This document shows positions 1-64,000 of a stretch of 64,000 nt of DNA, one piece after another. The DNA comes from Chamaesiphon sp. 336R_metabinner_41. Lineage in GTDB: Bacteria; Cyanobacteriota; Cyanobacteriia; Cyanobacteriales; Chamaesiphonaceae. Numbering within the stretch: the first letter of the stretch is position 1; each line of letters opens with the position of its first letter. The stretch is taken from assembly GCA_025359915.1 (NCBI GenBank), contig JANYDE010000042.1:1-64000 (forward strand), in the 5' to 3' direction. The position numbers and the translations under genes were made by a program. The notes under the pieces were generated by a model. The model saw only the letters and a program-made list of their open reading frames with translations, searched no databases and was not told where the DNA came from.

Positions 1-101
1 TGAGAGTTGAGAAAAGTATTGCGAACTGGTATGAAGTACAAAAAAATTTATTTACATCTGTTGTCCGTGAATATATTGTAAATAATCTTGCCAGTACGTA
101 A
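1..101 (+). CDS. possible C-terminal end of a truncated gene
   Basis: A frame is open from the left edge (first full codon at base 3) to a TAA at 99-101. It would encode about 32 residues ending in YIVNNLAST. It stops 42 bp before the first CRISPR repeat, so the start of the gene would lie outside the window. I do not recognise the family, and a frame this short can be open by chance. If real it could be the last gene of a cas operon, but nothing in the residues shows that. The same bases could instead be an AT-rich CRISPR leader. Confidence 0.25.
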   Translation, partial: RVEKSIANWYEVQKNLFTSVVREYIVNNLAST

Positions 102-143
102 AATCACAACGCGATCGTTTTGTCAATGCGTAAGTCCTATCAT

Positions 144-1049
144 ATTGCATCCAGTCTTCGGGCTGGATGAGGATTGGAACTTCAGTTGAAATATTCATGA
201 GTTAATATTCTATCCTATTGCATCCAGTCTTCGGGCTGGATGAGGATTGGAACCGCGCATTTATCCACTCTGTCATTGATGGAGTTGCGATTGCATCCAG
301 TCTTCGGGCTGGATGAGGATTGGAACAGCCAATTTGTGATTTACTATTGACACCTCAGCGTAATTGCATCCAGTCTTCGGGCTGGATGAGGATTGGAACC
401 AGCGTCTTCAGCACAATATTGCAGTGCCACCATAGCATTGCATCCAGTCTTCGGGCTGGATGAGGATTGGAACAGATTCGGATGTACACCCAGGCAGATC
501 TACTTCTTATTGCATCCAGTCTTCGGGCTGGATGAGGATTGGAACAGCTATTTGGTGCTGACAATCCTGATGGACTGGTTATTGCATCCAGTCTTCGGGC
601 TGGATGAGGATTGGAACCTCAAAACTATAGGAGCGGTCAGGACGAGCAATAAATTGCATCCAGTCTTCGGGCTGGATGAGGATTGGAACATCTCCAGTTG
701 CATAGGCTAGCAAGTCTCGATCGATTGCATCCAGTCTTCGGGCTGGATGAGGATTGGAACGCCGTCTTGGGTGCGGAGGAAGTTTAGAATCTGGAGTGAT
801 TGCATCCAGTCTTCGGGCTGGATGAGGATTGGAACAATTTGACCTACTTTCAGGCGATCGAATCACCGATTGCATCCAGTCTTCGGGCTGGATGAGGATT
901 GGAACTAGGCGATTGCCCAACAGCAATACTGTAGCCATCATTGCATCCAGTCTTCGGGCTGGATGAGGATTGGAACAAAATACTTGTTTGAGCAAAACCT
1001 ACCAGAATTATTATTGCATCCGGCTTTAGGGCTGGATGAGGATGGGGGC
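144..1049 (+). CRISPR. CRISPR array, 13 repeats of 37 nt and 12 spacers
   Basis: Identical 37-nt repeats start at 144, 217, 290, 363, 437, 509, 581, 653, 724, 799, 869 and 940. A 13th degenerate copy at 1013-1049 has seven mismatches. Spacers are 33 to 38 nt and all different. The repeat begins ATTGCATCCAG and ends GAGGATTGGAAC. Two signs point to plus-strand transcription with the leader on the left: the degenerate repeat, normally at the trailer end, is on the right, and the GATTGGAAC end resembles the 3' ends (ACTGAAAC) of Synechocystis 6803 type I-D and III repeats. CATCCAG and CTGGATG inside the repeat form a hairpin stem. Subtype cannot be fixed because no cas gene is present in the window. 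Confidence 0.97.
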
Positions 1050-1106
1050 GAATAGACTTCACGGAATCGGGTACTCTAGAGATGTGGTGTACCAATCCGA
1101 GCATCT

Positions 1107-2225
1107 ATGCTAAACCTCAAGAATATTCTTTCTGTTTTATTGATATTTATTCCAGTTTCGATCTCAGGGCACTTTTTAGGATGGAGTGACCAAATTGTAT
1201 TTATCACTTCTGCCCTGGCAATTATTCCCTTGGCGGCATGGATGGGGACAGCGACGGAAGAAATCGCTGTTGTGATGGGGCCTGCTCTGGGAGGCTTGTT
1301 GAATGCCACTTTTGGGAATGCGACAGAGCTGATTATCGCGCTGGTTGCGCTCAATGCTGGCTTGGTAGATGTCGTCAAAGCTAGTATTACGGGTTCGATT
1401 ATTGGTAACTTATTGCTGGTAATGGGTTTTTCGATGTTGCTAGGTGGGTTGAAATACAAGGAACAGACGTTTCAACCAATTGTGGCGCGAGTGAGTGCGT
1501 CGAGTTTAAATTTGGCGGTGATTGCATTGTTGTTACCGACGGCAGTGGATTATACTTCGACAGGAATTGATAATCAGGCGATCGAGCAACTATCAATTGC
1601 CGTCTCGATCGTGTTAATTTGTGTCTACGGTTTGACGCTAGTATTTTCGATGAAGACTCACACATATCTCTACGATGTGAGTTTGGCAGACATGGATCCG
1701 GAGGAATTAGCAGCAGCAAATCTTGCTGGTGATGGTGGTCATGGGAAGGTGAATTTACCGCTGTGGATTGGCGTATTATTAGGTTGTACTTTATTAGTTG
1801 CGGTCGAGTCAGAATTTCTCGTTTCTACGCTAGAAGTTGCTACCAAAGAATTGGGTTTAACTGCTTTATTTACAGGGGTAATTCTCGTCCCAATTATTGG
1901 TAATGCCGCCGAACATGCAACAGCCGTAACGGTCGCGATGAAGGATAAAATGGATTTATCGGTATCTGTCGCGCTGGGTTCTAGTTTGCAGATTGCGCTA
2001 TTTGTCGCGCCGGTATTGGTATTGGCTGGATATATTATGGGCAAACCAATGGATTTGAATTTCAATCCATTTGAGCTAGTTGCGGTGATGGTATCGGTAT
2101 TGATTGCCAATTCAATTAGTTCTGATGGTCGATCGAACTGGCTGGAAGGTTCCTTATTATTGGCGGCTTATCTCGTCTTAGGATTTGCCTTCTATTTCCA
2201 TCCGGTCATCGAGGGTATTGGTTAA
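1107..2225 (+). CDS. cax: Calcium/proton exchanger (CaCA family, Cax type)
   Basis: This 372-residue polytopic membrane protein has the two diagnostic alpha-repeat motifs of the Ca2+/cation antiporter superfamily: GNATELI at about 70-76 and GNAAEHATA in the second half (about residue 262). The hydrophobic pattern fits about 11 transmembrane helices, with an acidic loop (MDPEELAA) near the middle as in Cax proteins. It should exchange cytosolic Ca2+, and perhaps other divalent cations, for protons. The length matches microbial Cax proteins. The ATG at 1107 is 57 bp after the last CRISPR repeat, and the gene does not appear to be co-transcribed with the array's other neighbours. The family is clear; the ion preference is inferred. 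Confidence 0.93.
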   Translation: MLNLKNILSVLLIFIPVSISGHFLGWSDQIVFITSALAIIPLAAWMGTATEEIAVVMGPALGGLLNATFGNATELIIALVALNAGLVDVVKASITGSIIGNLLLVMGFSMLLGGLKYKEQTFQPIVARVSASSLNLAVIALLLPTAVDYTSTGIDNQAIEQLSIAVSIVLICVYGLTLVFSMKTHTYLYDVSLADMDPEELAAANLAGDGGHGKVNLPLWIGVLLGCTLLVAVESEFLVSTLEVATKELGLTALFTGVILVPIIGNAAEHATAVTVAMKDKMDLSVSVALGSSLQIALFVAPVLVLAGYIMGKPMDLNFNPFELVAVMVSVLIANSISSDGRSNWLEGSLLLAAYLVLGFAFYFHPVIEGIG

Positions 2226-2282
2226 TTCATTGTCAATATTGACTAGTCTTTTTAATAGTAATTTATCACTTATTTCATCCTC

Positions 2283-2804
2283 ATGCGTAATATCTTAATT
2301 GGATTAACGATCGCGGCGGCTACCATCGTAACGACGATCGATCTCAGTCTTGCTGCCGAACCCAATCTCAACGAAGTTCTAGCTGGTAAAACTGTCCCAA
2401 ATACGATCGAACTCAAAGATCTCACACCCCAATGGCGAGGACTTAGCACCAGCGGACAATTTGAAATCGGTAACAATTTTCAAACGATGTTTGCTTCATT
2501 TTTGGGTGGATCTTTGAATGCTAGCTACTACACCAAAGGTCAAACAATCTCCCTGGCCGGAGAGACTTACCTGGTGGCATATAGTCTACAAGAACAACCA
2601 GATAAAATCAATACAAATACCAAGCTAACATTGTCATTACTCAATCTCAAAACTATTGGTAGTTTGACAAATATTCGTGGTTTCAATTTGGCAACCGAAA
2701 CCGTCATGTTAGAGAAACAATTGCAGGGAGTGCGGACGATGCTGACACCGCATAGGTCTATACCGCCGTCTGAAAAATCACCGGCTAATCCTCGCCGTAA
2801 GTAG
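2283..2804 (+). CDS. small exported protein of unknown function
   Basis: This 173-residue protein has a clear Sec signal: a short basic start (MRN), a hydrophobic run to about residue 22, and a likely cleavage near LSLAA. The mature part is polar with no motif I recognise; the tail is rich in proline, serine and basic residues (PANPRRK). It starts 57 bp after the exchanger stop on the same strand, so co-transcription is possible, and is followed by a 42-bp perfect palindrome that may end the transcript. The reading frame and signal peptide are convincing; I assign no function. Confidence 0.6.
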   Translation: MRNILIGLTIAAATIVTTIDLSLAAEPNLNEVLAGKTVPNTIELKDLTPQWRGLSTSGQFEIGNNFQTMFASFLGGSLNASYYTKGQTISLAGETYLVAYSLQEQPDKINTNTKLTLSLLNLKTIGSLTNIRGFNLATETVMLEKQLQGVRTMLTPHRSIPPSEKSPANPRRK

Positions 2805-2874
2805 AATAATTGTTTCATTCTCAAATCGAGTTAGTAATTAAATAAAATCCAGAACTCTCAATATCTGGTGCGAT

Positions 2875-2916
2875 AGAGCGAGTAGGGGCAATTCATGAAT
2901 TGCCCCTACTCGCTCT
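2875..2916. repeat. 42-bp perfect palindrome, dispersed family A
   Basis: A gap-free palindrome with arms AGAGCG followed by AGTAGGGGCAATTC. The inner 30 bp recur exactly at the heart of the palindrome at 42958-43011. It lies after the small exported protein gene and could act as a bidirectional terminator, although no T-tract follows closely. Confidence 0.85.
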
Positions 2917-3038
2917 GTCGGAGTAAAACGATAAGTGATTTAATCCACGATGTCTAAGAACCATTTATGGGATAAAAACGCTCGATCGGCACCGTACCCC
3001 ACAGAACGATCGTAGACTAGATCTACACTACCCCAAAC

Positions 3039-4568
3039 TTGTCCCCGTCCATGTCTAGCGATCCTGATTACCTCCAGAAAATCCTCACGGCTGCTGTCTA
3101 TGATGTGGCAATCGAATCACCTCTAGACCATGCCCCCATTCTATCAGAGCGGCTCAACAATCAAATCTTGCTTAAGCGAGAAGACATGCAGCCCGTCTTT
3201 TCCTTCAAGCTGCGGGGTGCCTATAACAAAATGGCAAAACTTTCGCCGGAATTATTAGCACGGGGGGTAATCGCCGCGTCAGCCGGAAATCACGCTCAGG
3301 GTGTCGCGCTCGGTGCCAAACGATTGGGTACGACAGCGACAATCGTCATGCCTGTGACGACTCCACAAATGAAGGTAAATGCAGTCGCAGCCAGAGGTGG
3401 AGAGGTAATCTTGTGGGGTGAGACCTATGATGATGCCTATGCTCATGCCTGTCAGCTTGGGGCAGAGCGAGGGTTGACTTTTATCCACCCTTTCGACGAT
3501 CCGGATGTAATTGCCGGACAGGGGACGATTGGGATGGAGATCCTGCGTCAGTATCAACAACCGATTCATGCGATCTTCGTGGCGATTGGGGGCGGTGGTT
3601 TGATTGCAGGAATTGCGGCGTATGTGAAGCGACTGTATCCTGAGACGAAGATTATTGGGGTGGAACCTGTCGATGCCGATGCGATGAATCGATCGCTCAA
3701 AGCTGGCGAACGGGTTAAACTCGATCGAGTGGGTTTATTCGCCGATGGGGTGGCGGTAAAGGAAGTAGGTGTCGAAACCTTCCGGCTGTGTCAACAGTAC
3801 GTTGACGAGGTGATTTTGGTCGATACAGATGATATCTGTGCGGCGATTAAAGATGTCTTCGAGGACACTCGATCGATCTTAGAGCCTGCGGGGGCACTAT
3901 CGATCGCCGGAGCCAAAGCTTATGTAGAGCGGGAAGGCATCGAGGGCAAAACTCTAGTCGCTGTAGCCTGTGGCGCGAATATGAATTTCAACAGGCTACG
4001 ATTTGTTGCCGAGCGTGCCGAAGTTGGCGAACGGCGGGAAGCAATTTTAGCGGTAACTATTCCCGAAGAGCGGGGCAGTTTTCGCCGCTTTTGTACCTGC
4101 TTGGGTACCCACAATCTGACCGAATTTAACTACCGGATGGCAAATACCACCGAAGCCCATATTTTCGTCGGTGTTCAAATCCAAAATCGGGCAGAGACGG
4201 CGATTATTATTGCTAAATTAGCAGCCGAGGACTTTAAGACACTCGATCTCACCGACGATGAAATGGCAAAACTCCATCTCCGTCATCTCGTCGGCGGACG
4301 TTCCCCTGTCGCTCAAGATGAGCTGCTCTATCGATTTGAATTTCCCGAACGTACTGGTGGATTAATTAAATTTCTCCATAGTATGAATCCCGATTGGAAT
4401 ATTAGTCTCTTTCACTATCGCAATCATGGGGCTGATTATGGTCGAATTTTGATTGGGATTGAAGTTCCAGCGTCAGAGATGACAGAATGGTATGATTTTC
4501 TCGATCGAACCCCCTACCGCTACTGGGACGAACGCACCAATCCCGCCTATCAACTATTTCTGAGCTAA
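3039..4568 (+). CDS. ilvA: Threonine ammonia-lyase, biosynthetic (isoleucine pathway)
   Basis: A 509-residue PLP enzyme that deaminates threonine to 2-oxobutanoate, the first step of isoleucine synthesis. SFKLRGAYNK carries the PLP lysine (K57), and GGGGLIAG binds the cofactor phosphate. The catalytic domain covers about residues 15-330. The rest matches the two C-terminal ACT-like regulatory domains of the long biosynthetic form (EERGSFRRFCTCLG and ERTGGLIKFL are typical of their starts), so allosteric control by isoleucine and valine is expected. Length fits long-form IlvA. The ATG at 3039 is used; a second ATG four codons later is also possible. Confidence 0.96.
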   Translation: MSPSMSSDPDYLQKILTAAVYDVAIESPLDHAPILSERLNNQILLKREDMQPVFSFKLRGAYNKMAKLSPELLARGVIAASAGNHAQGVALGAKRLGTTATIVMPVTTPQMKVNAVAARGGEVILWGETYDDAYAHACQLGAERGLTFIHPFDDPDVIAGQGTIGMEILRQYQQPIHAIFVAIGGGGLIAGIAAYVKRLYPETKIIGVEPVDADAMNRSLKAGERVKLDRVGLFADGVAVKEVGVETFRLCQQYVDEVILVDTDDICAAIKDVFEDTRSILEPAGALSIAGAKAYVEREGIEGKTLVAVACGANMNFNRLRFVAERAEVGERREAILAVTIPEERGSFRRFCTCLGTHNLTEFNYRMANTTEAHIFVGVQIQNRAETAIIIAKLAAEDFKTLDLTDDEMAKLHLRHLVGGRSPVAQDELLYRFEFPERTGGLIKFLHSMNPDWNISLFHYRNHGADYGRILIGIEVPASEMTEWYDFLDRTPYRYWDERTNPAYQLFLS

Positions 4569-4624
4569 CTCTTACCTCCTCCCCTGTGTATACACAAGTA
4601 GAAACTAGCTTCGTTTGAGGTGGT

Positions 4625-4705
4625 GTTACCCCCCCCCAACCCCCCCTTATAAAGGGGGGGCTTTACCCTCCTCCCCTTGAAAAGGGGAGGACTGAGGTGG
4701 GGTAA
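4625..4705. repeat. GC-rich inverted repeat, dispersed family E
   Basis: Begins GTTACCCC and ends GGGGTAA, with two internal hairpins: poly-C, TTATAAA, poly-G, and then CTCCCCTT with AAGGGGAG. It lies between the convergent ends of ilvA and the pseudopilin gene. A related copy is at 50260-50426. Confidence 0.8.
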
Positions 4706-4725
4706 AGATCTCTGCCGCACCCAAC

Positions 4726-7700
4726 CTACTTCCGTCTAAACACATCCTGCTGAAGATAAATCACACTCGGAGTCATCGGTGGCAACTGCGGGAAAGCATT
4801 AAAATTAGTCTCATAATTAAAATTCCGATTAGGTGCGTTAAAGTACGACTCATCATATCCACCAGGTCGAAACTCTCCGCTGGATTCGAGTGGAGTGCCT
4901 AAGCTGACCATCGAACCACGATAGTTGAGCGTTTGACCGCTCCAGTCTTCTAATAGACGCATATAGTTGTTTAAACCACCACTATAAGGCCAATAATTTC
5001 CATAGCCACGACCCACACCTAAATTACCTCGACTCTGATTGGTAAAAGATAGGAAGGCAGCATTGACAGAAGTAGTTTGAGCAGCATACATTACACCTAA
5101 AGTCGATCGAGTCGGTTTACTAGTCGTCCAAGGTGAATTATCCACCTTACCGTCATAGATATATGGATATGGATTGATCACACAATTTATCTCAGCGGTG
5201 GGAATCTTTGCTGGATCGGTAGTCGTGCTAGGGCTAAGACAATTAACAGAGAGTACGGTAATCGTGTCTGCCATTACAGCAGCAGATCTTGTGGCAAAAG
5301 TATTATAGTCTCCTTGTAAGTAAATCGCTTGGTCACTAACGATCGTCATTGGAGCGGGTAAATTTTTGCCCCCATTAAAGGCAAAAGCATAGGGACTCAT
5401 CCGTGTATAACCGCTGGTATTTGGATATTTCCGGTAATAATCTAAGATAATTGGCTGACCAGTCGTTGGATCGATAACTTTATTATAATTAGCATCTAGC
5501 TTATAGATTGGTTCGGCTTCTTTAGGTAAAACATCCGCATTCAAAGCGGCCTTTGTCGTGCTACCATCCAAAAAGTCATTGACGTTGGCATAAAAAACCA
5601 GTCCGGCTTCAGTTCTATCTGCCGCAGCTAGTCCGAGATGGTCAAAGCTACCGATGGCAGCAGTGCTGTTAATGGGTGCGCGGACGAATAACAATCCATT
5701 ACCTGATGATGCATCAGCAACGGGAGGATATGTAGGGGGAATTGTCGGATCTCCACTATTGAGAGCTGTAAGTAAATTCGGACTTTCGGCGGGAGCCGTC
5801 AGATCCAGCTCCGACAATGACACAAAGCGACCATCCCGATTCCACACGGTCAAACTCTCGATGTTGGTCTGCAAAGAACGGATCCAGCGATATTCTCGCC
5901 AATCATACATTCCCGTGGGATCCGCATTCAATACTTGGGCATTTGCAGGTGCAATTCCGATCGCATCGAGTAACAAGGAAATAACTTTAGGTGTAGGTTT
6001 TGCGTCTGGAGTTGTACCATCCCAAACCCACGGGACATAAAGTTCCAGTGGTGTTGGCGGAGTGTTGCCATTGTAACCATGATTTTTGGCAATTACTTGA
6101 ATCGGCGCAGGGAGAAAGCAACTACGCCGAGCTTTGGCAATACTAGCTGGTGATGCCGATGAGATCGTCGCAATTTGATTTGGTGTTAGTCCAATATTTA
6201 AAGTAGGATCGGCGAGTAAAGTTGCGAAGGTCGATCGAACATTAGCTGGTAATGTACCATTAGCTGAGACATCAGCATAGTCTGTTGGCATCCTTGCACT
6301 TGAAATCGCCACTTGCAAAGCTCTCAAGACTTTATCGATTTTATTCGCACCCAATGCTGCTGTCGTCGTTTCGATAGGGACACTAGCGTATTTGAGGATA
6401 TCTCTAGTTCGATCCGTTGAACCATCAGTCGGTTGGGCGCAAAATTTCGCCTCTTCTTCAATGTTATCGCGAGTCAACACCAGCACGGGCTGCTGTAAGC
6501 TGGTGATTTGACCCAAATCCAACTGAGTGCATTTGAAGTTAGTACCTTGTCGATTTGGATCGATATAGTTCGCTGGTGGATCTTGTCCGGGGGTATATGT
6601 CGTCGTACAGGTTCCACCGCGAGCATTTACACCACTTTGAATCGACGTAAAATTAAATGGGATTGCCCTGGTCGGGGTCATATCTAGTCGCAGATCTGCT
6701 TTACCAAAGTATTCACCAATTTCGTTGGTAAAATAGTTACGCTTGCGCAACAAACTTGCTTCTGGTGGACTCAAGGCGACTATCCCACTAGCTTTATTGG
6801 CAACGCGACCCCCAAACTTATTAACATCACTTGTAGACAAGGGATTTGTCCCAATCGAACCGTAAGCTGGAAAATTTGCATAGGTAGGTGGATTGATACC
6901 AGTCAGGACTCTAGCCGTACCATTTTGTTCTGTATACTGAGCATCAACTCGATTATAAATATCTCCACCTACAGTCACTTGACTCAAGAAATCGATCGCT
7001 GTTGTACCCAGCGGATTAGGTGTGACGGGGGTTGGTTGAACGTAAAGATTGGCATTGGTATGAACTCTGCCTGTCAATGTCATTGGGGACGTTGAGTTGA
7101 TCTCCAAATCCTGAGCGTAAAAAGCCGCAAACTGAAATAGCGGGATAATCTGACTCTTAAAGTCCATTTGCAAGACTGTTTGAGTATCACCACGCTGAGA
7201 CGATCCGACCGGATCTGCTGAATCTATTTTTGCCGCAGTAGAGTAGACTGTATATCGATATTGCTGTGAATTCAAGCCTGCATAAAGTTGTCCAGAAGGA
7301 ATCACCGATGGCACTGGAGCTTTCAATGGCAATACTGTTGGATCGTAAATTGTTTTATCTGCTACGAAAGTAAAGGCAGTATAGTCAATCTTTTTGCTGA
7401 CATTTGCCGATTGGACTGTACCACTACTACTACTACTAACTTTCGCTGAATTATTATTATATTTAAAGGCATAATTCCGACACTCAAAATCATTGTCAGT
7501 ATCGGATGATCCGGTACTAATCGGGATCGGAAAACAATTAGCAATATTTGCAGGTGTAACTGACTCATCAGCAGTAGTTTGACCCGGACTCAGACCTGTG
7601 GGGACAGCATAACCGATGAACCGCTGGCGCAATCGATCGGCACGTTTATTTAGTCCTGATTCTGCTGCATAAAAAGTATTGGTGCCATCGATATAAGCAT

Positions 7701-7911
7701 TTGTGGATGACTTGCTGAGATTTGTAATTGTTAAGTACGCACCCATCATACTAAACATGAGTACACTTAAAATCGAGACGATCATCATCGCATAGCCTTG
7801 CTCCTGTTGGGGGTTTTGCTGTGCGATTTGCTGTGCTCGGATGATCAAGTGAATGAGTTTTTTATGCTCTATTTGCTCTGATAGATCGTGCTTTTGGTGC
7901 TTACTCAACAT
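4726..7911 (-). CDS. Large PilX/HpsA-like pseudopilin-type surface protein
   Basis: A 1061-residue protein with a type IV pilin-like N terminus: a leader ending in Gly39, then a single hydrophobic helix at about 40-63. YAAESGLN at 81-88 is the signature that follows this helix in PilX-type minor pilins. The C terminus (FNYETNF, LPPMTP) resembles cyanobacterial HpsA-type proteins of hormogonium polysaccharide secretion. The body is low in charge and rich in Asn, Thr, Ser and Pro, as expected outside the cell. The usual glutamate at +5 of the mature pilin helix is not evident. No other pilus genes are adjacent. It probably joins a type IV pilus or polysaccharide secretion machine; the exact family is uncertain. 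Confidence 0.7.
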   Translation of the reverse strand: MLSKHQKHDLSEQIEHKKLIHLIIRAQQIAQQNPQQEQGYAMMIVSILSVLMFSMMGAYLTITNLSKSSTNAYIDGTNTFYAAESGLNKRADRLRQRFIGYAVPTGLSPGQTTADESVTPANIANCFPIPISTGSSDTDNDFECRNYAFKYNNNSAKVSSSSSGTVQSANVSKKIDYTAFTFVADKTIYDPTVLPLKAPVPSVIPSGQLYAGLNSQQYRYTVYSTAAKIDSADPVGSSQRGDTQTVLQMDFKSQIIPLFQFAAFYAQDLEINSTSPMTLTGRVHTNANLYVQPTPVTPNPLGTTAIDFLSQVTVGGDIYNRVDAQYTEQNGTARVLTGINPPTYANFPAYGSIGTNPLSTSDVNKFGGRVANKASGIVALSPPEASLLRKRNYFTNEIGEYFGKADLRLDMTPTRAIPFNFTSIQSGVNARGGTCTTTYTPGQDPPANYIDPNRQGTNFKCTQLDLGQITSLQQPVLVLTRDNIEEEAKFCAQPTDGSTDRTRDILKYASVPIETTTAALGANKIDKVLRALQVAISSARMPTDYADVSANGTLPANVRSTFATLLADPTLNIGLTPNQIATISSASPASIAKARRSCFLPAPIQVIAKNHGYNGNTPPTPLELYVPWVWDGTTPDAKPTPKVISLLLDAIGIAPANAQVLNADPTGMYDWREYRWIRSLQTNIESLTVWNRDGRFVSLSELDLTAPAESPNLLTALNSGDPTIPPTYPPVADASSGNGLLFVRAPINSTAAIGSFDHLGLAAADRTEAGLVFYANVNDFLDGSTTKAALNADVLPKEAEPIYKLDANYNKVIDPTTGQPIILDYYRKYPNTSGYTRMSPYAFAFNGGKNLPAPMTIVSDQAIYLQGDYNTFATRSAAVMADTITVLSVNCLSPSTTTDPAKIPTAEINCVINPYPYIYDGKVDNSPWTTSKPTRSTLGVMYAAQTTSVNAAFLSFTNQSRGNLGVGRGYGNYWPYSGGLNNYMRLLEDWSGQTLNYRGSMVSLGTPLESSGEFRPGGYDESYFNAPNRNFNYETNFNAFPQLPPMTPSVIYLQQDVFRRK

Positions 7912-8066
7912 TGACTTGTGAAATTTTGTAAGGTATTAAATCCATCTCAAATAGTATTTTTATCGATCGGTGTCGATATCAGATTTTATCGATTTCTATT
8001 ATTATTCTACCCAGCATTCAATTACAAATTAAGATCCGCGTCACATTCAATCCTCAGATCTTGCCC

Positions 8067-8112
8067 ATAAAAAGAATCACAGAGATTTAGATCTAACTAA
8101 ATCTCTGTGATT
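8067..8112 (-). terminator. Intrinsic terminator of the caspase-fold gene
   Basis: A perfect 16-bp stem (8075-8090 with 8097-8112, 6-nt loop) is followed on the minus strand by CTTTTTATG. It sits 100 bp past the stop of the leftward caspase-like gene and before the pseudopilin gene start, so it should separate the two transcripts. Confidence 0.85.
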
Positions 8113-8211
8113 GGGTACAATTTACGATCGATATAACAGTCGCCATATGGGTGCTACGACTTGACTCGTACGATCGATCGGCGGCAAAAGACTGACTCTG
8201 GCTCAGGTTGA

Positions 8212-9666
8212 TTACAATTTACTCCGCCAGCTAGCCATCGATGCTTGGACGGTAGCATAGTTGGTAGCATCAGTCGGTACCATTTTGGCGGTATCGATCG
8301 CTAGTTTCCATTGTTTCCGCACTGCAAAGCCAGTGGAAATTAGATATATTTCTTGAGACCACTGCTCGATCGATTGTTGGACTTCAGCAGCGGCGGCTGG
8401 TGTGGTTGTGGGAATCTGGCGTGCTGCTAATATTGCCACATAGCGAGAAGTCGCATCATTTGGCTTGACTTTTGACTTAGCTTGTGCTAAAGAAACATCC
8501 TGATTGGCAGTGGTGGTGGTGACTGCTGAGGTGGTGACGGTTGCGGTTGCGGCTAGAGGAGTAGTGACATTATTGACAGCAGGTCTCACCGTCGGCTGTT
8601 CTTGGAGATCGGGAGCGGGCAGATTGAAAGCGTAAATCATGCCGCCAGCAGCAACCATCAACCCTAGGATAAAGCTCACACTTGCCCAATGGGGGATGCG
8701 ATGGCGATCTGGTTCGGGTTGCGATTTTTTGACGATCGCACTAGTCCCGATCGGTTCGATCCCGATTGTTGGCACAGGTGGTGTATATGGTGCGTAGTTA
8801 TCCGCGCGCATTCCTGTTGATGGAGTCGGCGGCATATAGGCAGCATAGACCTCCGGCTGACCTAATTTTGATGGAGTCGGCGGGTTGTAAATTGCCTCCG
8901 GTGCCATTGTCGAGATGGTGGTTTGGGTCGTCGCCGAAAAAACTGGACGATGAACAGATGCCGTTGTCGGGAAGATCGCCACAGGTGTTTGCAATGGCTT
9001 CCAGTGGTGTTCGCTCAGTTCGGCGAGGCGACTAGTTAGGTAAGTATCGATCGTACCTAGATTGAGATCGGGATGATAATTTAGAGCTTCCAACAATGCT
9101 GTCGTAAACAATCCATGTCCCAGTCCAGCATCTTCATGGGAAAATTCATGACTTTGACAGGACAGAAAGGTCGGAATTTGATAATCTTGGGCGAGTTTGG
9201 CGGTAACTTCGCCGATGCCACTACTCAGGGGCGAATGCTGGGAGCGATTGGCATCGAGAAAAACTAACGCATTGACACCAATATCTTGAAATTGCCGATA
9301 AAGTTGCCGGAGCGAGATACAAGTATTCGCCAAATCTTCGACGTTCCCATCGATCGGAATTAGATAATCTTCACCGTCAACACTGATTCCACAGCCGCTA
9401 AAAAAGAACCATAGCAAATCGCCATGATGTAGCGTCTCCCACGACCACTGTTTCAGCCAACGGCTAATATTTTCGCGATCGGGATAAGTCGATCGATCGC
9501 CAGTATTGGGGGATGTATCTGTCAGCAGCAAACACTGTGAGGGACTCCAACCAGCCGCATCAACGAAAAAATTCTTGATTGCCACAGCGTCTGCCAGTCC
9601 GTAGCCGATCGGCGGTAAGAACTGGTATTGATTAATTCCGATCGAAATACACGTCTGATTTGCCAT
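8212..9666 (-). CDS. Caspase-fold (peptidase C14) protein, predicted catalytically dead
   Basis: A 484-residue protein whose first 220 residues have the p20 caspase/orthocaspase fold: GINQYQFL at the start, DLLWFFFSG before the first catalytic position, VFLDANRS at the second. In active enzymes these read SGHG and DACRS. Here the His is Cys92 and the Cys is Asn140, so the dyad is absent. A proline-rich linker (about 245-315) leads to one membrane helix (about 328-347, FILGLMVAAGGMIYAF), then a Thr/Ala-rich stretch and a short helical end. It is probably a membrane-anchored pseudoprotease acting by binding; cyanobacteria are known to carry such non-HC homologues. It has its own terminator downstream. 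Confidence 0.88.
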   Translation of the reverse strand: MANQTCISIGINQYQFLPPIGYGLADAVAIKNFFVDAAGWSPSQCLLLTDTSPNTGDRSTYPDRENISRWLKQWSWETLHHGDLLWFFFSGCGISVDGEDYLIPIDGNVEDLANTCISLRQLYRQFQDIGVNALVFLDANRSQHSPLSSGIGEVTAKLAQDYQIPTFLSCQSHEFSHEDAGLGHGLFTTALLEALNYHPDLNLGTIDTYLTSRLAELSEHHWKPLQTPVAIFPTTASVHRPVFSATTQTTISTMAPEAIYNPPTPSKLGQPEVYAAYMPPTPSTGMRADNYAPYTPPVPTIGIEPIGTSAIVKKSQPEPDRHRIPHWASVSFILGLMVAAGGMIYAFNLPAPDLQEQPTVRPAVNNVTTPLAATATVTTSAVTTTTANQDVSLAQAKSKVKPNDATSRYVAILAARQIPTTTPAAAAEVQQSIEQWSQEIYLISTGFAVRKQWKLAIDTAKMVPTDATNYATVQASMASWRSKL

Positions 9667-9842
9667 TTAAAATTTAATAATTAATAAACCAAACTGCCGT
9701 GCACCCAAATCGAATATTTGATGTTGTTAAACGCTGAATTAGCTAAACTCTCCACTTGGTTCGGACCGTAGCAGCTAGCTAAAATCGATTTGGATAGTTT
9801 TCAGGCGATCGGCAATGATGCTCTAGATGAGAGGCTACTACT

Positions 9843-9892
9843 GTTGGCATTAGCCTGCCGTATGCAACGATAGACGCTCCGCTACCGCCAAC
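9843..9892. repeat. Dispersed repeat family C, divergent copy
   Basis: A 50-bp unit bounded by GTTGGC and GCCAAC, related in inverse orientation to the near-identical copies at 40305-40363 and 56159-56217. It lies in the gap upstream of the caspase-fold gene and downstream of cheW. Its centre is diverged from the other two copies. Confidence 0.65.
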
Positions 9893-9939
9893 GAGATCGA
9901 GTTAAATCTATTTTACCATTCTAGCAACAGACAAATCTT

Positions 9940-10614
9940 CTAGCTACCGACGATCGACGTAGCATCTAACAAAAAGATCGATGCTTGATTCGCTCCTGGT
10001 GCATTTATGTCAGTAGTAGTCTCTACGGATTGAAGTTTTTCCGCGACAAACGACGCGCCTTCAATCCGAAACGCTCGTCTGCGCAACAATGCGTTCACAG
10101 GTACAACATTTGACATCCCACTGACACAGTGAATATGTTTGTAGCTATCTAATAGGGGTTGAAACGCCGAGAGTGGCATTGATTGGATGCTGGGGGCTGA
10201 ATCAATCTCCAATCCGACTAGTTGGCTCTCTGCTGCTACTGTGGACATTGCCAGCCGCACTGGATCGACAGCCTTTGATTGAAGAACCAATAGATATCTG
10301 ACGAGATGGACATTGGGGTGGGTTGCTACAGCCGGAATATTTTCTGGTTGGCTAGGTAGCCACACCTGAGGTTCTTTACCAAAAATTCGATGCCCCACGT
10401 CGATGACAACCAATTCTCGATCTTGATAAGTGGTTACACTCAGCCCTGTTCCCTTCGGATCGCCATAAAGCTTGTCGAGTGTGGTTACTTTCTGAACTCG
10501 ATCGAGTGGCAGAGCGAAATTTTCCTCGCCCAGTTTGAATGTAATTAAGCGTTGGGTTGCTTCAGTTTGCTGTGCCGCCAACCGCCGAGATCTCAACGGA
10601 GAATAAATAGCCAT
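9940..10614 (-). CDS. CheW-domain protein
   Basis: A 224-residue protein with a CheW-like fold: QRLITFKLGEENFALPLDRVQKV at its start and TYQDRELVVIDVGHRIFG in the middle are the typical beta-barrel signatures. CheW proteins couple chemoreceptors to CheA. A second half with less clear similarity follows (to about residue 200). It stands alone rather than in a che operon, so it may serve the CheA/MCP pair at 58-64 kb or another taxis or type IV pilus system. The ATG at 10614 leaves room for a promoter of about 100 bp before the tRNA. Confidence 0.8.
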   Translation of the reverse strand: MAIYSPLRSRRLAAQQTEATQRLITFKLGEENFALPLDRVQKVTTLDKLYGDPKGTGLSVTTYQDRELVVIDVGHRIFGKEPQVWLPSQPENIPAVATHPNVHLVRYLLVLQSKAVDPVRLAMSTVAAESQLVGLEIDSAPSIQSMPLSAFQPLLDSYKHIHCVSGMSNVVPVNALLRRRAFRIEGASFVAEKLQSVETTTDINAPGANQASIFLLDATSIVGS

Positions 10615-10718
10615 AATGCCTATCGATCGATACTAACTACTATCTATAGTTCCACCATTCAGAGCAGAAGTTACTACAGTATCGATCGACAATTCTCTAA
10701 ATTGACAATTTAAGAGGA

Positions 10719-10789
10719 AGCGAGCGGTGGGAATCGAACCCACAACAACAGCTTGGAAGGCTGTAGTTTTACCACTAAACTACGCTCGC
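10719..10789 (-). tRNA. tRNA-Gly (UCC)
   Basis: Read on the minus strand it starts GCGAGCG, pairs with CGCTCGC at the 3' end, and has the T-arm sequence GGTTCGATTCC. The anticodon loop CTTCCAA, closed by ACAGC and GCTGT, gives anticodon UCC. Length is 71 nt with a U discriminator. The CCA tail is not encoded. Confidence 0.97.
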
Positions 10790-11062
10790 ATTTTGGGCGG
10801 ATTTAATCCACTCCTTATATATATTAACATATCTTGTCGCAATGACCAACATCTTTTGACAGAAAACTTTGAGATATTGCCAGATCGTTTGTCAGTTAGG
10901 GGGTATAGCCGCTAAACACAACCGCGAAACCACTAAAACACTTCCAGTAATTTTCGGGCATCTAGACGATCGATGAAAGATCCAGATGATAATTTGGGAA
11001 AACTAAGCATAAGTAGTGAAATCGCTACAGATAGACAATCATTGGTTTAGTTTATACTCAGT

Positions 11063-11788
11063 ATGCCTACAATTGCCTCGATCGAGAATCGTCAACTGAC
11101 TGCCGAACGTATCTGCCAGCATGTCAGTACATCATCATTGTTGCCGCAGTTATTACGTCAAATTACGATCGATCGAATCTTGGCAGAGTGGCAACCAGCT
11201 TTAACACCACAATCGATCGACACGGATTCTATTATAGAGCAAGACGAAGACCGAGATTCTACCGCGTTGGTTGAAAGTGCGGCAGCTAAGATTGTAGATC
11301 GCGATCCAAAATTACAACAGTTCAAACAGGAAAATTGGGGTAACAAAATAGGATCGTATTATCTTACCCGTAAAGCACAACTCGATCGAGTGATTTGTTC
11401 GATTATCCAAGTTACCGATGGCACAATTGCTCAAGAATTATACTTTCGGATTTGTTCAGAACCAAAAATATTTAGTAAGCTTGCGTTTAATTATTCTCAA
11501 GGATCGGAATCTTTTGACGGTGGTAAAGCAGGCCCAATTCAAATTTCCAGACTCAACCCGACAATTGCTACTCAACTGCTTCTCCTCGAACCAGGACAAA
11601 TCTCACCATTATTTACGATCGACAATTTTTATGTATTTGTACGATTGGAACAACTGATTCCAGCTCAATTTGATAATGATTTACGGCAAGTACTTTTGGA
11701 TGAATTATTTGAGCGTTGGATCCAATCAAAAATAGTTGAAGAAATTGGATTAGTCTCAGTTCAAAACATCCAAAACGAACTAAACTAA
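11063..11788 (+). CDS. Peptidylprolyl isomerase, PpiC/parvulin type
   Basis: A 241-residue protein with the arrangement of cyanobacterial SurA/PrsA-like foldases: a helical N-terminal chaperone region (1-120), then a compact parvulin domain. The parvulin segment shows FSKLAFNYSQGSESFDGGKAGPI, the usual core, followed by LEPGQISPLF and a helical tail. It would speed cis-trans isomerisation of proline bonds. No signal peptide is visible, so it is likely cytosolic. In other cyanobacteria such proteins often sit beside peptide exporters, but none is next to it here. Confidence 0.78.
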   Translation: MPTIASIENRQLTAERICQHVSTSSLLPQLLRQITIDRILAEWQPALTPQSIDTDSIIEQDEDRDSTALVESAAAKIVDRDPKLQQFKQENWGNKIGSYYLTRKAQLDRVICSIIQVTDGTIAQELYFRICSEPKIFSKLAFNYSQGSESFDGGKAGPIQISRLNPTIATQLLLLEPGQISPLFTIDNFYVFVRLEQLIPAQFDNDLRQVLLDELFERWIQSKIVEEIGLVSVQNIQNELN

Positions 11789-11867
11789 AAACTATCAACA
11801 ACTTTTACTGAGCTGAAACCCCAGAGGGCGGCCATAAAACACCGCCCACTTTACGCAGCTTCAATTA

Positions 11868-12719
11868 TCAATTATCAACTAATATCCTCATTCCTTCTCG
11901 TGCTACTATAGAGCGGGGAAAGGCTAAGATCGATTGAGTTGCGATCGAATCCATAAAGTCATCATTATGACTGGGATCGTGATGATAAATTACTAACTGT
12001 TTTACCTGAGCAGCTTGGGCAATTTTCACTGCTTCTTGCCAAGTAGAATGTCCCCAACCAATCTTGCTAGTTTGGGGATGATGATACTCTTCATCAGTAT
12101 AAGTACAATCATAAATCAAGACATCTGCTCGATCGGCTAATGCCAAAACATTTTGATCGAGTTCGCCACTAAAATGTTCGGTATCAGTAATATAAGCAAC
12201 TGCATAATCTCGCCAGCTCACTCGATATCCCATCGCACCACCAGGATGATTTAATAATCCAGTCGTCACGGTGACATCACCCAACTGAAGATCGGTATTA
12301 TATTCGAGTGTCTGAAACCGTAAATTGGCACCCATCACCTGTAATGGTACTGGAAAATTGGGCTGTTTCATCTGATCGTGGAGCCGTTGTTCGATCGTCA
12401 TCCCATCTGGAATCATCCCACCATAAATATTAAATTCATTCCCTGCCATAAATGCTGGAGAGAAAAACGGAAATCCCTGAATATGATCCCAATGAGAATG
12501 CGAAAAGAACAGATGTCCAGTCACCGGAAGATGGCTTAATAGTGATTGTCCTAATACATGAATACCCGTTCCAGCATCAAATATCAGCCGACAACCACCC
12601 ACCAGCATTTCCACGCAAGGCGTATTTCCACCATAACGCACAGTAGCTGTGCCTGGACAAGCAATACTTCCCCGCACGCCCCAGAAATGAATTATAAATT
12701 GTTCTTCCAGTTTGGACAT
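11868..12719 (-). CDS. MBL-fold metallo-hydrolase
   Basis: A metallo-beta-lactamase fold protein of about 283 residues. The zinc ligand motif HSHWDH is at 74-79, HFWGVRGSIACPG opens the fold, and later ligands include NHPGG and TDTEH. The family includes RNase Z-like and cyclic phosphodiesterase-like enzymes; the HFWGVRGS start is typical of a bacterial group often annotated simply as MBL-fold hydrolases. I place the start at ATG 12719 (MSKLEEQF) because the 45 residues upstream in frame look unlike the family and have no clear ribosome site. Substrate unknown. Confidence 0.85.
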   Translation of the reverse strand: MSKLEEQFIIHFWGVRGSIACPGTATVRYGGNTPCVEMLVGGCRLIFDAGTGIHVLGQSLLSHLPVTGHLFFSHSHWDHIQGFPFFSPAFMAGNEFNIYGGMIPDGMTIEQRLHDQMKQPNFPVPLQVMGANLRFQTLEYNTDLQLGDVTVTTGLLNHPGGAMGYRVSWRDYAVAYITDTEHFSGELDQNVLALADRADVLIYDCTYTDEEYHHPQTSKIGWGHSTWQEAVKIAQAAQVKQLVIYHHDPSHNDDFMDSIATQSILAFPRSIVAREGMRILVDN

Positions 12720-12961
12720 GGATGGAATTAGTTGATAGCTAGTGAATAGATAGATGCTGGGTTGGCAATGTTTACCAACTAGGATTATTAGTTGGAGATA
12801 TTCTGAATATTTATAATTTCTTACTGATAAAGTTAATGAAGTGGAGACACACAAATATTGTCTAGTTAGCTACGTCGAAATAACATTCAATATTTCGGTA
12901 CGAAACTTGCGGGCGATTACTTTAGTTAGTATGCCCAAAAAATAGGTGATTGAGACAGAAA

Positions 12962-14296
12962 TCAGAGTGTATAGGTAAAATCTGCTACTAATAAGCCCGG
13001 AACCCAACTGCCGCCTAGTTGACGACTGCCATAAGTATCGACATCTGGAATAAATTCTAAGGTATTTGTCAACGCAATCAGATTTTCGCCCCAGCAACGG
13101 TACAGACTTTCATCAAAGCGTAAATTAGCAATCGGCGCAACGATCTCGCCCCCTTCAACCCAGAAACAGGCATAGCGAGTCATTCCGGTAATTCTCCCCG
13201 TCGGTCGATCGCTCCAATTGAGATAATGGAGATTGGATAAGTATAATCCGGTATCTAACTCCGCTAAAATTCGATCGGGTGTAAGTGTGCCTGGGCTAAT
13301 TTCGGCAGAGCGGAGCGATTCACTCCGGTTAGCTCCATTGCCTAGTTTGTGATATTCTTTCGCCGTGCGCGCATTCACCAGCGTATTGGCTAACCGACCA
13401 CGATCGATTAAAGTCAGAGAAGCTGGCGCGATTTCGCCTAATTCATTAAATCTCGGTACCAACCCCCGCTGAAAATTTTCGGAGATCGTCAGTTGCTCGG
13501 ACAAAGATTGTTCGCCAAGCTGTAATGCCCCAAAACAGCTCCTGCCCTGCTGCAAAGCTGACTCGCTAATCCCTCCCCAGGATAACATGCCTAACAGGTC
13601 GGCAGTAGCCGCTGGAGCTAAGTAGGTGCGATATTTACCCCGCTCGATCGTCTTCAAAGATTGTTCTAGCCGCGCTAGTTGGGTTTTGGACTCGGCAATC
13701 TTGGCTTGATAAGCCAGATTATCCCAATGACTCCCCGCTAAGGTACCTTTGACGGCTTGTTCTGTGCGGGTAAATAAGGAATAGTCCAGTGTATAAGACT
13801 CCGTGGCAAACCAGTGTTTTTGACCACTACTATCAGCATAGCCCCGCATCACCATTCCGGCGGCGTACAATCCAGTAAAATCTAAACCATCCACCACAGG
13901 CAATAGACAACCTACCACGTCGGCATCCGGTAACAAATTACCTCGATGTACTTCGCGACTGGTAGCTGTACCTGTAGGTACCACCAAATAAGGATCGATA
14001 GGTAAGTGTCGCAGTTCGAGCCGCAGCGATGCTAATGCCGCTTGTGCCTGGGGAAGATCGATTTCTACTTCGCCCGTAAAGGGAAATTTGATCGAACTAA
14101 TCCGCTGTTGGGAAATTAGTTTCAATTGCAGTGTACCATCCTGGACGATACCTGTCTGGCGAACTTTAGCATGATTGAACCGTGTAAACTGACTGACTTC
14201 CCCCTGCAATCGCAAGGTAAATTGTTCGTCAGCATGGAAATTTGCGCTTAAACCAGCCAACACTCGATCGAAACTAGCTTCTAATCTATCTATCAC
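12962..14296 (-). CDS. TldD/PmbA-family protein (peptidase-like)
   Basis: Homologue of TldD/PmbA, which form a heterodimeric zinc peptidase. The signs are FTRFNHAKVRQTG near the start, FTGLYAAGMVMRGYADSSGQKHWF in the middle, and GMTRYACFWVEGGEIVAPIANLRF near the end. The clear HExxxH zinc site of TldD is not visible, which fits a PmbA-like partner. I use GTG 14296 (VIDRLEASF) as start. The frame stays open to 14371, but those extra residues are encoded by a GGGGAAA tandem array and read PLSPFPFPLSPFP, which is unlikely to be real protein. The start is therefore uncertain by about 25 codons. Confidence 0.8.
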   Translation of the reverse strand: MIDRLEASFDRVLAGLSANFHADEQFTLRLQGEVSQFTRFNHAKVRQTGIVQDGTLQLKLISQQRISSIKFPFTGEVEIDLPQAQAALASLRLELRHLPIDPYLVVPTGTATSREVHRGNLLPDADVVGCLLPVVDGLDFTGLYAAGMVMRGYADSSGQKHWFATESYTLDYSLFTRTEQAVKGTLAGSHWDNLAYQAKIAESKTQLARLEQSLKTIERGKYRTYLAPAATADLLGMLSWGGISESALQQGRSCFGALQLGEQSLSEQLTISENFQRGLVPRFNELGEIAPASLTLIDRGRLANTLVNARTAKEYHKLGNGANRSESLRSAEISPGTLTPDRILAELDTGLYLSNLHYLNWSDRPTGRITGMTRYACFWVEGGEIVAPIANLRFDESLYRCWGENLIALTNTLEFIPDVDTYGSRQLGGSWVPGLLVADFTYTL

Positions 14297-14308
14297 GGAG
14301 GGGAGATG

Positions 14309-14343
14309 GGGGAAAGGGGAAAGGGGAAAGGGGAAAGGGGAAA
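14309..14343. repeat. Tandem heptamer GGGGAAA, five units
   Basis: Five perfect head-to-tail copies just upstream of the likely TldD/PmbA start; this is a short tandemly repeated repetitive (STRR) array. Confidence 0.9.
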
Positions 14344-14374
14344 GTGGGAGATTGAATCCCCGCCACAGCAACTA

Positions 14375-14402
14375 ACTTATTACTTATTACTTATTACTTA
14401 TT
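14375..14402. repeat. Tandem heptamer ACTTATT, four units
   Basis: Four perfect units, ending nine bases from the stop of the DUF697 GTPase gene. Confidence 0.9.
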
Positions 14403-14410
14403 CAAAGCAC

Positions 14411-15799
14411 CTAGACAATTGGGAGATTTTCAGATGTAGGCTTGGGCAATAATTCATCCCGCAATCGTGAGATGATGGTAGCATCATCGACTCGATCGAG
14501 AATTTCTTGAATTACGGTGTTTGCACCCAGTTGTCCCCAGGTACAACCTTCTTCGAGATAAGTTTGAGCAGCTTTGCCCACCATATAGGCACCATAACCG
14601 GCAATTGCGCCTTGAATCGCACCCGCACCCAGATAGCCAGGAATCGCGGTGATATTGAGACTAGAACCGATGATCAGTGCAGCCGTTTTGCCGACTCCAA
14701 ATATAACCCCAGTTGCCAATTCACCTAGCAACAAACTAGCACTACTAAACACGATCCCATTTAGTAACTTAGTCAGCTCATAGTTGGTCATAGGTAGATT
14801 ATAGAGCTTGGCAAGCGATCGAATCAATAATAGATCCACGAACACCCCACCCAATACATCGAAAACGGCAACTGGATTTGCAGCTACCGCGAATGCTTTG
14901 TACTGGGCAAATTTCCATACCAAAGCATTTGCATCGGCTTGCATACTTTCGAGCGTGCTTTTTGCCAGATTCTCTTCCGCCGAACGCGCCTGCACTAAAG
15001 CATTGATTGCGAGTAAAGATCGACCCTCGCGGGCTAATAGTTCCTGAATTTTATCCTGAAGCGGTGCAATTTGGGGCGCGGGTTTTTCCCATTCAGACTT
15101 CTTCGTACCATCGGGATATTCAATCCGTACCTGGATGGGTGTTGGATCTGCGGCGATCATTACCACTTCATCCGCTGATAATAATCGTTGCAATAATTCA
15201 TCGCTGACATTTCCCCCACTCAAATTTTGCAACTGCTGATAAATCGATTGTCGCTCCGCTGCTGGGTAAAGATCGGATTTATTAAAGACAAGTAATAATG
15301 GTTTCTGAGCTTGGCGCAATTCGCACAGTGATTGATATTCCAACTGCGTAATATCACCCGCAATAATAAATAAGATTAGATCCGCTTGCCGAACGACTTC
15401 CGCCGCCATTTTGCCGCGTGCTTCCCCGTCAATTTCATCCAATCCGGGCGTATCGATCAAATCGATTTGCATCATACCATCTGGCGACCAGCGAGTCGAT
15501 CGCGGAAATCGCGTCACCCCGTTCAGCGGGCCAGTTTCCAGAACTTTTTTTCCCATCAAGGCATTCAACACCGCCGATTTACCGCGACTTACCAATCCAA
15601 ACACCGCAATACTATAACTACTCTGCTCCAGCTTGGTCAAAGTGTGCGCTAAGGTGTCTAAATCGCTCTGCAAGCTGGTAGAAACTTCTCCAACCTTCGC
15701 AGCAGCATATCGAGACAAACTCTGCTGTAAACTCGCTCTAGCACGATCTAGATCTACAGAAACCGAGGCGGGAGAATTGGGAATATCAGGATTACTCAT
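14411..15799 (-). CDS. GTPase with C-terminal DUF697 membrane-associated domain
   Basis: From ATG 15799 this is a 462-residue Era/dynamin-like GTPase. The G1 motif GLVSRGKS is at 68-75, G3 DTPGLDE at 116-122, and G4 NKSD at 173-176. A helical region then leads to a hydrophobic, Gly/Ala-rich C-terminal DUF697 domain (about 310-440) likely to touch or enter the membrane. It is a clear paralogue of the GTPase at 45842-47248. It is divergent from arsA, with 155 bp between the two starts. The frame is open further upstream to 16015 and would add a membrane helix, but this would overlap the arsA start, so I chose the shorter form. Role unknown; such GTPases are common in cyanobacteria. Confidence 0.88.
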   Translation of the reverse strand: MSNPDIPNSPASVSVDLDRARASLQQSLSRYAAAKVGEVSTSLQSDLDTLAHTLTKLEQSSYSIAVFGLVSRGKSAVLNALMGKKVLETGPLNGVTRFPRSTRWSPDGMMQIDLIDTPGLDEIDGEARGKMAAEVVRQADLILFIIAGDITQLEYQSLCELRQAQKPLLLVFNKSDLYPAAERQSIYQQLQNLSGGNVSDELLQRLLSADEVVMIAADPTPIQVRIEYPDGTKKSEWEKPAPQIAPLQDKIQELLAREGRSLLAINALVQARSAEENLAKSTLESMQADANALVWKFAQYKAFAVAANPVAVFDVLGGVFVDLLLIRSLAKLYNLPMTNYELTKLLNGIVFSSASLLLGELATGVIFGVGKTAALIIGSSLNITAIPGYLGAGAIQGAIAGYGAYMVGKAAQTYLEEGCTWGQLGANTVIQEILDRVDDATIISRLRDELLPKPTSENLPIV

Positions 15800-15954
15800 G
15801 TTGTTACGGCACGATCGCGAAATTACCCAACAGAGTAACATTCTCCGATCGATGATGAATAGCCCGATCGCCAAAAAAACCGCTAAGATCGAGATTAGCG
15901 ATACTCTCATCGAGAGGCTGCGCCGCAGATCAATTGAACAGAACAAGAGAGAAT

Positions 15955-17130
15955 ATGCGTTTAATTTTGATGACTGGTAAAGGTGGTGTGGGTAAAACAT
16001 CCGTCGCGGCGGCAACTGGGTTGCGTTGCGCCGAACTAGGTTATCGTACCCTCGTGCTGAGTACCGATCCCGCTCACTCTCTTGCTGACAGCTTCGACAT
16101 GGAAATGGGGCACGATCCCCGTGAGGTTCGCCCGAATTTATGGGGCGCGGAATTGGACGCGCTCAAAGAATTAGAAGGTAATTGGGGCGCGGTGAAACGT
16201 TATATCACCCAAGTCTTGCAAGCCAGAGGCATGGAAGGAGTGCAGGCTGAGGAATTGGCGATCTTACCAGGGATGGATGAAATCTTTGGTTTGGTACGGA
16301 TGAAGCGGCATTATGATGAGGGGATCTATGATGTGCTGATTATTGATTCGGCTCCAACGGGAACTGCGCTCAGACTGCTGAGTTTGCCAGAAGTTGGTGG
16401 CTGGTATATGCGGAAGTTTTATAAGCCGTTACAGGCTGTTTCTGTCGCGCTCAGACCATTAGTAGAGCCAATATTTAGACCGATTGCGGGGTTCTCGTTG
16501 CCAAATAAGGAGGTGATGGATGCGCCTTATGAATTTTATGAGCAAATCGAGGCATTGCAAAAAATCTTGATGGACAATACCGTATCGTCAGTAAGATTGG
16601 TGACGAATCCAGAAAAAATGGTGCTGAAGGAATCACTCCGTGCCCATGCTTATCTGAGCTTGTACAATGTGTCTACAGATTTGGTAATTGCCAATCGGAT
16701 CATTCCTGCCGAAGTTACCGATCCATTCTTCAAGAAGTGGAAGGAAAATCAAGAAACCTATCGTCAACAAATTCACGATAATTTCCACCCACTCCCAGTC
16801 AAAGAAGTACCGTTGTATGCGGAGGAATTATGCGGACTAGAAGCACTCGATCGATTGAAAGAAACGCTCTATGGTGATGAAGATCCCAGCAAGGTATACT
16901 ATCAAGAAACCACCCTGCGAGTCGTCCAAGAAGGCAACAGCCTGTACAGTCTAGAATTGTACCTACCTGGAATTGCCAAAGACCAAATTCAACTAAATAA
17001 AACTGGAGATGAACTAAACATCAGGATCGGCAACCACCGCCGAAATATGGTCTTGCCTCAAGCTCTAGCCGCACTCCAACCCACTGGGGCGAAAATGGAC
17101 GAGGATTATCTCAAAATTAAGTTTTCCTGA
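15955..17130 (+). CDS. ArsA/GET3-family ATPase with Hsp20-like tail
   Basis: A 391-residue P-loop ATPase. The deviant Walker A GKGGVGKT is at 8-15, the A-loop [12 protein letters not shown] follows, and [12 protein letters not shown] is the switch/Walker B region. The last 75 residues (from about [19 protein letters not shown]) form the ArsA/HSP20-like domain seen in cyanobacterial and plant homologues. The family includes the arsenite pump ATPase and the GET3 tail-anchored membrane protein targeting factor. No arsenic genes are nearby, so a GET3-like role is more likely. I use the ATG at 15955 because [11 protein letters not shown] is the normal family start; seven more codons upstream are open. 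A 7-bp stem hairpin follows the gene near 17140-17166. Confidence 0.92.
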
Positions 17131-17276
17131 TGACTCAAGGCTCTATAATCGATCAATTTTAGAGCCAGACCTCAATATAGATCGAATAAATTGGGTAGTA
17201 TAGTATTAGCGATAGTTTTATTGCCAATATACTATCCCAACCAATTCAATTTAGAATTGCCGTGGAGGTAATCCAA

Positions 17277-18122
17277 ATGTTTCAACTCACCCGCTATCAT
17301 CTGACCGCAATTTCGATCGGGATCTGTATTGTAAGCGCGATCGCGATACATCCAGCTACCGCCAATGAAATAGTCGCGCTCGTCGATAGATCGGCACTCA
17401 AAGCGGGGTCAAGATTGGATATTGGTCTTGAACCAATTATCATGGATGATGTCGCCCAGAAATCATCGAAACCACCGATTGCCAAAGATCCAAGCGTGGT
17501 AACTAATACCGCGCAACCATTAGGCTTGGGTGTCAGCACCCGCATTGGCACTCTCGGTATCGGTGTAGATGTTGCCAAATCAATCACACCTCAAGTTAAC
17601 GGTCGAGTGGGATTTAACTTTGGTAATATTGCTACCAGTCGTACTGATAGCGGGATTAATTATGATGCGCAGTTAAACTTGAGCAGCGTCCAGTTCGTCG
17701 GCGACTACTATCCCTTCCGTAGTAATGGCTTCCGTGTCACTGGTGGCTTAGTCGCTCAAAATAATAAATTTGCTGTCACTAGTAAACCTAGTAGTAATGG
17801 GAGCTATACGATCGACAATACCCCATACAACACTAGCGACGTTGGTACCCTCACTGGTGAATACAAATATAGTAACTCGATCGCCCCTTATTTTGGGATC
17901 GGGATTGGTAAATCTACCAATGAAGGTTTTGGCTTCAATGCCGATCTCGGCGTGATGTTTGCAGGTTCGCCAAAAGTCACGCTCAATGCCAGTAATCCGA
18001 CGTTCAATACCAACTCCACTACCCGCACCGCGCTCGATAATCAAGTTCGCCAAACCGAAAGCGATCTCAAGGGATTTAATCTTTATCCCGTTTTATCGAT
18101 CGGACTGTCCTACGGATTCTAG
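17277..18122 (+). CDS. outer-membrane beta-barrel-like protein
   Basis: A 281-residue exported protein. A Sec signal (basic start, hydrophobic 10-26, cleavage near ATA-NE) is followed by alternating beta-strand sequence with many Gly, Asn and aromatic residues (LGLGVSTRIGTLGIGVDV, GRVGFNFGN, VQFVGDYYPF), ending in YGF. A C-terminal Phe is the usual outer membrane barrel assembly signal. The number of strands suggests a small barrel of 8 to 10. The start is supported by GGAGG at 17264-17268, eight bases before ATG 17277. Substrate or role unknown. Confidence 0.8.
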   Translation: MFQLTRYHLTAISIGICIVSAIAIHPATANEIVALVDRSALKAGSRLDIGLEPIIMDDVAQKSSKPPIAKDPSVVTNTAQPLGLGVSTRIGTLGIGVDVAKSITPQVNGRVGFNFGNIATSRTDSGINYDAQLNLSSVQFVGDYYPFRSNGFRVTGGLVAQNNKFAVTSKPSSNGSYTIDNTPYNTSDVGTLTGEYKYSNSIAPYFGIGIGKSTNEGFGFNADLGVMFAGSPKVTLNASNPTFNTNSTTRTALDNQVRQTESDLKGFNLYPVLSIGLSYGF

Positions 18123-18126
18123 CACC

Positions 18127-18155
18127 CTCTCGCCAACCGCACTCGGCGGCGAGAG
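18127..18155 (+). terminator. Hairpin after the barrel protein gene
   Basis: CTCTCGCC at 18127-18134 pairs with GGCGAGAG at 18148-18155, starting four bases past the stop. No T-tract follows, so its strength as an intrinsic terminator is uncertain. Confidence 0.4.
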
Positions 18156-18336
18156 TCCCCCATCACTTCAACTCAGAATTTTGCGATTATTTTTCAGTTT
18201 CGCTAAAAATAGCTCGATTATAGTCCCGATTTCCTAGTTCGAGCTTTGTATATATAAGTAATCGCTAAGTCAGATTCGACTGATTACTTAGTACAATTCG
18301 ATCGACACAGAAACTGTTGCAACCTCACAAATACTC

Positions 18337-18480
18337 ATGAACACCATCACAACCTTCCTCGACAGACTGGCAGATTTGATTGAAGTCATTGCTCCTTCTC
18401 TCATTCCTACCAATCCAACTTTAAATCGCCGAGCTATTCCAGTTAAAGTTGTAATGACTAAGGCAGCCGCAAAGAAATAA
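18337..18480 (+). CDS. possible 47-residue protein
   Basis: A short frame from ATG 18337 to TAA 18478-18480. It begins MNTITTFLDRLADLIEVIAPSL and ends in a basic stretch KAAAKK. An amphipathic N-terminal helix followed by a basic tail is plausible for a small membrane-surface peptide. No ribosome site is obvious and I do not recognise it. It lies in a 515-bp gap that otherwise holds the hairpin after the barrel gene and one palindrome. Confidence 0.3.
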   Translation: MNTITTFLDRLADLIEVIAPSLIPTNPTLNRRAIPVKVVMTKAAAKK

Positions 18481-18535
18481 GCAATTGAAAACGTGTAGGG
18501 TAGGCAAATCGAAACTAGACTTTTAGAATTACGCT

Positions 18536-18568
18536 ATATCCCCGACTTCTCCAAGAAGTCGGGGATAT
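18536..18568. repeat. 33-bp hairpin, dispersed family D
   Basis: Arms of 15 bp (18536-18550 and 18554-18568) around a CCA loop, with the core CCCCGACTTCT. A second copy at 28121-28153 has the same core and a CCG loop. It lies downstream of valS and may end that leftward transcript. Confidence 0.85.
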
Positions 18569-18637
18569 GTCCCCCGTGCTTCTCGATTCACAAAATCTAG
18601 TATCTAGTATTTAGTCACTTGTAGTACATTCACACTA

Positions 18638-21382
18638 TTAGAATTGTTCGAGTCTCTCTTGGAGAATCTCTTTTTGTTTCTCGGCTTCAACCAAACTATC
18701 TTTAGTCTGTTGCACTACCTCTGGAGTAGCACGTTCGATAAATTTAGTATTATTTAATCGACTGTGAATCGATTCAATTTCTTTATCGATTTTATCAATC
18801 TTCTTCTGGATTTTAGCTTTGAAGGCTTCGAGATCGACGACTCCTGTGAGTGGCAGGATAATTTGTACGGTAGCAAAGACACTTGCTATAGATCTCGTTG
18901 GTTCTTCAGCTAGTTTATCAACAATCGTAAGTTGTTCGATCTGCGCTAAATCACAAAGATAAGTTTTCCCCCGCTCCAGAATTTGACGCTCTGATTCGCT
19001 ATCACTTTGGATGATAATTGCAATTTTAATTGCACGTTTGAGATCTGCTTCTGCGCGGAGGTTGCGGATGGTGCGAGTTACGCCGATGAGCAGTTCAAAC
19101 TCTCGATCGAGTTCCACATCAATTAGATGAGAATCACTGATAGGATATGGTTGAATCGAGATATCTCCTGTCTCCTCCTTCCCAAGGGGGGATTGAGTTA
19201 ATGTCTGCCAAATTTCGGCCGTGACGTGGGGCATAAATGGATGCAATAATTTTAAGATGCCATCCAAGATCAAGGCTAAAGTTTGGAGTACAACTAATTT
19301 ACTATTTGGATCTGCATCTTCTTGTAAACGTGATTTGACTAGCTCGATATACCAGTCGCAGAAATCACCCCAGAAGAATTCATATAGTCCTTTTGCTGCT
19401 TCACCTAAGGCATATCGATCGATATTATCACTTGTTTGCTGGATGGTTTGATGGAAACGAGATAAAATCCATTTGTCGGCTACTTCTAATAATTCGGTAG
19501 CTGGTGCTGCAAGATGATCACCATCAAACTTGAATTCTGATGTCTCAAAATTCATCATCACAAATCGCGCCGCATTCCAAATTTTATTCGTGAAATTACG
19601 ACTCGCTTCGACGGATTCCGATTCGTCAGTTTTGCGATTGTATTGAATCCGAATATCTTGTCCCGCACCGACTACTTCACGGACTAAAGTATAGCGAAGT
19701 GCATCGGTACCGTATTTATCAATCAGTAATAATGGATCGATCCCATTATTAGCTGACTTCGACATCTTCTTCCCATTTTCATCCAGAACTAACCCATGGA
19801 TGTAGACATTTTCAAACGGCATTTTACCAGTCAAATATCCTGACATCATCGTCATTCGGGCAACCCAAAAAAAGATAATATCAAACCCCGTAACTAGCGT
19901 CGATGTCGGATAGTACATCTCTAAATCCACCGTATTTTCCGGCCAACCAAGCGTAGAGAATGGCCATAAACCAGACGAAAACCAAGTATCCAACACGTCA
20001 GGATCTTGAACTAATTGTACATCTGCGCCGAACTGTTCGATCGCCTGTTCCCGCGCCTCCGCTGCACTTTTGGCAACAAAGAACGGCGTATGATCTGTGA
20101 TCTCTCCGCCAGATTCACTCACAGCATACCAAGCCGGAATTTGATGTCCCCACCACAATTGCCGCGAGATGCACCAATCTTGCAATTTGACCAACCAATC
20201 CCGATATACTTTCGTCCAGCGTTGAGGGACGAATTCGGGGGAATTCTGGTGATCTAAATGCTCCAGACAGTTATCCGCCATCGGACGGATTTTGACGAAC
20301 CATTGCGTCGATAATAATGGCTCTACAGGTACCTTTCCTCGATCGCTATAAGGTACAGTATGCTTATATGCTTCGATCTTAACTAAATTACCTAACTCCT
20401 CTAATTTAGCCACCAGATTGCGCCGCGCTGCAAATCTTTCTTGTCCTTCAAATTCGCCAGCATTATCATTGAGAGTGCCGTCTTTATTCATGATATTAAT
20501 CAACGGTAAACTGTGACGTTTACCCATCGCGAAGTCATTCGGATCGTGGGCGGGTGTCACCTTCACACAACCAGTCCCAAAATCAGCCTCAACAAAATCA
20601 TCACCTACGATCAGAATTTCACGCCCAACAATTGGTAAAGTAACAGTTTTACCAATCAGATGCTTGTATCTTTCATCATTAGGATTGACCGCAACAGCAG
20701 TATCGCCCAACATCGTTTCAGGACGAGTAGTTGCCACTTCAATATATCCCGAACCATCACTCAAAGGATATCGGAAATACCATAAACTCCCATTAGTTTC
20801 CTTATTCTCCACCTCCAAATCCGACACCGCCGATTGAGAAGCTGGACACCAATTGACCAAATACTGTCCCCGATAAATCAGCCCATCTTTGTGCAGCCTT
20901 ACAAATGCCTCTAATACCGCCTTAGATAGCCCCTCATCCAACGTAAACCGTTCCCGCGTCCAATCCGCCGAAACACCCATCCGCTTGAGCTGATTGACTA
21001 TCGTACCGCCAGATTCAGCCTTCCACTCCCACGCGCGTTCTAGAAATTTCTCGCGCCCGACATCATACCGCGTCTTACCCTCAGCCTTGAGCTGCTTCTC
21101 CAGAATCGTCTGTACCGCAATACTGGCGTGATCTGTACCAGGGAGAAATAGCGTATTGTCCCCGCACATCCGATGATACCGAATCAGCGCATCGATGAGC
21201 GAACTTTCAAACGCATGTCCCAGGTGCAAACTTCCCGTTACGTTTGGGGGCGGAATGACGATGCAGAAGGGTTTCCCACCTCTAGCCGGATCGACTTTAT
21301 AGGTTTGGTTGGTTTCCCAAATCTGTTGCCATTTGGCTTCGGTTGTCTTTGCGTCGTACTGGGGGGGAAGATTAGCTGTCAT
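18638..21382 (-). CDS. valS: Valyl-tRNA synthetase
   Basis: A 914-residue class I synthetase that charges tRNA-Val. [15 protein letters not shown] holds the HIGH-type motif, and KKMSKSANN is the KMSKS loop. The editing domain ([19 protein letters not shown]) lies between them and removes mischarged threonine. The last 65 residues are a heptad-rich coiled coil ([15 protein letters not shown]), the valine-specific tRNA arm. Length is normal for bacterial ValS. The ATG at 21382 is preceded by 56 bp to the next gene, which is divergent. Confidence 0.98.
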
Positions 21383-21438
21383 GGGATGCTTGATATTGGC
21401 ACTCTATTATAATTGTGCCATAGGGTTGGGATTAGAAT

Positions 21439-21861
21439 ATGAGTAGCAGAGATCTAGAAGGATTAAACCGCAGAGGCGCAGAGGACGCAGAGGTAAGAGA
21501 ATTGAGTTATGGGGTGATTGGTGCGGCGATGGAGGTACATCGGATTTTAGGTGCAGGGTTTTTGGAGTCGGTGTATGCGGATGCTTTGGCGTTTGAATTG
21601 GAACATCGTCAGATTAGATTTGAACGAGAGGTTGAAGTGTCTGTTAATTATAAAGGTAGAAAAGTCGGCACAGGTAGAATGGATTTAGTCATTGATGACA
21701 CAATTATTATCGAACTAAAAGCCGTTGAAAGTTTACGTCCCGTTCATGATGCTCAAGTAATTTCTTATCTCAAAATGACTGGATATCCTCTCGGACTCTT
21801 GATTAACTTCAACGTTCCACTCTTAAAAGAAGGCATCCGTCGCCTCATCCTCTCACAATAA
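21439..21861 (+). CDS. GxxExxY-family protein
   Basis: A 140-residue member of the GxxExxY family, with the naming motif GFLESVY at 40-46 and IIIELKAVESL near the middle. The E-x-K pattern after a DxVI strand suggests a PD-(D/E)XK-like nuclease core, although the biochemical role of the family is not settled. The start is taken at ATG 21439. Residues 10-18 (NRRGAEDAE) are encoded by the left arm of a 28-bp inverted repeat whose mirror lies just past the stop. The whole gene is thus bracketed by the repeat, which suggests it moves as a cassette. Confidence 0.85.
   Translation: MSSRDLEGLNRRGAEDAEVRELSYGVIGAAMEVHRILGAGFLESVYADALAFELEHRQIRFEREVEVSVNYKGRKVGTGRMDLVIDDTIIIELKAVESLRPVHDAQVISYLKMTGYPLGLLINFNVPLLKEGIRRLILSQ
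21466..21493 (+). repeat. Left arm of 28-bp inverted repeat around GxxExxY gene
   Basis: Starts AACCGCAGAGGCGCAGAGG and is a perfect reverse complement of 21865-21892. It lies within the coding sequence and encodes NRRGAEDAE. Confidence 0.95.
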
Positions 21862-21864
21862 ACC

Positions 21865-21892
21865 CCTCTGCGTCCTCTGCGCCTCTGCGGTT
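21865..21892 (-). repeat. Right arm of 28-bp inverted repeat around GxxExxY gene
   Basis: Begins three bases after the stop codon at 21859-21861. It matches the left arm 28 of 28 in inverse orientation. Confidence 0.95.
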
Positions 21893-21908
21893 AAAAAAGA
21901 CACAAATT

Positions 21909-22208
21909 ATGGAACCCACAAAACGTCAAAAATTAGAAGCGGCTGGATGGAAAGTCACTACCGTAGCTGAATTTTTAGATCTCTCACCAGAAGAGATGGA
22001 GATGATTGAGATTCGATTATCTCTGAGTAAATTGCTGAAGAAATTTAGAGAACAACAGAATTTAATTGAGAATAGTAATTCTAGTCGATCGAGGGTGGCT
22101 AAAATGGAAGCTAGCAATCCGTCAGTGTCGATCGATCTATTAATCAAGTCGCTATTATCACTTGGTGCCACCCGTGAAGATATTGCAACAGCAATATCGG
22201 GAAACTAA
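21909..22208 (+). CDS. XRE-like DNA-binding protein with shortened helix-turn-helix
   Basis: A 99-residue protein. From about residue 36 it resembles small cyanobacterial XRE/HigA-type regulators: LSLSKLLKKFREQQNL, then SRSRVAKMEASNPSVSIDLLIKSLLSLGATRED. In intact relatives a full second helix (typically TQxELAxLLxxSQSRVAKME) precedes the SRVAKME stretch. Here NLIENSNSSRSRVAKME is about eight residues short, so the DNA-binding motif may be damaged. Such genes are often antitoxins of a type II pair, but no RelE/HigB-like toxin is adjacent; the neighbour is the GxxExxY gene 47 bp upstream on the same strand. Confidence 0.7.
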   Translation: MEPTKRQKLEAAGWKVTTVAEFLDLSPEEMEMIEIRLSLSKLLKKFREQQNLIENSNSSRSRVAKMEASNPSVSIDLLIKSLLSLGATREDIATAISGN

Positions 22209-22215
22209 CACAGAT

Positions 22216-22439
22216 CTGTAGGGGCTGGTTTATGCTAGAAGTCGCTGCTGTAATGATAACTATCGTACAAACCCGCCCTCACCCACTGTCAGCATCTCGT
22301 TGGCGTAGCCTCTCGGTACGAGAATCGCGTTTTTATTGCGTTGATAAAAGAGACATGCGTAAGTTTCTGGTGGGGTTAGGCAGGTTTGTACGGAAGTTGT
22401 CTTCAGGTTTGAATTAGTCGCACAAACCTGCCCCTACAG
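22216..22439. repeat. 224-bp nested inverted-repeat element, dispersed family B
   Basis: Ends are CTGTAGGGGCTGGTTT (22216-22231) and the inverse AAACCTGCCCCTACAG (22424-22439), 15 of 16 matching. Inside is a second pair: ACAAACCCGCCC near 22269 and the inverse of TACAAACCTGCC near 22380. No coding sequence is evident. Shorter relatives are at 50455-50524 and 61860-61927. It fills the gap between the XRE-like gene and the hypothetical gene at 22462. Confidence 0.75.
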
Positions 22440-22461
22440 CGTTAAAATTTGCGTGGCGAGA

Positions 22462-22917
22462 TTAGTATTTTTCCATCAGGTTACGAACAAACTGTGCATA
22501 TTCCTGAACCCGAACATAACTTATACAGAATGGACCACCGTAACCGTACTGAGAGCGATAGCTATTAACGTTCATGATCTCACGACGCTCAGTATCACTT
22601 AATCCGTAGTGCCATTGCATTGAATTCATTAATCCTACCCATTTCTGACTTGGACTATTAACTAGATCGAGTTCTTTAGCAACGACATTAGGGTTAGATT
22701 TAATCAGGTTGGTAAGCCGATCTGCCAGCGCACCATTAATTTTATGAAAAGCGGCATCGTAATGTGGACCATTTTGTAAAAGCTCCTTTTTTTGTTCTTC
22801 CAAGGCAAGCAACAATTTCTCTTGAATTCGATCTAGCTGTAAACATAATTCCTTGTTAGCAGCGATTTTACGGAGATCTTCTAAGCCATCCAGTAACTTT
22901 GCTTGAGCCTCGTCCAT
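22462..22917 (-). CDS. hypothetical protein downstream of STAND NTPase
   Basis: A 151-residue protein I do not recognise. The first 75 residues are strongly helical and charged (LDGLEDLRKIAANKELCLQL), likely a coiled coil. The second half has aromatic and glycine-rich motifs (SQKWVGLMNSMQWHYG, RSQYGYGGPFC). There is no signal peptide or membrane segment. It starts 65 bp after the stop of the large STAND gene on the same strand, so the two are probably co-transcribed and may work together. Confidence 0.6.
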   Translation of the reverse strand: MDEAQAKLLDGLEDLRKIAANKELCLQLDRIQEKLLLALEEQKKELLQNGPHYDAAFHKINGALADRLTNLIKSNPNVVAKELDLVNSPSQKWVGLMNSMQWHYGLSDTERREIMNVNSYRSQYGYGGPFCISYVRVQEYAQFVRNLMEKY

Positions 22918-22982
22918 GATTTTATCCTGATTTTTTAAAATTTATTTATTTACGTCCAGTATAATAGAACACATAGGCGGCA

Positions 22983-25900
22983 TCAATCGATCGCACCCAA
23001 GAGTTTTAGCGTTTCTGTTTCCGCAGTAGTCAACCCTGAAATACCAGTAATATTCATTTGTTCGTAAGGTCTAGGTGCCCGCATGGTTTGAATGCATTCA
23101 CCTGTTTCTGTCTGCCAGAGCTTGATTGTTTGATCTTGACTACCACTGACGATCGTTTGACCATCGGGGGTAAATAAAACCGATCGAATCCAGTTATGAT
23201 GCCCCTCTAATGTACTGATACATTCCCCCGTTTGCAGATCCCAGAGTTTGACGATCGAATCGTAGCCGCCACTTACCAGCATTTGACCATTGGGACTGAA
23301 GGCTACAGATAGTAAACAATTCAGATGTCCGGTCAAAATTTGCAGGCATTTACCGCTGTCGATTTCCCAAATCCGAATTGTTTTATCAAAGCTACAACTA
23401 GCGATCGTGTTACCGTCAGGACTAATTGCGATCGACCAAATTTGATCGGTGTGTCCTTGCAAGGTTTTGAGGCACACACCACTGCGGACATCCCAGACGC
23501 GGATCGATCGATCTTGACTCCCACTCACCAGCAGTTTTCCCGATGGACTGAAGGCTACAGCACCGACAGTTCCGGTATGTCCTTGTAAGATACTCAAACA
23601 GGCACCGTTATCCGTATTCCACAGCCGTAGCGTTTTGTCGGCACTACCACTGGCGAGTAGATCCCCCGCCGGATTGAAGGCGACACTATAAATCCAGCCA
23701 TCGTGTCCTTGGAGCGTATTCAAGCAAGCTCCACTGCGAATATTCCACAGCTTCGCCGTCTTGTCCGCGCTGCCACTGGCGAGTAGTTCGCCACTAGGCG
23801 CGAAGGCGATCGCATAAATCCAGCCACCATGTCCCCAGAGCGTGTTTCGGAGCGTTTGGGTAGCCAAATCCCACAATCGAATCGTGCGATCGTCACTACC
23901 GCTGGCGAGGGTTTGCCCTTGGGGTTGAATCGCTAGGGAACAGACAGAAACCTGATACCCCTGAAACGTATACAAGCATTTACCCTTTTCGATATTCCAG
24001 ATCCGAATTGTCGTGTCATAACTCCCACTCGCCAGCAATCCCTTCGTCGGATGAAAAGCAACCGATCGCACCCAATTGGTATGATCTGTGAGCTTATGGA
24101 GACAAGTGCCTGTATTCACCTCCCAGAGGCGCACGGTGTTGTCATAACTCCCACTTGCTAGGAGATCCCCAGTTGGATTGAAAGCGACGCTCCAGACCCG
24201 ATCTTGATGGGCTGATAGAATGTTCAGACAAGCTCCAGTGTCGATCGACCACAACCGGACTGATTTGTCGTGACTACCCGTCGCGAGGATGGAATCGGAA
24301 GGAGAGAAAGCCACCGATGTAATACCAGCACCATGTCCGACTAAAGTCTTTAAGCAAGCGCAATTACGCGCATCCCAGATTTTAGCGGAGCTGTCGAAGC
24401 TGCTGGTAGCAAGGGTTTCACCAGTAGGGCTAAAAGCTACCGACCACACATGGTTTGTATGTCCCTCCAGAATTTTGAGGCAAGCACCGCTGGAAATATC
24501 CCAAATTCTAATACTGTTGTCTTCACTCCCACTAGCTAAGATCTCGCCAGATGGATGAAAGGCAACAGTGCCAACCGATGCACTGTGTCCCAATAAGTTT
24601 TTCAAGCAGTCGCCATTACTGACGTTCCAGAGTCGAACGGATCGATCGTCGCTACTACTGGCTAATAAGTCGCTCGTGGCATTGAATGCGAGGGCATAGA
24701 CTCGTCCGGTATGTCCGACACAATTGAGGATTTCCTGCCCTGTAGCCACGTCCCACAAGCTAATCACACCATCACCATGTCCGCTCGCCATATATTTGCC
24801 ATCGGCACTATAAGCGATCGAAAAAACGATGCCAAAATCCTGAGTGAAGGTTGTTTTAAATAACTTAGCACCTGCAAAATTGACATTTCTAGCGATCGCC
24901 CCTTGAAGATAAGCTTGGCGAATAGTTAGTTCTGAAAAGTCGTACTGACTGAGATCGATATTTAAACAACATAGCAAATTGATCAAATTACCTGTCGCAT
25001 ATCCCGCAGCCAAATCTGGAGAATTGCGAATCTTTTTCAGTGTGTTTGCCAGTTGAGTTTCTAGATTCGTAAAGTGACTGGAAATTGGCTTGAGAACAAA
25101 TCGAATTTGAGCTTCTCGAACATGATCTTTGGCAGTAGCTTTAAGCAGTGCGTAACGATTGAAAAATAATAGTTGTCCAGTTTGGAGTTCGAGATCGACG
25201 GATTTAACTAATCGATCGATGACATATTCCATGATTACATTTTGCAATGTAAATCCTTTGTCAACGCGCTGAACTAGCGATAGGCGAATTAAACTGTGCA
25301 GGTCATTTTGGACGATCGACTGGGATAACGGTGGCAAAACATCACTGACTAATTCTTCGAGTAATACTGGTTCTCGATCGATTGCCAGCCAGTAGAGAAT
25401 CGACTGTTCGGCATCGGACAATCGATCGAACTGTTCATCTAGCATCTGAGAAATATCTTCAAAGATTGGATTAGATTCAGATAAAAAATTACTCATATTC
25501 CCCCCAAATAATTCTTGAATACAATTTGCCACTAAATTCAATGCTAAAGGATGTCCGCTATAGATATCGGCAATCTTCATCGCATCTTCAGCCGATCCGT
25601 CTAATTCGTTGTCTTGTAAAATAGCTTGTGCGGCGGTAGGTATCAGTCCCTCCAGAAATAAACACCGGACAAGTTTAGTTTTTCCTTCTAATTTGGCGAT
25701 CAATGCAGGCTTATTTCGACTAGTCACAACCAGACAACTCTGGTGTTTTGAAGTGGCAACTTTATCGAAGAGCACGCCATAATCTTCATGTTCAGGTATG
25801 TATTGATCGTGATGGCTACCGTTATCCATAATTGATTCGGCATTATCTAAAATGATCAAACATCGAAATTTATTCAGATATTGAACTATGCTCCTAATTT

Positions 25901-26513
25901 GATTGTTAGTGCTAGTAGGAATATCCAATTCCTGTTGACTGGATAACACTTTAATGAGATCTGTCAAAATCCGATTGAGTGGTGGTGATTCGCGGATGCT
26001 CAACCAAATTACATAGTCAAAACTTGGTTGAATTTGTCTAACCAACGCCACTGATAGAGCCGTTTTACCAATTCCCCCAATTCCCAATAAAAAGATCAGC
26101 CGATAACCATCATTAATAATCAATTGTTTCAATGTCGAGATTTTATCTTCTCGCCCATGCAAATCGATCTCATCGGGTGCATCTTCTAGATCGACATATA
26201 CAGCAGGATTAACCAGAGCAATCGGTAAAGAACTGTATTTTTTTTGAGCATCTAAATGTGCTAAAACAACAGATTTAAAGGTATTCTTTTTAACAGGCTC
26301 CCCAAACACTTCAGCTAGCAGATCCCAAAGTTTCAATCCTTCATTTTTGATATGTGCTTCACTTCGATAGATATTCAGCGAAATATCAGCATATCCCTTT
26401 CGATTCCAAGATCCTCTAAAAATTTCTACGAAGATTTCAGACAAACGCTCTTGAGTTTTCTCGAAAGTTTTGTCATTGACAAATAGCAAAACTTCTTCGA
26501 CATCTATATCCAT
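22983..26513 (-). CDS. STAND NTPase with NB-ARC and 14 WD40 repeats
   Basis: An 1176-residue signalling ATPase. Residues 1-85 match the small helical domain (vWA-MoxR-associated N-terminal type; FRGSWNRKGYADI, GLKLWDLLAEVFGEPV) common in cyanobacterial NB-ARC proteins. The NB-ARC module follows, with Walker A GIGGIGKT at 144-151 and Walker B CLIILDNAES. A winged-helix region, a short pentapeptide-like link (AYLQGAIARNVNFAGAKLFK) and 14 WD repeats follow, each ending in a version of IRLWD. Fourteen repeats fit two seven-bladed propellers. STAND proteins sense a ligand through the repeats and oligomerise on ATP binding. Relatives act in signalling and, in some lineages, phage defence; which applies here is unknown. 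Confidence 0.93.
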   Translation of the reverse strand: MDIDVEEVLLFVNDKTFEKTQERLSEIFVEIFRGSWNRKGYADISLNIYRSEAHIKNEGLKLWDLLAEVFGEPVKKNTFKSVVLAHLDAQKKYSSLPIALVNPAVYVDLEDAPDEIDLHGREDKISTLKQLIINDGYRLIFLLGIGGIGKTALSVALVRQIQPSFDYVIWLSIRESPPLNRILTDLIKVLSSQQELDIPTSTNNQIRSIVQYLNKFRCLIILDNAESIMDNGSHHDQYIPEHEDYGVLFDKVATSKHQSCLVVTSRNKPALIAKLEGKTKLVRCLFLEGLIPTAAQAILQDNELDGSAEDAMKIADIYSGHPLALNLVANCIQELFGGNMSNFLSESNPIFEDISQMLDEQFDRLSDAEQSILYWLAIDREPVLLEELVSDVLPPLSQSIVQNDLHSLIRLSLVQRVDKGFTLQNVIMEYVIDRLVKSVDLELQTGQLLFFNRYALLKATAKDHVREAQIRFVLKPISSHFTNLETQLANTLKKIRNSPDLAAGYATGNLINLLCCLNIDLSQYDFSELTIRQAYLQGAIARNVNFAGAKLFKTTFTQDFGIVFSIAYSADGKYMASGHGDGVISLWDVATGQEILNCVGHTGRVYALAFNATSDLLASSSDDRSVRLWNVSNGDCLKNLLGHSASVGTVAFHPSGEILASGSEDNSIRIWDISSGACLKILEGHTNHVWSVAFSPTGETLATSSFDSSAKIWDARNCACLKTLVGHGAGITSVAFSPSDSILATGSHDKSVRLWSIDTGACLNILSAHQDRVWSVAFNPTGDLLASGSYDNTVRLWEVNTGTCLHKLTDHTNWVRSVAFHPTKGLLASGSYDTTIRIWNIEKGKCLYTFQGYQVSVCSLAIQPQGQTLASGSDDRTIRLWDLATQTLRNTLWGHGGWIYAIAFAPSGELLASGSADKTAKLWNIRSGACLNTLQGHDGWIYSVAFNPAGDLLASGSADKTLRLWNTDNGACLSILQGHTGTVGAVAFSPSGKLLVSGSQDRSIRVWDVRSGVCLKTLQGHTDQIWSIAISPDGNTIASCSFDKTIRIWEIDSGKCLQILTGHLNCLLSVAFSPNGQMLVSGGYDSIVKLWDLQTGECISTLEGHHNWIRSVLFTPDGQTIVSGSQDQTIKLWQTETGECIQTMRAPRPYEQMNITGISGLTTAETETLKLLGAID

Positions 26514-26630
26514 ATCAAACTACATCCATTAATACGATCTTGATCGATTACCTACTATTAATTTTACAATCACTGTTGCTAACTTATTAGCCCAAGTTAC
26601 TACCCATAATCTCAGCGGTTAGAAACCGCT

Positions 26631-26796
26631 GCTAACACTGCAAAGTCAGCCTACGCGGACTGAAATATTAGTCCGCGCAGCGATTCGCGCTCGTCGGGTT
26701 TCCCGACGGTTTAGCGGCGTTTTTATTCGGGGGTTCCCCCCGAATAAAAAAACGACAAGACAGCGAATCAAGACAGGCGGACTTTGCAGTGTTAGC
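26631..26796. mobile_element. 166-bp non-coding element with 17-bp perfect ends and three internal hairpins
   Basis: Ends 26631-26647 and 26780-26796 are perfect 17-bp inverted repeats (GCTAACACTGCAAAGTC). Inside are stems at 26656-26677 (GCGGACT with AGTCCGC), 26692-26708 (CGTCGGG with CCCGACG) and 26720-26750 (14 bp, TTTTTATTCGGGGG). It sits between the NYN gene and the STAND gene. It could be a MITE or a structured RNA element. No clear target duplication was seen. Confidence 0.65.
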
Positions 26797-26837
26797 CACG
26801 ATTTTAATCGTAGGCATTCTATAGGTAGCAACTTGGG

Positions 26838-27908
26838 TTAATTGAGACGAATGCAATCGATCATCTGCTCCAAATCTAGATAGCTATCGGCAGCCTTAAT
26901 TAATGCTGCTCCAGTATTCGATCTAAAACTAGCAACTTCGACTCGCTTCCCTTGACAGTGGCTTTGCTCGATCACATGTACAAAATCGGCATCACCCGAA
27001 ACAATGATGGCAGTATCATAATCATGAACCCGCTTGACTAATAACTCCGCTCCCAGTCTGAGATCGACATTGCCTTTTGTCGTACCATCTTGTCGGCGAA
27101 TTACATCTTGAGCTACTAACTCGATCTTTTTCCGTTTAAGTGCTTTAATAAACTCTTTTTGACCAACTCTCATATGATCTACAGCTATATAAGCAACAGC
27201 ATGACAATTTGGTGAAGTATCTTTTAGTAAAGCAAAAAGTCTCGTATAGTCGATCGATATTTTCCGCTTCTGTGCCGCACAGTGAAGATTAGCTTCATCA
27301 ATAAAAATGACAACTCTATCTGTCAAGGGTCTAATTGGCTCTTTTACTGTCTTAGGAAGATTTACTACCTCGATTTCTGGCTGGCGAACAGGTGTCTCTG
27401 CTATCAATAACAGCCGATCAAATTGCTCTTGCTGTTGTTGAAATTTTTGTTCCAAAATTGGCAACTGTTCCACTTCCCAAAGGCTTTGTTTATACTGAAT
27501 CTGGCGAAGTTTGCTCACTATCTGATTGAGACTAGTTTGTATATGAGCATCAGACTTAGTAGGTTCAGGGACGATTTTAGGGGTATTGTTTAGTGTTGCT
27601 AGTTTGTCATTCAATCGATCGATTCCAGACTGCGCTTGCGCAACTGCGAATTGATGCTGCTGGGCAGAATGTTGTAGCTTGACACTCTGCCGACGCTGCA
27701 TTTCAGTAGCTACTAATATGTGCAGTGTCAAGGGTAGAGTAGCAATCGCGGGTTGATGTAATGAAATTGATAGTAAAAGTCCAGCCAGCGATCCAATTGT
27801 GGAGATTTGATTGAGGTTTAGATCTGTTGGGAAGTAATGGCGGGAAAGAGCGGCAATAATGTCAGTCTTAGCAGAGATAAAACGGTTGGGAACTAGATAA
27901 GTTTTCAT
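26838..27908 (-). CDS. Membrane-anchored NYN-domain (LabA/DUF88-like) protein
   Basis: A 356-residue protein. The C-terminal 155 residues are a PIN-like NYN nuclease domain with all expected acidic positions: FIDEANL (D204), KGNVDLRLGAE, and VSGDADFVHVI. Such domains are predicted or known RNases. The N terminus carries one or two hydrophobic segments (about 36-68) and then a Gln-rich coiled coil (about 75-170), so the nuclease is probably tethered to the membrane. LabA itself, a Synechococcus clock output factor, lacks this extension. The gene is on the same strand as the STAND gene but separated from it by 324 bp containing the hairpin element. Confidence 0.85.
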   Translation of the reverse strand: MKTYLVPNRFISAKTDIIAALSRHYFPTDLNLNQISTIGSLAGLLLSISLHQPAIATLPLTLHILVATEMQRRQSVKLQHSAQQHQFAVAQAQSGIDRLNDKLATLNNTPKIVPEPTKSDAHIQTSLNQIVSKLRQIQYKQSLWEVEQLPILEQKFQQQQEQFDRLLLIAETPVRQPEIEVVNLPKTVKEPIRPLTDRVVIFIDEANLHCAAQKRKISIDYTRLFALLKDTSPNCHAVAYIAVDHMRVGQKEFIKALKRKKIELVAQDVIRRQDGTTKGNVDLRLGAELLVKRVHDYDTAIIVSGDADFVHVIEQSHCQGKRVEVASFRSNTGAALIKAADSYLDLEQMIDCIRLN

Positions 27909-28057
27909 GAATTTAATTTCCGGTAATCGATGAGCGAGTCATCTGTTGGGTATGACAATCATCATCTCAAAGCTACCCAGATCTGTCAGGAGGGGTTCGG
28001 TAGGAATTTTTAGTCGAAAGTTTACCGGAAAAGTAGGGAAAGGTAGGATCGGTTAAT

Positions 28058-28417
28058 TTAAGCATCCCATCGAGCAGATCCAAAACAACGATACATAGCA
28101 GTCGCCAGGATCGCGAGGATAGATCCCCGACTTCTCCGAGAAGTCGGGGATCTGATATGTCCTAAAGGTTCGAGTAAACCGTTGTGCGTAATTGCACGGG
28201 GGAACTTGAGACAGAACTTAAATCCCTGTGGCGTTTGGGCGATCCATCGATCGATAGTCACTCGATCTGGAGTAGCATAAAAGGTGGTATTCCCTTCGAC
28301 TGCGAGGAAATGATGGCTATATACGCGCAAAAAATCCTTCGATTGCGTCTTGGGTGGATAAACTTCACCTACCCACCCAGGATAAGACCATACAGCACAA
28401 CCGATTGAAATAGGCAT
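28058..28417 (-). pseudogene. Truncated DUF72 gene
   Basis: The first 95 residues from ATG 28417 match the start of DUF72 TIM-barrel proteins: ISIGCAVWSYPGWVGEVYPP, HFLAVEGNTTFYATP, GFKFCLKFPRAITH. Full DUF72 proteins are about 230-290 residues. Here the similarity ends where a 33-bp palindrome of family D begins (28121-28153). After it only about 20 unrelated residues precede the stop. The gene therefore looks cut by insertion of the palindrome or by a deletion ending at it. It lies just downstream of lepB on the same strand. Confidence 0.8.
28121..28153. repeat. 33-bp hairpin, dispersed family D, inside DUF72 relic
   Basis: Arms 28121-28135 and 28139-28153, loop CCG. The core CCCCGACTTCT is identical to the copy at 18536-18568; the outer two bases of each arm differ but still pair. 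Confidence 0.88.
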
Positions 28418-28431
28418 ATTTTTAGGAAGAT

Positions 28432-29061
28432 TTATTGATAATCTTGCTGGGGATTGATGCCACCAAGATGATTCATCGGCCAAAATCTAACTGTTGCTTT
28501 ACCGACAATTTTGTCTTTGGGTACAAAACCCCAATAGTGACTATCGTAGCTATTATTGCGGTTATCACCTAATACTAAATATTGACCTTTGGGGACGATT
28601 CCATCGGCAGTTAATTCGGTACTGCTCCAATTGTATTGAGGGGCTTCATCGAGATACTTTTCAGTGATAACTTTGCTATTGATATAGACTTTACCACCTT
28701 TGACTTCGATCCGATCGCCTGGTAAACCAATGACTCTTTTGATAAAGACATCTTTGAATTTTTGGTTGCCATCGGCATCTTTTTCTTTTTCCAGTTGGGC
28801 GGTAGGCTGGAAGACGACAATATCCCCACGAGCAGGATCGCTAAAACGATAACTGAGTTTATCGACGATTAATTTATCGTCAATTTGCAGTGTTGGCAGC
28901 ATCGAGCCGGAGGGAATATAAAAAGCCTGTGCGATAAACGTCCGAAATCCAAAGGCGAAAACAACACTCAAACCAATCGTTTTCAATGTTTCATTCCAGG
29001 GGGTTTCGATTCGGGCAGGATTAGATCGATCTGATTTGGTTTGAGGGTTTTGGCGATCCAT
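28432..29061 (-). CDS. lepB: Signal peptidase I (copy 1)
   Basis: A 209-residue S26 peptidase that cleaves Sec and Tat signal peptides at the membrane. One N-terminal membrane helix (about 26-45) precedes the catalytic serine in IPSGSMLPTL (Ser53). The catalytic lysine is in FIKRVIGLPGD (Lys108), and GDNRNNSYDSHYWGFV is the conserved box E. It is the distal copy of a tandem pair; the second copy begins 100 bp upstream on the same strand and is very similar. Loops such as KEKDADGNQKFKD differ between them. Confidence 0.96.
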   Translation of the reverse strand: MDRQNPQTKSDRSNPARIETPWNETLKTIGLSVVFAFGFRTFIAQAFYIPSGSMLPTLQIDDKLIVDKLSYRFSDPARGDIVVFQPTAQLEKEKDADGNQKFKDVFIKRVIGLPGDRIEVKGGKVYINSKVITEKYLDEAPQYNWSSTELTADGIVPKGQYLVLGDNRNNSYDSHYWGFVPKDKIVGKATVRFWPMNHLGGINPQQDYQ

Positions 29062-29065
29062 GTTA

Positions 29066-29090
29066 ATAGTGGATAGTGGATAGTGGATAG
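29066..29090. repeat. Tandem heptamer ATAGTGG, 3.5 units
   Basis: Begins four bases upstream of the lepB copy 1 start codon, in the gap between the two lepB genes. Confidence 0.88.
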
Positions 29091-29133
29091 CTAAATTTTT
29101 AGAATGGAGTTTAGATCCATTGTTTTTTTGACT

Positions 29134-29168
29134 TTACTTATTACTTAGTACTTATTACTTATTACTTA
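29134..29168. repeat. Tandem heptamer TTACTTA, five units
   Basis: Four perfect units and one with a single change. It overlaps the end of lepB copy 2, and the array supplies its stop codon (29162-29164). Confidence 0.88.
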
Positions 29169-29863
29169 TAATCCGGCTGCGGATCGATGCCACCAACTCG
29201 TTTAATCGGCCAAAATCTCAGTGTTGCTTTGCCGACAATTCGATCTTTGGGTACAAAACCCCAGTAGTGACTATCATAACTATTGTTGCGATTGTCCCCC
29301 AATACTAGATAATGACCTTCAGGTACTCGACCATCCTTCGGCCATGCAACGGGATGATCGCCACTAGTTTCGGTATCTGTAGTACTCCAGTCTTGCCCAG
29401 GAGCTTCATCGAGATATTTCTCTGAGAGAATCTTGCCATTGATGTAAACTTTACCGCGTTTGACATCAAGTCGATCGCCAGGTAAACCGATTACTCGCTT
29501 GATAAAAGCATCTTTATAGTTTTCTTTTTCCAGTTGAGGCGTAGGATTGAAGACAACGATATCACCACGGACGGGATTAGCAAAGCGATAACTAATTTTA
29601 TCAATGATTAATCGATCGTCAATCTGTAATGTGGGCAACATCGAGCCTGATGGAATAAAACGCGCCTCAGCTACAAAACTCCGAATCCCAAACGCTAAGA
29701 CAGCACTCAATCCAATTGTCTTAAGGGTTTCTATCCACGGATTTTCCGTTGTGGCGGTTGGTGTCGAGCTGCTAGGATCGGCGACAAATTTATGATTTTG
29801 CTCGTTACTAGCTTCAGGTTCTGGAGTAGTCTCAGATTCCGATTGAGGCTGTTCGTAATCCAT
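29162..29863 (-). CDS. lepB: Signal peptidase I (copy 2)
   Basis: A 233-residue S26 signal peptidase with the same layout as its neighbour. An acidic, Ser/Thr/Pro-rich cytosolic N-terminal tail (1-42) is followed by one membrane helix (about 48-66), Ser74 in IPSGSMLPTL, Lys122 in FIKRVIGLPGD and the GDNRNNSYDSHYWGFV box. The long N-terminal tail distinguishes it from copy 1. Cyanobacteria often have two signal peptidases, with different locations or roles in some species. Tandem placement suggests local duplication. Confidence 0.96.
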   Translation of the reverse strand: MDYEQPQSESETTPEPEASNEQNHKFVADPSSSTPTATTENPWIETLKTIGLSAVLAFGIRSFVAEARFIPSGSMLPTLQIDDRLIIDKISYRFANPVRGDIVVFNPTPQLEKENYKDAFIKRVIGLPGDRLDVKRGKVYINGKILSEKYLDEAPGQDWSTTDTETSGDHPVAWPKDGRVPEGHYLVLGDNRNNSYDSHYWGFVPKDRIVGKATLRFWPIKRVGGIDPQPDYK

Positions 29864-30141
29864 AAGAATGTTTGAATGGGATATAAATTAAGTGAATGAG
29901 TTTAAATTGGGCGATATTTCGAGTGCGTGACGATCGAGATCGATCTCATTTTAAACTACACGTTGGCGAATGTCTCTGGGGGCATCAATTTTCAAACAAA
30001 CACCACGATCGTACTGTAAAATCTTACTCAGATAGCAAACAATCAGGCGATCGAATCTAAATTTGTTGGACGATCGACCAAATCTTGAGCAAAATTGTCC
30101 TGACTATTAAATTATACTGCCCTTTATTTGAACGATCGAGT

Positions 30142-31467
30142 ATGAACGTATCTTCTTTGCTAATCCGTCATGCTCGGATCTTACTGGCTGATGGTAAATG
30201 GTTGACTGGCGATGTTTTGGTCAGAGATGAGCGCATTGTTGAGATTGCCGCTAATATTACTACTACTGATGTGAGTAGAGAGATTGACGCAACTGGGTTG
30301 ATTTTGTTGCCCGGTATCATCGATCCTCAAGTCCATTTTCGGGAACCAGGTTTGGAGCATAAGGAAGATCTGACAACAGCTAGTCATGCTTGTGCCAAAG
30401 GTGGGGTGACATCGTTTCTAGAGATGCCCAATACTAATCCATTGACGATCACTCAAGCCGCGCTGGATGATAAACTCGATCGAGCATCCCAGAAAAGCAT
30501 CGTCAATTATGGCTTCTTTATCGGAGCGACTCCGGCGAATCTCCCAGACATTCGTTCTGCGACACCTACCTGCGGCATCAAGGTGTTTATGGGTTCCGCG
30601 CATGGAGATTTGCTCGTTGGTACTGCTGCCGTTTTAGAACCGATTTTTGCCCAGGGAGATCGCTTAATTGCCGTTCATGCCGAAGATCAAGCCCGCATCA
30701 ATCAGCGCAAACAAGAATTCGCCGGAATTACCGATCCTGCTATTCATTCCCAAATTCAAGACAATCAAGCTGCTCTCAATGCAACGCAACTCGCGCTAGA
30801 TTTATCGAAAAAATACCAACGGCGGCTACATATCCTCCATCTCTCTACAGCGGAAGAAGTCGAACTTCTGCGCCAAGATAAACCAGCTTGGGTGACTGCC
30901 GAAGTCACTCCCCAGCATTTGGTGCTAAATACCGATGCCTATGCCAAAATCGGTACCCTCGCTCAGATGAATCCACCCCTGCGCAGCCACCATGATAATC
31001 AAGTATTATGGGCAGGATTATTGGATGGGACAATCGATTTTATCGCCACAGATCACGCACCACATACATTAGCGGAAAAAGCTAAAGGCTATCCAAATAC
31101 GCCATCAGGAATGCCTGGAGTCGAAACAGCTCTACCCGTGATGTTAACCCAAGCCGTCGCTGGCAAATGTTCGATCGAGCAAGTCTCAAATTGGATGTCT
31201 ACCGCTGTCGCCAAAGCTTATAATATCCCCAATAAAGGCTCGATCTCGATCGGCTATGATGCCGATTTAGTATTAGTCGATGTCGAAAATTATCATCCCG
31301 TAGAACGCAAAGATATCGTCAGCAAATGCGGCTGGAGTCCTTTTGAAGGTTGGAATCTGACTGGTTATCCAGTTTATACGATCGTCAATGGCAATATCGT
31401 CTACGAAAAAGGTGCGATTAGATCGACAATCAAAGGCAAAGCTCTAAGATTCGATCGAAGTGCTTAA
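30142..31467 (+). CDS. pyrC: Dihydroorotase
   Basis: A 441-residue amidohydrolase that interconverts carbamoyl-aspartate and dihydroorotate in pyrimidine synthesis. DPQVHFREPG carries the first metal-binding histidines, HLSTAEEV and DHAPHT the later ones. Length and motifs fit the class I type. I use ATG 30142 (MNVSSLLIRHARIL) because the family normally starts close to this strand; the frame is open 19 codons further. Upstream 29864-30141 holds only AT-rich promoter-like sequence between divergent genes. Confidence 0.94.
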   Translation: MNVSSLLIRHARILLADGKWLTGDVLVRDERIVEIAANITTTDVSREIDATGLILLPGIIDPQVHFREPGLEHKEDLTTASHACAKGGVTSFLEMPNTNPLTITQAALDDKLDRASQKSIVNYGFFIGATPANLPDIRSATPTCGIKVFMGSAHGDLLVGTAAVLEPIFAQGDRLIAVHAEDQARINQRKQEFAGITDPAIHSQIQDNQAALNATQLALDLSKKYQRRLHILHLSTAEEVELLRQDKPAWVTAEVTPQHLVLNTDAYAKIGTLAQMNPPLRSHHDNQVLWAGLLDGTIDFIATDHAPHTLAEKAKGYPNTPSGMPGVETALPVMLTQAVAGKCSIEQVSNWMSTAVAKAYNIPNKGSISIGYDADLVLVDVENYHPVERKDIVSKCGWSPFEGWNLTGYPVYTIVNGNIVYEKGAIRSTIKGKALRFDRSA

Positions 31468-31470
31468 ACT

Positions 31471-31495
31471 AATTATTAATTATTAATTATTAATT
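31471..31495. repeat. Tandem heptamer TTAATTA-type, 3.5 units
   Basis: AATTATTAATTATT pattern starting four bases after the pyrC stop. Confidence 0.85.
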
Positions 31496-31592
31496 GGTTT
31501 TTTATGATGGTGATTTAAACCCGACTCTAAAAAAAATCCACCCAAGACCGCACTTTTCGCTAAACAACTAAACCACCATTCACTCCAGATAT

Positions 31593-31808
31593 CTAATTTA
31601 ACACTAGAGAAGAAGTCGCTCTTTGCTGCTGCTGTTCTAGTTTATTTTGCTTATGAGTATTCAAATCATGACGATGATTTGAATTGTAAATACGATTAGC
31701 TACAATTATACAAACAAATCCAATAATTATGATTCTTTCACAATAATCTTTTAAATACTTGTTAGCATTAACTCGCTCCAAGAGCAATGTAAAGGGTTGA
31801 GGCTTCAT
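31593..31808 (-). CDS. possible small membrane protein
   Basis: A 71-residue frame from ATG 31808. It has one hydrophobic segment (IIIIGFVCIIVANRIY, about 25-40) flanked by a basic N terminus and a His/Asn/Gln-rich polar tail. GAGGT lies upstream but about 14 bases away, which is weak support. It is the only candidate in the 470-bp gap 31468-31937, which otherwise holds the heptamer array and AT-rich sequence. It could be a real single-pass protein or chance. Confidence 0.35.
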   Translation of the reverse strand: MKPQPFTLLLERVNANKYLKDYCERIIIIGFVCIIVANRIYNSNHRHDLNTHKQNKLEQQQQRATSSLVLN

Positions 31809-31937
31809 CGTTCTTTATTATTTACCTCGATTATGCAGTACGATAAAGCAGTTGAGTGTGATATCGATCTCAAGTATTTTATGGAACTTTATTACAGCAT
31901 TACGTCACCTTGCGCACGAAAAGTTCGAGTGCTGATT

Positions 31938-32630
31938 CTAACTAATTAATAGTTGGTTGACAAAGAAGGCTAAACCCGCCCCTGTCAAAGGAACGGAGAT
32001 ATTATCAAAACCCCATTGAGCGATCGATTCTACGGCTGTAGCGGCAATTGCTACCGGAATTCCGACTACCCAAGTTTGCCATATATTACCTTGAACGCTA
32101 AATAAGATGATCGACACGATCGTATAACTAACTAGTAGCATGGTTGATGTCCCTTCCCAGCTTTTGGTATTGCCGAGAATAGTATAGGGATGTCTGCCAA
32201 ATTTCTGGCCAATAATTGCCGCTAATCCGTCACCCCAAGCCATAATCAGAATGCCAATTACCCCATAGTGAGGCAGATTTAGATGCCAAAATATCGCTGT
32301 CAATATTCCAATACTGACACTATAAAAAAATGTACCTAAACTCTTGCGCCCAACACTATTTACTCCTGGTAAAATTGGGAAACGGTAAGAGAGGAGTGTG
32401 ATAATCCCTGCTAATACCGCAGAGGTAATTCCCACCCAAGCAGGTAGTTGGAATAACCAAGCAATCAACATGACATTCCCCGTACCGATATGCACCACTT
32501 TGCGGACATGTTCAGGTTTGGTATCGGTGCAACGATGTAACAGTTCGGCAGAAATCACGATCGAGCCAACATATGCTGGAACTGTAGCAATTCGTAACCA
32601 GAGAGTGGAGTCAGCAACAAATGTTTGCAT
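31938..32630 (-). CDS. Phytol kinase-like (dolichol/polyprenol kinase family) membrane protein
   Basis: A 230-residue polytopic protein with about six to seven hydrophobic helices. Family signs are EHVRKVVHIGTGN near the start, YRFPILPGVNSVGRKSLGTFFYS, MAWGDGLAAIIGQKFGRHPY and the segment KSWEGTSTMLLVSY. These fit CTP-dependent kinases of the VTE5/dolichol kinase group, which salvage phytol from chlorophyll for tocopherol and other prenyl lipids. The substrate is inferred. It is divergent from yidD with only 17 bp between start codons. Confidence 0.85.
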   Translation of the reverse strand: MQTFVADSTLWLRIATVPAYVGSIVISAELLHRCTDTKPEHVRKVVHIGTGNVMLIAWLFQLPAWVGITSAVLAGIITLLSYRFPILPGVNSVGRKSLGTFFYSVSIGILTAIFWHLNLPHYGVIGILIMAWGDGLAAIIGQKFGRHPYTILGNTKSWEGTSTMLLVSYTIVSIILFSVQGNIWQTWVVGIPVAIAATAVESIAQWGFDNISVPLTGAGLAFFVNQLLIS

Positions 32631-32647
32631 TTCAATAGTTTAATGTC

Positions 32648-32878
32648 ATGAAAAAAAGTTTAATCCGATCGATCCGCATTTACCAACGATTTATTTCTAG
32701 TTTATTACCACCTAGTTGTCGATTTACACCAAGTTGCTCTCAATATGCGATCGAAGCGATCGACAGGTTTGGTACAATCCATGGTGGCTATTTAGCAACC
32801 ATGCGGATTTGTCGCTGTCATCCCTTTCATCCTGGTGGCTACGATCCCGTTCCCGAAATCCCTAAAGATTCAGAGTGA
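32648..32878 (+). CDS. yidD: Membrane protein insertion efficiency factor YidD
   Basis: A 76-residue protein with the full YidD signature: [28 protein letters not shown], then [24 protein letters not shown]. YidD aids YidC-dependent insertion of inner membrane proteins and is bound to the membrane through its amphipathic N terminus. No Shine-Dalgarno is visible before ATG 32648. The next gene starts 51 bp later on the same strand across an octamer array. Confidence 0.95.
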
Positions 32879-32890
32879 ATAGTGAATAGA

Positions 32891-32928
32891 GTCCCCCAGT
32901 CCCCCAGTCCCTCCGTCCCCCCGTCCCC
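32891..32928. repeat. Tandem octamer GTCCCCCA-type, about 4.7 units
   Basis: GTCCCC recurs every eight bases from 32891. The array ends directly at the ATG of the dipeptidase gene (32929), leaving no room for a ribosome site. Confidence 0.85.
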
Positions 32929-33636
32929 ATGAAACCTTATCGTCAAGTACCCATCCAAGAATGTGGCGAACCATTAGTAGCAATTCCCTTGCGGTTGTTT
33001 GCGGTTGAGACACCTCACCCGTACATGAAATGCGGTGCAGATTATGAGGGTAAGTCACCTTATTATCTCCGTCAAGGGGTACTCGATCGAGTAATTCAGG
33101 CACAGGAGCGATTGCAACAATTACATTCTGGCTGGCGGATCCAAATTTTTGATGCCTATCGTCCGGTCGAGGTGCAAGAATATATGGTTAATTATACTTT
33201 TCGGCAGGCAGTAGCCGATCGAAATTTAGACCTGGCTAAACTCTCAGATGCAGAGACAGCGGCAATTTTTCAGGATGTATATCAGATTTGGGCGATTCCG
33301 AGTTTCGATCTGGAGACACCACCACCCCATAGCACTGGAGCCGCGATCGATATTACAATAGTCGATGAAGATGGAAAAACGATTGATATGGGTTCACCCA
33401 TCGATGAAATGTCGGATCGATCTTTACCAGGACATTTTGCCAATTCTGAAGATCCCGTAGAGCAACAATATCAGCACAATCGGCAACTACTCGATCGCAT
33501 TATGACTGATGCTGGATTTCGTCGTCATCCAAGCGAATGGTGGCATTTCTCGATCGGCGATCAACTCTGGGCATGGTTAAATAATCAAAGCGATCCTCAG
33601 CACCCAATTCCAGCTTATTATGGGAGAGCTGTTTAG
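32929..33636 (+). CDS. D-Ala-D-Ala dipeptidase, VanX/DdpX type (M15D)
   Basis: A 235-residue zinc peptidase. The metal site is HSTGAAIDITI (HxxGxxxD) together with the late EWWHFS (catalytic Glu and third ligand). IFDAYRP is the conserved Arg-containing strand. Enzymes of this type split D-alanyl-D-alanine or other cell wall dipeptides. No VanA or VanH genes are nearby, so a turnover role is more likely than vancomycin resistance. There is no signal peptide, so it is probably cytosolic. ATG 32929 immediately follows a GTCCCC octamer array, so translation may depend on the upstream yidD transcript or be SD-independent. Confidence 0.92.
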   Translation: MKPYRQVPIQECGEPLVAIPLRLFAVETPHPYMKCGADYEGKSPYYLRQGVLDRVIQAQERLQQLHSGWRIQIFDAYRPVEVQEYMVNYTFRQAVADRNLDLAKLSDAETAAIFQDVYQIWAIPSFDLETPPPHSTGAAIDITIVDEDGKTIDMGSPIDEMSDRSLPGHFANSEDPVEQQYQHNRQLLDRIMTDAGFRRHPSEWWHFSIGDQLWAWLNNQSDPQHPIPAYYGRAV

Positions 33637-33691
33637 TGAGTAGTCACTGAATAGCTGTAAAATAAATAACAGCTAACAAATAACAAATTCC

Positions 33692-34060
33692 ATGAGTGTC
33701 TTTGTCCTATTATTTAATGCGCGAACTGATAACGAGGGAATTTATTCAACTCAAGTTGGCGACAGAAATGTGATCCTCATGTTTGAACAAGAGGATGACG
33801 CAGTGCGTTATGCGGACCAATTAGAAGCAGAAGATTTTCCCAAGCCGACAGTCGAAGGGATCGATCCTGAAGAGATCGAAGAATTTTGTCAAGACTCTGA
33901 CTATGATTGCATCTTGGTGACTGCCGAAATGCTGGTAACGCCACCTTCGCAGAATTTGGAAGAAACAGATTGGCAGCCAGAAGGACGCAAAAAATCTCAA
34001 GCTGATGACGATAGTATCGATCTCGAAGCCATGCGGAAACGGTTGGAAAGACTACTCTAA
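33692..34060 (+). CDS. DUF3110 protein
   Basis: A 122-residue protein with the DUF3110 domain in residues 1-75: MSVFVLLFNARTDNEGIYS, then VILMFEQEDDAVRYADQLEAEDFP. This family is found mainly in cyanobacteria and plastids. The C-terminal 40 residues are acidic and end in a short helix (LEAMRKRLERLL). The function is not known. It is 55 bp after the dipeptidase gene on the same strand. Confidence 0.85.
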   Translation: MSVFVLLFNARTDNEGIYSTQVGDRNVILMFEQEDDAVRYADQLEAEDFPKPTVEGIDPEEIEEFCQDSDYDCILVTAEMLVTPPSQNLEETDWQPEGRKKSQADDDSIDLEAMRKRLERLL

Positions 34061-34261
34061 TCGGCATGTTTAGGAGCTATTTCCCAAGTTTTTCGCACAG
34101 CGATGACTGGTAGGTACGAACAACGGCAGGATTTAGCTGATACACCGATTCCGCTAGTTGCCAGGATTCCAGTATTGCCTAGTTGGGGACTAGAAGGCTT
34201 TCTACGTGCCCTATTTGAGCCATTAGGTTATGAGGCTTCATTTTCGCCGATTATCCCCTAG
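34061..34261 (+). pseudogene. Relic of a Hen1-type RNA 3'-end methyltransferase (N-terminal region)
   Basis: Reading on in frame from just after the DUF3110 stop gives about 66 residues ending at TAG 34259-34261. The segment GAISQVFRTAMTGRYEQRQ, then VLPSWGLEGFLRALFEPLGYEA, closely follows the consensus of the bacterial Hen1 N-terminal domain (VLPCRGGExFLRxLFEPLGYEV). The rest of Hen1, including the methyltransferase domain, is missing. A shorter frame with its own ATG at 34103 exists but is probably not a functional gene. Confidence 0.7.
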
Positions 34262-34276
34262 TTGATAAGCATTACA

Positions 34277-34771
34277 ATGACTCAATCGATTCTTTCATTT
34301 CCTTCGCCTAGCAATGATTATCATCGAGAGCATATTGCGATCATGCTGGAGAACTTAAAGAGATGGACAAAATACGATCTGATTAAAGACTATGGATTTT
34401 CGCTAGAAACATTGAGCGAACAAGTATTCAATGCGGACTTCTATTTGTTAAGCCATAATACTGAATCAGATCCAGTTTTGACTTATGGCAACAAACAAGT
34501 ACTAGCACAATGGGAAGTGTCATGGGAAGAATTGATAACTATGCACTCTAAAGATACAGCAAAACCGATCGATCAATCAGATCGATCGATCGTCATGGCA
34601 CAGGTAAAAGCACACAATTATATCAATGGCTATAGTGGTATACGTGTCAGTAAGACCGGAAAAGAATTTCAGATTTTAGATGGAATTGTTTGGAATTTAT
34701 TTGCAAACGATGGCACTTTTTATGGACAGGCTGCTTGGTTTAAATCAGTAAAAAGCAACGATAATTTATAA
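34277..34771 (+). CDS. MEKHLA-domain protein (PAS-like)
   Basis: From ATG 34277 it encodes 164 residues with the MEKHLA domain: FYLLSHNTESDPVLTYGNKQVLAQWEVSWEELITMHSKDTA, followed by YINGYSGIRVSKTGKEFQI and an aromatic end (YGQAAWF). MEKHLA is a PAS-related sensory fold first described in plant and bacterial proteins. No partner domain is present. It starts 15 bp after the Hen1 relic, and a TTG at 34262 is an alternative start. A small ligand-binding or sensory role is likely. Confidence 0.8.
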   Translation: MTQSILSFPSPSNDYHREHIAIMLENLKRWTKYDLIKDYGFSLETLSEQVFNADFYLLSHNTESDPVLTYGNKQVLAQWEVSWEELITMHSKDTAKPIDQSDRSIVMAQVKAHNYINGYSGIRVSKTGKEFQILDGIVWNLFANDGTFYGQAAWFKSVKSNDNL

Positions 34772-34778
34772 TATCTTC

Positions 34779-36212
34779 CTATACTTTGCTGTTGCCAAAA
34801 TCTGATTGTCCCCAAATTTCAGATAGTAAATTATCATCATTATCTCCCATCATTAAAGCGGTTGTCCAATGATGGGGGATAATGATTCGATCGATCCAGC
34901 CGCGTTCGTTGGCAGTAATAGCAGGTTGTTGTTTATATGTATTGACAGTTGTTTGAAGATACAATCTTAGCTCACTCAATAATTCAGGAGTAAAATGTGA
35001 GTGTAGTTCCGTCTCAACTAGATATTTTGCAACAGCAAATACGACTTGATAAATGCAACATTTTTGATAAAGCTGAAGACTAGATCGATGCTCTTGCAGA
35101 GCAGTTCCGCCAATATTAGGTGTGCTTAAGCCCTGCAATAATAGCCCAACCCAGTGATGAATATAATCTAAATCTGCTAAACCTTCTGCTGTTACTAAAA
35201 GTTCTAAATTTAACTGGGATTGGGGTGTTTGAATCTCGTGTCTAAACCAATCCCAACAAAGTCGCACAATTTGGTTAAATAGATGCTGATTATCACTGCT
35301 AAATTCATGACGCTTGCTAAATTTGTCGCTCTTCAAAAATGCTTGAAATTCAGGTAATTCAGCTTCTCCGCTGGCAATAAATTCGATTTCTTTGACTGGG
35401 ATCGTTTCAAGAATAGATATCTCTACTGAACGATTTTGGGCTAGTTCGGCAAGTTCGGTAGAGATGGTGCCACCACTAATTCGATCGCCTGCCAGGACAT
35501 CCGTTTGAGCTTGTTGCAGATTTTCTAAAGCTAACAAACCAATTTCATTTATTCGATCGGGATGATCGGATATTGCCGCAATAATTGCCTGATTGATTGC
35601 CAGAAAACCAGGTAGTTCAAAAGATTCTGCCAAGCTACTACATGTGTCAGTAACGCGATGCAAACATTCTGCTATTTGGCGAGAATCATTCGTAGCAATA
35701 ATGGTGATAACTTCATCGATCTGTTCTTGAATTGTGGTCTCAAAAATAGAAGCAACAATATCAAATCCTAACTCCATCGCTGTCGGCAGGGCAATATCTA
35801 GCTCACTCCAATCACCCAATTTTATTTTCAATTGCTCGATGGTTGCTGTCATTCGATCGATAATCGCCTGCTCATCAATCTCGCGATCCATAATTTGAGC
35901 ATTTAAGCACTCGTCCAATCCAGAATATCCATCTAGCAGTAATGTTTGAATCGATGTATCGATCTCTATTTCTAAATCATAAAAAACTCTTGCTACGTCC
36001 TCAAAATTATGAGAAATTAGTTCGATTGTTTTCAAACCTACATTTGCCGCAGCACCTTTAAGTGTATGCAATGCCCGCATTAAATTATGCACTTTGGCGG
36101 TGGTATGTTCGCTCGGCAATGTCAGCATTTCATGCTCGATCGATTGTAGCAATTCTGGTGCCTCAGTTAGAAAATAACTATAAGCTTGGATTTGAATCTG
36201 TGAATCATTCAT
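34779..36212 (-). CDS. Histidine phosphotransfer (Hpt) protein, CheA N-terminus-like without kinase
   Basis: 477 residues from ATG 36212. An N-terminal Hpt four-helix domain (about 8-120) has the phospho-acceptor motif HTLKGAAANVG. A second helical region follows, then a long C-terminal part rich in aromatic and hydrophobic residues without ATPase boxes. No HATPase, CheW or receiver domain is visible, so it must be phosphorylated by another kinase. It follows the PatA-type regulator gene on the same strand (145 bp gap), so the two probably form a relay. A GTAATAG array sits just before the start. The 21 extra codons open upstream partly encode repeats and were excluded. Confidence 0.82.
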   Translation of the reverse strand: MNDSQIQIQAYSYFLTEAPELLQSIEHEMLTLPSEHTTAKVHNLMRALHTLKGAAANVGLKTIELISHNFEDVARVFYDLEIEIDTSIQTLLLDGYSGLDECLNAQIMDREIDEQAIIDRMTATIEQLKIKLGDWSELDIALPTAMELGFDIVASIFETTIQEQIDEVITIIATNDSRQIAECLHRVTDTCSSLAESFELPGFLAINQAIIAAISDHPDRINEIGLLALENLQQAQTDVLAGDRISGGTISTELAELAQNRSVEISILETIPVKEIEFIASGEAELPEFQAFLKSDKFSKRHEFSSDNQHLFNQIVRLCWDWFRHEIQTPQSQLNLELLVTAEGLADLDYIHHWVGLLLQGLSTPNIGGTALQEHRSSLQLYQKCCIYQVVFAVAKYLVETELHSHFTPELLSELRLYLQTTVNTYKQQPAITANERGWIDRIIIPHHWTTALMMGDNDDNLLSEIWGQSDFGNSKV

Positions 36213-36230
36213 AAGAAGGGATGTAATTAG

Positions 36231-36251
36231 GTAATAGGTAATAGGTAATAG
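36231..36251. repeat. Tandem heptamer GTAATAG, three units
   Basis: Three perfect units, 18 bp upstream of the Hpt gene start. Confidence 0.88.
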
Positions 36252-36357
36252 GTTCTCTTGATGATAGGGCTGCAAGTTCAGTTATTCAAACCAGTCTGCC
36301 TAATGGCAGAGGATTGAGACCCTTGTTACGCGAACGAGTAAGTATCTACTAAACTCA

Positions 36358-37596
36358 CTATTCGCTAGATACAACACCAATATATTTGTCTAAAGAAGTA
36401 TCGATGGTATCTTTATTAATTGGTTTGCAGATAAATTCAGAAGCCCCAACTACTTTAGAGCGCAATCGATCGAGTAATCCCTCCTTGCCAGTGAGAATGA
36501 TAATTGGTGTTTGAGCGAGACTAGAAATTCGCCTGATTTGACCACAAATTTCATAGCCATTAACTTTCGGCATAATCAAATCGAGGAAAATTAGATCTGG
36601 CTTATTTTCTAACAATCTTGGCAGAGCTTGAGTCGCATCTTGAATCGAAATAAATCGATAACCAGCATCTGTAACTATCGATCTCATCACCTCGCAGATC
36701 TGTGGACTATCATCGATACAAATCACTAACTTGGACGGAATAGACCGCGCTGGCGGGATACTTTCGATCGATCGATATTGCTTGCTATCGGGTAACAACT
36801 TACTGCCAATTTTGGGTGAGATTAGATCGGGTAGATCTGTCAGTTCGATGATGCCAGTTTGAATATAACGAGTCAGAGATCGCGTCAATAATAATAGATC
36901 TTCATTGATTTCTAGGGCAATTTCTCTCAGTGTTCGCGTACCTGTAATTACCTGAACTAAATTTTGATAAATAATTGGTGTAGTTTGACGATATAATTGA
37001 ACTGGATGTTTGATAATCGGAGTTTTGTTCGGTGAAATATTTCCTAATTTCTGCATGTGCCACTCTTGCCACATCACTTCCACTCGATCGATTATCTCTT
37101 CGGTATTAACGACAATCGGCGGTCGATTGACAAAGAGATCTGGCTGAGATCGAAAAGTCAATTTTTGACCTTGACTGTATTGTAATAAATCAAAAATTGT
37201 TTCCTGTGCCGCAGTAGTTAACATGGCGGTGAGTTGTGATGCATCAATCTTGCCTGACTCTACCAAAGAAATTGCCCCCTCGTAATATCCAGAGGTTTTG
37301 CGTCGCGGCTCCAAACCTACCCATGCTTGGCAGTTTGCCGACTCAACCAACAATTCGAGTCTGACACTCGCGTTATCAAGATGAGTCCGCAATAGCCGTT
37401 GCCACAGTCGATTGGGTTGGGCGAGATCGAGGCTCCAGACAATCTGTCCTTGGTAAAACACGATCTCCCAAGCTTGCCCCGATGCTACTGTAATATCTAC
37501 CGTACCTGTAAACTCGCCCCAGCTCATATACTGGAGTCTACCGATCGAATTACGTTGTGGTTCGACAGCCATCGAATACTGAAGATCGTTGTTCAT
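36358..37596 (-). CDS. PatA-type response regulator (DUF4388 plus receiver)
   Basis: A 412-residue protein. The N-terminal half is a DUF4388/PATAN-like domain (FTGTVDITVASGQAWEIVFYQGQIVWS), as in cyanobacterial PatA and PixG. A CheY-like receiver at about 290-405 has the acidic pair in ICIDDSPQICEV, the phosphorylated Asp in IFLDLIMPKVNG and the Lys in FICKPI. PatA proteins act in heterocyst patterning and PixG in phototaxis; this paralogue's output is unknown. It precedes the Hpt gene on the same strand. Confidence 0.9.
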   Translation of the reverse strand: MNNDLQYSMAVEPQRNSIGRLQYMSWGEFTGTVDITVASGQAWEIVFYQGQIVWSLDLAQPNRLWQRLLRTHLDNASVRLELLVESANCQAWVGLEPRRKTSGYYEGAISLVESGKIDASQLTAMLTTAAQETIFDLLQYSQGQKLTFRSQPDLFVNRPPIVVNTEEIIDRVEVMWQEWHMQKLGNISPNKTPIIKHPVQLYRQTTPIIYQNLVQVITGTRTLREIALEINEDLLLLTRSLTRYIQTGIIELTDLPDLISPKIGSKLLPDSKQYRSIESIPPARSIPSKLVICIDDSPQICEVMRSIVTDAGYRFISIQDATQALPRLLENKPDLIFLDLIMPKVNGYEICGQIRRISSLAQTPIIILTGKEGLLDRLRSKVVGASEFICKPINKDTIDTSLDKYIGVVSSE

Positions 37597-37765
37597 TGGG
37601 CGGCAAAATAAAGATAGTCAAGGCAGTGATGTTAAATACTCAACAATTGGGATGTCTAGTATAATTATGGTGACTAATTTTTAAGAGTCTTCATTAGTAT
37701 TCCCTCGGAATCACTCAGTACGCTATCATGCTCAATTAACATTAGCGATCGCTATTGAATCAAGA

Positions 37766-40294
37766 TTGATGAGTGCCAGGTTCACATTAGGAGTTGACGT
37801 GTTAAAGTTATTCGCTAGGTTAAGGGACATATCCGGAAAATTGCCACCAGTCGGGGCAAGAAAACCTCGCGCCGCTCGCCAATCACAACCTGGTGCTAAG
37901 AATTTGGCGGGTGAGAATGTCGAATCGCCAGATTCTGAACTGAATGGATTTGCAAAAGGTTCGGCTGCGTCAACGCCCGATCTTCCCGCTTCAGATAGTT
38001 CGCCCAGTTTAGAGCCAGACGATGCCCAATCATCGACGCTCGTCACCCCAGAGACAGGCGACGTGACGACAGCCGAAACAAAATCTGGTAGGTTAGCCAC
38101 CAAAAAAGCTAAAAAAAGCAGGAGTCCCATCCTTCTGGCTGTTGGTAGCACTGTTGTTGCCGTCAAATCGACAATGGGAAAAGTTGGTTCTAATCTTGCC
38201 AAACCATTCCAAGGCGAAAAACCACTCCAAAAAAATCGACTATTCTGGGCTGGTTCCGGTTTAGGCTTAGGCGTATTTTCGCTGGTTGGCACCTGGTTAT
38301 TTGTCGATCAAAGTGTCACCCAGTACGCGCCCAAAGATGCTCTCAGCTATGTCCGTCCTGGGACGATTACCATCAAAGGTGTAAATGGACGAGTTTTGCT
38401 GCAAACAGGAAATGCTACTCGTGATACACTCAAATCTTGGCAGATGCCTGACAAGCTCAAAAAAGCCTTTGTCGCAATCGAAGATCGTCGCTTTTATGAG
38501 CATGACGGCGTAGACTACAAAGGTGTCACGCGGGCAATGGTGCAAAACATTACTTCCCGCAACTTAGTCGAAGGCGCGAGTAGCCTCAACCAGCAGTTGG
38601 CGCGGATGGTATACCTCAATCAGGAACGGAGTTTCTGGCGCAAACTACGGGAAGTTCGCCTAGCACAGAGATTGAATCAAGGATTGACCAAAGATCAAAT
38701 TCTCGAACGGTATCTCAATCTCGTCTATCTTGGCGAAGGTACCTATGGAGTCGCCGATTCCGCTTGGGTATATTTTAGTAAAAGTGTAGACCAACTCAGC
38801 CTTGCAGAAATGGCTACCCTAGCCGCCATGCCACCTGCACCCAATAAATATTCACCATTTGTCAATCCGCGATTTGCCGAGCAACGCCGGAATTTGGTAC
38901 TCGATCGGATGTTAGATGCTAAATTTATTACAGCATCGGAAGCCAGCGCAGCCAAAGCCGAACCCCTCAAACCCAAACGCAGCCCGATCAAACGGGAAGA
39001 GCAACAAGCCCGATATTTCACCAAATATATCGAGCAAGAACTCCCCCAACGGATCTCCGCCAAAGCCATCAAACAAGGTGGTTTGATCGTCGAAACCACC
39101 CTCAATCCCGAATGGCAAAATAAAGCCGAAGAAGTCGTCAACTCCACCGTGCGCAGCAATCGAGGTTCCTTCGGACAAGCCGCAATGGTCAGTATCGACC
39201 CCCGCACAGGCGGGATTCGCTCGATGGTAGGTGGCACCGACTTTGAAACCCACCAATTCAACCGCGTCACCCAAGCTAAACGCCAACCAGGATCGACATT
39301 TAAACCTATTGTCTATGCTACCGCGATCTCCGGCGGCATCAGCCCCAATAAATCCTATCTAGATGCCCCCTTCGATGTCGATGGTTACAAGCCCAAAAAT
39401 GCTGGTAAACACTTCAAAGGTCAAATCTCGATGCGGGATGCCCTCGTCAATTCCGTCAACATCATCGCGATCAAAATTCTGATCGACACTGGTTGGCAAC
39501 CCGTCATCGATACCGCCCACAAAATGGGGATTGAATCCAAACTCGAACCCTTCTATTCCCTCGCTCTAGGTGGATTGGAAGTTAACTTACTGGAAATTAC
39601 CAGTGCCTATACCACCTTTGCCCATCGCGGCATTCACAACCCAGTTCACGGCATTACTAGAGTCATCAACCAAAAAGGTGAAATTCTCTATCAAAATAAA
39701 CCCGCACCCACCAAAGTATTTGAACGCGACACCAACGCAATTATGACCTGGATGATGCGTGGAGTTGTCAATGAAGGTACGGCAACCTCCGCCCAAATCG
39801 GCCGCCCTGTCGCGGGTAAAACCGGAACCACAGACAAAGAACGCGACCTCTGGTTCATCGGCTTTGTCCCCCAACTCGTAACTGGAGTATGGCTAGGTAA
39901 CGATAATAACCGCCCAACGGGAAACGCTAGTAGTACCGCTGCCTACGCTTGGTCGCGATTTATGACCACTGCTGTCAAAGAGTTTCCGCCTGAGGAATTT
40001 CCCCCACGCCCCGACAATCTCAGCGGGCGCAAGCCAGAAATTGCCCTCGATCCCATCCATCCTCGCTATCGACGAGATCTGCCGATGCCCAAGGACGGCG
40101 AGAGAGTTGATGACAAAAATGCTGATGACACGGCAGATAGATCCCATCGCTCCCGTCGCCATCGCTCGGAGGAAGCCAGTACCAGCTCAGAAGGGACTTC
40201 TCGCCGCTCCCGTCGTCATCGCTCGGAGGAAGCCAGTACCAGCTCGGAAGGGACTTCTCGCCGTTCCCGTCGTCGCCGTTCTAGTGAGGAGTAA
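37766..40294 (+). CDS. Class A penicillin-binding protein (PBP1a family)
   Basis: An 842-residue bifunctional peptidoglycan synthase. A long Pro/Ala/Ser-rich cytosolic part (to about 150) precedes one membrane helix (about 160-178). The glycosyltransferase domain has AIEDRRFYEHDGVD and EGASSLNQQLAR. The transpeptidase domain has the nucleophile in QPGSTFKP, the SVN triad in VNSVNIIA and KTGTT. The C terminus carries two nearly identical 19-residue repeats (SRRHRSEEASTSSEGTSRR) and a partial third, giving a very basic, Ser-rich tail. The start at 37766 is the first ATG of the frame; later starts within the long tail cannot be excluded. Confidence 0.95.
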   Translation: MMSARFTLGVDVLKLFARLRDISGKLPPVGARKPRAARQSQPGAKNLAGENVESPDSELNGFAKGSAASTPDLPASDSSPSLEPDDAQSSTLVTPETGDVTTAETKSGRLATKKAKKSRSPILLAVGSTVVAVKSTMGKVGSNLAKPFQGEKPLQKNRLFWAGSGLGLGVFSLVGTWLFVDQSVTQYAPKDALSYVRPGTITIKGVNGRVLLQTGNATRDTLKSWQMPDKLKKAFVAIEDRRFYEHDGVDYKGVTRAMVQNITSRNLVEGASSLNQQLARMVYLNQERSFWRKLREVRLAQRLNQGLTKDQILERYLNLVYLGEGTYGVADSAWVYFSKSVDQLSLAEMATLAAMPPAPNKYSPFVNPRFAEQRRNLVLDRMLDAKFITASEASAAKAEPLKPKRSPIKREEQQARYFTKYIEQELPQRISAKAIKQGGLIVETTLNPEWQNKAEEVVNSTVRSNRGSFGQAAMVSIDPRTGGIRSMVGGTDFETHQFNRVTQAKRQPGSTFKPIVYATAISGGISPNKSYLDAPFDVDGYKPKNAGKHFKGQISMRDALVNSVNIIAIKILIDTGWQPVIDTAHKMGIESKLEPFYSLALGGLEVNLLEITSAYTTFAHRGIHNPVHGITRVINQKGEILYQNKPAPTKVFERDTNAIMTWMMRGVVNEGTATSAQIGRPVAGKTGTTDKERDLWFIGFVPQLVTGVWLGNDNNRPTGNASSTAAYAWSRFMTTAVKEFPPEEFPPRPDNLSGRKPEIALDPIHPRYRRDLPMPKDGERVDDKNADDTADRSHRSRRHRSEEASTSSEGTSRRSRRHRSEEASTSSEGTSRRSRRRRSSEE
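40151..40264 (+). repeat. Two 57-bp tandem repeats in the PBP tail
   Basis: Units 40151-40207 and 40208-40264 are nearly identical and in frame, with a partial third unit after them. Confidence 0.9.
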
Positions 40295-40304
40295 GTTGAT
40301 AGTT

Positions 40305-40363
40305 GTTGGCGGTAGCGGAGCGTTTGCCTGTGCCTAAGGCAGGCTAACGCCAAAAGCAATAGC
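40305..40363. repeat. Dispersed repeat family C
   Basis: GTTGGCGGTAGCGGAGCG through GGCTAACGCCAA, then AAGCAATAGC. Nearly identical to 56159-56217, with one mismatch. It contains a GCCTGTGCC/TAAGGCAGGC hairpin core and starts 10 bp after the PBP stop. Confidence 0.88.
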
Positions 40364-40419
40364 CTTTCCGTAGGAAGATAGTTGATCAAATATTCCCACA
40401 CTCCCTGCACCATCAACTC

Positions 40420-41217
40420 GTGGACTTTGCCAGCTATCAACTATGGTCGCAATTTGAACCTGCTTTGGGTTGGGAGGATACCCACTGTCAGATGCAGCGG
40501 GGGTGGCGATGGACTCAAAAAAAATCATCTATCAGCGAAATTCAGGGATTGTCAGCCCAAGAAACAATTTGGCAAAAAGTGGGAAAATTAGCACAACAAG
40601 GAGTGTATGAATTTCATCAAAATCCCCTATGGCTAAAACATCCACGGGGATGCGAACTAGTTGCCGACAGCTTATATTTATATTACGAGATTGCCGTGGT
40701 ACGCGATCGAGTGATGAAAATTCTCCACCAATATCAAGCATCACCATATCTACTAAATCGCGACATTCTCATCCTCAATCGCGGGGACGAACAAATTCCA
40801 ACACCAATCGAGATCCAAGTTGAAGGTGATAGTTTTCAGTTATTTGCAGCGTTTGATTGTATTATTCAATCGCCAGATTGTCAAATCCAGATTATTGATT
40901 TTAAAACAGGAATAGCTGATTTCGATCGTCGCCAAGCAGATGTATACCTTTTAGCTTGTAGCTATCTTTATCCCGATCGAAAGGCGATCGCATCCTTCTA
41001 TAATCTAGAGACGATGACTAGCTCCGAAGTCATTACCGCTACCGAAGATCGTTTAAACGAGATTGCCCATAAATTAGCCCAAATCGCTAAATTACACCAA
41101 CAGCAACTCCAAACATACCAACTGGATGCGGATTCCTTCGATAGCTTATTTCCCGCTCATCCTGGTAGTCACTGTCGATATTGTCCTTTTAATTACCGTT
41201 GTGCTTACGCAGGGTGA
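40420..41217 (+). CDS. PD-(D/E)XK nuclease-family protein
   Basis: A 265-residue protein from a GTG at 40420. The nuclease core shows FAAFDCIIQ and then IIDFKTG, with the D-x-K pattern of the superfamily. HCRYCPFNYRCAYAG at the C terminus is a Cys cluster as in RecB/Cas4-like proteins. The family is common in cyanobacteria without a settled role. The N-terminal CPRKF-type motif usual in relatives is missing. The frame is open back to 40363, exactly where repeat family C ends, so the true start is uncertain and the N terminus may have been lost to the repeat. Confidence 0.75.
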   Translation: MDFASYQLWSQFEPALGWEDTHCQMQRGWRWTQKKSSISEIQGLSAQETIWQKVGKLAQQGVYEFHQNPLWLKHPRGCELVADSLYLYYEIAVVRDRVMKILHQYQASPYLLNRDILILNRGDEQIPTPIEIQVEGDSFQLFAAFDCIIQSPDCQIQIIDFKTGIADFDRRQADVYLLACSYLYPDRKAIASFYNLETMTSSEVITATEDRLNEIAHKLAQIAKLHQQQLQTYQLDADSFDSLFPAHPGSHCRYCPFNYRCAYAG

Positions 41218-41301
41218 CAATTAGTTAATAATCGATCGCCGGATGGGTATACTAGGCAAATAAGATCACTACTGTAATTAAGCTTGTCAACTGGTTCAAC
41301 T

Positions 41302-41943
41302 ATGTCTTTACAACACCTGCAACCATTTCAAGTAAATCCAGATCGAGTTAGTCCTCAAGAAATCGCTCGATTGGTTGATAAAATTAGTATAAATAGTAAG
41401 GTGGGTGAAATTCATGGATTGTTCGATCTAAATATTTCTCTCTGTGCTCACTTACTTAAACACGCATATATTGACTACAATAAAATTTATTTTTTATCGA
41501 CTAATCTAATCTTGAATGAGCATAATCGTCCTGATTATATTTGTGGCTGCTATCATCCCAAGAAAGGAATGATTTGGTATGCGATTATCTGTGCTGGGCC
41601 TCAGGAACAAACTTGGGATGACGACCTCCAACTGACGGCAGTAGCTAAGAAATCATTTGACAAATTGAATTACTGCACTAGTAATTTGTCGAGAATTCTA
41701 ACAAGTAATAAATTGGCTAATGAAGTCGCTCCCGATTGCATCCGTGGCTTACTAATTATCGGTCAGGATCGAGAGTTTTTTGGCAATCGGAGCAAACAAC
41801 AACGGAAAAGAGATCTAAACAAAGATTCATCAATCAAGCTCAGAACTTATGGTGCTTTTTTGCGGAAATTTGGCAGCCAAAAAAATCAAGGTTGGTTGAC
41901 GACTAAAATCAAGCATCTTTTGAATCGATCTCAAGTTTCGTAA
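41302..41943 (+). CDS. Uncharacterised protein resembling a degenerate Shedu/DUF4263-type nuclease
   Basis: 213 residues from ATG 41302 (six more codons are open). I do not firmly recognise it. The layout PDYICGCYHPKKGMIWYAIICAGP, a helical stretch, then IRGLLIIGQDREFF and IKLRTYGAFLRKF resembles the DUF4263 fold. There the middle strand normally carries E-x-K and the last strands read GVLIIG and TYDDLL. Here the E and K would be Ile and Cys, so any nuclease activity is doubtful. The tail is Lys-rich. It stands alone between the PD-(D/E)XK gene and lipA. Confidence 0.45.
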   Translation: MSLQHLQPFQVNPDRVSPQEIARLVDKISINSKVGEIHGLFDLNISLCAHLLKHAYIDYNKIYFLSTNLILNEHNRPDYICGCYHPKKGMIWYAIICAGPQEQTWDDDLQLTAVAKKSFDKLNYCTSNLSRILTSNKLANEVAPDCIRGLLIIGQDREFFGNRSKQQRKRDLNKDSSIKLRTYGAFLRKFGSQKNQGWLTTKIKHLLNRSQVS

Positions 41944-42086
41944 GGATGGACGATTGAGCGTTGCTGAATTGATGTATGATTTACTATGTCTTGAAAAGAG
42001 CAACGCCGGAGATTGGCGATTGGCTGTGAACATAATCAAGTCAGAATTTGTTAAAATACTAGACTCGTGAACACATTTCAATCTTT

Positions 42087-42956
42087 ATGACAGTCAAACC
42101 AGAATGGTTGCGGGTAAAAGCACCGCAGTGGGAACGTGTCGGTAATGTCAAAGACATTCTCCGCGACTTGCAGCTCAATACTGTCTGCGAAGAAGCTTCT
42201 TGTCCAAATATTGGCGAGTGTTTTAGTGCTGGAACCGCTACTTTTCTAATTATGGGGCCTGCGTGTACCCGTGCGTGCCCTTACTGTGATATTGATTTCG
42301 AGAAAAAACCGCAAGCTTTAGATCCGACTGAACCGATTCGATTAGCGGAAGCTGTCAAACGACTCAAACTCAAGCATGTCGTGATCACCTCTGTCAATCG
42401 TGACGATTTACCAGATGGTGGTGCTGGTCAATTTGTGTTGTGTATCGAGGCTGTACGTGCCCTCTCACCCCAGACAACGATCGAAGTATTGATTCCTGAC
42501 CTCTGCGCCAATTGGCAAGCCTTGGAGACGATTTTAGACGCAGCTCCCGAAGTTCTCAATCACAATACCGAAACTATCCCCAGATTATATCGCCGCGTGC
42601 GTCCTCAGGGTGATTATCAACGTTCGTTGGAAGTGTTGGCTCGATCGCGTGCCTACCGTCCGAGCGCGTATACTAAGTCAGGCATCATGGCTGGTTTAGG
42701 CGAAACCGATGAGGAAGTTCGTCAAACCATGCGCGATCTCCGAGCGGTAGATTGCGATATCATCACGATCGGTCAATATCTCCAACCATCAGCGAAACAC
42801 CTCACCGTCGCCGGATTTATCACTCCACTTCAATTCGACGAGTGGCGGATATACGGCGAGGAAATCGGCTTTCTTCAAGTGGTTTCCACTCCCCTAACTC
42901 GTAGTTCTTATCATGCGGAAGAAGTTCAGAAATTGATGATTAAATATCCACGGTAA
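42087..42956 (+). CDS. lipA: Lipoyl synthase
   Basis: A 289-residue radical SAM enzyme that inserts two sulfurs into protein-bound octanoyl groups. The auxiliary cluster cysteines are C34, C39 and C45 ([12 protein letters not shown]). The SAM cluster cysteines are C60, C64 and C67 (CTRACPYC). The RSSYHAEE end also fits; its serine ligates the auxiliary cluster. Length is normal. It converges with znuA over a 54-bp perfect palindrome. Confidence 0.97.
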
Positions 42957-42957
42957 C

Positions 42958-43011
42958 GTCAAAATCATTAGTAGGGGCAATTCATGAATTGCCCCTACTA
43001 ATGATTTTGAC
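42958..43011. repeat. 54-bp perfect palindrome, dispersed family A
   Basis: Perfectly symmetric, with the same 30-bp core as 2875-2916 but different outer arms (GTCAAAATCATT). It lies exactly between the convergent lipA and znuA stop codons, so a bidirectional terminator is likely. Confidence 0.9.
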
Positions 43012-43019
43012 TCCAAAGA

Positions 43020-44069
43020 TTATTTAATAACAAACTGCGTATATTTACCACCCAATCCTTCGACGATCGATCTAGTATTAGAAACTAACATCTTTTGATA
43101 AGTTCCCCCTGAACTACTGACTTCCCCCAAGCCATCAGCATAGATTTCCTGAACTGACACCTTCACTTTTGCCGCTTGAGCAACAGCTTTAATCAATTGT
43201 GGATTCAGACTTAATTCGGCATAAATAGTCGGAACTTTGGTTTTTTTAATTTTATCTACTAATTCCTTTGCCCTAGCTGCATTTGGCTTTTCCTCTGTAC
43301 TCACTCCTTCCAAAGCATTTACCGGAATTCCATAAGCTTTTGAGTAGTATCCTAGAGCATCATGAGTGGTAAATAAAATCTTTTGATCAGCCGGAATTGT
43401 ATTTATTTGCGTTTTAATCCAGGTATCTAGCTGCGTAATTTCTGATGTTAATTTTCGTGTGTTTTGCTGGTAAGTCGCTGCTTGTACTGGTACCAATTTT
43501 TCTAAATTTTCTTCAATTACGGCGACAAGTTTAGCTCCATTTTGAGCATTGTGCCAGACATGCGGATCTATAGTACTTTTACCATCTTCCTCGAATTGCT
43601 GCGGTTGAGGTACTGCTAGTTCATGTACAGCTACTTTTGGAGCTGGATTGGAGCTAGATTTGATGGCTTTGATCAGCTCTGGCTCAAGGCTATAACCACC
43701 ATAAAATAATAGTTTAGCATCCTCGATCGATTGTCTAGCTTCTGGCGTGAGTTTATATATATGAGGATCGCTACCAGGAGTTAATAGACAAACCACCTCA
43801 ACTGTACTCGCCGCAATTTGTTTGGTAAGATCGCACAATATGGTATTCGTTACGACTACTTTGAGATTTTTAGCCGCTGCTGCGGTGGGAGCTTGACTAG
43901 GATTGGAATTAATGGCTGGTGCTTTACAGCCAGTCAATAGTCCGAACATTAGGACGATTAGCCAGAGGCTAGGCTTCTGCGCAGGCAGCGGCTCCGCCAA
44001 TGCCGACGATATCACACTTGGATAACGACAGCCAAATTTTGGGCTGATGTAGCCAGTACTAATTTTCAT
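43020..44069 (-). CDS. znuA: Zinc/manganese ABC transporter substrate-binding lipoprotein (ZnuA-like)
   Basis: A 349-residue cluster A-I solute-binding protein. The lipobox LLTGC puts the lipid on Cys48. Metal-binding positions include His in GSDPHIYKLTPEA, DPHVWH and TTHDALGYYSKAYG. An acidic loop (EEDGKSTIDP) replaces the long His-rich loop of some ZnuA. The perfect Zur/Fur-type box 74 bp upstream favours zinc. The n-region before the hydrophobic core is unusually long (about 34 residues) and part of it (ALAEPLPAQ) is encoded by a repeat-like segment near 43970-44015. The permease and ATPase genes are not in the window. Confidence 0.88.
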   Translation of the reverse strand: MKISTGYISPKFGCRYPSVISSALAEPLPAQKPSLWLIVLMFGLLTGCKAPAINSNPSQAPTAAAAKNLKVVVTNTILCDLTKQIAASTVEVVCLLTPGSDPHIYKLTPEARQSIEDAKLLFYGGYSLEPELIKAIKSSSNPAPKVAVHELAVPQPQQFEEDGKSTIDPHVWHNAQNGAKLVAVIEENLEKLVPVQAATYQQNTRKLTSEITQLDTWIKTQINTIPADQKILFTTHDALGYYSKAYGIPVNALEGVSTEEKPNAARAKELVDKIKKTKVPTIYAELSLNPQLIKAVAQAAKVKVSVQEIYADGLGEVSSSGGTYQKMLVSNTRSIVEGLGGKYTQFVIK

Positions 44070-44142
44070 GACGGGGATTTTGCCTCAATAGAGTATGATG
44101 TTTGCATTAAGCTAAAGTATTTTTCCTGATCGACAAGCGCGG

Positions 44143-44157
44143 TGATAATCATTATCA
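44143..44157. promoter_or_regulatory. Perfect 7-1-7 Fur/Zur-type operator
   Basis: TGATAATCATTATCA is an exact 7-1-7 inverted repeat and matches the classical Fur-family box. It lies 74 bp upstream of znuA (minus) and 100 bp upstream of the first small CxCxxC frame (plus), so it can control both. Zur is favoured over Fur because of the znuA target. Confidence 0.85.
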
Positions 44158-44256
44158 TTCTTATAAAATAATCTTAGATGTTCAGCATTTTGTTGTCAAA
44201 CGCGAGCAACAGCTTTTGCGTTAAACTTAGCTATATCTTGGGGAAGAGCTACGCCA

Positions 44257-44541
44257 ATGACTAAAATGCACTTACTACACAAACTATTATTACTAGCGGT
44301 ACCTGGCTCTGTGGGCTTGGGTGTCATCATCGCGTCAGCGAATACATCTCCATCTCAGCCACAGATAGCCGAAATGCCGACGGAATGGAAAGTCCAAACA
44401 GTCGAGATGCCGAAACTCGATTAAAAATCAATTCATCAAGCATTTTTAGATCGCCAAAAACAGTTAAAAGATCGTAATTTTAGTTGTGATTGCAATGGTT
44501 GTAGATTAGCAGCGGCTCAAATGGGAATTACGATCAATTAA
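44257..44541 (+). pseudogene. Small exported CxCxxC protein gene interrupted by one in-frame TAA
   Basis: From ATG 44257 the frame runs 55 codons, with a signal peptide (HLLHKLLLLAVPGSVGLGVIIASA), to TAA at 44422-44424. It then continues open in the same frame for 38 more codons to TAA 44539-44541. The second part includes DRNFSCDCNGCRLAAAQ, which matches KFGCGCTNCVSSIRQ of the intact gene at 44597-44860. The two genes are thus paralogues, and this one carries a single nonsense codon. Alternatives are that the first 55 residues are a real short product, or that the stop is read through. The Zur-type box lies 100 bp upstream. Confidence 0.7.
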
Positions 44542-44596
44542 TCCCAGAATCATAGTTAGACGAGTAAAATAAAGATAGTACTTTTTGGAGATCATA

Positions 44597-44860
44597 ATGG
44601 CAAATAACAAATTGACACTATTGGCTTGCTCTGGATCTATTTTAGCCTCAACCTTATTTGGAATGCCTAGTCAGGGGATGCCATTATCTAGCTTCGGTGA
44701 TGGCTCCCAACGGATCGAACGAACTACAACTTCAGAGCCAAGTCAATCCGAAGAAATAACTACACCTGCGAGTTATGAGAAAAGATTAAAACAGGCTGCT
44801 GTAGACAAATTCGGCTGTGGCTGTACGAATTGTGTCAGCAGCATTCGTCAATTAGTTTGA
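44597..44860 (+). CDS. Small exported protein with C-terminal CxCxxC motif
   Basis: An 87-residue protein. It has a Sec-type signal (KLTLLACSGSILASTLFG), a Ser/Thr/Glu-rich linker (about 30-62), then a short helix and FGCGCTNCVSSIRQLV. Three cysteines in CxCxxC near the end could bind a metal ion or form a redox site outside the cytoplasm. GGAG at 44587-44590 supports ATG 44597. It is a paralogue of the interrupted gene just upstream and lies 41 bp before gpsA. Linkage to the Zur-type box suggests a role in zinc handling. The function is not known. Confidence 0.72.
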   Translation: MANNKLTLLACSGSILASTLFGMPSQGMPLSSFGDGSQRIERTTTSEPSQSEEITTPASYEKRLKQAAVDKFGCGCTNCVSSIRQLV

Positions 44861-44901
44861 TCGGGTACATTATCTGTTTAATACTAGCATTAATTTTCTG
44901 A

Positions 44902-45816
44902 ATGTCCGATCGAATCACAATTATTGGTGCTGGTGCTTGGGGTGGTGCATTAGCGAACCTGACACAAATTAATGGATCTGAACCGACAATTTGGTCGCGA
45001 AATTGTGGTCAAATATTATCAGAGTCGATCGACAATCGAGTGGCGATTATTTCAGCGGTATCAATGTCGGGAGTTCGCGCAGTCATCGAGCAATTGACAG
45101 GATTTATTCAGCCGCATCAAATTATCGTTACAGCGACGAAAGGATTGGATGCTCAAACCAATTTGACACCCGCACAACTGTGGCGAAATGCTTTTCCAAA
45201 TAATTCTATTGTCGTATTATCTGGGCCAAATTTATCGTTAGAAATTCAGCAAGGATTACCTGCTGCAACGGTAGTGGCAAGCCAAGATAGTGTTGCTGCT
45301 AATAAGATTCAGGAGATATTTTCTTCGCCTAAGTTTCGAGTCTATACTAATGACGATCCTGTTGGTGTGGAAATTGCTGGAACAGTCAAAAATGTGATTG
45401 CGATCGCGGCTGGTACTTGCGATGGTTTACAGTTAGGTAATAATGCTAAATCTGCTCTATTAACGCGGGGATTAGCCGAGATCATTCGGATTGGGCAATA
45501 TTGGGGCGGTAAGCCGGAAACCTTTTATGGCTTATCTGGTTTGGGCGATCTTTTGACTACCTGCAATAGTCCACTTAGTCGCAATTATCAGGTTGGTTAC
45601 GGTTTGGCTCAAGGTAGAACTTTGAGCGAAGTTTTAGGAGATCTAAAGGGAACAGCAGAGGGCGTAAATACGACGAAGGTATTAATTCAGATTGCTAATC
45701 AGCATCAGATCTATATGCCAATTACTGTATTAGTAGATCGATTATTGCAAGGTCAAATTACCGCTCAAGCAGCAATCATATCATTGATGTCACGCGATCG
45801 AAAATCAGAATATTAA
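44902..45816 (+). CDS. gpsA: Glycerol-3-phosphate dehydrogenase [NAD(P)+]
   Basis: A 304-residue enzyme that makes sn-glycerol 3-phosphate from dihydroxyacetone phosphate for lipid synthesis. The Rossmann start IGAGAWGGALA is at 9-19, GTVKNVIAIAAG carries the catalytic lysine, and GLSGLGDLLTTCNSPLSRNYQVG is the C-terminal substrate motif. It lacks the segment with YLPG found in E. coli GpsA; shorter forms appear usual in cyanobacteria. The next gene starts 25 bp later, across a TCTCCAA heptamer array. Confidence 0.95.
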   Translation: MSDRITIIGAGAWGGALANLTQINGSEPTIWSRNCGQILSESIDNRVAIISAVSMSGVRAVIEQLTGFIQPHQIIVTATKGLDAQTNLTPAQLWRNAFPNNSIVVLSGPNLSLEIQQGLPAATVVASQDSVAANKIQEIFSSPKFRVYTNDDPVGVEIAGTVKNVIAIAAGTCDGLQLGNNAKSALLTRGLAEIIRIGQYWGGKPETFYGLSGLGDLLTTCNSPLSRNYQVGYGLAQGRTLSEVLGDLKGTAEGVNTTKVLIQIANQHQIYMPITVLVDRLLQGQITAQAAIISLMSRDRKSEY

Positions 45817-45820
45817 TTAA

Positions 45821-45841
45821 TCTCCAATCTCCAATCTCCCA
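45821..45841. repeat. Tandem heptamer TCTCCAA, three units
   Basis: The last unit ends directly at the ATG of the DUF697 GTPase gene (45842). Confidence 0.88.
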
Positions 45842-47248
45842 ATGGGTCAATCACCGGAAGATTCACAAAATCTAGCAAATACGATCGATAGTTTTAATAC
45901 TATCCAATCCGAGCGAAATTATCAACAGGCTCAGGACACTTTGCGGCGGATTTTGGTGAATCTGGATTTGAGCCAGCGGGAACGATGTGGATTAGAATCA
46001 GAGATTGCCGAATTAAGTGATATGCTGATTAAGCTCGATCGAGCAGTATTTCAAGTAGCTGTGTTTGGGATGGTAGGAAGGGGTAAATCTTCACTCCTAA
46101 ATGCGTTAATCGGACAGGAAATCTTTCAAGCTGGTGTCCTACATGGCGTGACGAAAGAGCGTCAGCAGGTAGTCTGGGAAATAGATAATTGGCAAGATGA
46201 ATTTGATTTAGATAAAGACACTCCAGCGACTTTGCAAGAACCAATCGAATTTATCGATACGCCTGGAATTGATGAGGTAGCAGGCGAAGAGCGTCAACGA
46301 CTCGCGAATCAAATTGCGCGTCAGGTAGATTTAATTCTGTTTATTATTGCAGGTGATATTACCGAACTAGAATTACAGACACTTTCCCAACTGAGAACGG
46401 CGGGTAAACCGATATTATTAGTATTTAATAAAGTTGATCGTTATCCCGAATCTGATAAACTAGCTATATATGCCAAAATTCGCGATGAGCGCGTGCGCGA
46501 AATCCTCAGCCCAAATGAGATAATTATGGTAGCCGCCGCACCAGTTGCCATGCGTGCCGATCGACGCGAGGATGGCAGTATGGGCGTTAGCTATCATCCT
46601 GGTAAGCCTGAAGTCGCCGAACTAAAATGGCGCATCGTCCAAATCCTTCAGCGCGAAGGTAAATCATTAGCCGCCCTCAATGCGATGTTAGCAGCCGATC
46701 AAATCCAGAAGCAACTAATCGATCGCAAGATGGATAGTCGCGATGAAGCTGCCAATGATATTATCTGGCAATCGGTGATGACTAAATCGATCGCGATTGC
46801 CCTCAATCCGATTACTGCTGCCGATATTATCGCAGGTGCCGCGATCGATATTGCGATGATTATTCGATTATCCAAATTCTATGGTATCCCGATGACTCGA
46901 TCGGGCGCAACTGGGCTGCTCCAGACGATGGCAATCGGCATGGGCGGGCTGACGATCAGCGAATTGGCAGCTAACCTCGGATTGAGTGGAATCAAAGGCT
47001 TGCTCGCCATTTTCGCCCCCGCTACGGGCGGAATTAGTATTGCACCCTACACAGCAGTCGCCCTCACTCAAGCTAGTATTGCGGGAGTCTCCACCTATAC
47101 AATCGGACAAGTTACCAAAACTTACCTAGCCAACGGTGCATCCTGGGGCGACAATAGCCCAAAATCTGTCATCGCCCAAATTCTTGATACTATTGATAAA
47201 CATTCGATCGTCGAGCGCATCAAAGAGGAGTTGGGGAGTAGGGGGTAG
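45842..47248 (+). CDS. GTPase with C-terminal DUF697 domain (paralogue 2)
   Basis: A 468-residue GTPase. An N-terminal helical region (1-68) precedes G1 GMVGRGKS at 76-83, G3 DTPGIDE and G4 NKVD. The rest is helical with a hydrophobic Gly/Ala-rich DUF697 region (about 330-440). It matches the gene at 14411-15799 along its length (ADLILFIIAGDIT versus VDLILFIIAGDIT, NGASWGDNS versus EGCTWGQLG). Its start touches a heptamer array and its stop codon is the TAG of another (47246-47266). Confidence 0.9.
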   Translation: MGQSPEDSQNLANTIDSFNTIQSERNYQQAQDTLRRILVNLDLSQRERCGLESEIAELSDMLIKLDRAVFQVAVFGMVGRGKSSLLNALIGQEIFQAGVLHGVTKERQQVVWEIDNWQDEFDLDKDTPATLQEPIEFIDTPGIDEVAGEERQRLANQIARQVDLILFIIAGDITELELQTLSQLRTAGKPILLVFNKVDRYPESDKLAIYAKIRDERVREILSPNEIIMVAAAPVAMRADRREDGSMGVSYHPGKPEVAELKWRIVQILQREGKSLAALNAMLAADQIQKQLIDRKMDSRDEAANDIIWQSVMTKSIAIALNPITAADIIAGAAIDIAMIIRLSKFYGIPMTRSGATGLLQTMAIGMGGLTISELAANLGLSGIKGLLAIFAPATGGISIAPYTAVALTQASIAGVSTYTIGQVTKTYLANGASWGDNSPKSVIAQILDTIDKHSIVERIKEELGSRG

Positions 47249-47266
47249 TGAATAGTGAATAGTGAA
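47246..47266. repeat. Tandem heptamer TAGTGAA, three units
   Basis: The first TAG is the stop codon of the DUF697 GTPase gene. Similar sequence in inverse orientation (CACTATTCAC) lies near 47380-47391, so the gap to the next gene is bracketed. Confidence 0.85.
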
Positions 47267-47398
47267 ATAAATATTTGCACGTTGAAGATCATATCCCAAA
47301 CATACCCCTTCCCACCCAACAAATAGACTACGCACCATCACCGTTACCAACTAAGAACCCATCCACTATCCACCAATCACTATTCACCATCCGATAGA

Positions 47399-47851
47399 AT
47401 GACTATTTTTGAACAATCAATTCAAATCAAAGCCAGCGCAACAGTAGTGGATAGATGTATCACCGATTTAGAATTGATGCAGCGATGGCTCAATCCTGCG
47501 CTCAAATGCGAACCCATTGGCGAATGGGGGACGGGTGTTGGGAGTAGAAGTAAATTCACGATTCAAATTCCAGGCATCAAACCGACGTTAAAAAATGTGG
47601 TATTAGCGCGAGAGCCTGGTTTAATTATTTGGGGATTCGATGGATTTTTTAAAGGTAAAGATCGCTGGGAGTGCGAACCAAATGAGCGTGGTACAAGATT
47701 GATTAATCGGTTTGAATTTAATATTCCCAATCGACTAATTTCATGGGGATTCGATCGATTTGCAGCCACCTGGACAAAATCAGATATGGAAGCCCAATTA
47801 CGCCGCATCAAACGAGTAGCCGAAGAACTCCACCAAAGCTTCGACGACTAA
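47399..47851 (+). CDS. SRPBCC-family protein
   Basis: A 150-residue START/Bet v 1-like fold. FEQSIQIKASATVVDRCITDLELMQRWLNPALKC is the usual first strand and helix, followed by a beta-rich core and a long C-terminal helix (KSDMEAQLRRIKRVAEELHQS). Such proteins bind hydrophobic ligands or act as polyketide or lipid carriers. No catalytic residues are evident. The ligand is unknown. Confidence 0.85.
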   Translation: MTIFEQSIQIKASATVVDRCITDLELMQRWLNPALKCEPIGEWGTGVGSRSKFTIQIPGIKPTLKNVVLAREPGLIIWGFDGFFKGKDRWECEPNERGTRLINRFEFNIPNRLISWGFDRFAATWTKSDMEAQLRRIKRVAEELHQSFDD

Positions 47852-47877
47852 AATACTATTCACCATTCACTAAACCA

Positions 47878-49161
47878 CTATCTCCCAATAGATTGCAAAA
47901 AATTTAGTGAAGTAGCATCCAATGTACCGAAATGGATTGCGCCAGCAACATTCCAATTTTCCAGAGATCTAACTAACCAAGGAACCCCCTTGCACTGAGA
48001 AGATTCATAGTGAGTAAATAGCATCGATAATCTACTCTCTAATAATGGTTTTGATTTTTGGCAAATCAAAACTATTTTAAGTAATAAGCCAGTGGTGAAA
48101 ACAGCACCCAAATTACTAACCAAATCGATAAATACAAAATGTTGAGGATTGCTCGGACTTTCCACAACTAAATAGTTGAGGACATGAGTACAAGTTCTGA
48201 GGATTGCTAGCTCATCGATCGGCTGCCGATCTCGATCTGGTAAAATACCATCAATGGTTTTATATAATCTGTCGTTAAAACTGCGATTTCCATAACCACT
48301 GTCCACTCCAGCCACTATATATTCATATAGATCTCCCTTGAATTTCTTGATCGTTGGTTGCATTTGCAGCCGAGACACAAAACCGCGAGATAAGTCTTGA
48401 TAGCTATAATTGCCTTCAGCTTTACCCGCAAATTGACCGAATGCCATTCCCAATTCTTTGGTAGATAATAACGTAGGATTGGCAATCGGTGGTAAATTGT
48501 TAGCAGCCTCTCGACCAACTTGAGCTTTAATTCTCGATCTTCTCACCTGATAGGTGAGATAATGTGATAAGTCGGTTTCTTGCTGTTGACGTAACTCTCT
48601 TTGCACCCGCTTAATCGTCTCCACATTCTCAAATGTGCGTTCTTCTGAGACTAAAGAGTGTTGATACAAATAAGGATAACGGGTAATTAATGTACCGAGT
48701 GGTCTTTCTTCGATAGTATCCTTGTTTCCGGTAGTGCCATTGAGCACCTCATTCAATCTTCTGAGCTTGGGATAGTCTTCACTCTTTAGATAGGATTGCA
48801 ACAATTGACGTAGACGACGAACAATTCGAGAATATGTCATCCGCACATCATTGAGACTGCCGAGCATTTTGACTAAGCTAGCAACTGCGGCATGTCCCGA
48901 CGGTTGCATTTGCCAATAATTTACGAGAATATAACAACAGCGGTTAATTACTAAGGGGAAATTCTGTTCGGCAGTTTTTTCAAATGCTAATGTTTCAATC
49001 GTTGCCCAAATCTTGCTATCACTATAATTGACACCTTCAATAAATAGACTCCGAAATCTGTCTAATACTTTGCCAGGTGTCTCATTTTTAACGACATATA
49101 AAAAATGTTCGTAAATAATCTGCTCGATGCCACTACCGACTTTTTTGCCAACCGCAAACAT
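47878..49161 (-). CDS. conserved-type hypothetical protein, 427 residues
   Basis: I do not recognise this protein. It is mostly helical, with no signal peptide and no clear membrane segment apart from one hydrophobic stretch (VSNLGAVFTTGLLLKIVLICQKS, about 355-378). It has charged helices (VQRELRQQQETDLSHYL) and several Tyr-rich loops. Codon use looks like the neighbours, and the frame is uninterrupted, so it is a real gene. It stands alone, convergent with the SRPBCC gene. Confidence 0.65.
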   Translation of the reverse strand: MFAVGKKVGSGIEQIIYEHFLYVVKNETPGKVLDRFRSLFIEGVNYSDSKIWATIETLAFEKTAEQNFPLVINRCCYILVNYWQMQPSGHAAVASLVKMLGSLNDVRMTYSRIVRRLRQLLQSYLKSEDYPKLRRLNEVLNGTTGNKDTIEERPLGTLITRYPYLYQHSLVSEERTFENVETIKRVQRELRQQQETDLSHYLTYQVRRSRIKAQVGREAANNLPPIANPTLLSTKELGMAFGQFAGKAEGNYSYQDLSRGFVSRLQMQPTIKKFKGDLYEYIVAGVDSGYGNRSFNDRLYKTIDGILPDRDRQPIDELAILRTCTHVLNYLVVESPSNPQHFVFIDLVSNLGAVFTTGLLLKIVLICQKSKPLLESRLSMLFTHYESSQCKGVPWLVRSLENWNVAGAIHFGTLDATSLNFLQSIGR

Positions 49162-49469
49162 ATTTTATCTCCATCGCTATTTATCAAAAATAATTACCGT
49201 AAGTTATCTGAGTAGCCGCCTTACGGAATAGAGATCCTTGCGAGGAGAATATAATCTGCAATAATCAACATGGGACTCTAAGATTGGGTAAATTATAGAT
49301 ATGCGGTAGATTTAGTCCGATCGTATCCAAAAGTTGAGATAGTTACTGTGAGATCGATCGCTAGTGTACCCAGATCTCACTCTCGATCGATCATTTTCAG
49401 GAAATTTCTACTTTATCTCTGTCCCGATCGATGATACCTTGGGCTGATAAACAGGTAAAAGTGCAGATA
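49162..49469. other. Gene-free gap with two weak hairpins
   Basis: CCGTAAG near 49198 pairs with CTTACGG near 49219, and GTGAGATC near 49349 with GATCTCAC near 49373. It is otherwise AT-rich sequence between divergent genes. No coding sequence seen. Confidence 0.5.
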
Positions 49470-50231
49470 ATGGCTCAAGTGCAACTAAACACCATCCAAA
49501 TGGGTAATCGTGGTTATCCCCTATTGATGCTCCACGGTTGGGGACAAAATCTCCAATCCCTGCAACCGATGGGCGAATTGCTAGCACCAATAGCAAAAGT
49601 GCATATTATCGATCTACCTGGTTTCGGCAAATCGGCACCGCCGCCGTCAGATTGGGATACAATCCAATATGCCGATCGAATTTACGAGTACTTGGAAGCA
49701 GAAGGGATTGAATCTGCGGATATGTTGGGACATTCTTTTGGTGGGAGGGTATCGATTCGCCTCGCACACAAGTATCCTCAGAAGGTGCGTTCGATTACGT
49801 TGATTAATTCTGGCGGTTTACAGCGGGTAAGTACGCTCAAGCAATCTCTCCGCCGTCAGTGGGTGCGGAATATGCGAAATGCTTTTAAAATTTCGCCGCT
49901 CTATCGGGATGAACTGCTGACATGGCATAGTCAGAATTATGGTTCTCGCGATTATCTCAATGCAGGCGCATTAAGGGGAACTCTAGTTAAGACGGTGAGT
50001 GAGGATCTGACGGAGATTGCCAAACAGATTCTAATTCCGGTGCTGTTGCTCTGGGGTGAGGCTGATACGGAAACGCCTGTAGAAATGGGACATCGTTATC
50101 ATAGTCTGTTTCAGCAGTCGGAACTGATTACGATCCCAAATCGGGATCACTTCATGTTTCAGACTGAGGGTTCTCATCTTTGTTCTTATTATGTGGATAA
50201 GTTTTTGGCTAAATTACCAGATGCACGCTAA
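49470..50231 (+). CDS. Alpha/beta hydrolase
   Basis: 253 residues from ATG 49470. The oxyanion motif LLMLHGWGQN opens the fold, the nucleophile is in GHSFGGR, the acid is in LLLWGEADTETP and the histidine in NRDHFMF. Thirteen codons upstream are open but look unlike the family. It is followed on the same strand by the membrane-anchored Mur ligase, with a repeat-filled 317-bp gap; the pairing suggests a cell envelope role. Substrate unknown. Confidence 0.88.
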   Translation: MAQVQLNTIQMGNRGYPLLMLHGWGQNLQSLQPMGELLAPIAKVHIIDLPGFGKSAPPPSDWDTIQYADRIYEYLEAEGIESADMLGHSFGGRVSIRLAHKYPQKVRSITLINSGGLQRVSTLKQSLRRQWVRNMRNAFKISPLYRDELLTWHSQNYGSRDYLNAGALRGTLVKTVSEDLTEIAKQILIPVLLLWGEADTETPVEMGHRYHSLFQQSELITIPNRDHFMFQTEGSHLCSYYVDKFLAKLPDAR

Positions 50232-50259
50232 TTCTATTTGAGTTGATGCGTAGTCTGTG

Positions 50260-50426
50260 ATACCCCACCCCAGCCCTCCCCTTATAAAGGGGAGGGAGCC
50301 GGAAAGCTCCCCAAGGGGAGCCGGAAAGTCCCCCAAGGGGAGCCGGAAAGTCCCCCAAGGGGAGCCGGAAAGCCCCCCCTTGGGGGCGTAAAGCCCCCCC
50401 TTTATAAGGGGGGGTTGGGGGGGGTA
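50260..50426. repeat. GC-rich inverted repeat family E with internal 22-bp tandem repeats
   Basis: Ends resemble TACCCCACCCC and the inverse GGGGGGGTA, each next to CCTTATAAAGG-like stems. Inside, AGCCGGAAAG recurs every 22 bp at 50297, 50319, 50341 and 50363. Related to 4625-4705. Confidence 0.8.
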
Positions 50427-50454
50427 ACGGGACTACGCAGAAGACAGATAACGC

Positions 50455-50524
50455 TAGGTTGGGCGGGTTTTGTTTGTAGATCTCTGGTAAAAACACAATT
50501 ATTAGCATAAACCCGCCCCTACAG
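50455..50524. repeat. Dispersed repeat family B, short form
   Basis: TAGGTTGGGCGGGTTTT to AAACCCGCCCCTACAG, an imperfect inverted repeat about 70 bp long; closely similar to 61860-61927. Confidence 0.75.
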
Positions 50525-50548
50525 ATCCTCATTTTCACGATACTGCTA

Positions 50549-52186
50549 ATGCTTACTATCATCTGCCTGACATTGATTTCTGCTGCTACGATTATTTTTT
50601 TCACCCGTCGAGGATTGCGGTATCTGCGGTACTTCCAGCAGGAAGAATACAACGGAGCGCGGTTTAAAGATTGGTTCCTCGAAAAACGTACTTTTGATAC
50701 TAAAGGCTCCTTCATCGCCCTAATAGCTGCTGCTCTGAGTCGATTTGCGACTGGGGGAGATATGGTTATTTGCGTGGTAATTTGTGCCATCGCCGCCGCT
50801 ATGTTAGTCCTCGTTGGTTTTCAGGAAGAAGATCCGCGCAAGGTGGGTAAGATCAAACTGAATATGACCGATCGATCTACCGCGATTTATCAGTTGGGTT
50901 TGGGCTTATACTCGATCGTAACTATCCTGATCATCTCGGCTACTTATGCTTTAGGTGCTGGAGATAATATCTACATCTACTGGCTCATCGCCGTTATTCT
51001 AATCCAATCCTCCCCCATCTGGATTGTCGTCGCTAATTCTATCCTCTGGCCGAACGAACTCAAAAAACAGCAAGCATTTCTGCAAGAAGCCAAAGATATT
51101 CTCGCCGACTATCAGCCATACACGATCGGGATTACCGGAAGTTATGGTAAAACTAGTACCAAGTCCATTTTAGGTAGTATTCTCGAATCGATCGAACCAA
51201 CTTTCTGGACACCTGGAAGTATCAACACCGAAATGGGTATCACCCGTCAAATTCGGGAAAATCTCAAACCTCAACAAGAAATCGCCATCATCGAAATGGG
51301 AGCCTATCAAATCGGCTCCGTCGCGAAATTATGCCGTTTCACACCACCAAATGCTGGATTAGTTACCGCAGTCGGCGTGATGCACCTGGAGCGTTTTGGT
51401 GGTGCTGAAAATATCTATAAAGCTAAATGCGAACTCGCTCAAGCAGTTCCCACCGATGGACTATTAGTCTGCAACGGCGACAATGATGGAGCGCGGAAAA
51501 TGGCGGGAGAATATCCCAAAAAAACTACCCTCCTCTATGGATTAGAACCCGAAATTGGACACCTCGATTGCTGGATGTCAGATATTAACGCCAGTATGGA
51601 AGGCACAACCTTTACCATCCATTGGCAAGACAAAGAATATCCAGGCTTCACCAAACTGCTGGGAGTTCCCATGCTCTCCAACCTCGTCGGTTCATTTACC
51701 ATGGCTTGCGCTCTCGGCAAAGATCCCGATTACGTCATCGCCGCCATCCACAACCTCGAACCCGCAAATAGCCGCCTTAATCTCCGCAAAAACGGTGATG
51801 GCTTCATTCTCGATGACTCCTACAATTCTAACCCGATCGGGTTTGCCTCGGCATTAGAAGTCCTCGAAGTGCTCGAAGGTGGACGCAAAATCCTAATGAC
51901 TCCAGGGATGGTAGAACTCGGCGAGATTCAAGCCGCAGAAAACCGTCAGGTCGCTCTCAAAGCTGCCTCAATCTGTGATTTGGCGATAGTAGTCGGAGAT
52001 ACAAATAAAGAAGCTCTCAAAGCCGGATTACTCGAAGGTGGTTTATCCCCCGATAAATTAATGGAATTTCCCAATCGCGATCTCGCACTAGCCTATCTAA
52101 CTAGTCCCGAACACAGACAGGCAAAGGATTTGATTTTGATTGAGAATGACTTGCCCGATCTTTATGAGGCAATCTCTAAATTTTGA
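50549..52186 (+). CDS. Membrane-anchored Mur ligase (MurF-like)
   Basis: A 545-residue protein. The first 165 residues hold about four to five membrane helices (1-18, about 53-92, about 113-135, about 141-166). The rest is a Mur ligase: ATP loop GITGSYGKTSTK at 194-205, MGAYQIGSVAKLC, NAGLVTAVGVMHLERFG, and the C-terminal LDDSYNSNPIGF. MurF adds D-Ala-D-Ala to UDP-MurNAc-tripeptide in the cytosol and normally has no membrane domain, so this is probably a dedicated paralogue acting at the membrane on an unknown precursor. The upstream gene is an alpha/beta hydrolase. Confidence 0.88.
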   Translation: MLTIICLTLISAATIIFFTRRGLRYLRYFQQEEYNGARFKDWFLEKRTFDTKGSFIALIAAALSRFATGGDMVICVVICAIAAAMLVLVGFQEEDPRKVGKIKLNMTDRSTAIYQLGLGLYSIVTILIISATYALGAGDNIYIYWLIAVILIQSSPIWIVVANSILWPNELKKQQAFLQEAKDILADYQPYTIGITGSYGKTSTKSILGSILESIEPTFWTPGSINTEMGITRQIRENLKPQQEIAIIEMGAYQIGSVAKLCRFTPPNAGLVTAVGVMHLERFGGAENIYKAKCELAQAVPTDGLLVCNGDNDGARKMAGEYPKKTTLLYGLEPEIGHLDCWMSDINASMEGTTFTIHWQDKEYPGFTKLLGVPMLSNLVGSFTMACALGKDPDYVIAAIHNLEPANSRLNLRKNGDGFILDDSYNSNPIGFASALEVLEVLEGGRKILMTPGMVELGEIQAAENRQVALKAASICDLAIVVGDTNKEALKAGLLEGGLSPDKLMEFPNRDLALAYLTSPEHRQAKDLILIENDLPDLYEAISKF

Positions 52187-52400
52187 TTGAAGATTGTTGA
52201 ATATCTCGTGGGAGTGTTGGGTTTCATTCTTCAACCCAACCTACGGATCTACGAACAATAACGTTGCAGGTAATTTTGTCCATGAGGCTGGTTGGTGTGT
52301 AGCGAGAAGATGAGCGAAAAAAATACCAGGAAACTTTGGTTTAGCTGGTAATCGGAGCACAGATTTTTACGTTGACTAGAGCCAGTAGGGTAGGCATTGC

Positions 52401-53921
52401 CAGCCCTTTCAATGTAGAAAATAGCTAAATTTGAACCGCTGATGACATCAGGGTTTAAGAGGTTGACAACAATCGAGCGGTAGAAACATGTCGATGGCTG
52501 GAATTAACAATTAGAGGCGGTCGCTTCTTCTTTTCCCCCCTGGTAGCCTTGAGAAAACGTTTCAGATGAACATGGTGGGCAAGGTGCTGTAAAATTGCCC
52601 CCATTTGTCCAATTGAAAACGTCTCAAAAACTTGCCAATGAGGATCTGGAATCGAAATCATCATCCCCCGATAAATACCTTGAACTTCATCCACCAAGTA
52701 GTAATCAGATAAGCCAGCTTCAATCTTACCAACCCCATGAACACTACCCAAAGCAGCTCTAATAGTTGCCAAAATATTATAAGTAGCAAATGCCATCGCT
52801 AATGAGAATAATGCTGCTTTTGGATAAGCTAAAGTTTGAATTTCCCCATTAAAGTTCTCCGTTACTGTTTGAAATAAGGTTTCCACACTCCAGCGGTCGC
52901 GATATAGATGGGAAATATGAGCTGTGTCAGCCACAGTCGGCAATAAGTTGGTTAGAATGGCGATCTCGCCGTCTTTGTCTCGTGTTGGCTTGAATAATTT
53001 AACGACGATTCTGCGACATCTTAGCGGTTTTCCTTGATAACAGATCTCAATTTCTTGCTCGAAAATATCTCCAGTGTCTATCTGACCTGCCGCCGTTAAC
53101 TCACTCACTTCTTTCCAGCCTAGTGAGCCATGTTGCCGAATCACAAAGTATGCTGACTGTTCAGCAATTCTGGTCAGAAATTCGGCTGTACAAAAGTTGC
53201 GGTCTGCCGTCCAAATTTGATTTGGTTTCACCACTGCCAGTACTTCCTTGAATCGGCTGCGTTCTTGTGCATGTCCATCTTCAATGGGAAATATATCTAC
53301 TACCAATTTAGAGATTGGGTCTAATACTACGAGCATTTTTCCTGGTAATGCTTTTGCCGCAAATAACCGAATGGCATCTAATCGATGGTCTGTTCCCGCT
53401 ATACAGTTTCCATCCACTATTCTCATTTCATATCCTGGACATGGATGCGGCTGTTCTCCACCGATGCTTTGAATGATCTGTTGTAAGTCCTGCGCGGTTT
53501 CTCTGACTAATGCTTGACTTACTTCTATTTCCACTCCATTGAGCTTGTTGTATAGTGCCGTTATACTGACACTCAGCTCGACTGCTTTGGCTTTATAAGC
53601 AGCGTTAACTGATTTTTGAATGCCACACACCACCAGACTCATTAAATCTACTTGGCTAGAGAATAGTAAATCTCTTTGATATTGGACTTTGGCATGTGTG
53701 GTAAATAGTTTATCCATCCGGTCTGCCGCAAAGATTCGCTCCATTAGCCCCCTTGCCATGACGCTGACTGGACTCATCTGTACAAATTGGTCGAAGATGG
53801 AATCTAGCATTTTGACACCCAGATTTTTTGAATATGTGCAAGAATACACCTGAACCTCTGCCTACTCTTGTTTTGAAGCAGCCGACCCTTCTGTCACCCT
53901 TCTGTCACATTGAAAGGGCTG
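52401..53921 (-). mobile_element. IS4-family insertion sequence, intact
   Basis: 1521 bp with 15-bp perfect terminal inverted repeats (CAGCCCTTTCAATGT at 52401-52415 and its inverse at 53907-53921). A 12-bp direct repeat GGTAGGCATTGC at 52389-52400 and 53922-53933 fits a target duplication of the size IS4 elements make. The joined target reads GTAGGGTAGGCATTGCCCAACCTAC, itself a dispersed-repeat-like sequence. Two tandem CCCTTCTGTCA copies lie inside the right end. The single transposase gene is intact. Confidence 0.92.
52455..53810 (-). CDS. IS4-family transposase
   Basis: A DDE transposase of 451 residues from ATG 53810 (MLDSIFDQF). The catalytic acids are in IVDGNCI and WTADRNFC, and YRDRWSVETLFQTVTENF is the YREK-like box with the glutamate. 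The frame is intact and the element has good ends, so it may be active. Thirteen further codons upstream to 53849 are open and contain the CxxxC-like start MYSCTYSKN, but these lie close to the terminus. Confidence 0.93.
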   Translation of the reverse strand: MLDSIFDQFVQMSPVSVMARGLMERIFAADRMDKLFTTHAKVQYQRDLLFSSQVDLMSLVVCGIQKSVNAAYKAKAVELSVSITALYNKLNGVEIEVSQALVRETAQDLQQIIQSIGGEQPHPCPGYEMRIVDGNCIAGTDHRLDAIRLFAAKALPGKMLVVLDPISKLVVDIFPIEDGHAQERSRFKEVLAVVKPNQIWTADRNFCTAEFLTRIAEQSAYFVIRQHGSLGWKEVSELTAAGQIDTGDIFEQEIEICYQGKPLRCRRIVVKLFKPTRDKDGEIAILTNLLPTVADTAHISHLYRDRWSVETLFQTVTENFNGEIQTLAYPKAALFSLAMAFATYNILATIRAALGSVHGVGKIEAGLSDYYLVDEVQGIYRGMMISIPDPHWQVFETFSIGQMGAILQHLAHHVHLKRFLKATRGEKKKRPPLIVNSSHRHVSTARLLSTS

Positions 53922-53950
53922 GGTAGGCATTGCCCAACCTACAACCCAAA

Positions 53951-53975
53951 ACTATCAACTATCAACTATCAACTA
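53951..53975. repeat. Tandem heptamer ACTATCA, 3.5 units
   Basis: Ends two bases before the stop codon of the M23 peptidase gene. Confidence 0.88.
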
Positions 53976-53977
53976 AC

Positions 53978-54886
53978 TTATATTCCTGGTGGTAAATCCT
54001 TCTGAGCGTAAGGCATCGATCGACGGAGACTATCTACAGCATACTGGATCTCTTGACTGGGATCGATTGCTGTCCAAACACCATCAGTTGGTGTCCGCGT
54101 TTCAAAATGTAAGTGCGGTCCAGTCGAGTTGCCAGTGCTGCCTACTAAGCCGATGACGGTGCCTTGGGCGATCGATTGACCTGCTTGGACAGATACCTTG
54201 GAGAGATGCCCGTAGAGAGTCTGCTGATTGTCACTGTGTTGGATAATCACGGCGTTACCATAGCCGCCATTCCAACCAGCGGAGACAACAGTACCAGCTC
54301 CAGTGGCGAGAACAGGTGCGCCAGAGGGTGCGGCAATATCTACCCCAGAATGAAAACGACGACTACCAGTTAATGGATGCGTCCGCCAGCCAAACCGAGA
54401 TGAAATGGAAGCTGGAGCCGTGAGCGGATAGATAAATGCCGAAGAGGACTGATGAGTTGTATTGTCGATCGAATTAGTAGGCTTTGATAGCGGTGCTGTG
54501 TCAATCTTAACCGCTTGAGGTGATTGAATCTGAGCTTGTCCTGGAATTAGTTGAGTACGGGGTGACGGGACGGGAATTTCTACGGAAGCTTCTGATTCGT
54601 TCTGGGCTGGCATCGCACTAATTTTATTGCCATCTTGAGAAATAGTCGCTACATCGCTTGAAAAGACATCTGTTTGAGTGGTACCTATGCTCGTCATCGA
54701 CTGCCAGACTTGAGCATCCACAGGAGCGGGATTGGCACGATTATTCGCCACCAATACTGGAGCTTTTAATATATTATTCGCTACTGGAGTTTGCACAGTT
54801 GGGAATGAATTTTGTGCGTTTGTAGTCTGAGCACCCAGGAAGGCACCAGTAATAATTAAAAAACCCAGAGAGATGTTTGTGCTCAT
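53978..54886 (-). CDS. M23-family metallopeptidase (LytM type)
   Basis: A 302-residue exported protein. The signal peptide covers about 1-24 (ISLGFLIITGAFLGAQTTNA), then a low-complexity Ser/Pro/Thr region to about 150. The C-terminal LytM domain has the zinc ligands in HSGVDIAAPSG and HLHFETR, and YGHLSKV between them. It would cut peptidoglycan cross-links or regulate such enzymes in the periplasm. The gene converges on the IS4 element, which inserted about 45 bp past its stop. Confidence 0.93.
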   Translation of the reverse strand: MSTNISLGFLIITGAFLGAQTTNAQNSFPTVQTPVANNILKAPVLVANNRANPAPVDAQVWQSMTSIGTTQTDVFSSDVATISQDGNKISAMPAQNESEASVEIPVPSPRTQLIPGQAQIQSPQAVKIDTAPLSKPTNSIDNTTHQSSSAFIYPLTAPASISSRFGWRTHPLTGSRRFHSGVDIAAPSGAPVLATGAGTVVSAGWNGGYGNAVIIQHSDNQQTLYGHLSKVSVQAGQSIAQGTVIGLVGSTGNSTGPHLHFETRTPTDGVWTAIDPSQEIQYAVDSLRRSMPYAQKDLPPGI

Positions 54887-55297
54887 AGATACATGGAGAT
54901 CGGTGTAAAGTAACAGTCAAAATTCAAAAATTAATTTTGAAGTTAGAACTGCTTAAGTATAGCAATATCTTAGCCCAACATTTGCGATTTTCTTAGAATA
55001 ATGAGATCGATCTATTTCGATCCGTTTGGTAGCAATGCAGAATATCTCAGTCGTAAAATTGTTCCCAAATTGAAGACCAATGGTGATTTCATCCAATTAC
55101 AGAAAAAGCCCCAACTTATCGGAATAAGTCAGGGACGAATCATCAGGGTGCATCTACCACTCCTATATCCACACCTTCCCCACTACTATCAGGACGAAAT
55201 TAGATAATTTTCAGAGATAATGTTAAGTCCGCTGAGATCGTGGGAATGATCTAAAGAAGAGGAATCGAAAAAATCAATTTTAACGAAGGAGTGCATC
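54887..55297. other. Intergenic region, no clear gene
   Basis: Promoter region between divergent genes. A 68-codon frame at 55001-55207 starts MRSIYFDPFG but has no ribosome site and no family features, so I do not call it. AAGGAG at 55286-55291 is the ribosome site of the next gene. Confidence 0.5.
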
Positions 55298-56143
55298 ATG
55301 GCTACAGTTAAAGAAGCGATCGATAAACTGATTCAATCGAATAGTGACGATACTAGTGTTGTGAGTGGATTGAGTCGGCAAATCATCACTCAAATGAATG
55401 ATTTAGAGCCTAGTATTCTCGTCAACTTTGAGAGCTTGCCAGGACTGCAAACTTCGGTAGAATCGCGTGTCAACTTTTATCTCCAATCTACGGCGAAAGA
55501 GTATCTACGGGCAGCTCTGCGTGAAAGTCTCCGCAAGAATACCAGCGTAAAATTGAAGGTTAATTCAGCTTTTCGGAGTACGGTACAGCAACACATCCTG
55601 CATCAACTTTCCATCCGTGCGCCCAGAATCATTCCGCTAGCTGCTAAACCAGGCAACAGCAACCATGAAAATGGTTTAGCGATCGATATTAACGATCATG
55701 CTATTTGGCAACATTATTTGGAGGATCATGGCTGGCATTGGTTCGGGAAAGGAGATCCAGTTCATTTTCATTTCGCCGCGCCGACTGTGCGTCATGACAT
55801 TGGCACTTTAGGGGTTAAAGCTTTTCAGACATTATGGAATAGATTCAATCCCAACGATTTGATGACTGTTGATGGTAACTTTGGTGCTCAAACAGCAGCC
55901 AGAATGGATCGATCTCCAGTTGGTGGTTTTGTAATGGTTACGCTCTTTCGGCTCGGCGATAGTGGTGCAGTCGTGACACGTATTCAACAAAATTTGATCA
56001 ATGCTGGATTTGCTACTCCCATCACTGGCACTTTCGACCAAAAAACTCAAGATGCCGTCATCAAATTTCAGATCGATCGAGGGTTGAAAGGTGATGGTGC
56101 TGCAGGTCCAATGACGTTGAGAGCTTTGGGGATTAAGCTTTAA
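55298..56143 (+). CDS. M15 peptidase with C-terminal peptidoglycan-binding domain
   Basis: A 281-residue protein. An N-terminal helical region (1-75) leads to an M15 (VanY-like D-Ala-D-Ala carboxypeptidase) domain: SNHENGLAIDIND (SxHxxGxAxD) at about 125-137 and DPVHFHF. The last 65 residues are a PG_binding_1 domain (DSGAVVTRIQQNLINAGF, FDQKTQDAVIKFQ). No signal peptide is seen, so export, if any, is by another route or on lysis. AAGGAG six bases before ATG 55298 supports the start. A phage endolysin-like origin is possible, but no phage genes are near. Confidence 0.88.
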   Translation: MATVKEAIDKLIQSNSDDTSVVSGLSRQIITQMNDLEPSILVNFESLPGLQTSVESRVNFYLQSTAKEYLRAALRESLRKNTSVKLKVNSAFRSTVQQHILHQLSIRAPRIIPLAAKPGNSNHENGLAIDINDHAIWQHYLEDHGWHWFGKGDPVHFHFAAPTVRHDIGTLGVKAFQTLWNRFNPNDLMTVDGNFGAQTAARMDRSPVGGFVMVTLFRLGDSGAVVTRIQQNLINAGFATPITGTFDQKTQDAVIKFQIDRGLKGDGAAGPMTLRALGIKL

Positions 56144-56158
56144 GTTCAGTTGACAGTT

Positions 56159-56217
56159 GTTGGCGGTAGCAGAGCGTTTGCCTGTGCCTAAGGCAGGCTA
56201 ACGCCAAAAGCAATAGC
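56159..56217. repeat. Dispersed repeat family C
   Basis: One mismatch from 40305-40363. It starts 15 bp after the M15 peptidase stop. GTTGACA heptamers flank it on both sides. Confidence 0.88.
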
Positions 56218-56394
56218 TTCGATCGATGACAATAGTTGACAGTTGACAGCGGGCACAGGGGGTTAGTCTGTGATTTAGATCGATCCCTGGATAGATTAAA
56301 GTACTGGAAAATGCGTAGAAACGATCGAGAGATTTGTTGATAATGCGTTAAGATCGCAACGGGAATTCATCTGATAGGGAAAATGGGATAAGCA

Positions 56395-58425
56395 GTGGCT
56401 AAAAAAAATGTGGGATTAGAGCTACCAGATGCAAACGTAGCTGCGGAATTGGATGAATTGCTCAAGAGTACCGTAGATCCTCAGGCTGAAGCGATAGTGG
56501 GTGTCAAACAGCAACGTCAACCGGAAGAGCCAAAACCAGCTTGGACGATCGAAGATAGTGAGAATTTATACCGAATTAACGGCTGGGGTGAACCATACTT
56601 TTCAATTAGCGCGGCTGGACATGTGACGGTAGCTCCTCAGGGAGATCGAGGTGGTTCGCTAGACCTCTATGAGCTGGTGACATCGCTCCAACAGCGCAAG
56701 TTGGCACTCCCCCTCCTCATTCGGTTTTCGGACATCCTAGAGCACCGAATTGAGCGGTTAAATGCTTGTTTTGCCAAGGCGATCGCGCGGTATAATTATG
56801 GTGGCGTTTATAAAGGGGTTTTTCCGGTTAAATGCAATCAGCAGAAGCACCTAATCGAAGATTTAGTTAAATTTGGCAAGCCTTATCAATTAGGTTTAGA
56901 AGCAGGTTCTAAGCCTGAGTTAATGATTGCGATTGCCATGCTAGACAACCCTGGAGCCTTGCTAATCTGCAATGGCTACAAGGATCGCGAATACATCGAA
57001 ACAGCGATGCTAGCGCAGAAATTAGACCAGACTCCGATTATCGTGCTCGAACAAATCGAGGAAGTCGAAATCGCCATCGCCGCCGCTAAAGCTTTGGGAA
57101 TTAAACCCAATCTTGGCGTACGTGCGAAGCTTAACGCCAAAGGAATCGGACGCTGGGGCGTATCTAGTGGAGATCGAGCAAAATTTGGCTTGACTATCCC
57201 TGAAATCATTATGGTGGTCGATCGACTTAAGGAAGTCGATATGCTTGATTCTTTACAATTGCTCCATTTTCACATCGGTTCTCAAATTTCGTCGATATCC
57301 GTGATCAAGGATGCGATTGGCGAAGCGAGTAAAATCTATGTCGAACTCGTCCAATTAGGGGCGAATATGAAATATCTCGATGTGGGTGGTGGTTTAGGTA
57401 TCGATTACGATGGTTCTCAAACCAATTTTCACGCATCGAAAAATTACGATCTCCAAAATTACGCCAACGATATCGTCGCCGAAGTGCGGGAAAGTTGTAA
57501 CGAGAAAAATATCCCCGTTCCCACACTGATTAGTGAAAGTGGACGGGCGATCGCTTCTCACCAATCCGTGCTAATCTTTGATGTGCTGAGTACCTGCGAA
57601 GTGCGGACAGATTTACCCCAACCTAGCACAACTCCCGAACATCAAATTATTCGGAATATGTGGGAAACTTATGAAAGTATTACCCCCGAAAATTTCCGTG
57701 AAGCATTCTATGATGCGAACCAATTTAAAGAAGAAGCCTTAAGCCGATTCAAATTTGGTTATCTCACAATTACCGAACGTTCTCGCGCTGAACAACTCTA
57801 CTGGGCGTGTTGTAAGAAAATCCTCGACATCGCCAAGCAAGCGGAATATATGCCCGAAGATCTAGAAGAATTGGAGCAAATTATGGCTTCAATCTATTAT
57901 ATCAATCTATCGGTGTTCCAATCCGCTCCAGATAGTTGGGCGATCGATCAACTGTTCCCAATTATGCCGATTCATCGGTTAGCCGAAGAACCAACTAGAC
58001 GCGGTATATTAGCCGATCTTACCTGCGATAGTGATGGCAAAATCGACCAATTTATCGATCTCAAAGATGTTAAACATGTGCTCGAACTTCACCCTGTAGA
58101 AGAAAATAAACCCTATTATTTAGGATTATTTCTCGGCGGCGCATATCAAGAGATCATGGGCAATCTCCACAACTTATTTGGCGACACAAATGCCGTTCAT
58201 ATCAAAAAAACCCCCAAAGGTTATAAGATTGAACATGTCGTCAAAGGCGATACCATGAAAGAGGTCGTAGGCTACGTTCAATATGATGCTGAAGACTTGA
58301 TCGAAAGTATTCGTCAAAAAGCTGAACAAGCACTTCTAGACGATCGCATCTCGATCTCTGAAGCTCAACGTTTACTGCAAAACTATGAACATAGTTTGAC
58401 TCAATATACTTACCTATCACCCTAA
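56395..58425 (+). CDS. speA: Arginine decarboxylase, biosynthetic
   Basis: A 676-residue PLP enzyme of the SpeA type that makes agmatine for polyamine synthesis. Lys146 in YKGVFPVKCNQQ binds PLP, HFHIGSQI and VGGGLGIDYDGSQ are cofactor-site motifs, and SESGRAIASHQSVLIFD is conserved. Length fits SpeA. The start is GTG 56395; about 45 residues precede the usual core start. Cyanobacteria often have two SpeA copies. The gene is followed by a CCCAACTT hairpin (58454-58476). Confidence 0.96.
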   Translation: MAKKNVGLELPDANVAAELDELLKSTVDPQAEAIVGVKQQRQPEEPKPAWTIEDSENLYRINGWGEPYFSISAAGHVTVAPQGDRGGSLDLYELVTSLQQRKLALPLLIRFSDILEHRIERLNACFAKAIARYNYGGVYKGVFPVKCNQQKHLIEDLVKFGKPYQLGLEAGSKPELMIAIAMLDNPGALLICNGYKDREYIETAMLAQKLDQTPIIVLEQIEEVEIAIAAAKALGIKPNLGVRAKLNAKGIGRWGVSSGDRAKFGLTIPEIIMVVDRLKEVDMLDSLQLLHFHIGSQISSISVIKDAIGEASKIYVELVQLGANMKYLDVGGGLGIDYDGSQTNFHASKNYDLQNYANDIVAEVRESCNEKNIPVPTLISESGRAIASHQSVLIFDVLSTCEVRTDLPQPSTTPEHQIIRNMWETYESITPENFREAFYDANQFKEEALSRFKFGYLTITERSRAEQLYWACCKKILDIAKQAEYMPEDLEELEQIMASIYYINLSVFQSAPDSWAIDQLFPIMPIHRLAEEPTRRGILADLTCDSDGKIDQFIDLKDVKHVLELHPVEENKPYYLGLFLGGAYQEIMGNLHNLFGDTNAVHIKKTPKGYKIEHVVKGDTMKEVVGYVQYDAEDLIESIRQKAEQALLDDRISISEAQRLLQNYEHSLTQYTYLSP

Positions 58426-58453
58426 CCGATCGACTTATCGTTACCGATTGACA

Positions 58454-58476
58454 CCCAACTTTGTCGAGAAGTTGGG
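58454..58476. terminator. Hairpin after speA
   Basis: CCCAACTT and AAGTTGGG form an 8-bp stem with a 7-base loop, related in form to family D. No T-tract follows, so the terminator role is uncertain. Confidence 0.45.
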
Positions 58477-58614
58477 CGTAAATCTTTAGCGGGTGGAAGA
58501 GATTAGATCTTTGCTGGCTGCTATTTGAATCACGCACGTATTGCACTAGTATGAAAATATTAGTAACTAGCACAGATCCGAGAGTACGCACAAGGGGCAC
58601 CCTTAGATCTACGT

Positions 58615-61600
58615 TTAGTAATAGTCTATCTGTATTGGTGCAAGATGTGAGATTAGGGATTTTAGCTTTGCTAATAGTTCTGGTTCGATGTAGGGTTTGG
58701 AGAAATAAGCGGAGGCTCCGAGGTTCATGGCTAACATCCGATGTTTTTCGCTGGTGCGGGAGGTGAGCATCAGGATCGGGAGATCTTCAAAATCAGGATC
58801 AGATCTGAGGGTTTCTAGGACTCCATAGCCGTCTAGTCGCGGCATCTCGATATCACAGATTGCGGCTTGAACTCTTAGCCCAGCGAAGAGTTTTTCGACA
58901 GCTTCTTGTCCGTCTTTAGCTTGTTCGACTTGATAGCCTTCTTTTTCTAACATTGCAGCTAAATAACGACGGACATTGATTGAGTCGTCAATGACTAAAA
59001 TCTGATGAGCTGATGTTTGAGTGGGTGCGAAATTAATTGGTTCGATCTCTGCGATACAAGTTGGGGGAGTAGCTAAGATCCAGTCACCAAATTGAACTAA
59101 ATCGATCAGGGGTACGACGCGCCCATCGCCTAAAATAATTGAGTGTCCGAAACCTGGAGTGAGGGGGATGGGACTATCGATCGATCTCATGGTAACTTCT
59201 CGTTCGCCCCAGAATCGATCGATCTTAAAGGCGGTAGCTGAGTTGTCTTCGCCGACGACTAATACGGTGGGTTGGGAAATAGTTGGGTTACCTGGTAATA
59301 CAACCGATCGATGGTTGCGCCCGAAGGAAATGCCCTGCTCTAGGGCGATCAGGGGAATAACTTGAGATTGCCAGGAGATCTGAGTGCCATCTACGGTGGC
59401 TAGCTGGGGCTGGAAGTCGATGATTTCCTTGACGCTATCAACTGAAACGGCGAAGACAAATCCCGCCCGTTCTAGGAGCATAACGCGGACGATCGACAGG
59501 GAGAAGGGGACGCGGATCGTGAAGGTGGTACCTACTCCAGGTTGGGTTTTGACGCTAATGTTGCCGCGAATTTGTTCGATGTTGGTGCGAACTACATCCA
59601 TCCCGACACCGCGCCCTGAGAGTTCGGTGAGGCTGGCGGCGGTGCTAAATCCTGGCTCGAAGATGGTGTCTAGTAGTTGAGTTTCGGGTATTTTGGCGAC
59701 TTCTGCGGCGGGTAAGCCGATTTGTTGTAGTCGATCGCGAATTTGATCGAGGTTGATGCCGCCGCCATCATCGGCGATGGTAATTACGGTTTCGCCACTG
59801 CGTTGGCTGGCGGTGAGGACGATCGAGCCTGCGGCGGATTTACCAGCAGCTAGGCGGGTTGCAGGATCTTCGATGCCGTGATCGAAGGCGTTGCGGAGCA
59901 GATGGATTAGTGGATCGTTGAGTTGTTCGAGGATGGCTCGATCGATTCCGGTATGTTCACCGACGATTTTGAGGTTGACAGATTTACCAAACTGTAGTGA
60001 TAAATCGCGAATCAGACGCGGGAAGCGTTTGACGACATCGGCGAAGGGGAGCATCTGGGTGCGGGTGACATTTTTTTGGAGGGTGCGGGTAGTTTGGTTG
60101 AGGCTGCTAACGGAGCGTGTCATTTCTTGGAGACTTAGCTCGATGTCGGCGGTTACTTCTTGCAATTTAACGATCGTTTCGATCTGATTTTGCGAGACTA
60201 GATGGAGATCGTTGTAGCGATCCATTTCGAGGCTATCGAAGCCCTGAGGGGAATTGGTGGCGGCGGTGGGAGTCATCCCTTCGGTGGCGGCTCTGTCGTA
60301 CCATTGGCGAAGTTCTTGGTTGGATGATTCCAAGTGCTGCATCCGGTTTCGCATCAAGCCTGTATAATTTTGGAGTTCTTTGAGGCGGAGATCGATCGCA
60401 TTTCGTTCGAGGATTAGTTGTCCAAAGACGTTATTAAATTGGTGCAGATATTCAACTGGTACGCGCACTGTTTGGCGGTTGGCTGCGGCTGTGGGAGTTG
60501 ATGGGGTAATTGTGGAGATGGTGGGTGCAATTACTTGATCGTCATTACCCCGAATTGTCGGTAGTTCGGGGAGTTCAATATTTGCTAATTCTGAGAGTAA
60601 TTCGAGTGATGGTTCTTGCTGAAGTAAAAGGCTGGATTGATTATTATCGTCCCAATTAGACTCGAAAGTATCGGAGAATTCTGGCAGATCGAAGGCGGCT
60701 AATTCACTGAGTAATTCTGTTGGTGCTTGGGTTTGGATTAATAGATCTGTTAAGCCAAATTGAATATTATCATCTGAATCAGACTCGAAAGTATCGGGAA
60801 ATTCTGGCAGATCGAAGGCTGCTAATTCACTTAGTAATTCTGATGGGAGCTGAATTTCTTCGAGTTCAAGTGAGAATTCTTCTTCAAGTTCTAAATTGAC
60901 GATCTCTGAGTGAAATAGAGCTAGATCAATCGATTCCAATTCAGTCGGCTCATCTCGCCCAAACAGGGCGGAATTAAAGAAATCCTCGGTTGGAGCTTCT
61001 ACCCCGACGAGTTCGAGCTGTTTCGGCGCGGGTACTCCAGTTAGTTGGGTGGGTATTTTATCAAATCTACCCAGTAGTACTACTGAGTGAGATTTGCGCC
61101 AAACTTTGATCGCTTGATGGGTGAGGGAAATGACTCGATCTATTTCGATGTTTTGACTCTGACTTTTTACCGATTGACATAGCTCGACGAATCGATCTAA
61201 TTTAGCCATCCGCCCAAAGTCGCTCAATTCATTCGCCGTCGCCTGTAATTCTTGCCGGAGCTGGATTGGGGCTAGATTTTCAATTTGAACTTCTAGTAGA
61301 TCTAAAGCTTCCTTAACGCCACTTTCAAATAATAAGATGCCTGGATCGATATCACCCTCTTGAGATAATAGCGCGTCTTCATCTTCGGGACGTAAATCGC
61401 CTAAATGCTGGCGCAATCGATCGAAAATCGGTTGCGACTGAGTAGCTAACCACTGCTCATCTACCACCCCGCCTTGACGGTGCAAATCACCCACCATTCG
61501 CAAGCAATCTACCCCCTGTAATAAGAGCGTTTCCATGTCGGTACTAATCGATTTGGAATGATATCTAACTCGCAGAATTTTGAAGAATTCTTCAAGCTGA

Positions 61601-61842
61601 TGAGCGACATTACTTAAGGGGATAAATCCCATCATCGCTGCACCCCCCTTGACGGAATGGGCAGCACGAAGGACTTCGTCTAGCTCTTGGGGGTTGGGAA
61701 TTGTATTAGCTAAACCGAGCACTGTAGCCTCGATTCGATCGCAACAATCTTCTGATTCATCCAAGAATTTGAGCGGAATTTTTCGATCGTTATCCATCAC
61801 ATTTATAGGGGGAGATTTGGCTTGGGGTGAGTTCAAAGACAA
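58615..61842 (-). CDS. Hybrid CheA-type histidine kinase/response regulator
   Basis: A 1075-residue taxis kinase. The N-terminal Hpt domain has His62 in AHSVKGGAAM. A long linker with three Leu/Glu-rich repeats (ELLSELAAFDLPEF at about 334-347 and 376-389, and a weaker copy near 415) leads to the dimer and ATPase domain (NAFDHGIEDP, ADDGGGINLDQI, GRGVGMDVV), a CheW-like domain and a C-terminal receiver with the phosphorylated Asp in ICDIEMPRLDG. The layout is that of PixL-type kinases of cyanobacterial phototaxis. It lies downstream of the MCP gene on the same strand. ATG 61797 is an alternative start. Confidence 0.93.
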   Translation of the reverse strand: MSLNSPQAKSPPINVMDNDRKIPLKFLDESEDCCDRIEATVLGLANTIPNPQELDEVLRAAHSVKGGAAMMGFIPLSNVAHQLEEFFKILRVRYHSKSISTDMETLLLQGVDCLRMVGDLHRQGGVVDEQWLATQSQPIFDRLRQHLGDLRPEDEDALLSQEGDIDPGILLFESGVKEALDLLEVQIENLAPIQLRQELQATANELSDFGRMAKLDRFVELCQSVKSQSQNIEIDRVISLTHQAIKVWRKSHSVVLLGRFDKIPTQLTGVPAPKQLELVGVEAPTEDFFNSALFGRDEPTELESIDLALFHSEIVNLELEEEFSLELEEIQLPSELLSELAAFDLPEFPDTFESDSDDNIQFGLTDLLIQTQAPTELLSELAAFDLPEFSDTFESNWDDNNQSSLLLQQEPSLELLSELANIELPELPTIRGNDDQVIAPTISTITPSTPTAAANRQTVRVPVEYLHQFNNVFGQLILERNAIDLRLKELQNYTGLMRNRMQHLESSNQELRQWYDRAATEGMTPTAATNSPQGFDSLEMDRYNDLHLVSQNQIETIVKLQEVTADIELSLQEMTRSVSSLNQTTRTLQKNVTRTQMLPFADVVKRFPRLIRDLSLQFGKSVNLKIVGEHTGIDRAILEQLNDPLIHLLRNAFDHGIEDPATRLAAGKSAAGSIVLTASQRSGETVITIADDGGGINLDQIRDRLQQIGLPAAEVAKIPETQLLDTIFEPGFSTAASLTELSGRGVGMDVVRTNIEQIRGNISVKTQPGVGTTFTIRVPFSLSIVRVMLLERAGFVFAVSVDSVKEIIDFQPQLATVDGTQISWQSQVIPLIALEQGISFGRNHRSVVLPGNPTISQPTVLVVGEDNSATAFKIDRFWGEREVTMRSIDSPIPLTPGFGHSIILGDGRVVPLIDLVQFGDWILATPPTCIAEIEPINFAPTQTSAHQILVIDDSINVRRYLAAMLEKEGYQVEQAKDGQEAVEKLFAGLRVQAAICDIEMPRLDGYGVLETLRSDPDFEDLPILMLTSRTSEKHRMLAMNLGASAYFSKPYIEPELLAKLKSLISHLAPIQIDYY
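60559..60849 (-). repeat. Tandem coding repeats in the CheA linker
   Basis: Two close copies and one weak copy of a segment coding for ELLSELAAFDLPEF plus a following acidic stretch. Confidence 0.75.
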
Positions 61843-61859
61843 TCGATTTTTGCTAGTGG

Positions 61860-61927
61860 GGTTGGGCGGGTTTTGTTTGAGATTTGTTAGTACAAAGCAA
61901 TGATTTCTAGCATGAACCCGCCCCTAC
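61860..61927. repeat. Dispersed repeat family B, short form
   Basis: Starts GGTTGGGCGGGTTTTG and ends GAACCCGCCCCTAC. It lies inside the probable MCP-cheA operon, in the 101-bp gap between the two genes. Confidence 0.75.
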
Positions 61928-61943
61928 GAGATATCTGAATGGT

Positions 61944-64000
61944 TTAAACTTGGAATTGGGCGACTTTTTCTTCGAGCTTCTTGGCAACTTGAGAGGTTGC
62001 TTGCATCGAAGCAGCCATTTGACTGGAGAAAGCCGAGCGTTCTTCGGAGGCTAAGGTTACTTGCTGCATTAGTTGCGTCACTACTTTTGCTGTCTCGGCT
62101 TGAGAGACAGTCGCGGTGGAAATCGAACTCATAAGGGTGTTGATTTCTTGGGATTTTTGGAGCATTTGGTTGAGTTTTTGCTTGGTGGTTTCGACGGAGC
62201 GAGTTCCGTCTACGACTTGGGTGGTACCTAGCTCCATTACTTCGGCGACATCTTTGGTTTCGGCTTGAATTGCGGCGACAATTTGGGCGATTTCGCGGGT
62301 AGCAGCGGCGGATTGCTCGGCTAGTGCGCCGACTTGCTCGGCGACGACGGTGAAACCTTGCCCTTGCTCTCCGGCGCGGCTGGCTTCGACACTGGCGTTA
62401 ATTGCCAGGAGGTTGGTTTTGAGGGCGATTTCTTCGATGAGGGTGACTACTTGGGAAATCTTTTGGGAGGATTCGCCGAGTCGTTTCATTTTCTTGGCGG
62501 TTTCGCCGACGGTGGTGCGGAGACTGAGGATGCTATTGACGGTTTGAGTCATCGCTGCGTTACCTTCCTGGGCGACAGAATAAGCATCGTTGGCGATCGA
62601 GGATGCTTGATTGGCATTGGTAGCAACGGTTTGAATCGAATCAGTCATTTGCTCGAAGGAGTTAAATGTGCCGCGAATTTCGGCGGCTTCGGAGATGGCT
62701 TGGGCGGAGAGTTGGCGGATATCTTGCTGGTTGGAGCCGAGGGAAACGCTTACTAGCCCTGTACCTTGCTTAACTTCGATCGCGATATCTCTCAAGCTAT
62801 CAATGACGGCGTTAAATAAATCGGCGACTGTACTTAATTCTAATGAGTCCAAACTCGCCCGTACTGTCAGATCTCCGTTTGTCGCGCCTTCGATTTCGGT
62901 AACTAGATTAAAGATGCCGAGTTCTAATTCTTCTCGTTGTTGGCGTTGCTGCTCGACTTCTTGCTGACGAGCCTGGAGGTTAGCATCAACGTTTTGCGCC
63001 ATCTGATTTAAGTTGCGGGTGAGTACACCAACCTCATCTTGACGATCGTTTTCTTCTAATCTTACGCCAGACTGTCCTGAGGCAATTCGATCGGCAAATT
63101 GAGTCAGGCGACGAATCGGCTGGGAGATCGATCGATCTGTCGGAGCCAATACCAGTATCCCCACTACCAACAGCAGAATCCCCCCACCGATGCCATAACC
63201 TGTAAAAGCGATCGTTTGGAGGTTGAGATCTACTTTCGTCTGTGGTTCGCCCACATAGGCAATTCCAATCGGTTTTGCAGTAGTAGGATCGAGCTGTTGG
63301 TGTCGATCGTACAACGGCGCGTAACCCGTCAGATAATTAATCCCAATAATATTCGCATCACCCAAAAATACCTTACCTTGCTTCAATACCTTGTCAGCAA
63401 CAGCTTTCGAGACTCTTGTACCGATCGCCCGTGTCGTTTTATCTGCATAGGGCACATTGGTACTCACCCGCCAATCCTGGGCGAATAGAGTCGCTGTAGC
63501 CACCCCTGTTTCACTCTTGAGTCGATCGACAAGATCGTAATTGCGGTTGACTAATGTTCCCACAATCGCCGCCCCAACCTGTTTACCATTCACCCGAATC
63601 GGTTGCACCGACATCAGCACAAACCCCACCTTACCGCCATCAACATCAAAAGTCCCCTCTGGATAAGGCTGTTTCAACTCTGGTAAACCTTGAGTTACTT
63701 GCGATCGAATCCCAATTCCTGCTTGTTTATCCAGCCCTAACCGTTGCAATGACTGGCTTTTAATCAATTCTACGCCGGAGAGCGATCGAGATTTTGTCAG
63801 CGCATCTTGAATAATTCCAATCTCGCCCAGCTCAATCCCCGTTTTACTCGGTACAGGCGTAAACTGAGTTGCAGCCATTTTCTCGGTAGGTAACGCCGAA
63901 TACTTCGCGAAATCATCCCGCACCATCTGGACAGATTGGGCGATAGTTTGACCTTTACTATTTATAATCAAATAGAAACTAGCATTAGACTTCAGCTCTT
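61944..64000 (-). CDS. Methyl-accepting chemotaxis protein, 5' end outside window
   Basis: At least 685 residues, open to the right edge. The N-terminal part is a periplasmic dCache/sCache-like sensor region ([26 protein letters not shown]). A membrane helix ([17 protein letters not shown]), HAMP, and a cytoplasmic signalling domain with the hairpin tip [30 protein letters not shown] follow. It resembles PixJ-type receptors but shows no GAF chromophore domain in the visible part. It precedes the CheA gene on the same strand, so they likely form one taxis operon. The start lies beyond 64000; a TTG at 63971 is not the likely start because the frame continues. Confidence 0.93.

What the first reader, a model, noticed from the sequence alone, without database searches (positions are those of the whole stretch)
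44143..44860. Candidate zinc-responsive module: Zur-type box with a pair of small exported CxCxxC proteins opposite znuA
A perfect TGATAATCATTATCA box sits between znuA (minus) and two small paralogous exported proteins (plus). Both end in a CxCxxC motif (SCDCNGC and GCGCTNC). The divergent layout implies shared zinc control, and the Cys motif suggests periplasmic metal binding or delivery. I know no described family with this arrangement. The link between box and small genes is inferred from position.
Basis: partly seen in the sequence, partly recalled or inferred. Interest (0 to 1): 0.72.

Follow-up and report, generated by a model that had tools for sequence, protein, structure and literature searches.

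The report
Exported CxCxxC proteins beside zinc genes
Next to a cyanobacterium's zinc-uptake gene lie two small exported proteins of an unnamed, widespread cyanobacterial family that keeps turning up beside zinc genes and probably binds zinc outside the cytoplasm; one of the two is broken here, and the zinc switch belongs first of all to the uptake gene.

Summary
Observation mostly confirmed. TGATAATCATTATCA (44143-44157) is the only perfect copy in the genome and lies between znuA (-) and two small exported-protein genes (+). One correction: gene 1 (44257-44541) has an in-frame TAA (44422-44424), so its CxCxxC part is not made as read; gene 2 (44597-44860, 87 aa) is intact.

Interpretation partly supported. 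The genes belong to a cyanobacterial family without Pfam, NCBIfam or PDB match: Sec-type N-terminus, variable linker, helix-CxCxxC-helix head. It is found in 128 of 390 class genomes. About 12 of 75 members lie within 10 kb of ZnuA or zinc-type COG0523 genes (about 1 expected). In eight Nostocales genomes a branch of it follows COG0523-WD40; six of these have a Zur-type box 25-28 bp upstream of COG0523.

But the layout is not conserved. In relatives the box stays with znuA (73-87 bp upstream) without the pair. Gene 1 there mostly faces the metallothionein gene smtA across an SmtB-type operator. Members in general lack Zur boxes (2 of 68 at >=12/14; other genes 30 of 643).

Most likely: an exported zinc-binding carrier or buffer attached to zinc loci, here secondarily placed at znuA's Zur operator. 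Metal binding and expression are untested.

The parts
43020..44069 (-). znuA, zinc-type periplasmic solute-binding protein
   Evidence: PF01297 E=4.6e-75
44143..44157 (.). Zur-type operator TGATAATCATTATCA, conserved upstream of znuA in relatives
   Evidence: conserved position 73-87 bp upstream of znuA in L019-L022
44130..44158 (+). promoter-like TCGACA-17-TATCAT towards gene 1; its -10 overlaps the box
   Evidence: consensus scan only (7 sites found in the kb, 2.4 expected)
44171..44199 (-). promoter-like TTGACA-17-TAAGAT towards znuA; box lies just downstream of its -10
   Evidence: consensus scan only
44257..44541 (+). gene 1: small exported-protein gene, disrupted by an in-frame stop; relatives in four Chamaesiphon genomes are intact
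44422..44424 (+). premature TAA in gene 1, at a variable linker codon
44485..44502 (+). CxCxxC (CDCNGC) of gene 1, downstream of the stop
44597..44860 (+). gene 2: intact 87-aa exported CxCxxC protein
   Evidence: profile match E=2.2e-30 (it was part of the profile)
44816..44833 (+). CxCxxC (CGCTNC) of gene 2, at the turn of a predicted helix hairpin

Best explanation
The box is the Zur operator of znuA. The two small genes are members of an unnamed cyanobacterial family of Sec-exported proteins: a cleavable signal, a disordered linker, and a helix-CxCxxC-helix head. I think the three cysteines at the turn bind one Zn(II), with a fourth ligand from elsewhere in the protein or from a partner. 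The protein would then act outside the cytoplasm as a zinc carrier or buffer that serves whichever zinc system its locus encodes (ZnuABC/COG0523 uptake, or SmtAB/zinc-ATPase excess handling). In this genome the pair has come to lie on the far side of znuA's operator. Zur bound there would also cover the promoter of the pair, so gene 2 is probably made in zinc shortage; gene 1 is truncated. Shown: anatomy, export-type N-termini by hydrophobicity, family, gene neighbourhoods, box positions. Inferred: zinc binding, carrier role, Zur control of the pair.
For: Neighbourhood: 12-14 of about 75 members within 10 kb of ZnuA or COG0523 genes, 1-2 expected, binomial p about 1e-8 (members; zinc genes), in about ten genera. 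Nostocales operon COG0523-WD40-small protein, in part followed by ZnuA, in eight genomes; six with a >=12/14 box 25-28 bp upstream of COG0523 against 30/643 for control genes. Both member loci in the window's own genome lie within 2 kb of a znu gene (znuA here, znuB in L140). Members beside smtAB and beside a His-rich metal P-type ATPase. CxCxxC cysteines invariant in the alignments. Helix-turn-helix with the motif at the turn, local pLDDT about 80-90, in two members.
Against: No metal-binding data. Most family members are not near any zinc gene. Zur boxes are not enriched upstream of members (2/68 at >=12/14 vs 30/643, p=0.76). One branch-II member lies beside iron genes (L024, FTR1-like by inspection), so the metal could differ. 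The reverse test is weak (5/40 zinc-type ZnuA loci vs 0/20 manganese-type, p=0.12). The branches are short and low in identity, so homology of the outlying branches (N, B) rests on profile probabilities of 96-98%.
Confidence: 0.5

Rival explanations
1. Neighbour only: the box regulates znuA alone, and the small pair merely landed next to it; the pair is zinc-related by family but not Zur-controlled here.
For: Box conserved with znuA at 73-87 bp without the pair; no box near the pair in L018, L019, L237; gene 1 decayed here and gene-2 copies truncated in two relatives.
Against: Only 99 bp lie between box and gene 1 start, with a promoter-like site overlapping the box; a gene-2 remnant in L021 has its own 13/14 box 67 bp upstream, and gene 1 in L022 a 12/14 box 91 bp upstream.
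Confidence: 0.35
2. Zinc-excess protein: the family is mainly a periplasmic sink or efflux helper under SmtB-type control, and its position at znuA is an exception.
For: Gene 1 faces smtA across an SmtB-type operator (TGAA-N6-TTCA) in three Chamaesiphon genomes, and a branch-N member does so in L109; branch-II members stand beside a His-rich P-type ATPase (L131, L133, L134).
Against: Branch N sits in a Zur-boxed uptake operon in Nostocales, and several members lie in znuABC/zur/COG0523 clusters.
Confidence: 0.2
3. Other chemistry: the CxCxxC head is a thiol-redox or Cu(I)/Fe site and the zinc neighbourhoods reflect oxidative-stress or general metal loci.
For: Exported cysteine motif; one member beside FTR1-like and imelysin-like iron genes; most members have no zinc neighbour.
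Against: Zinc-gene enrichment across about ten genera; presumed manganese-type ZnuA loci gave none (0/20).
Confidence: 0.2

Closest known systems
Anabaena Zur regulon, COG0523 all1751 / COG0523 subfamily 5 clusters (PMC6103462, PMC2770081)
   Same: Zur-type box, COG0523, WD40 and znu genes clustered; subfamily-5 COG0523 clustering with WD40 and znuABC is published
   Different: The small exported CxCxxC protein in the cluster is not mentioned in the passages I read
ZepA (All3515), Zur-controlled zinc exoprotein (PMC10957091)
   Same: Exported, Zur/zinc context in cyanobacteria
   Different: ZepA has an H-X2-9-H-F/Y-H motif and a PEP-CTERM tail; our proteins have CxCxxC and neither of these
SmtA/BmtA bacterial metallothionein
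   Same: Short, Cys motifs, zinc loci
   Different: SmtA is a ~55-aa protein with no hydrophobic N-terminus and several Cys motifs; found here as a separate neighbouring gene
PhnP (TIGR03307)
   Same: Weak local match at the CxCxxC of a branch-II member (E=0.014, 14.7 bits, far below cut-off 272); from memory PhnP binds zinc with CxCxxC plus His
   Different: Enzyme of about 250 aa with a metallo-beta-lactamase fold (from memory); no overall homology

Membership tests
Zur operator (cyanobacterial) | 15-bp palindrome TGATAATNATTATCA near a zinc gene promoter | tested here: met
Zur operator (cyanobacterial) | binding by Zur protein | not testable with these tools
   no experiment; the genome has three FUR proteins, one of them (L033) resembling the FUR gene next to znuABC clusters of other genomes
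ZnuA | PF01297 domain | tested here: met
   252.9 bits against cut-off 29
Zur regulon membership of the small pair | own Zur box conserved among homologues | tested here: inconclusive
   not met for the family as a whole; met for branch-N operons via COG0523 and for homologues in L021, L022
SmtA/BmtA metallothionein | cytosolic, 50-60 aa, multiple CxC/CxxC clusters | tested here: not met
   one CxCxxC and a hydrophobic N-terminus; no Pfam match
ZepA | H-X2-9-H-F/Y-H motif and PEP-CTERM tail | tested here: not met
   absent from both sequences; features from PMC10957091
Unnamed cyanobacterial exported CxCxxC family (this report) | signal-type N-terminus, linker, C-terminal CxCxxC head | tested here: met
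   gene 2 intact; gene 1 only through its stop

The most novel reading that the evidence does not exclude
A previously unnamed cyanobacterial family of exported three-cysteine zinc carriers that can be wired either to Zur (shortage) or to SmtB (excess): a missing extracytoplasmic step between outer membrane and ZnuABC/COG0523.
Probability: 0.3. Interest if true: 0.75.

Novelty: new variant of a known kind. Interest (0 to 1): 0.5.

Why it matters
How zinc crosses the cyanobacterial periplasm to ZnuA, and what the COG0523-WD40 clusters do, is to my knowledge open. A small exported protein repeatedly encoded in those clusters gives a concrete, testable candidate, and its apparent switching between Zur and SmtB contexts would be informative about zinc buffering outside the cytoplasm.

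Tried and rejected
Zur boxes upstream of all 68 member ORFs: no enrichment. Pfam, NCBIfam and PDB sequence searches: no credible match. Foldseek of the low-confidence type-III model against PDB: nothing. Lipoprotein reading of LLAC in gene 2: rejected, the Cys comes before the hydrophobic core and is Ser in other branches. Papers on CxCxxC proteins in cyanobacterial zinc handling: none found. A GC-rich stretch inside the ZnuA leader was tested as a repeat: single copy in the genome. The paper that defined the Anabaena zinc response (PMC3347182) is not held, so I could not check whether it already lists the small gene.

Full report
What is there. The window is part of a Chamaesiphon-like cyanobacterial assembly (G000, 4.23 Mb; a record matching a genome of the same genus, G003, is titled Chamaesiphon polymorphus). 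The box TGATAATCATTATCA is exact at 44143-44157 and is the only perfect copy in the genome. To its left is znuA (43020-44069, minus; PF01297). To its right are two small genes on the plus strand. Gene 2 (44597-44860) encodes an intact 87-aa protein with a hydrophobic N-terminus and CGCTNC near its end. Gene 1 (44257-44541) reads MTKMHLLHK...EMPKLD*KSIHQ...NFSCDCNGCR: a TAA at 44422-44424 separates the signal-type half from the CxCxxC half. The finding does not mention it.

The stop. Four other genomes of the genus carry gene 1 uninterrupted. The stop falls on a variable linker codon. The codons after it still differ mostly at third positions (10/5/22 differences at positions 1/2/3 against L018). 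So the break is recent or an assembly error; I cannot tell which.

The family. No Pfam, NCBIfam or PDB sequence family matches credibly. A profile of ten homologues finds members in 128 of 390 genomes of the class. They fall into branches: short ones like gene 2 (I), a Nostocales type with extra Cys/His (II), a longer one with a GHCW region (III), gene 1 type (B) and a short type in zinc operons (N). Profile-profile comparison joins I-II and II-III (probability 99.9%), I-III (97%), I-N (98%) and I-B (96%). Intact members have an N-terminal hydrophobic stretch with small residues at the expected cleavage site, a variable linker and the CxCxxC head. AlphaFold2 gives low overall confidence (pTM 0.31 and 0.42), but in both proteins modelled it shows a helix, the CxCxxC at the turn, and a second helix with local pLDDT around 80-90.

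Zinc neighbourhoods. In G006 (6.28-Mb chromosome, C. minutus-like) the pair is convergent and lies beside smtA-smtB, a porin-like gene and znuA; in G003 beside smtA-smtB and a porin-like gene; in G001 gene 1 follows znuA. Outside the genus, members lie in znuABC-COG0523 clusters, in part with zur (L092, L096, L097, L111), beside smtAB (L109), beside WD40 and zinc-type COG0523 (L025, L128) or beside a His-rich P-type ATPase (L131, L133, L134). I tallied by hand members against the listed ZnuA and COG0523 hits in 60 genomes: 12-14 of about 75 lie within 10 kb, where 1-2 are expected (binomial p about 1e-8). About ten genera contribute; related genomes are not independent. The third member of the window's own genome is 1.7 kb from a znuB (L140).

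A reverse test started from ZnuA loci: exported CxCxxC frames were found in 5 of 40 zinc-type loci and 0 of 20 higher-scoring, presumed manganese-type loci (p=0.12; the script counted 6, one of which is a ZnuC-like ABC protein). The zinc/manganese split is my reading of the scores. Four of the five are one Nostocales operon: COG0523, WD40, small CxCxxC protein, ZnuA, all on one strand. Targeted reading of further COG0523 loci found four more with the small gene after WD40 (L210, L215, L216, L218). In six of these eight a >=12/14 Zur box lies 25-28 bp upstream of COG0523; control genes have one within 350 bp in 30 of 643 cases. That subfamily-5 COG0523 genes cluster with WD40 and znuABC, and that some follow Zur sites, is published (PMC2770081), and all1751 is listed in the Anabaena Zur regulon (PMC6103462). 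The small protein is what I add.

Zur boxes are not enriched upstream of members in general (2/68 at >=12/14 against 30/643). In the relatives' loci L019-L022 the box sits 73-87 bp upstream of znuA, and in L020 and L022 the divergent gene is COG0523. In L018, L019 and L237 gene 1 is divergent from smtA, and in L109 a branch-N gene is; each of these four intergenic regions contains TGAA-N6-TTCA, the form of an SmtB operator as I remember it (background 0.024 per 150 bp). So the zinc link of the family holds, while the wiring changes from locus to locus.

Control in this genome. The plus-strand promoter-like site 44130-44158 has its -10 overlapping the box, and the minus-strand site 44199-44171 places the box just after its -10. 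A repressor on the box could act on both. Two homologues in G001 have Zur-like boxes of their own: 13/14, 67 bp upstream of a truncated gene 2, and 12/14, 91 bp upstream of gene 1. This is suggestive and no more.

Verdict. Zinc binding and a carrier or buffer role are inference from the motif and the neighbourhoods.

Noticed in passing
L018 (33-3166), L136 (7007-10324), L237 (2063-3153): FecBCD-like (chelate-type) ABC transporter genes beside family members in Chamaesiphon and in a different family; possibly another metal-chelate uptake route.
   Followed up: no
L022 2526-4738: PhoX-type phosphatase and a weak CobW-like protein, with a 12/14 Zur-like box between them, downstream of znuA and gene 1 in G001.
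   Followed up: partly
L143 6345-7259; L097, L110, L136, L144: SufE-like gene near family members (43 bp downstream in L143); a SufE-like gene also precedes COG0523 in several Nostocales loci.
   Followed up: no
L024 6598-9611: A branch-II member next to FTR1-like, ferritin-like and imelysin-like genes: an iron rather than zinc neighbourhood.
   Followed up: no
L021 1349-2767: Reverse-transcriptase-like gene near a second znuA copy in G001.
   Followed up: no
window 43977-44004: GC-rich stretch inside the ZnuA leader, single copy in the genome; the true znuA start may lie downstream of it.
   Followed up: partly
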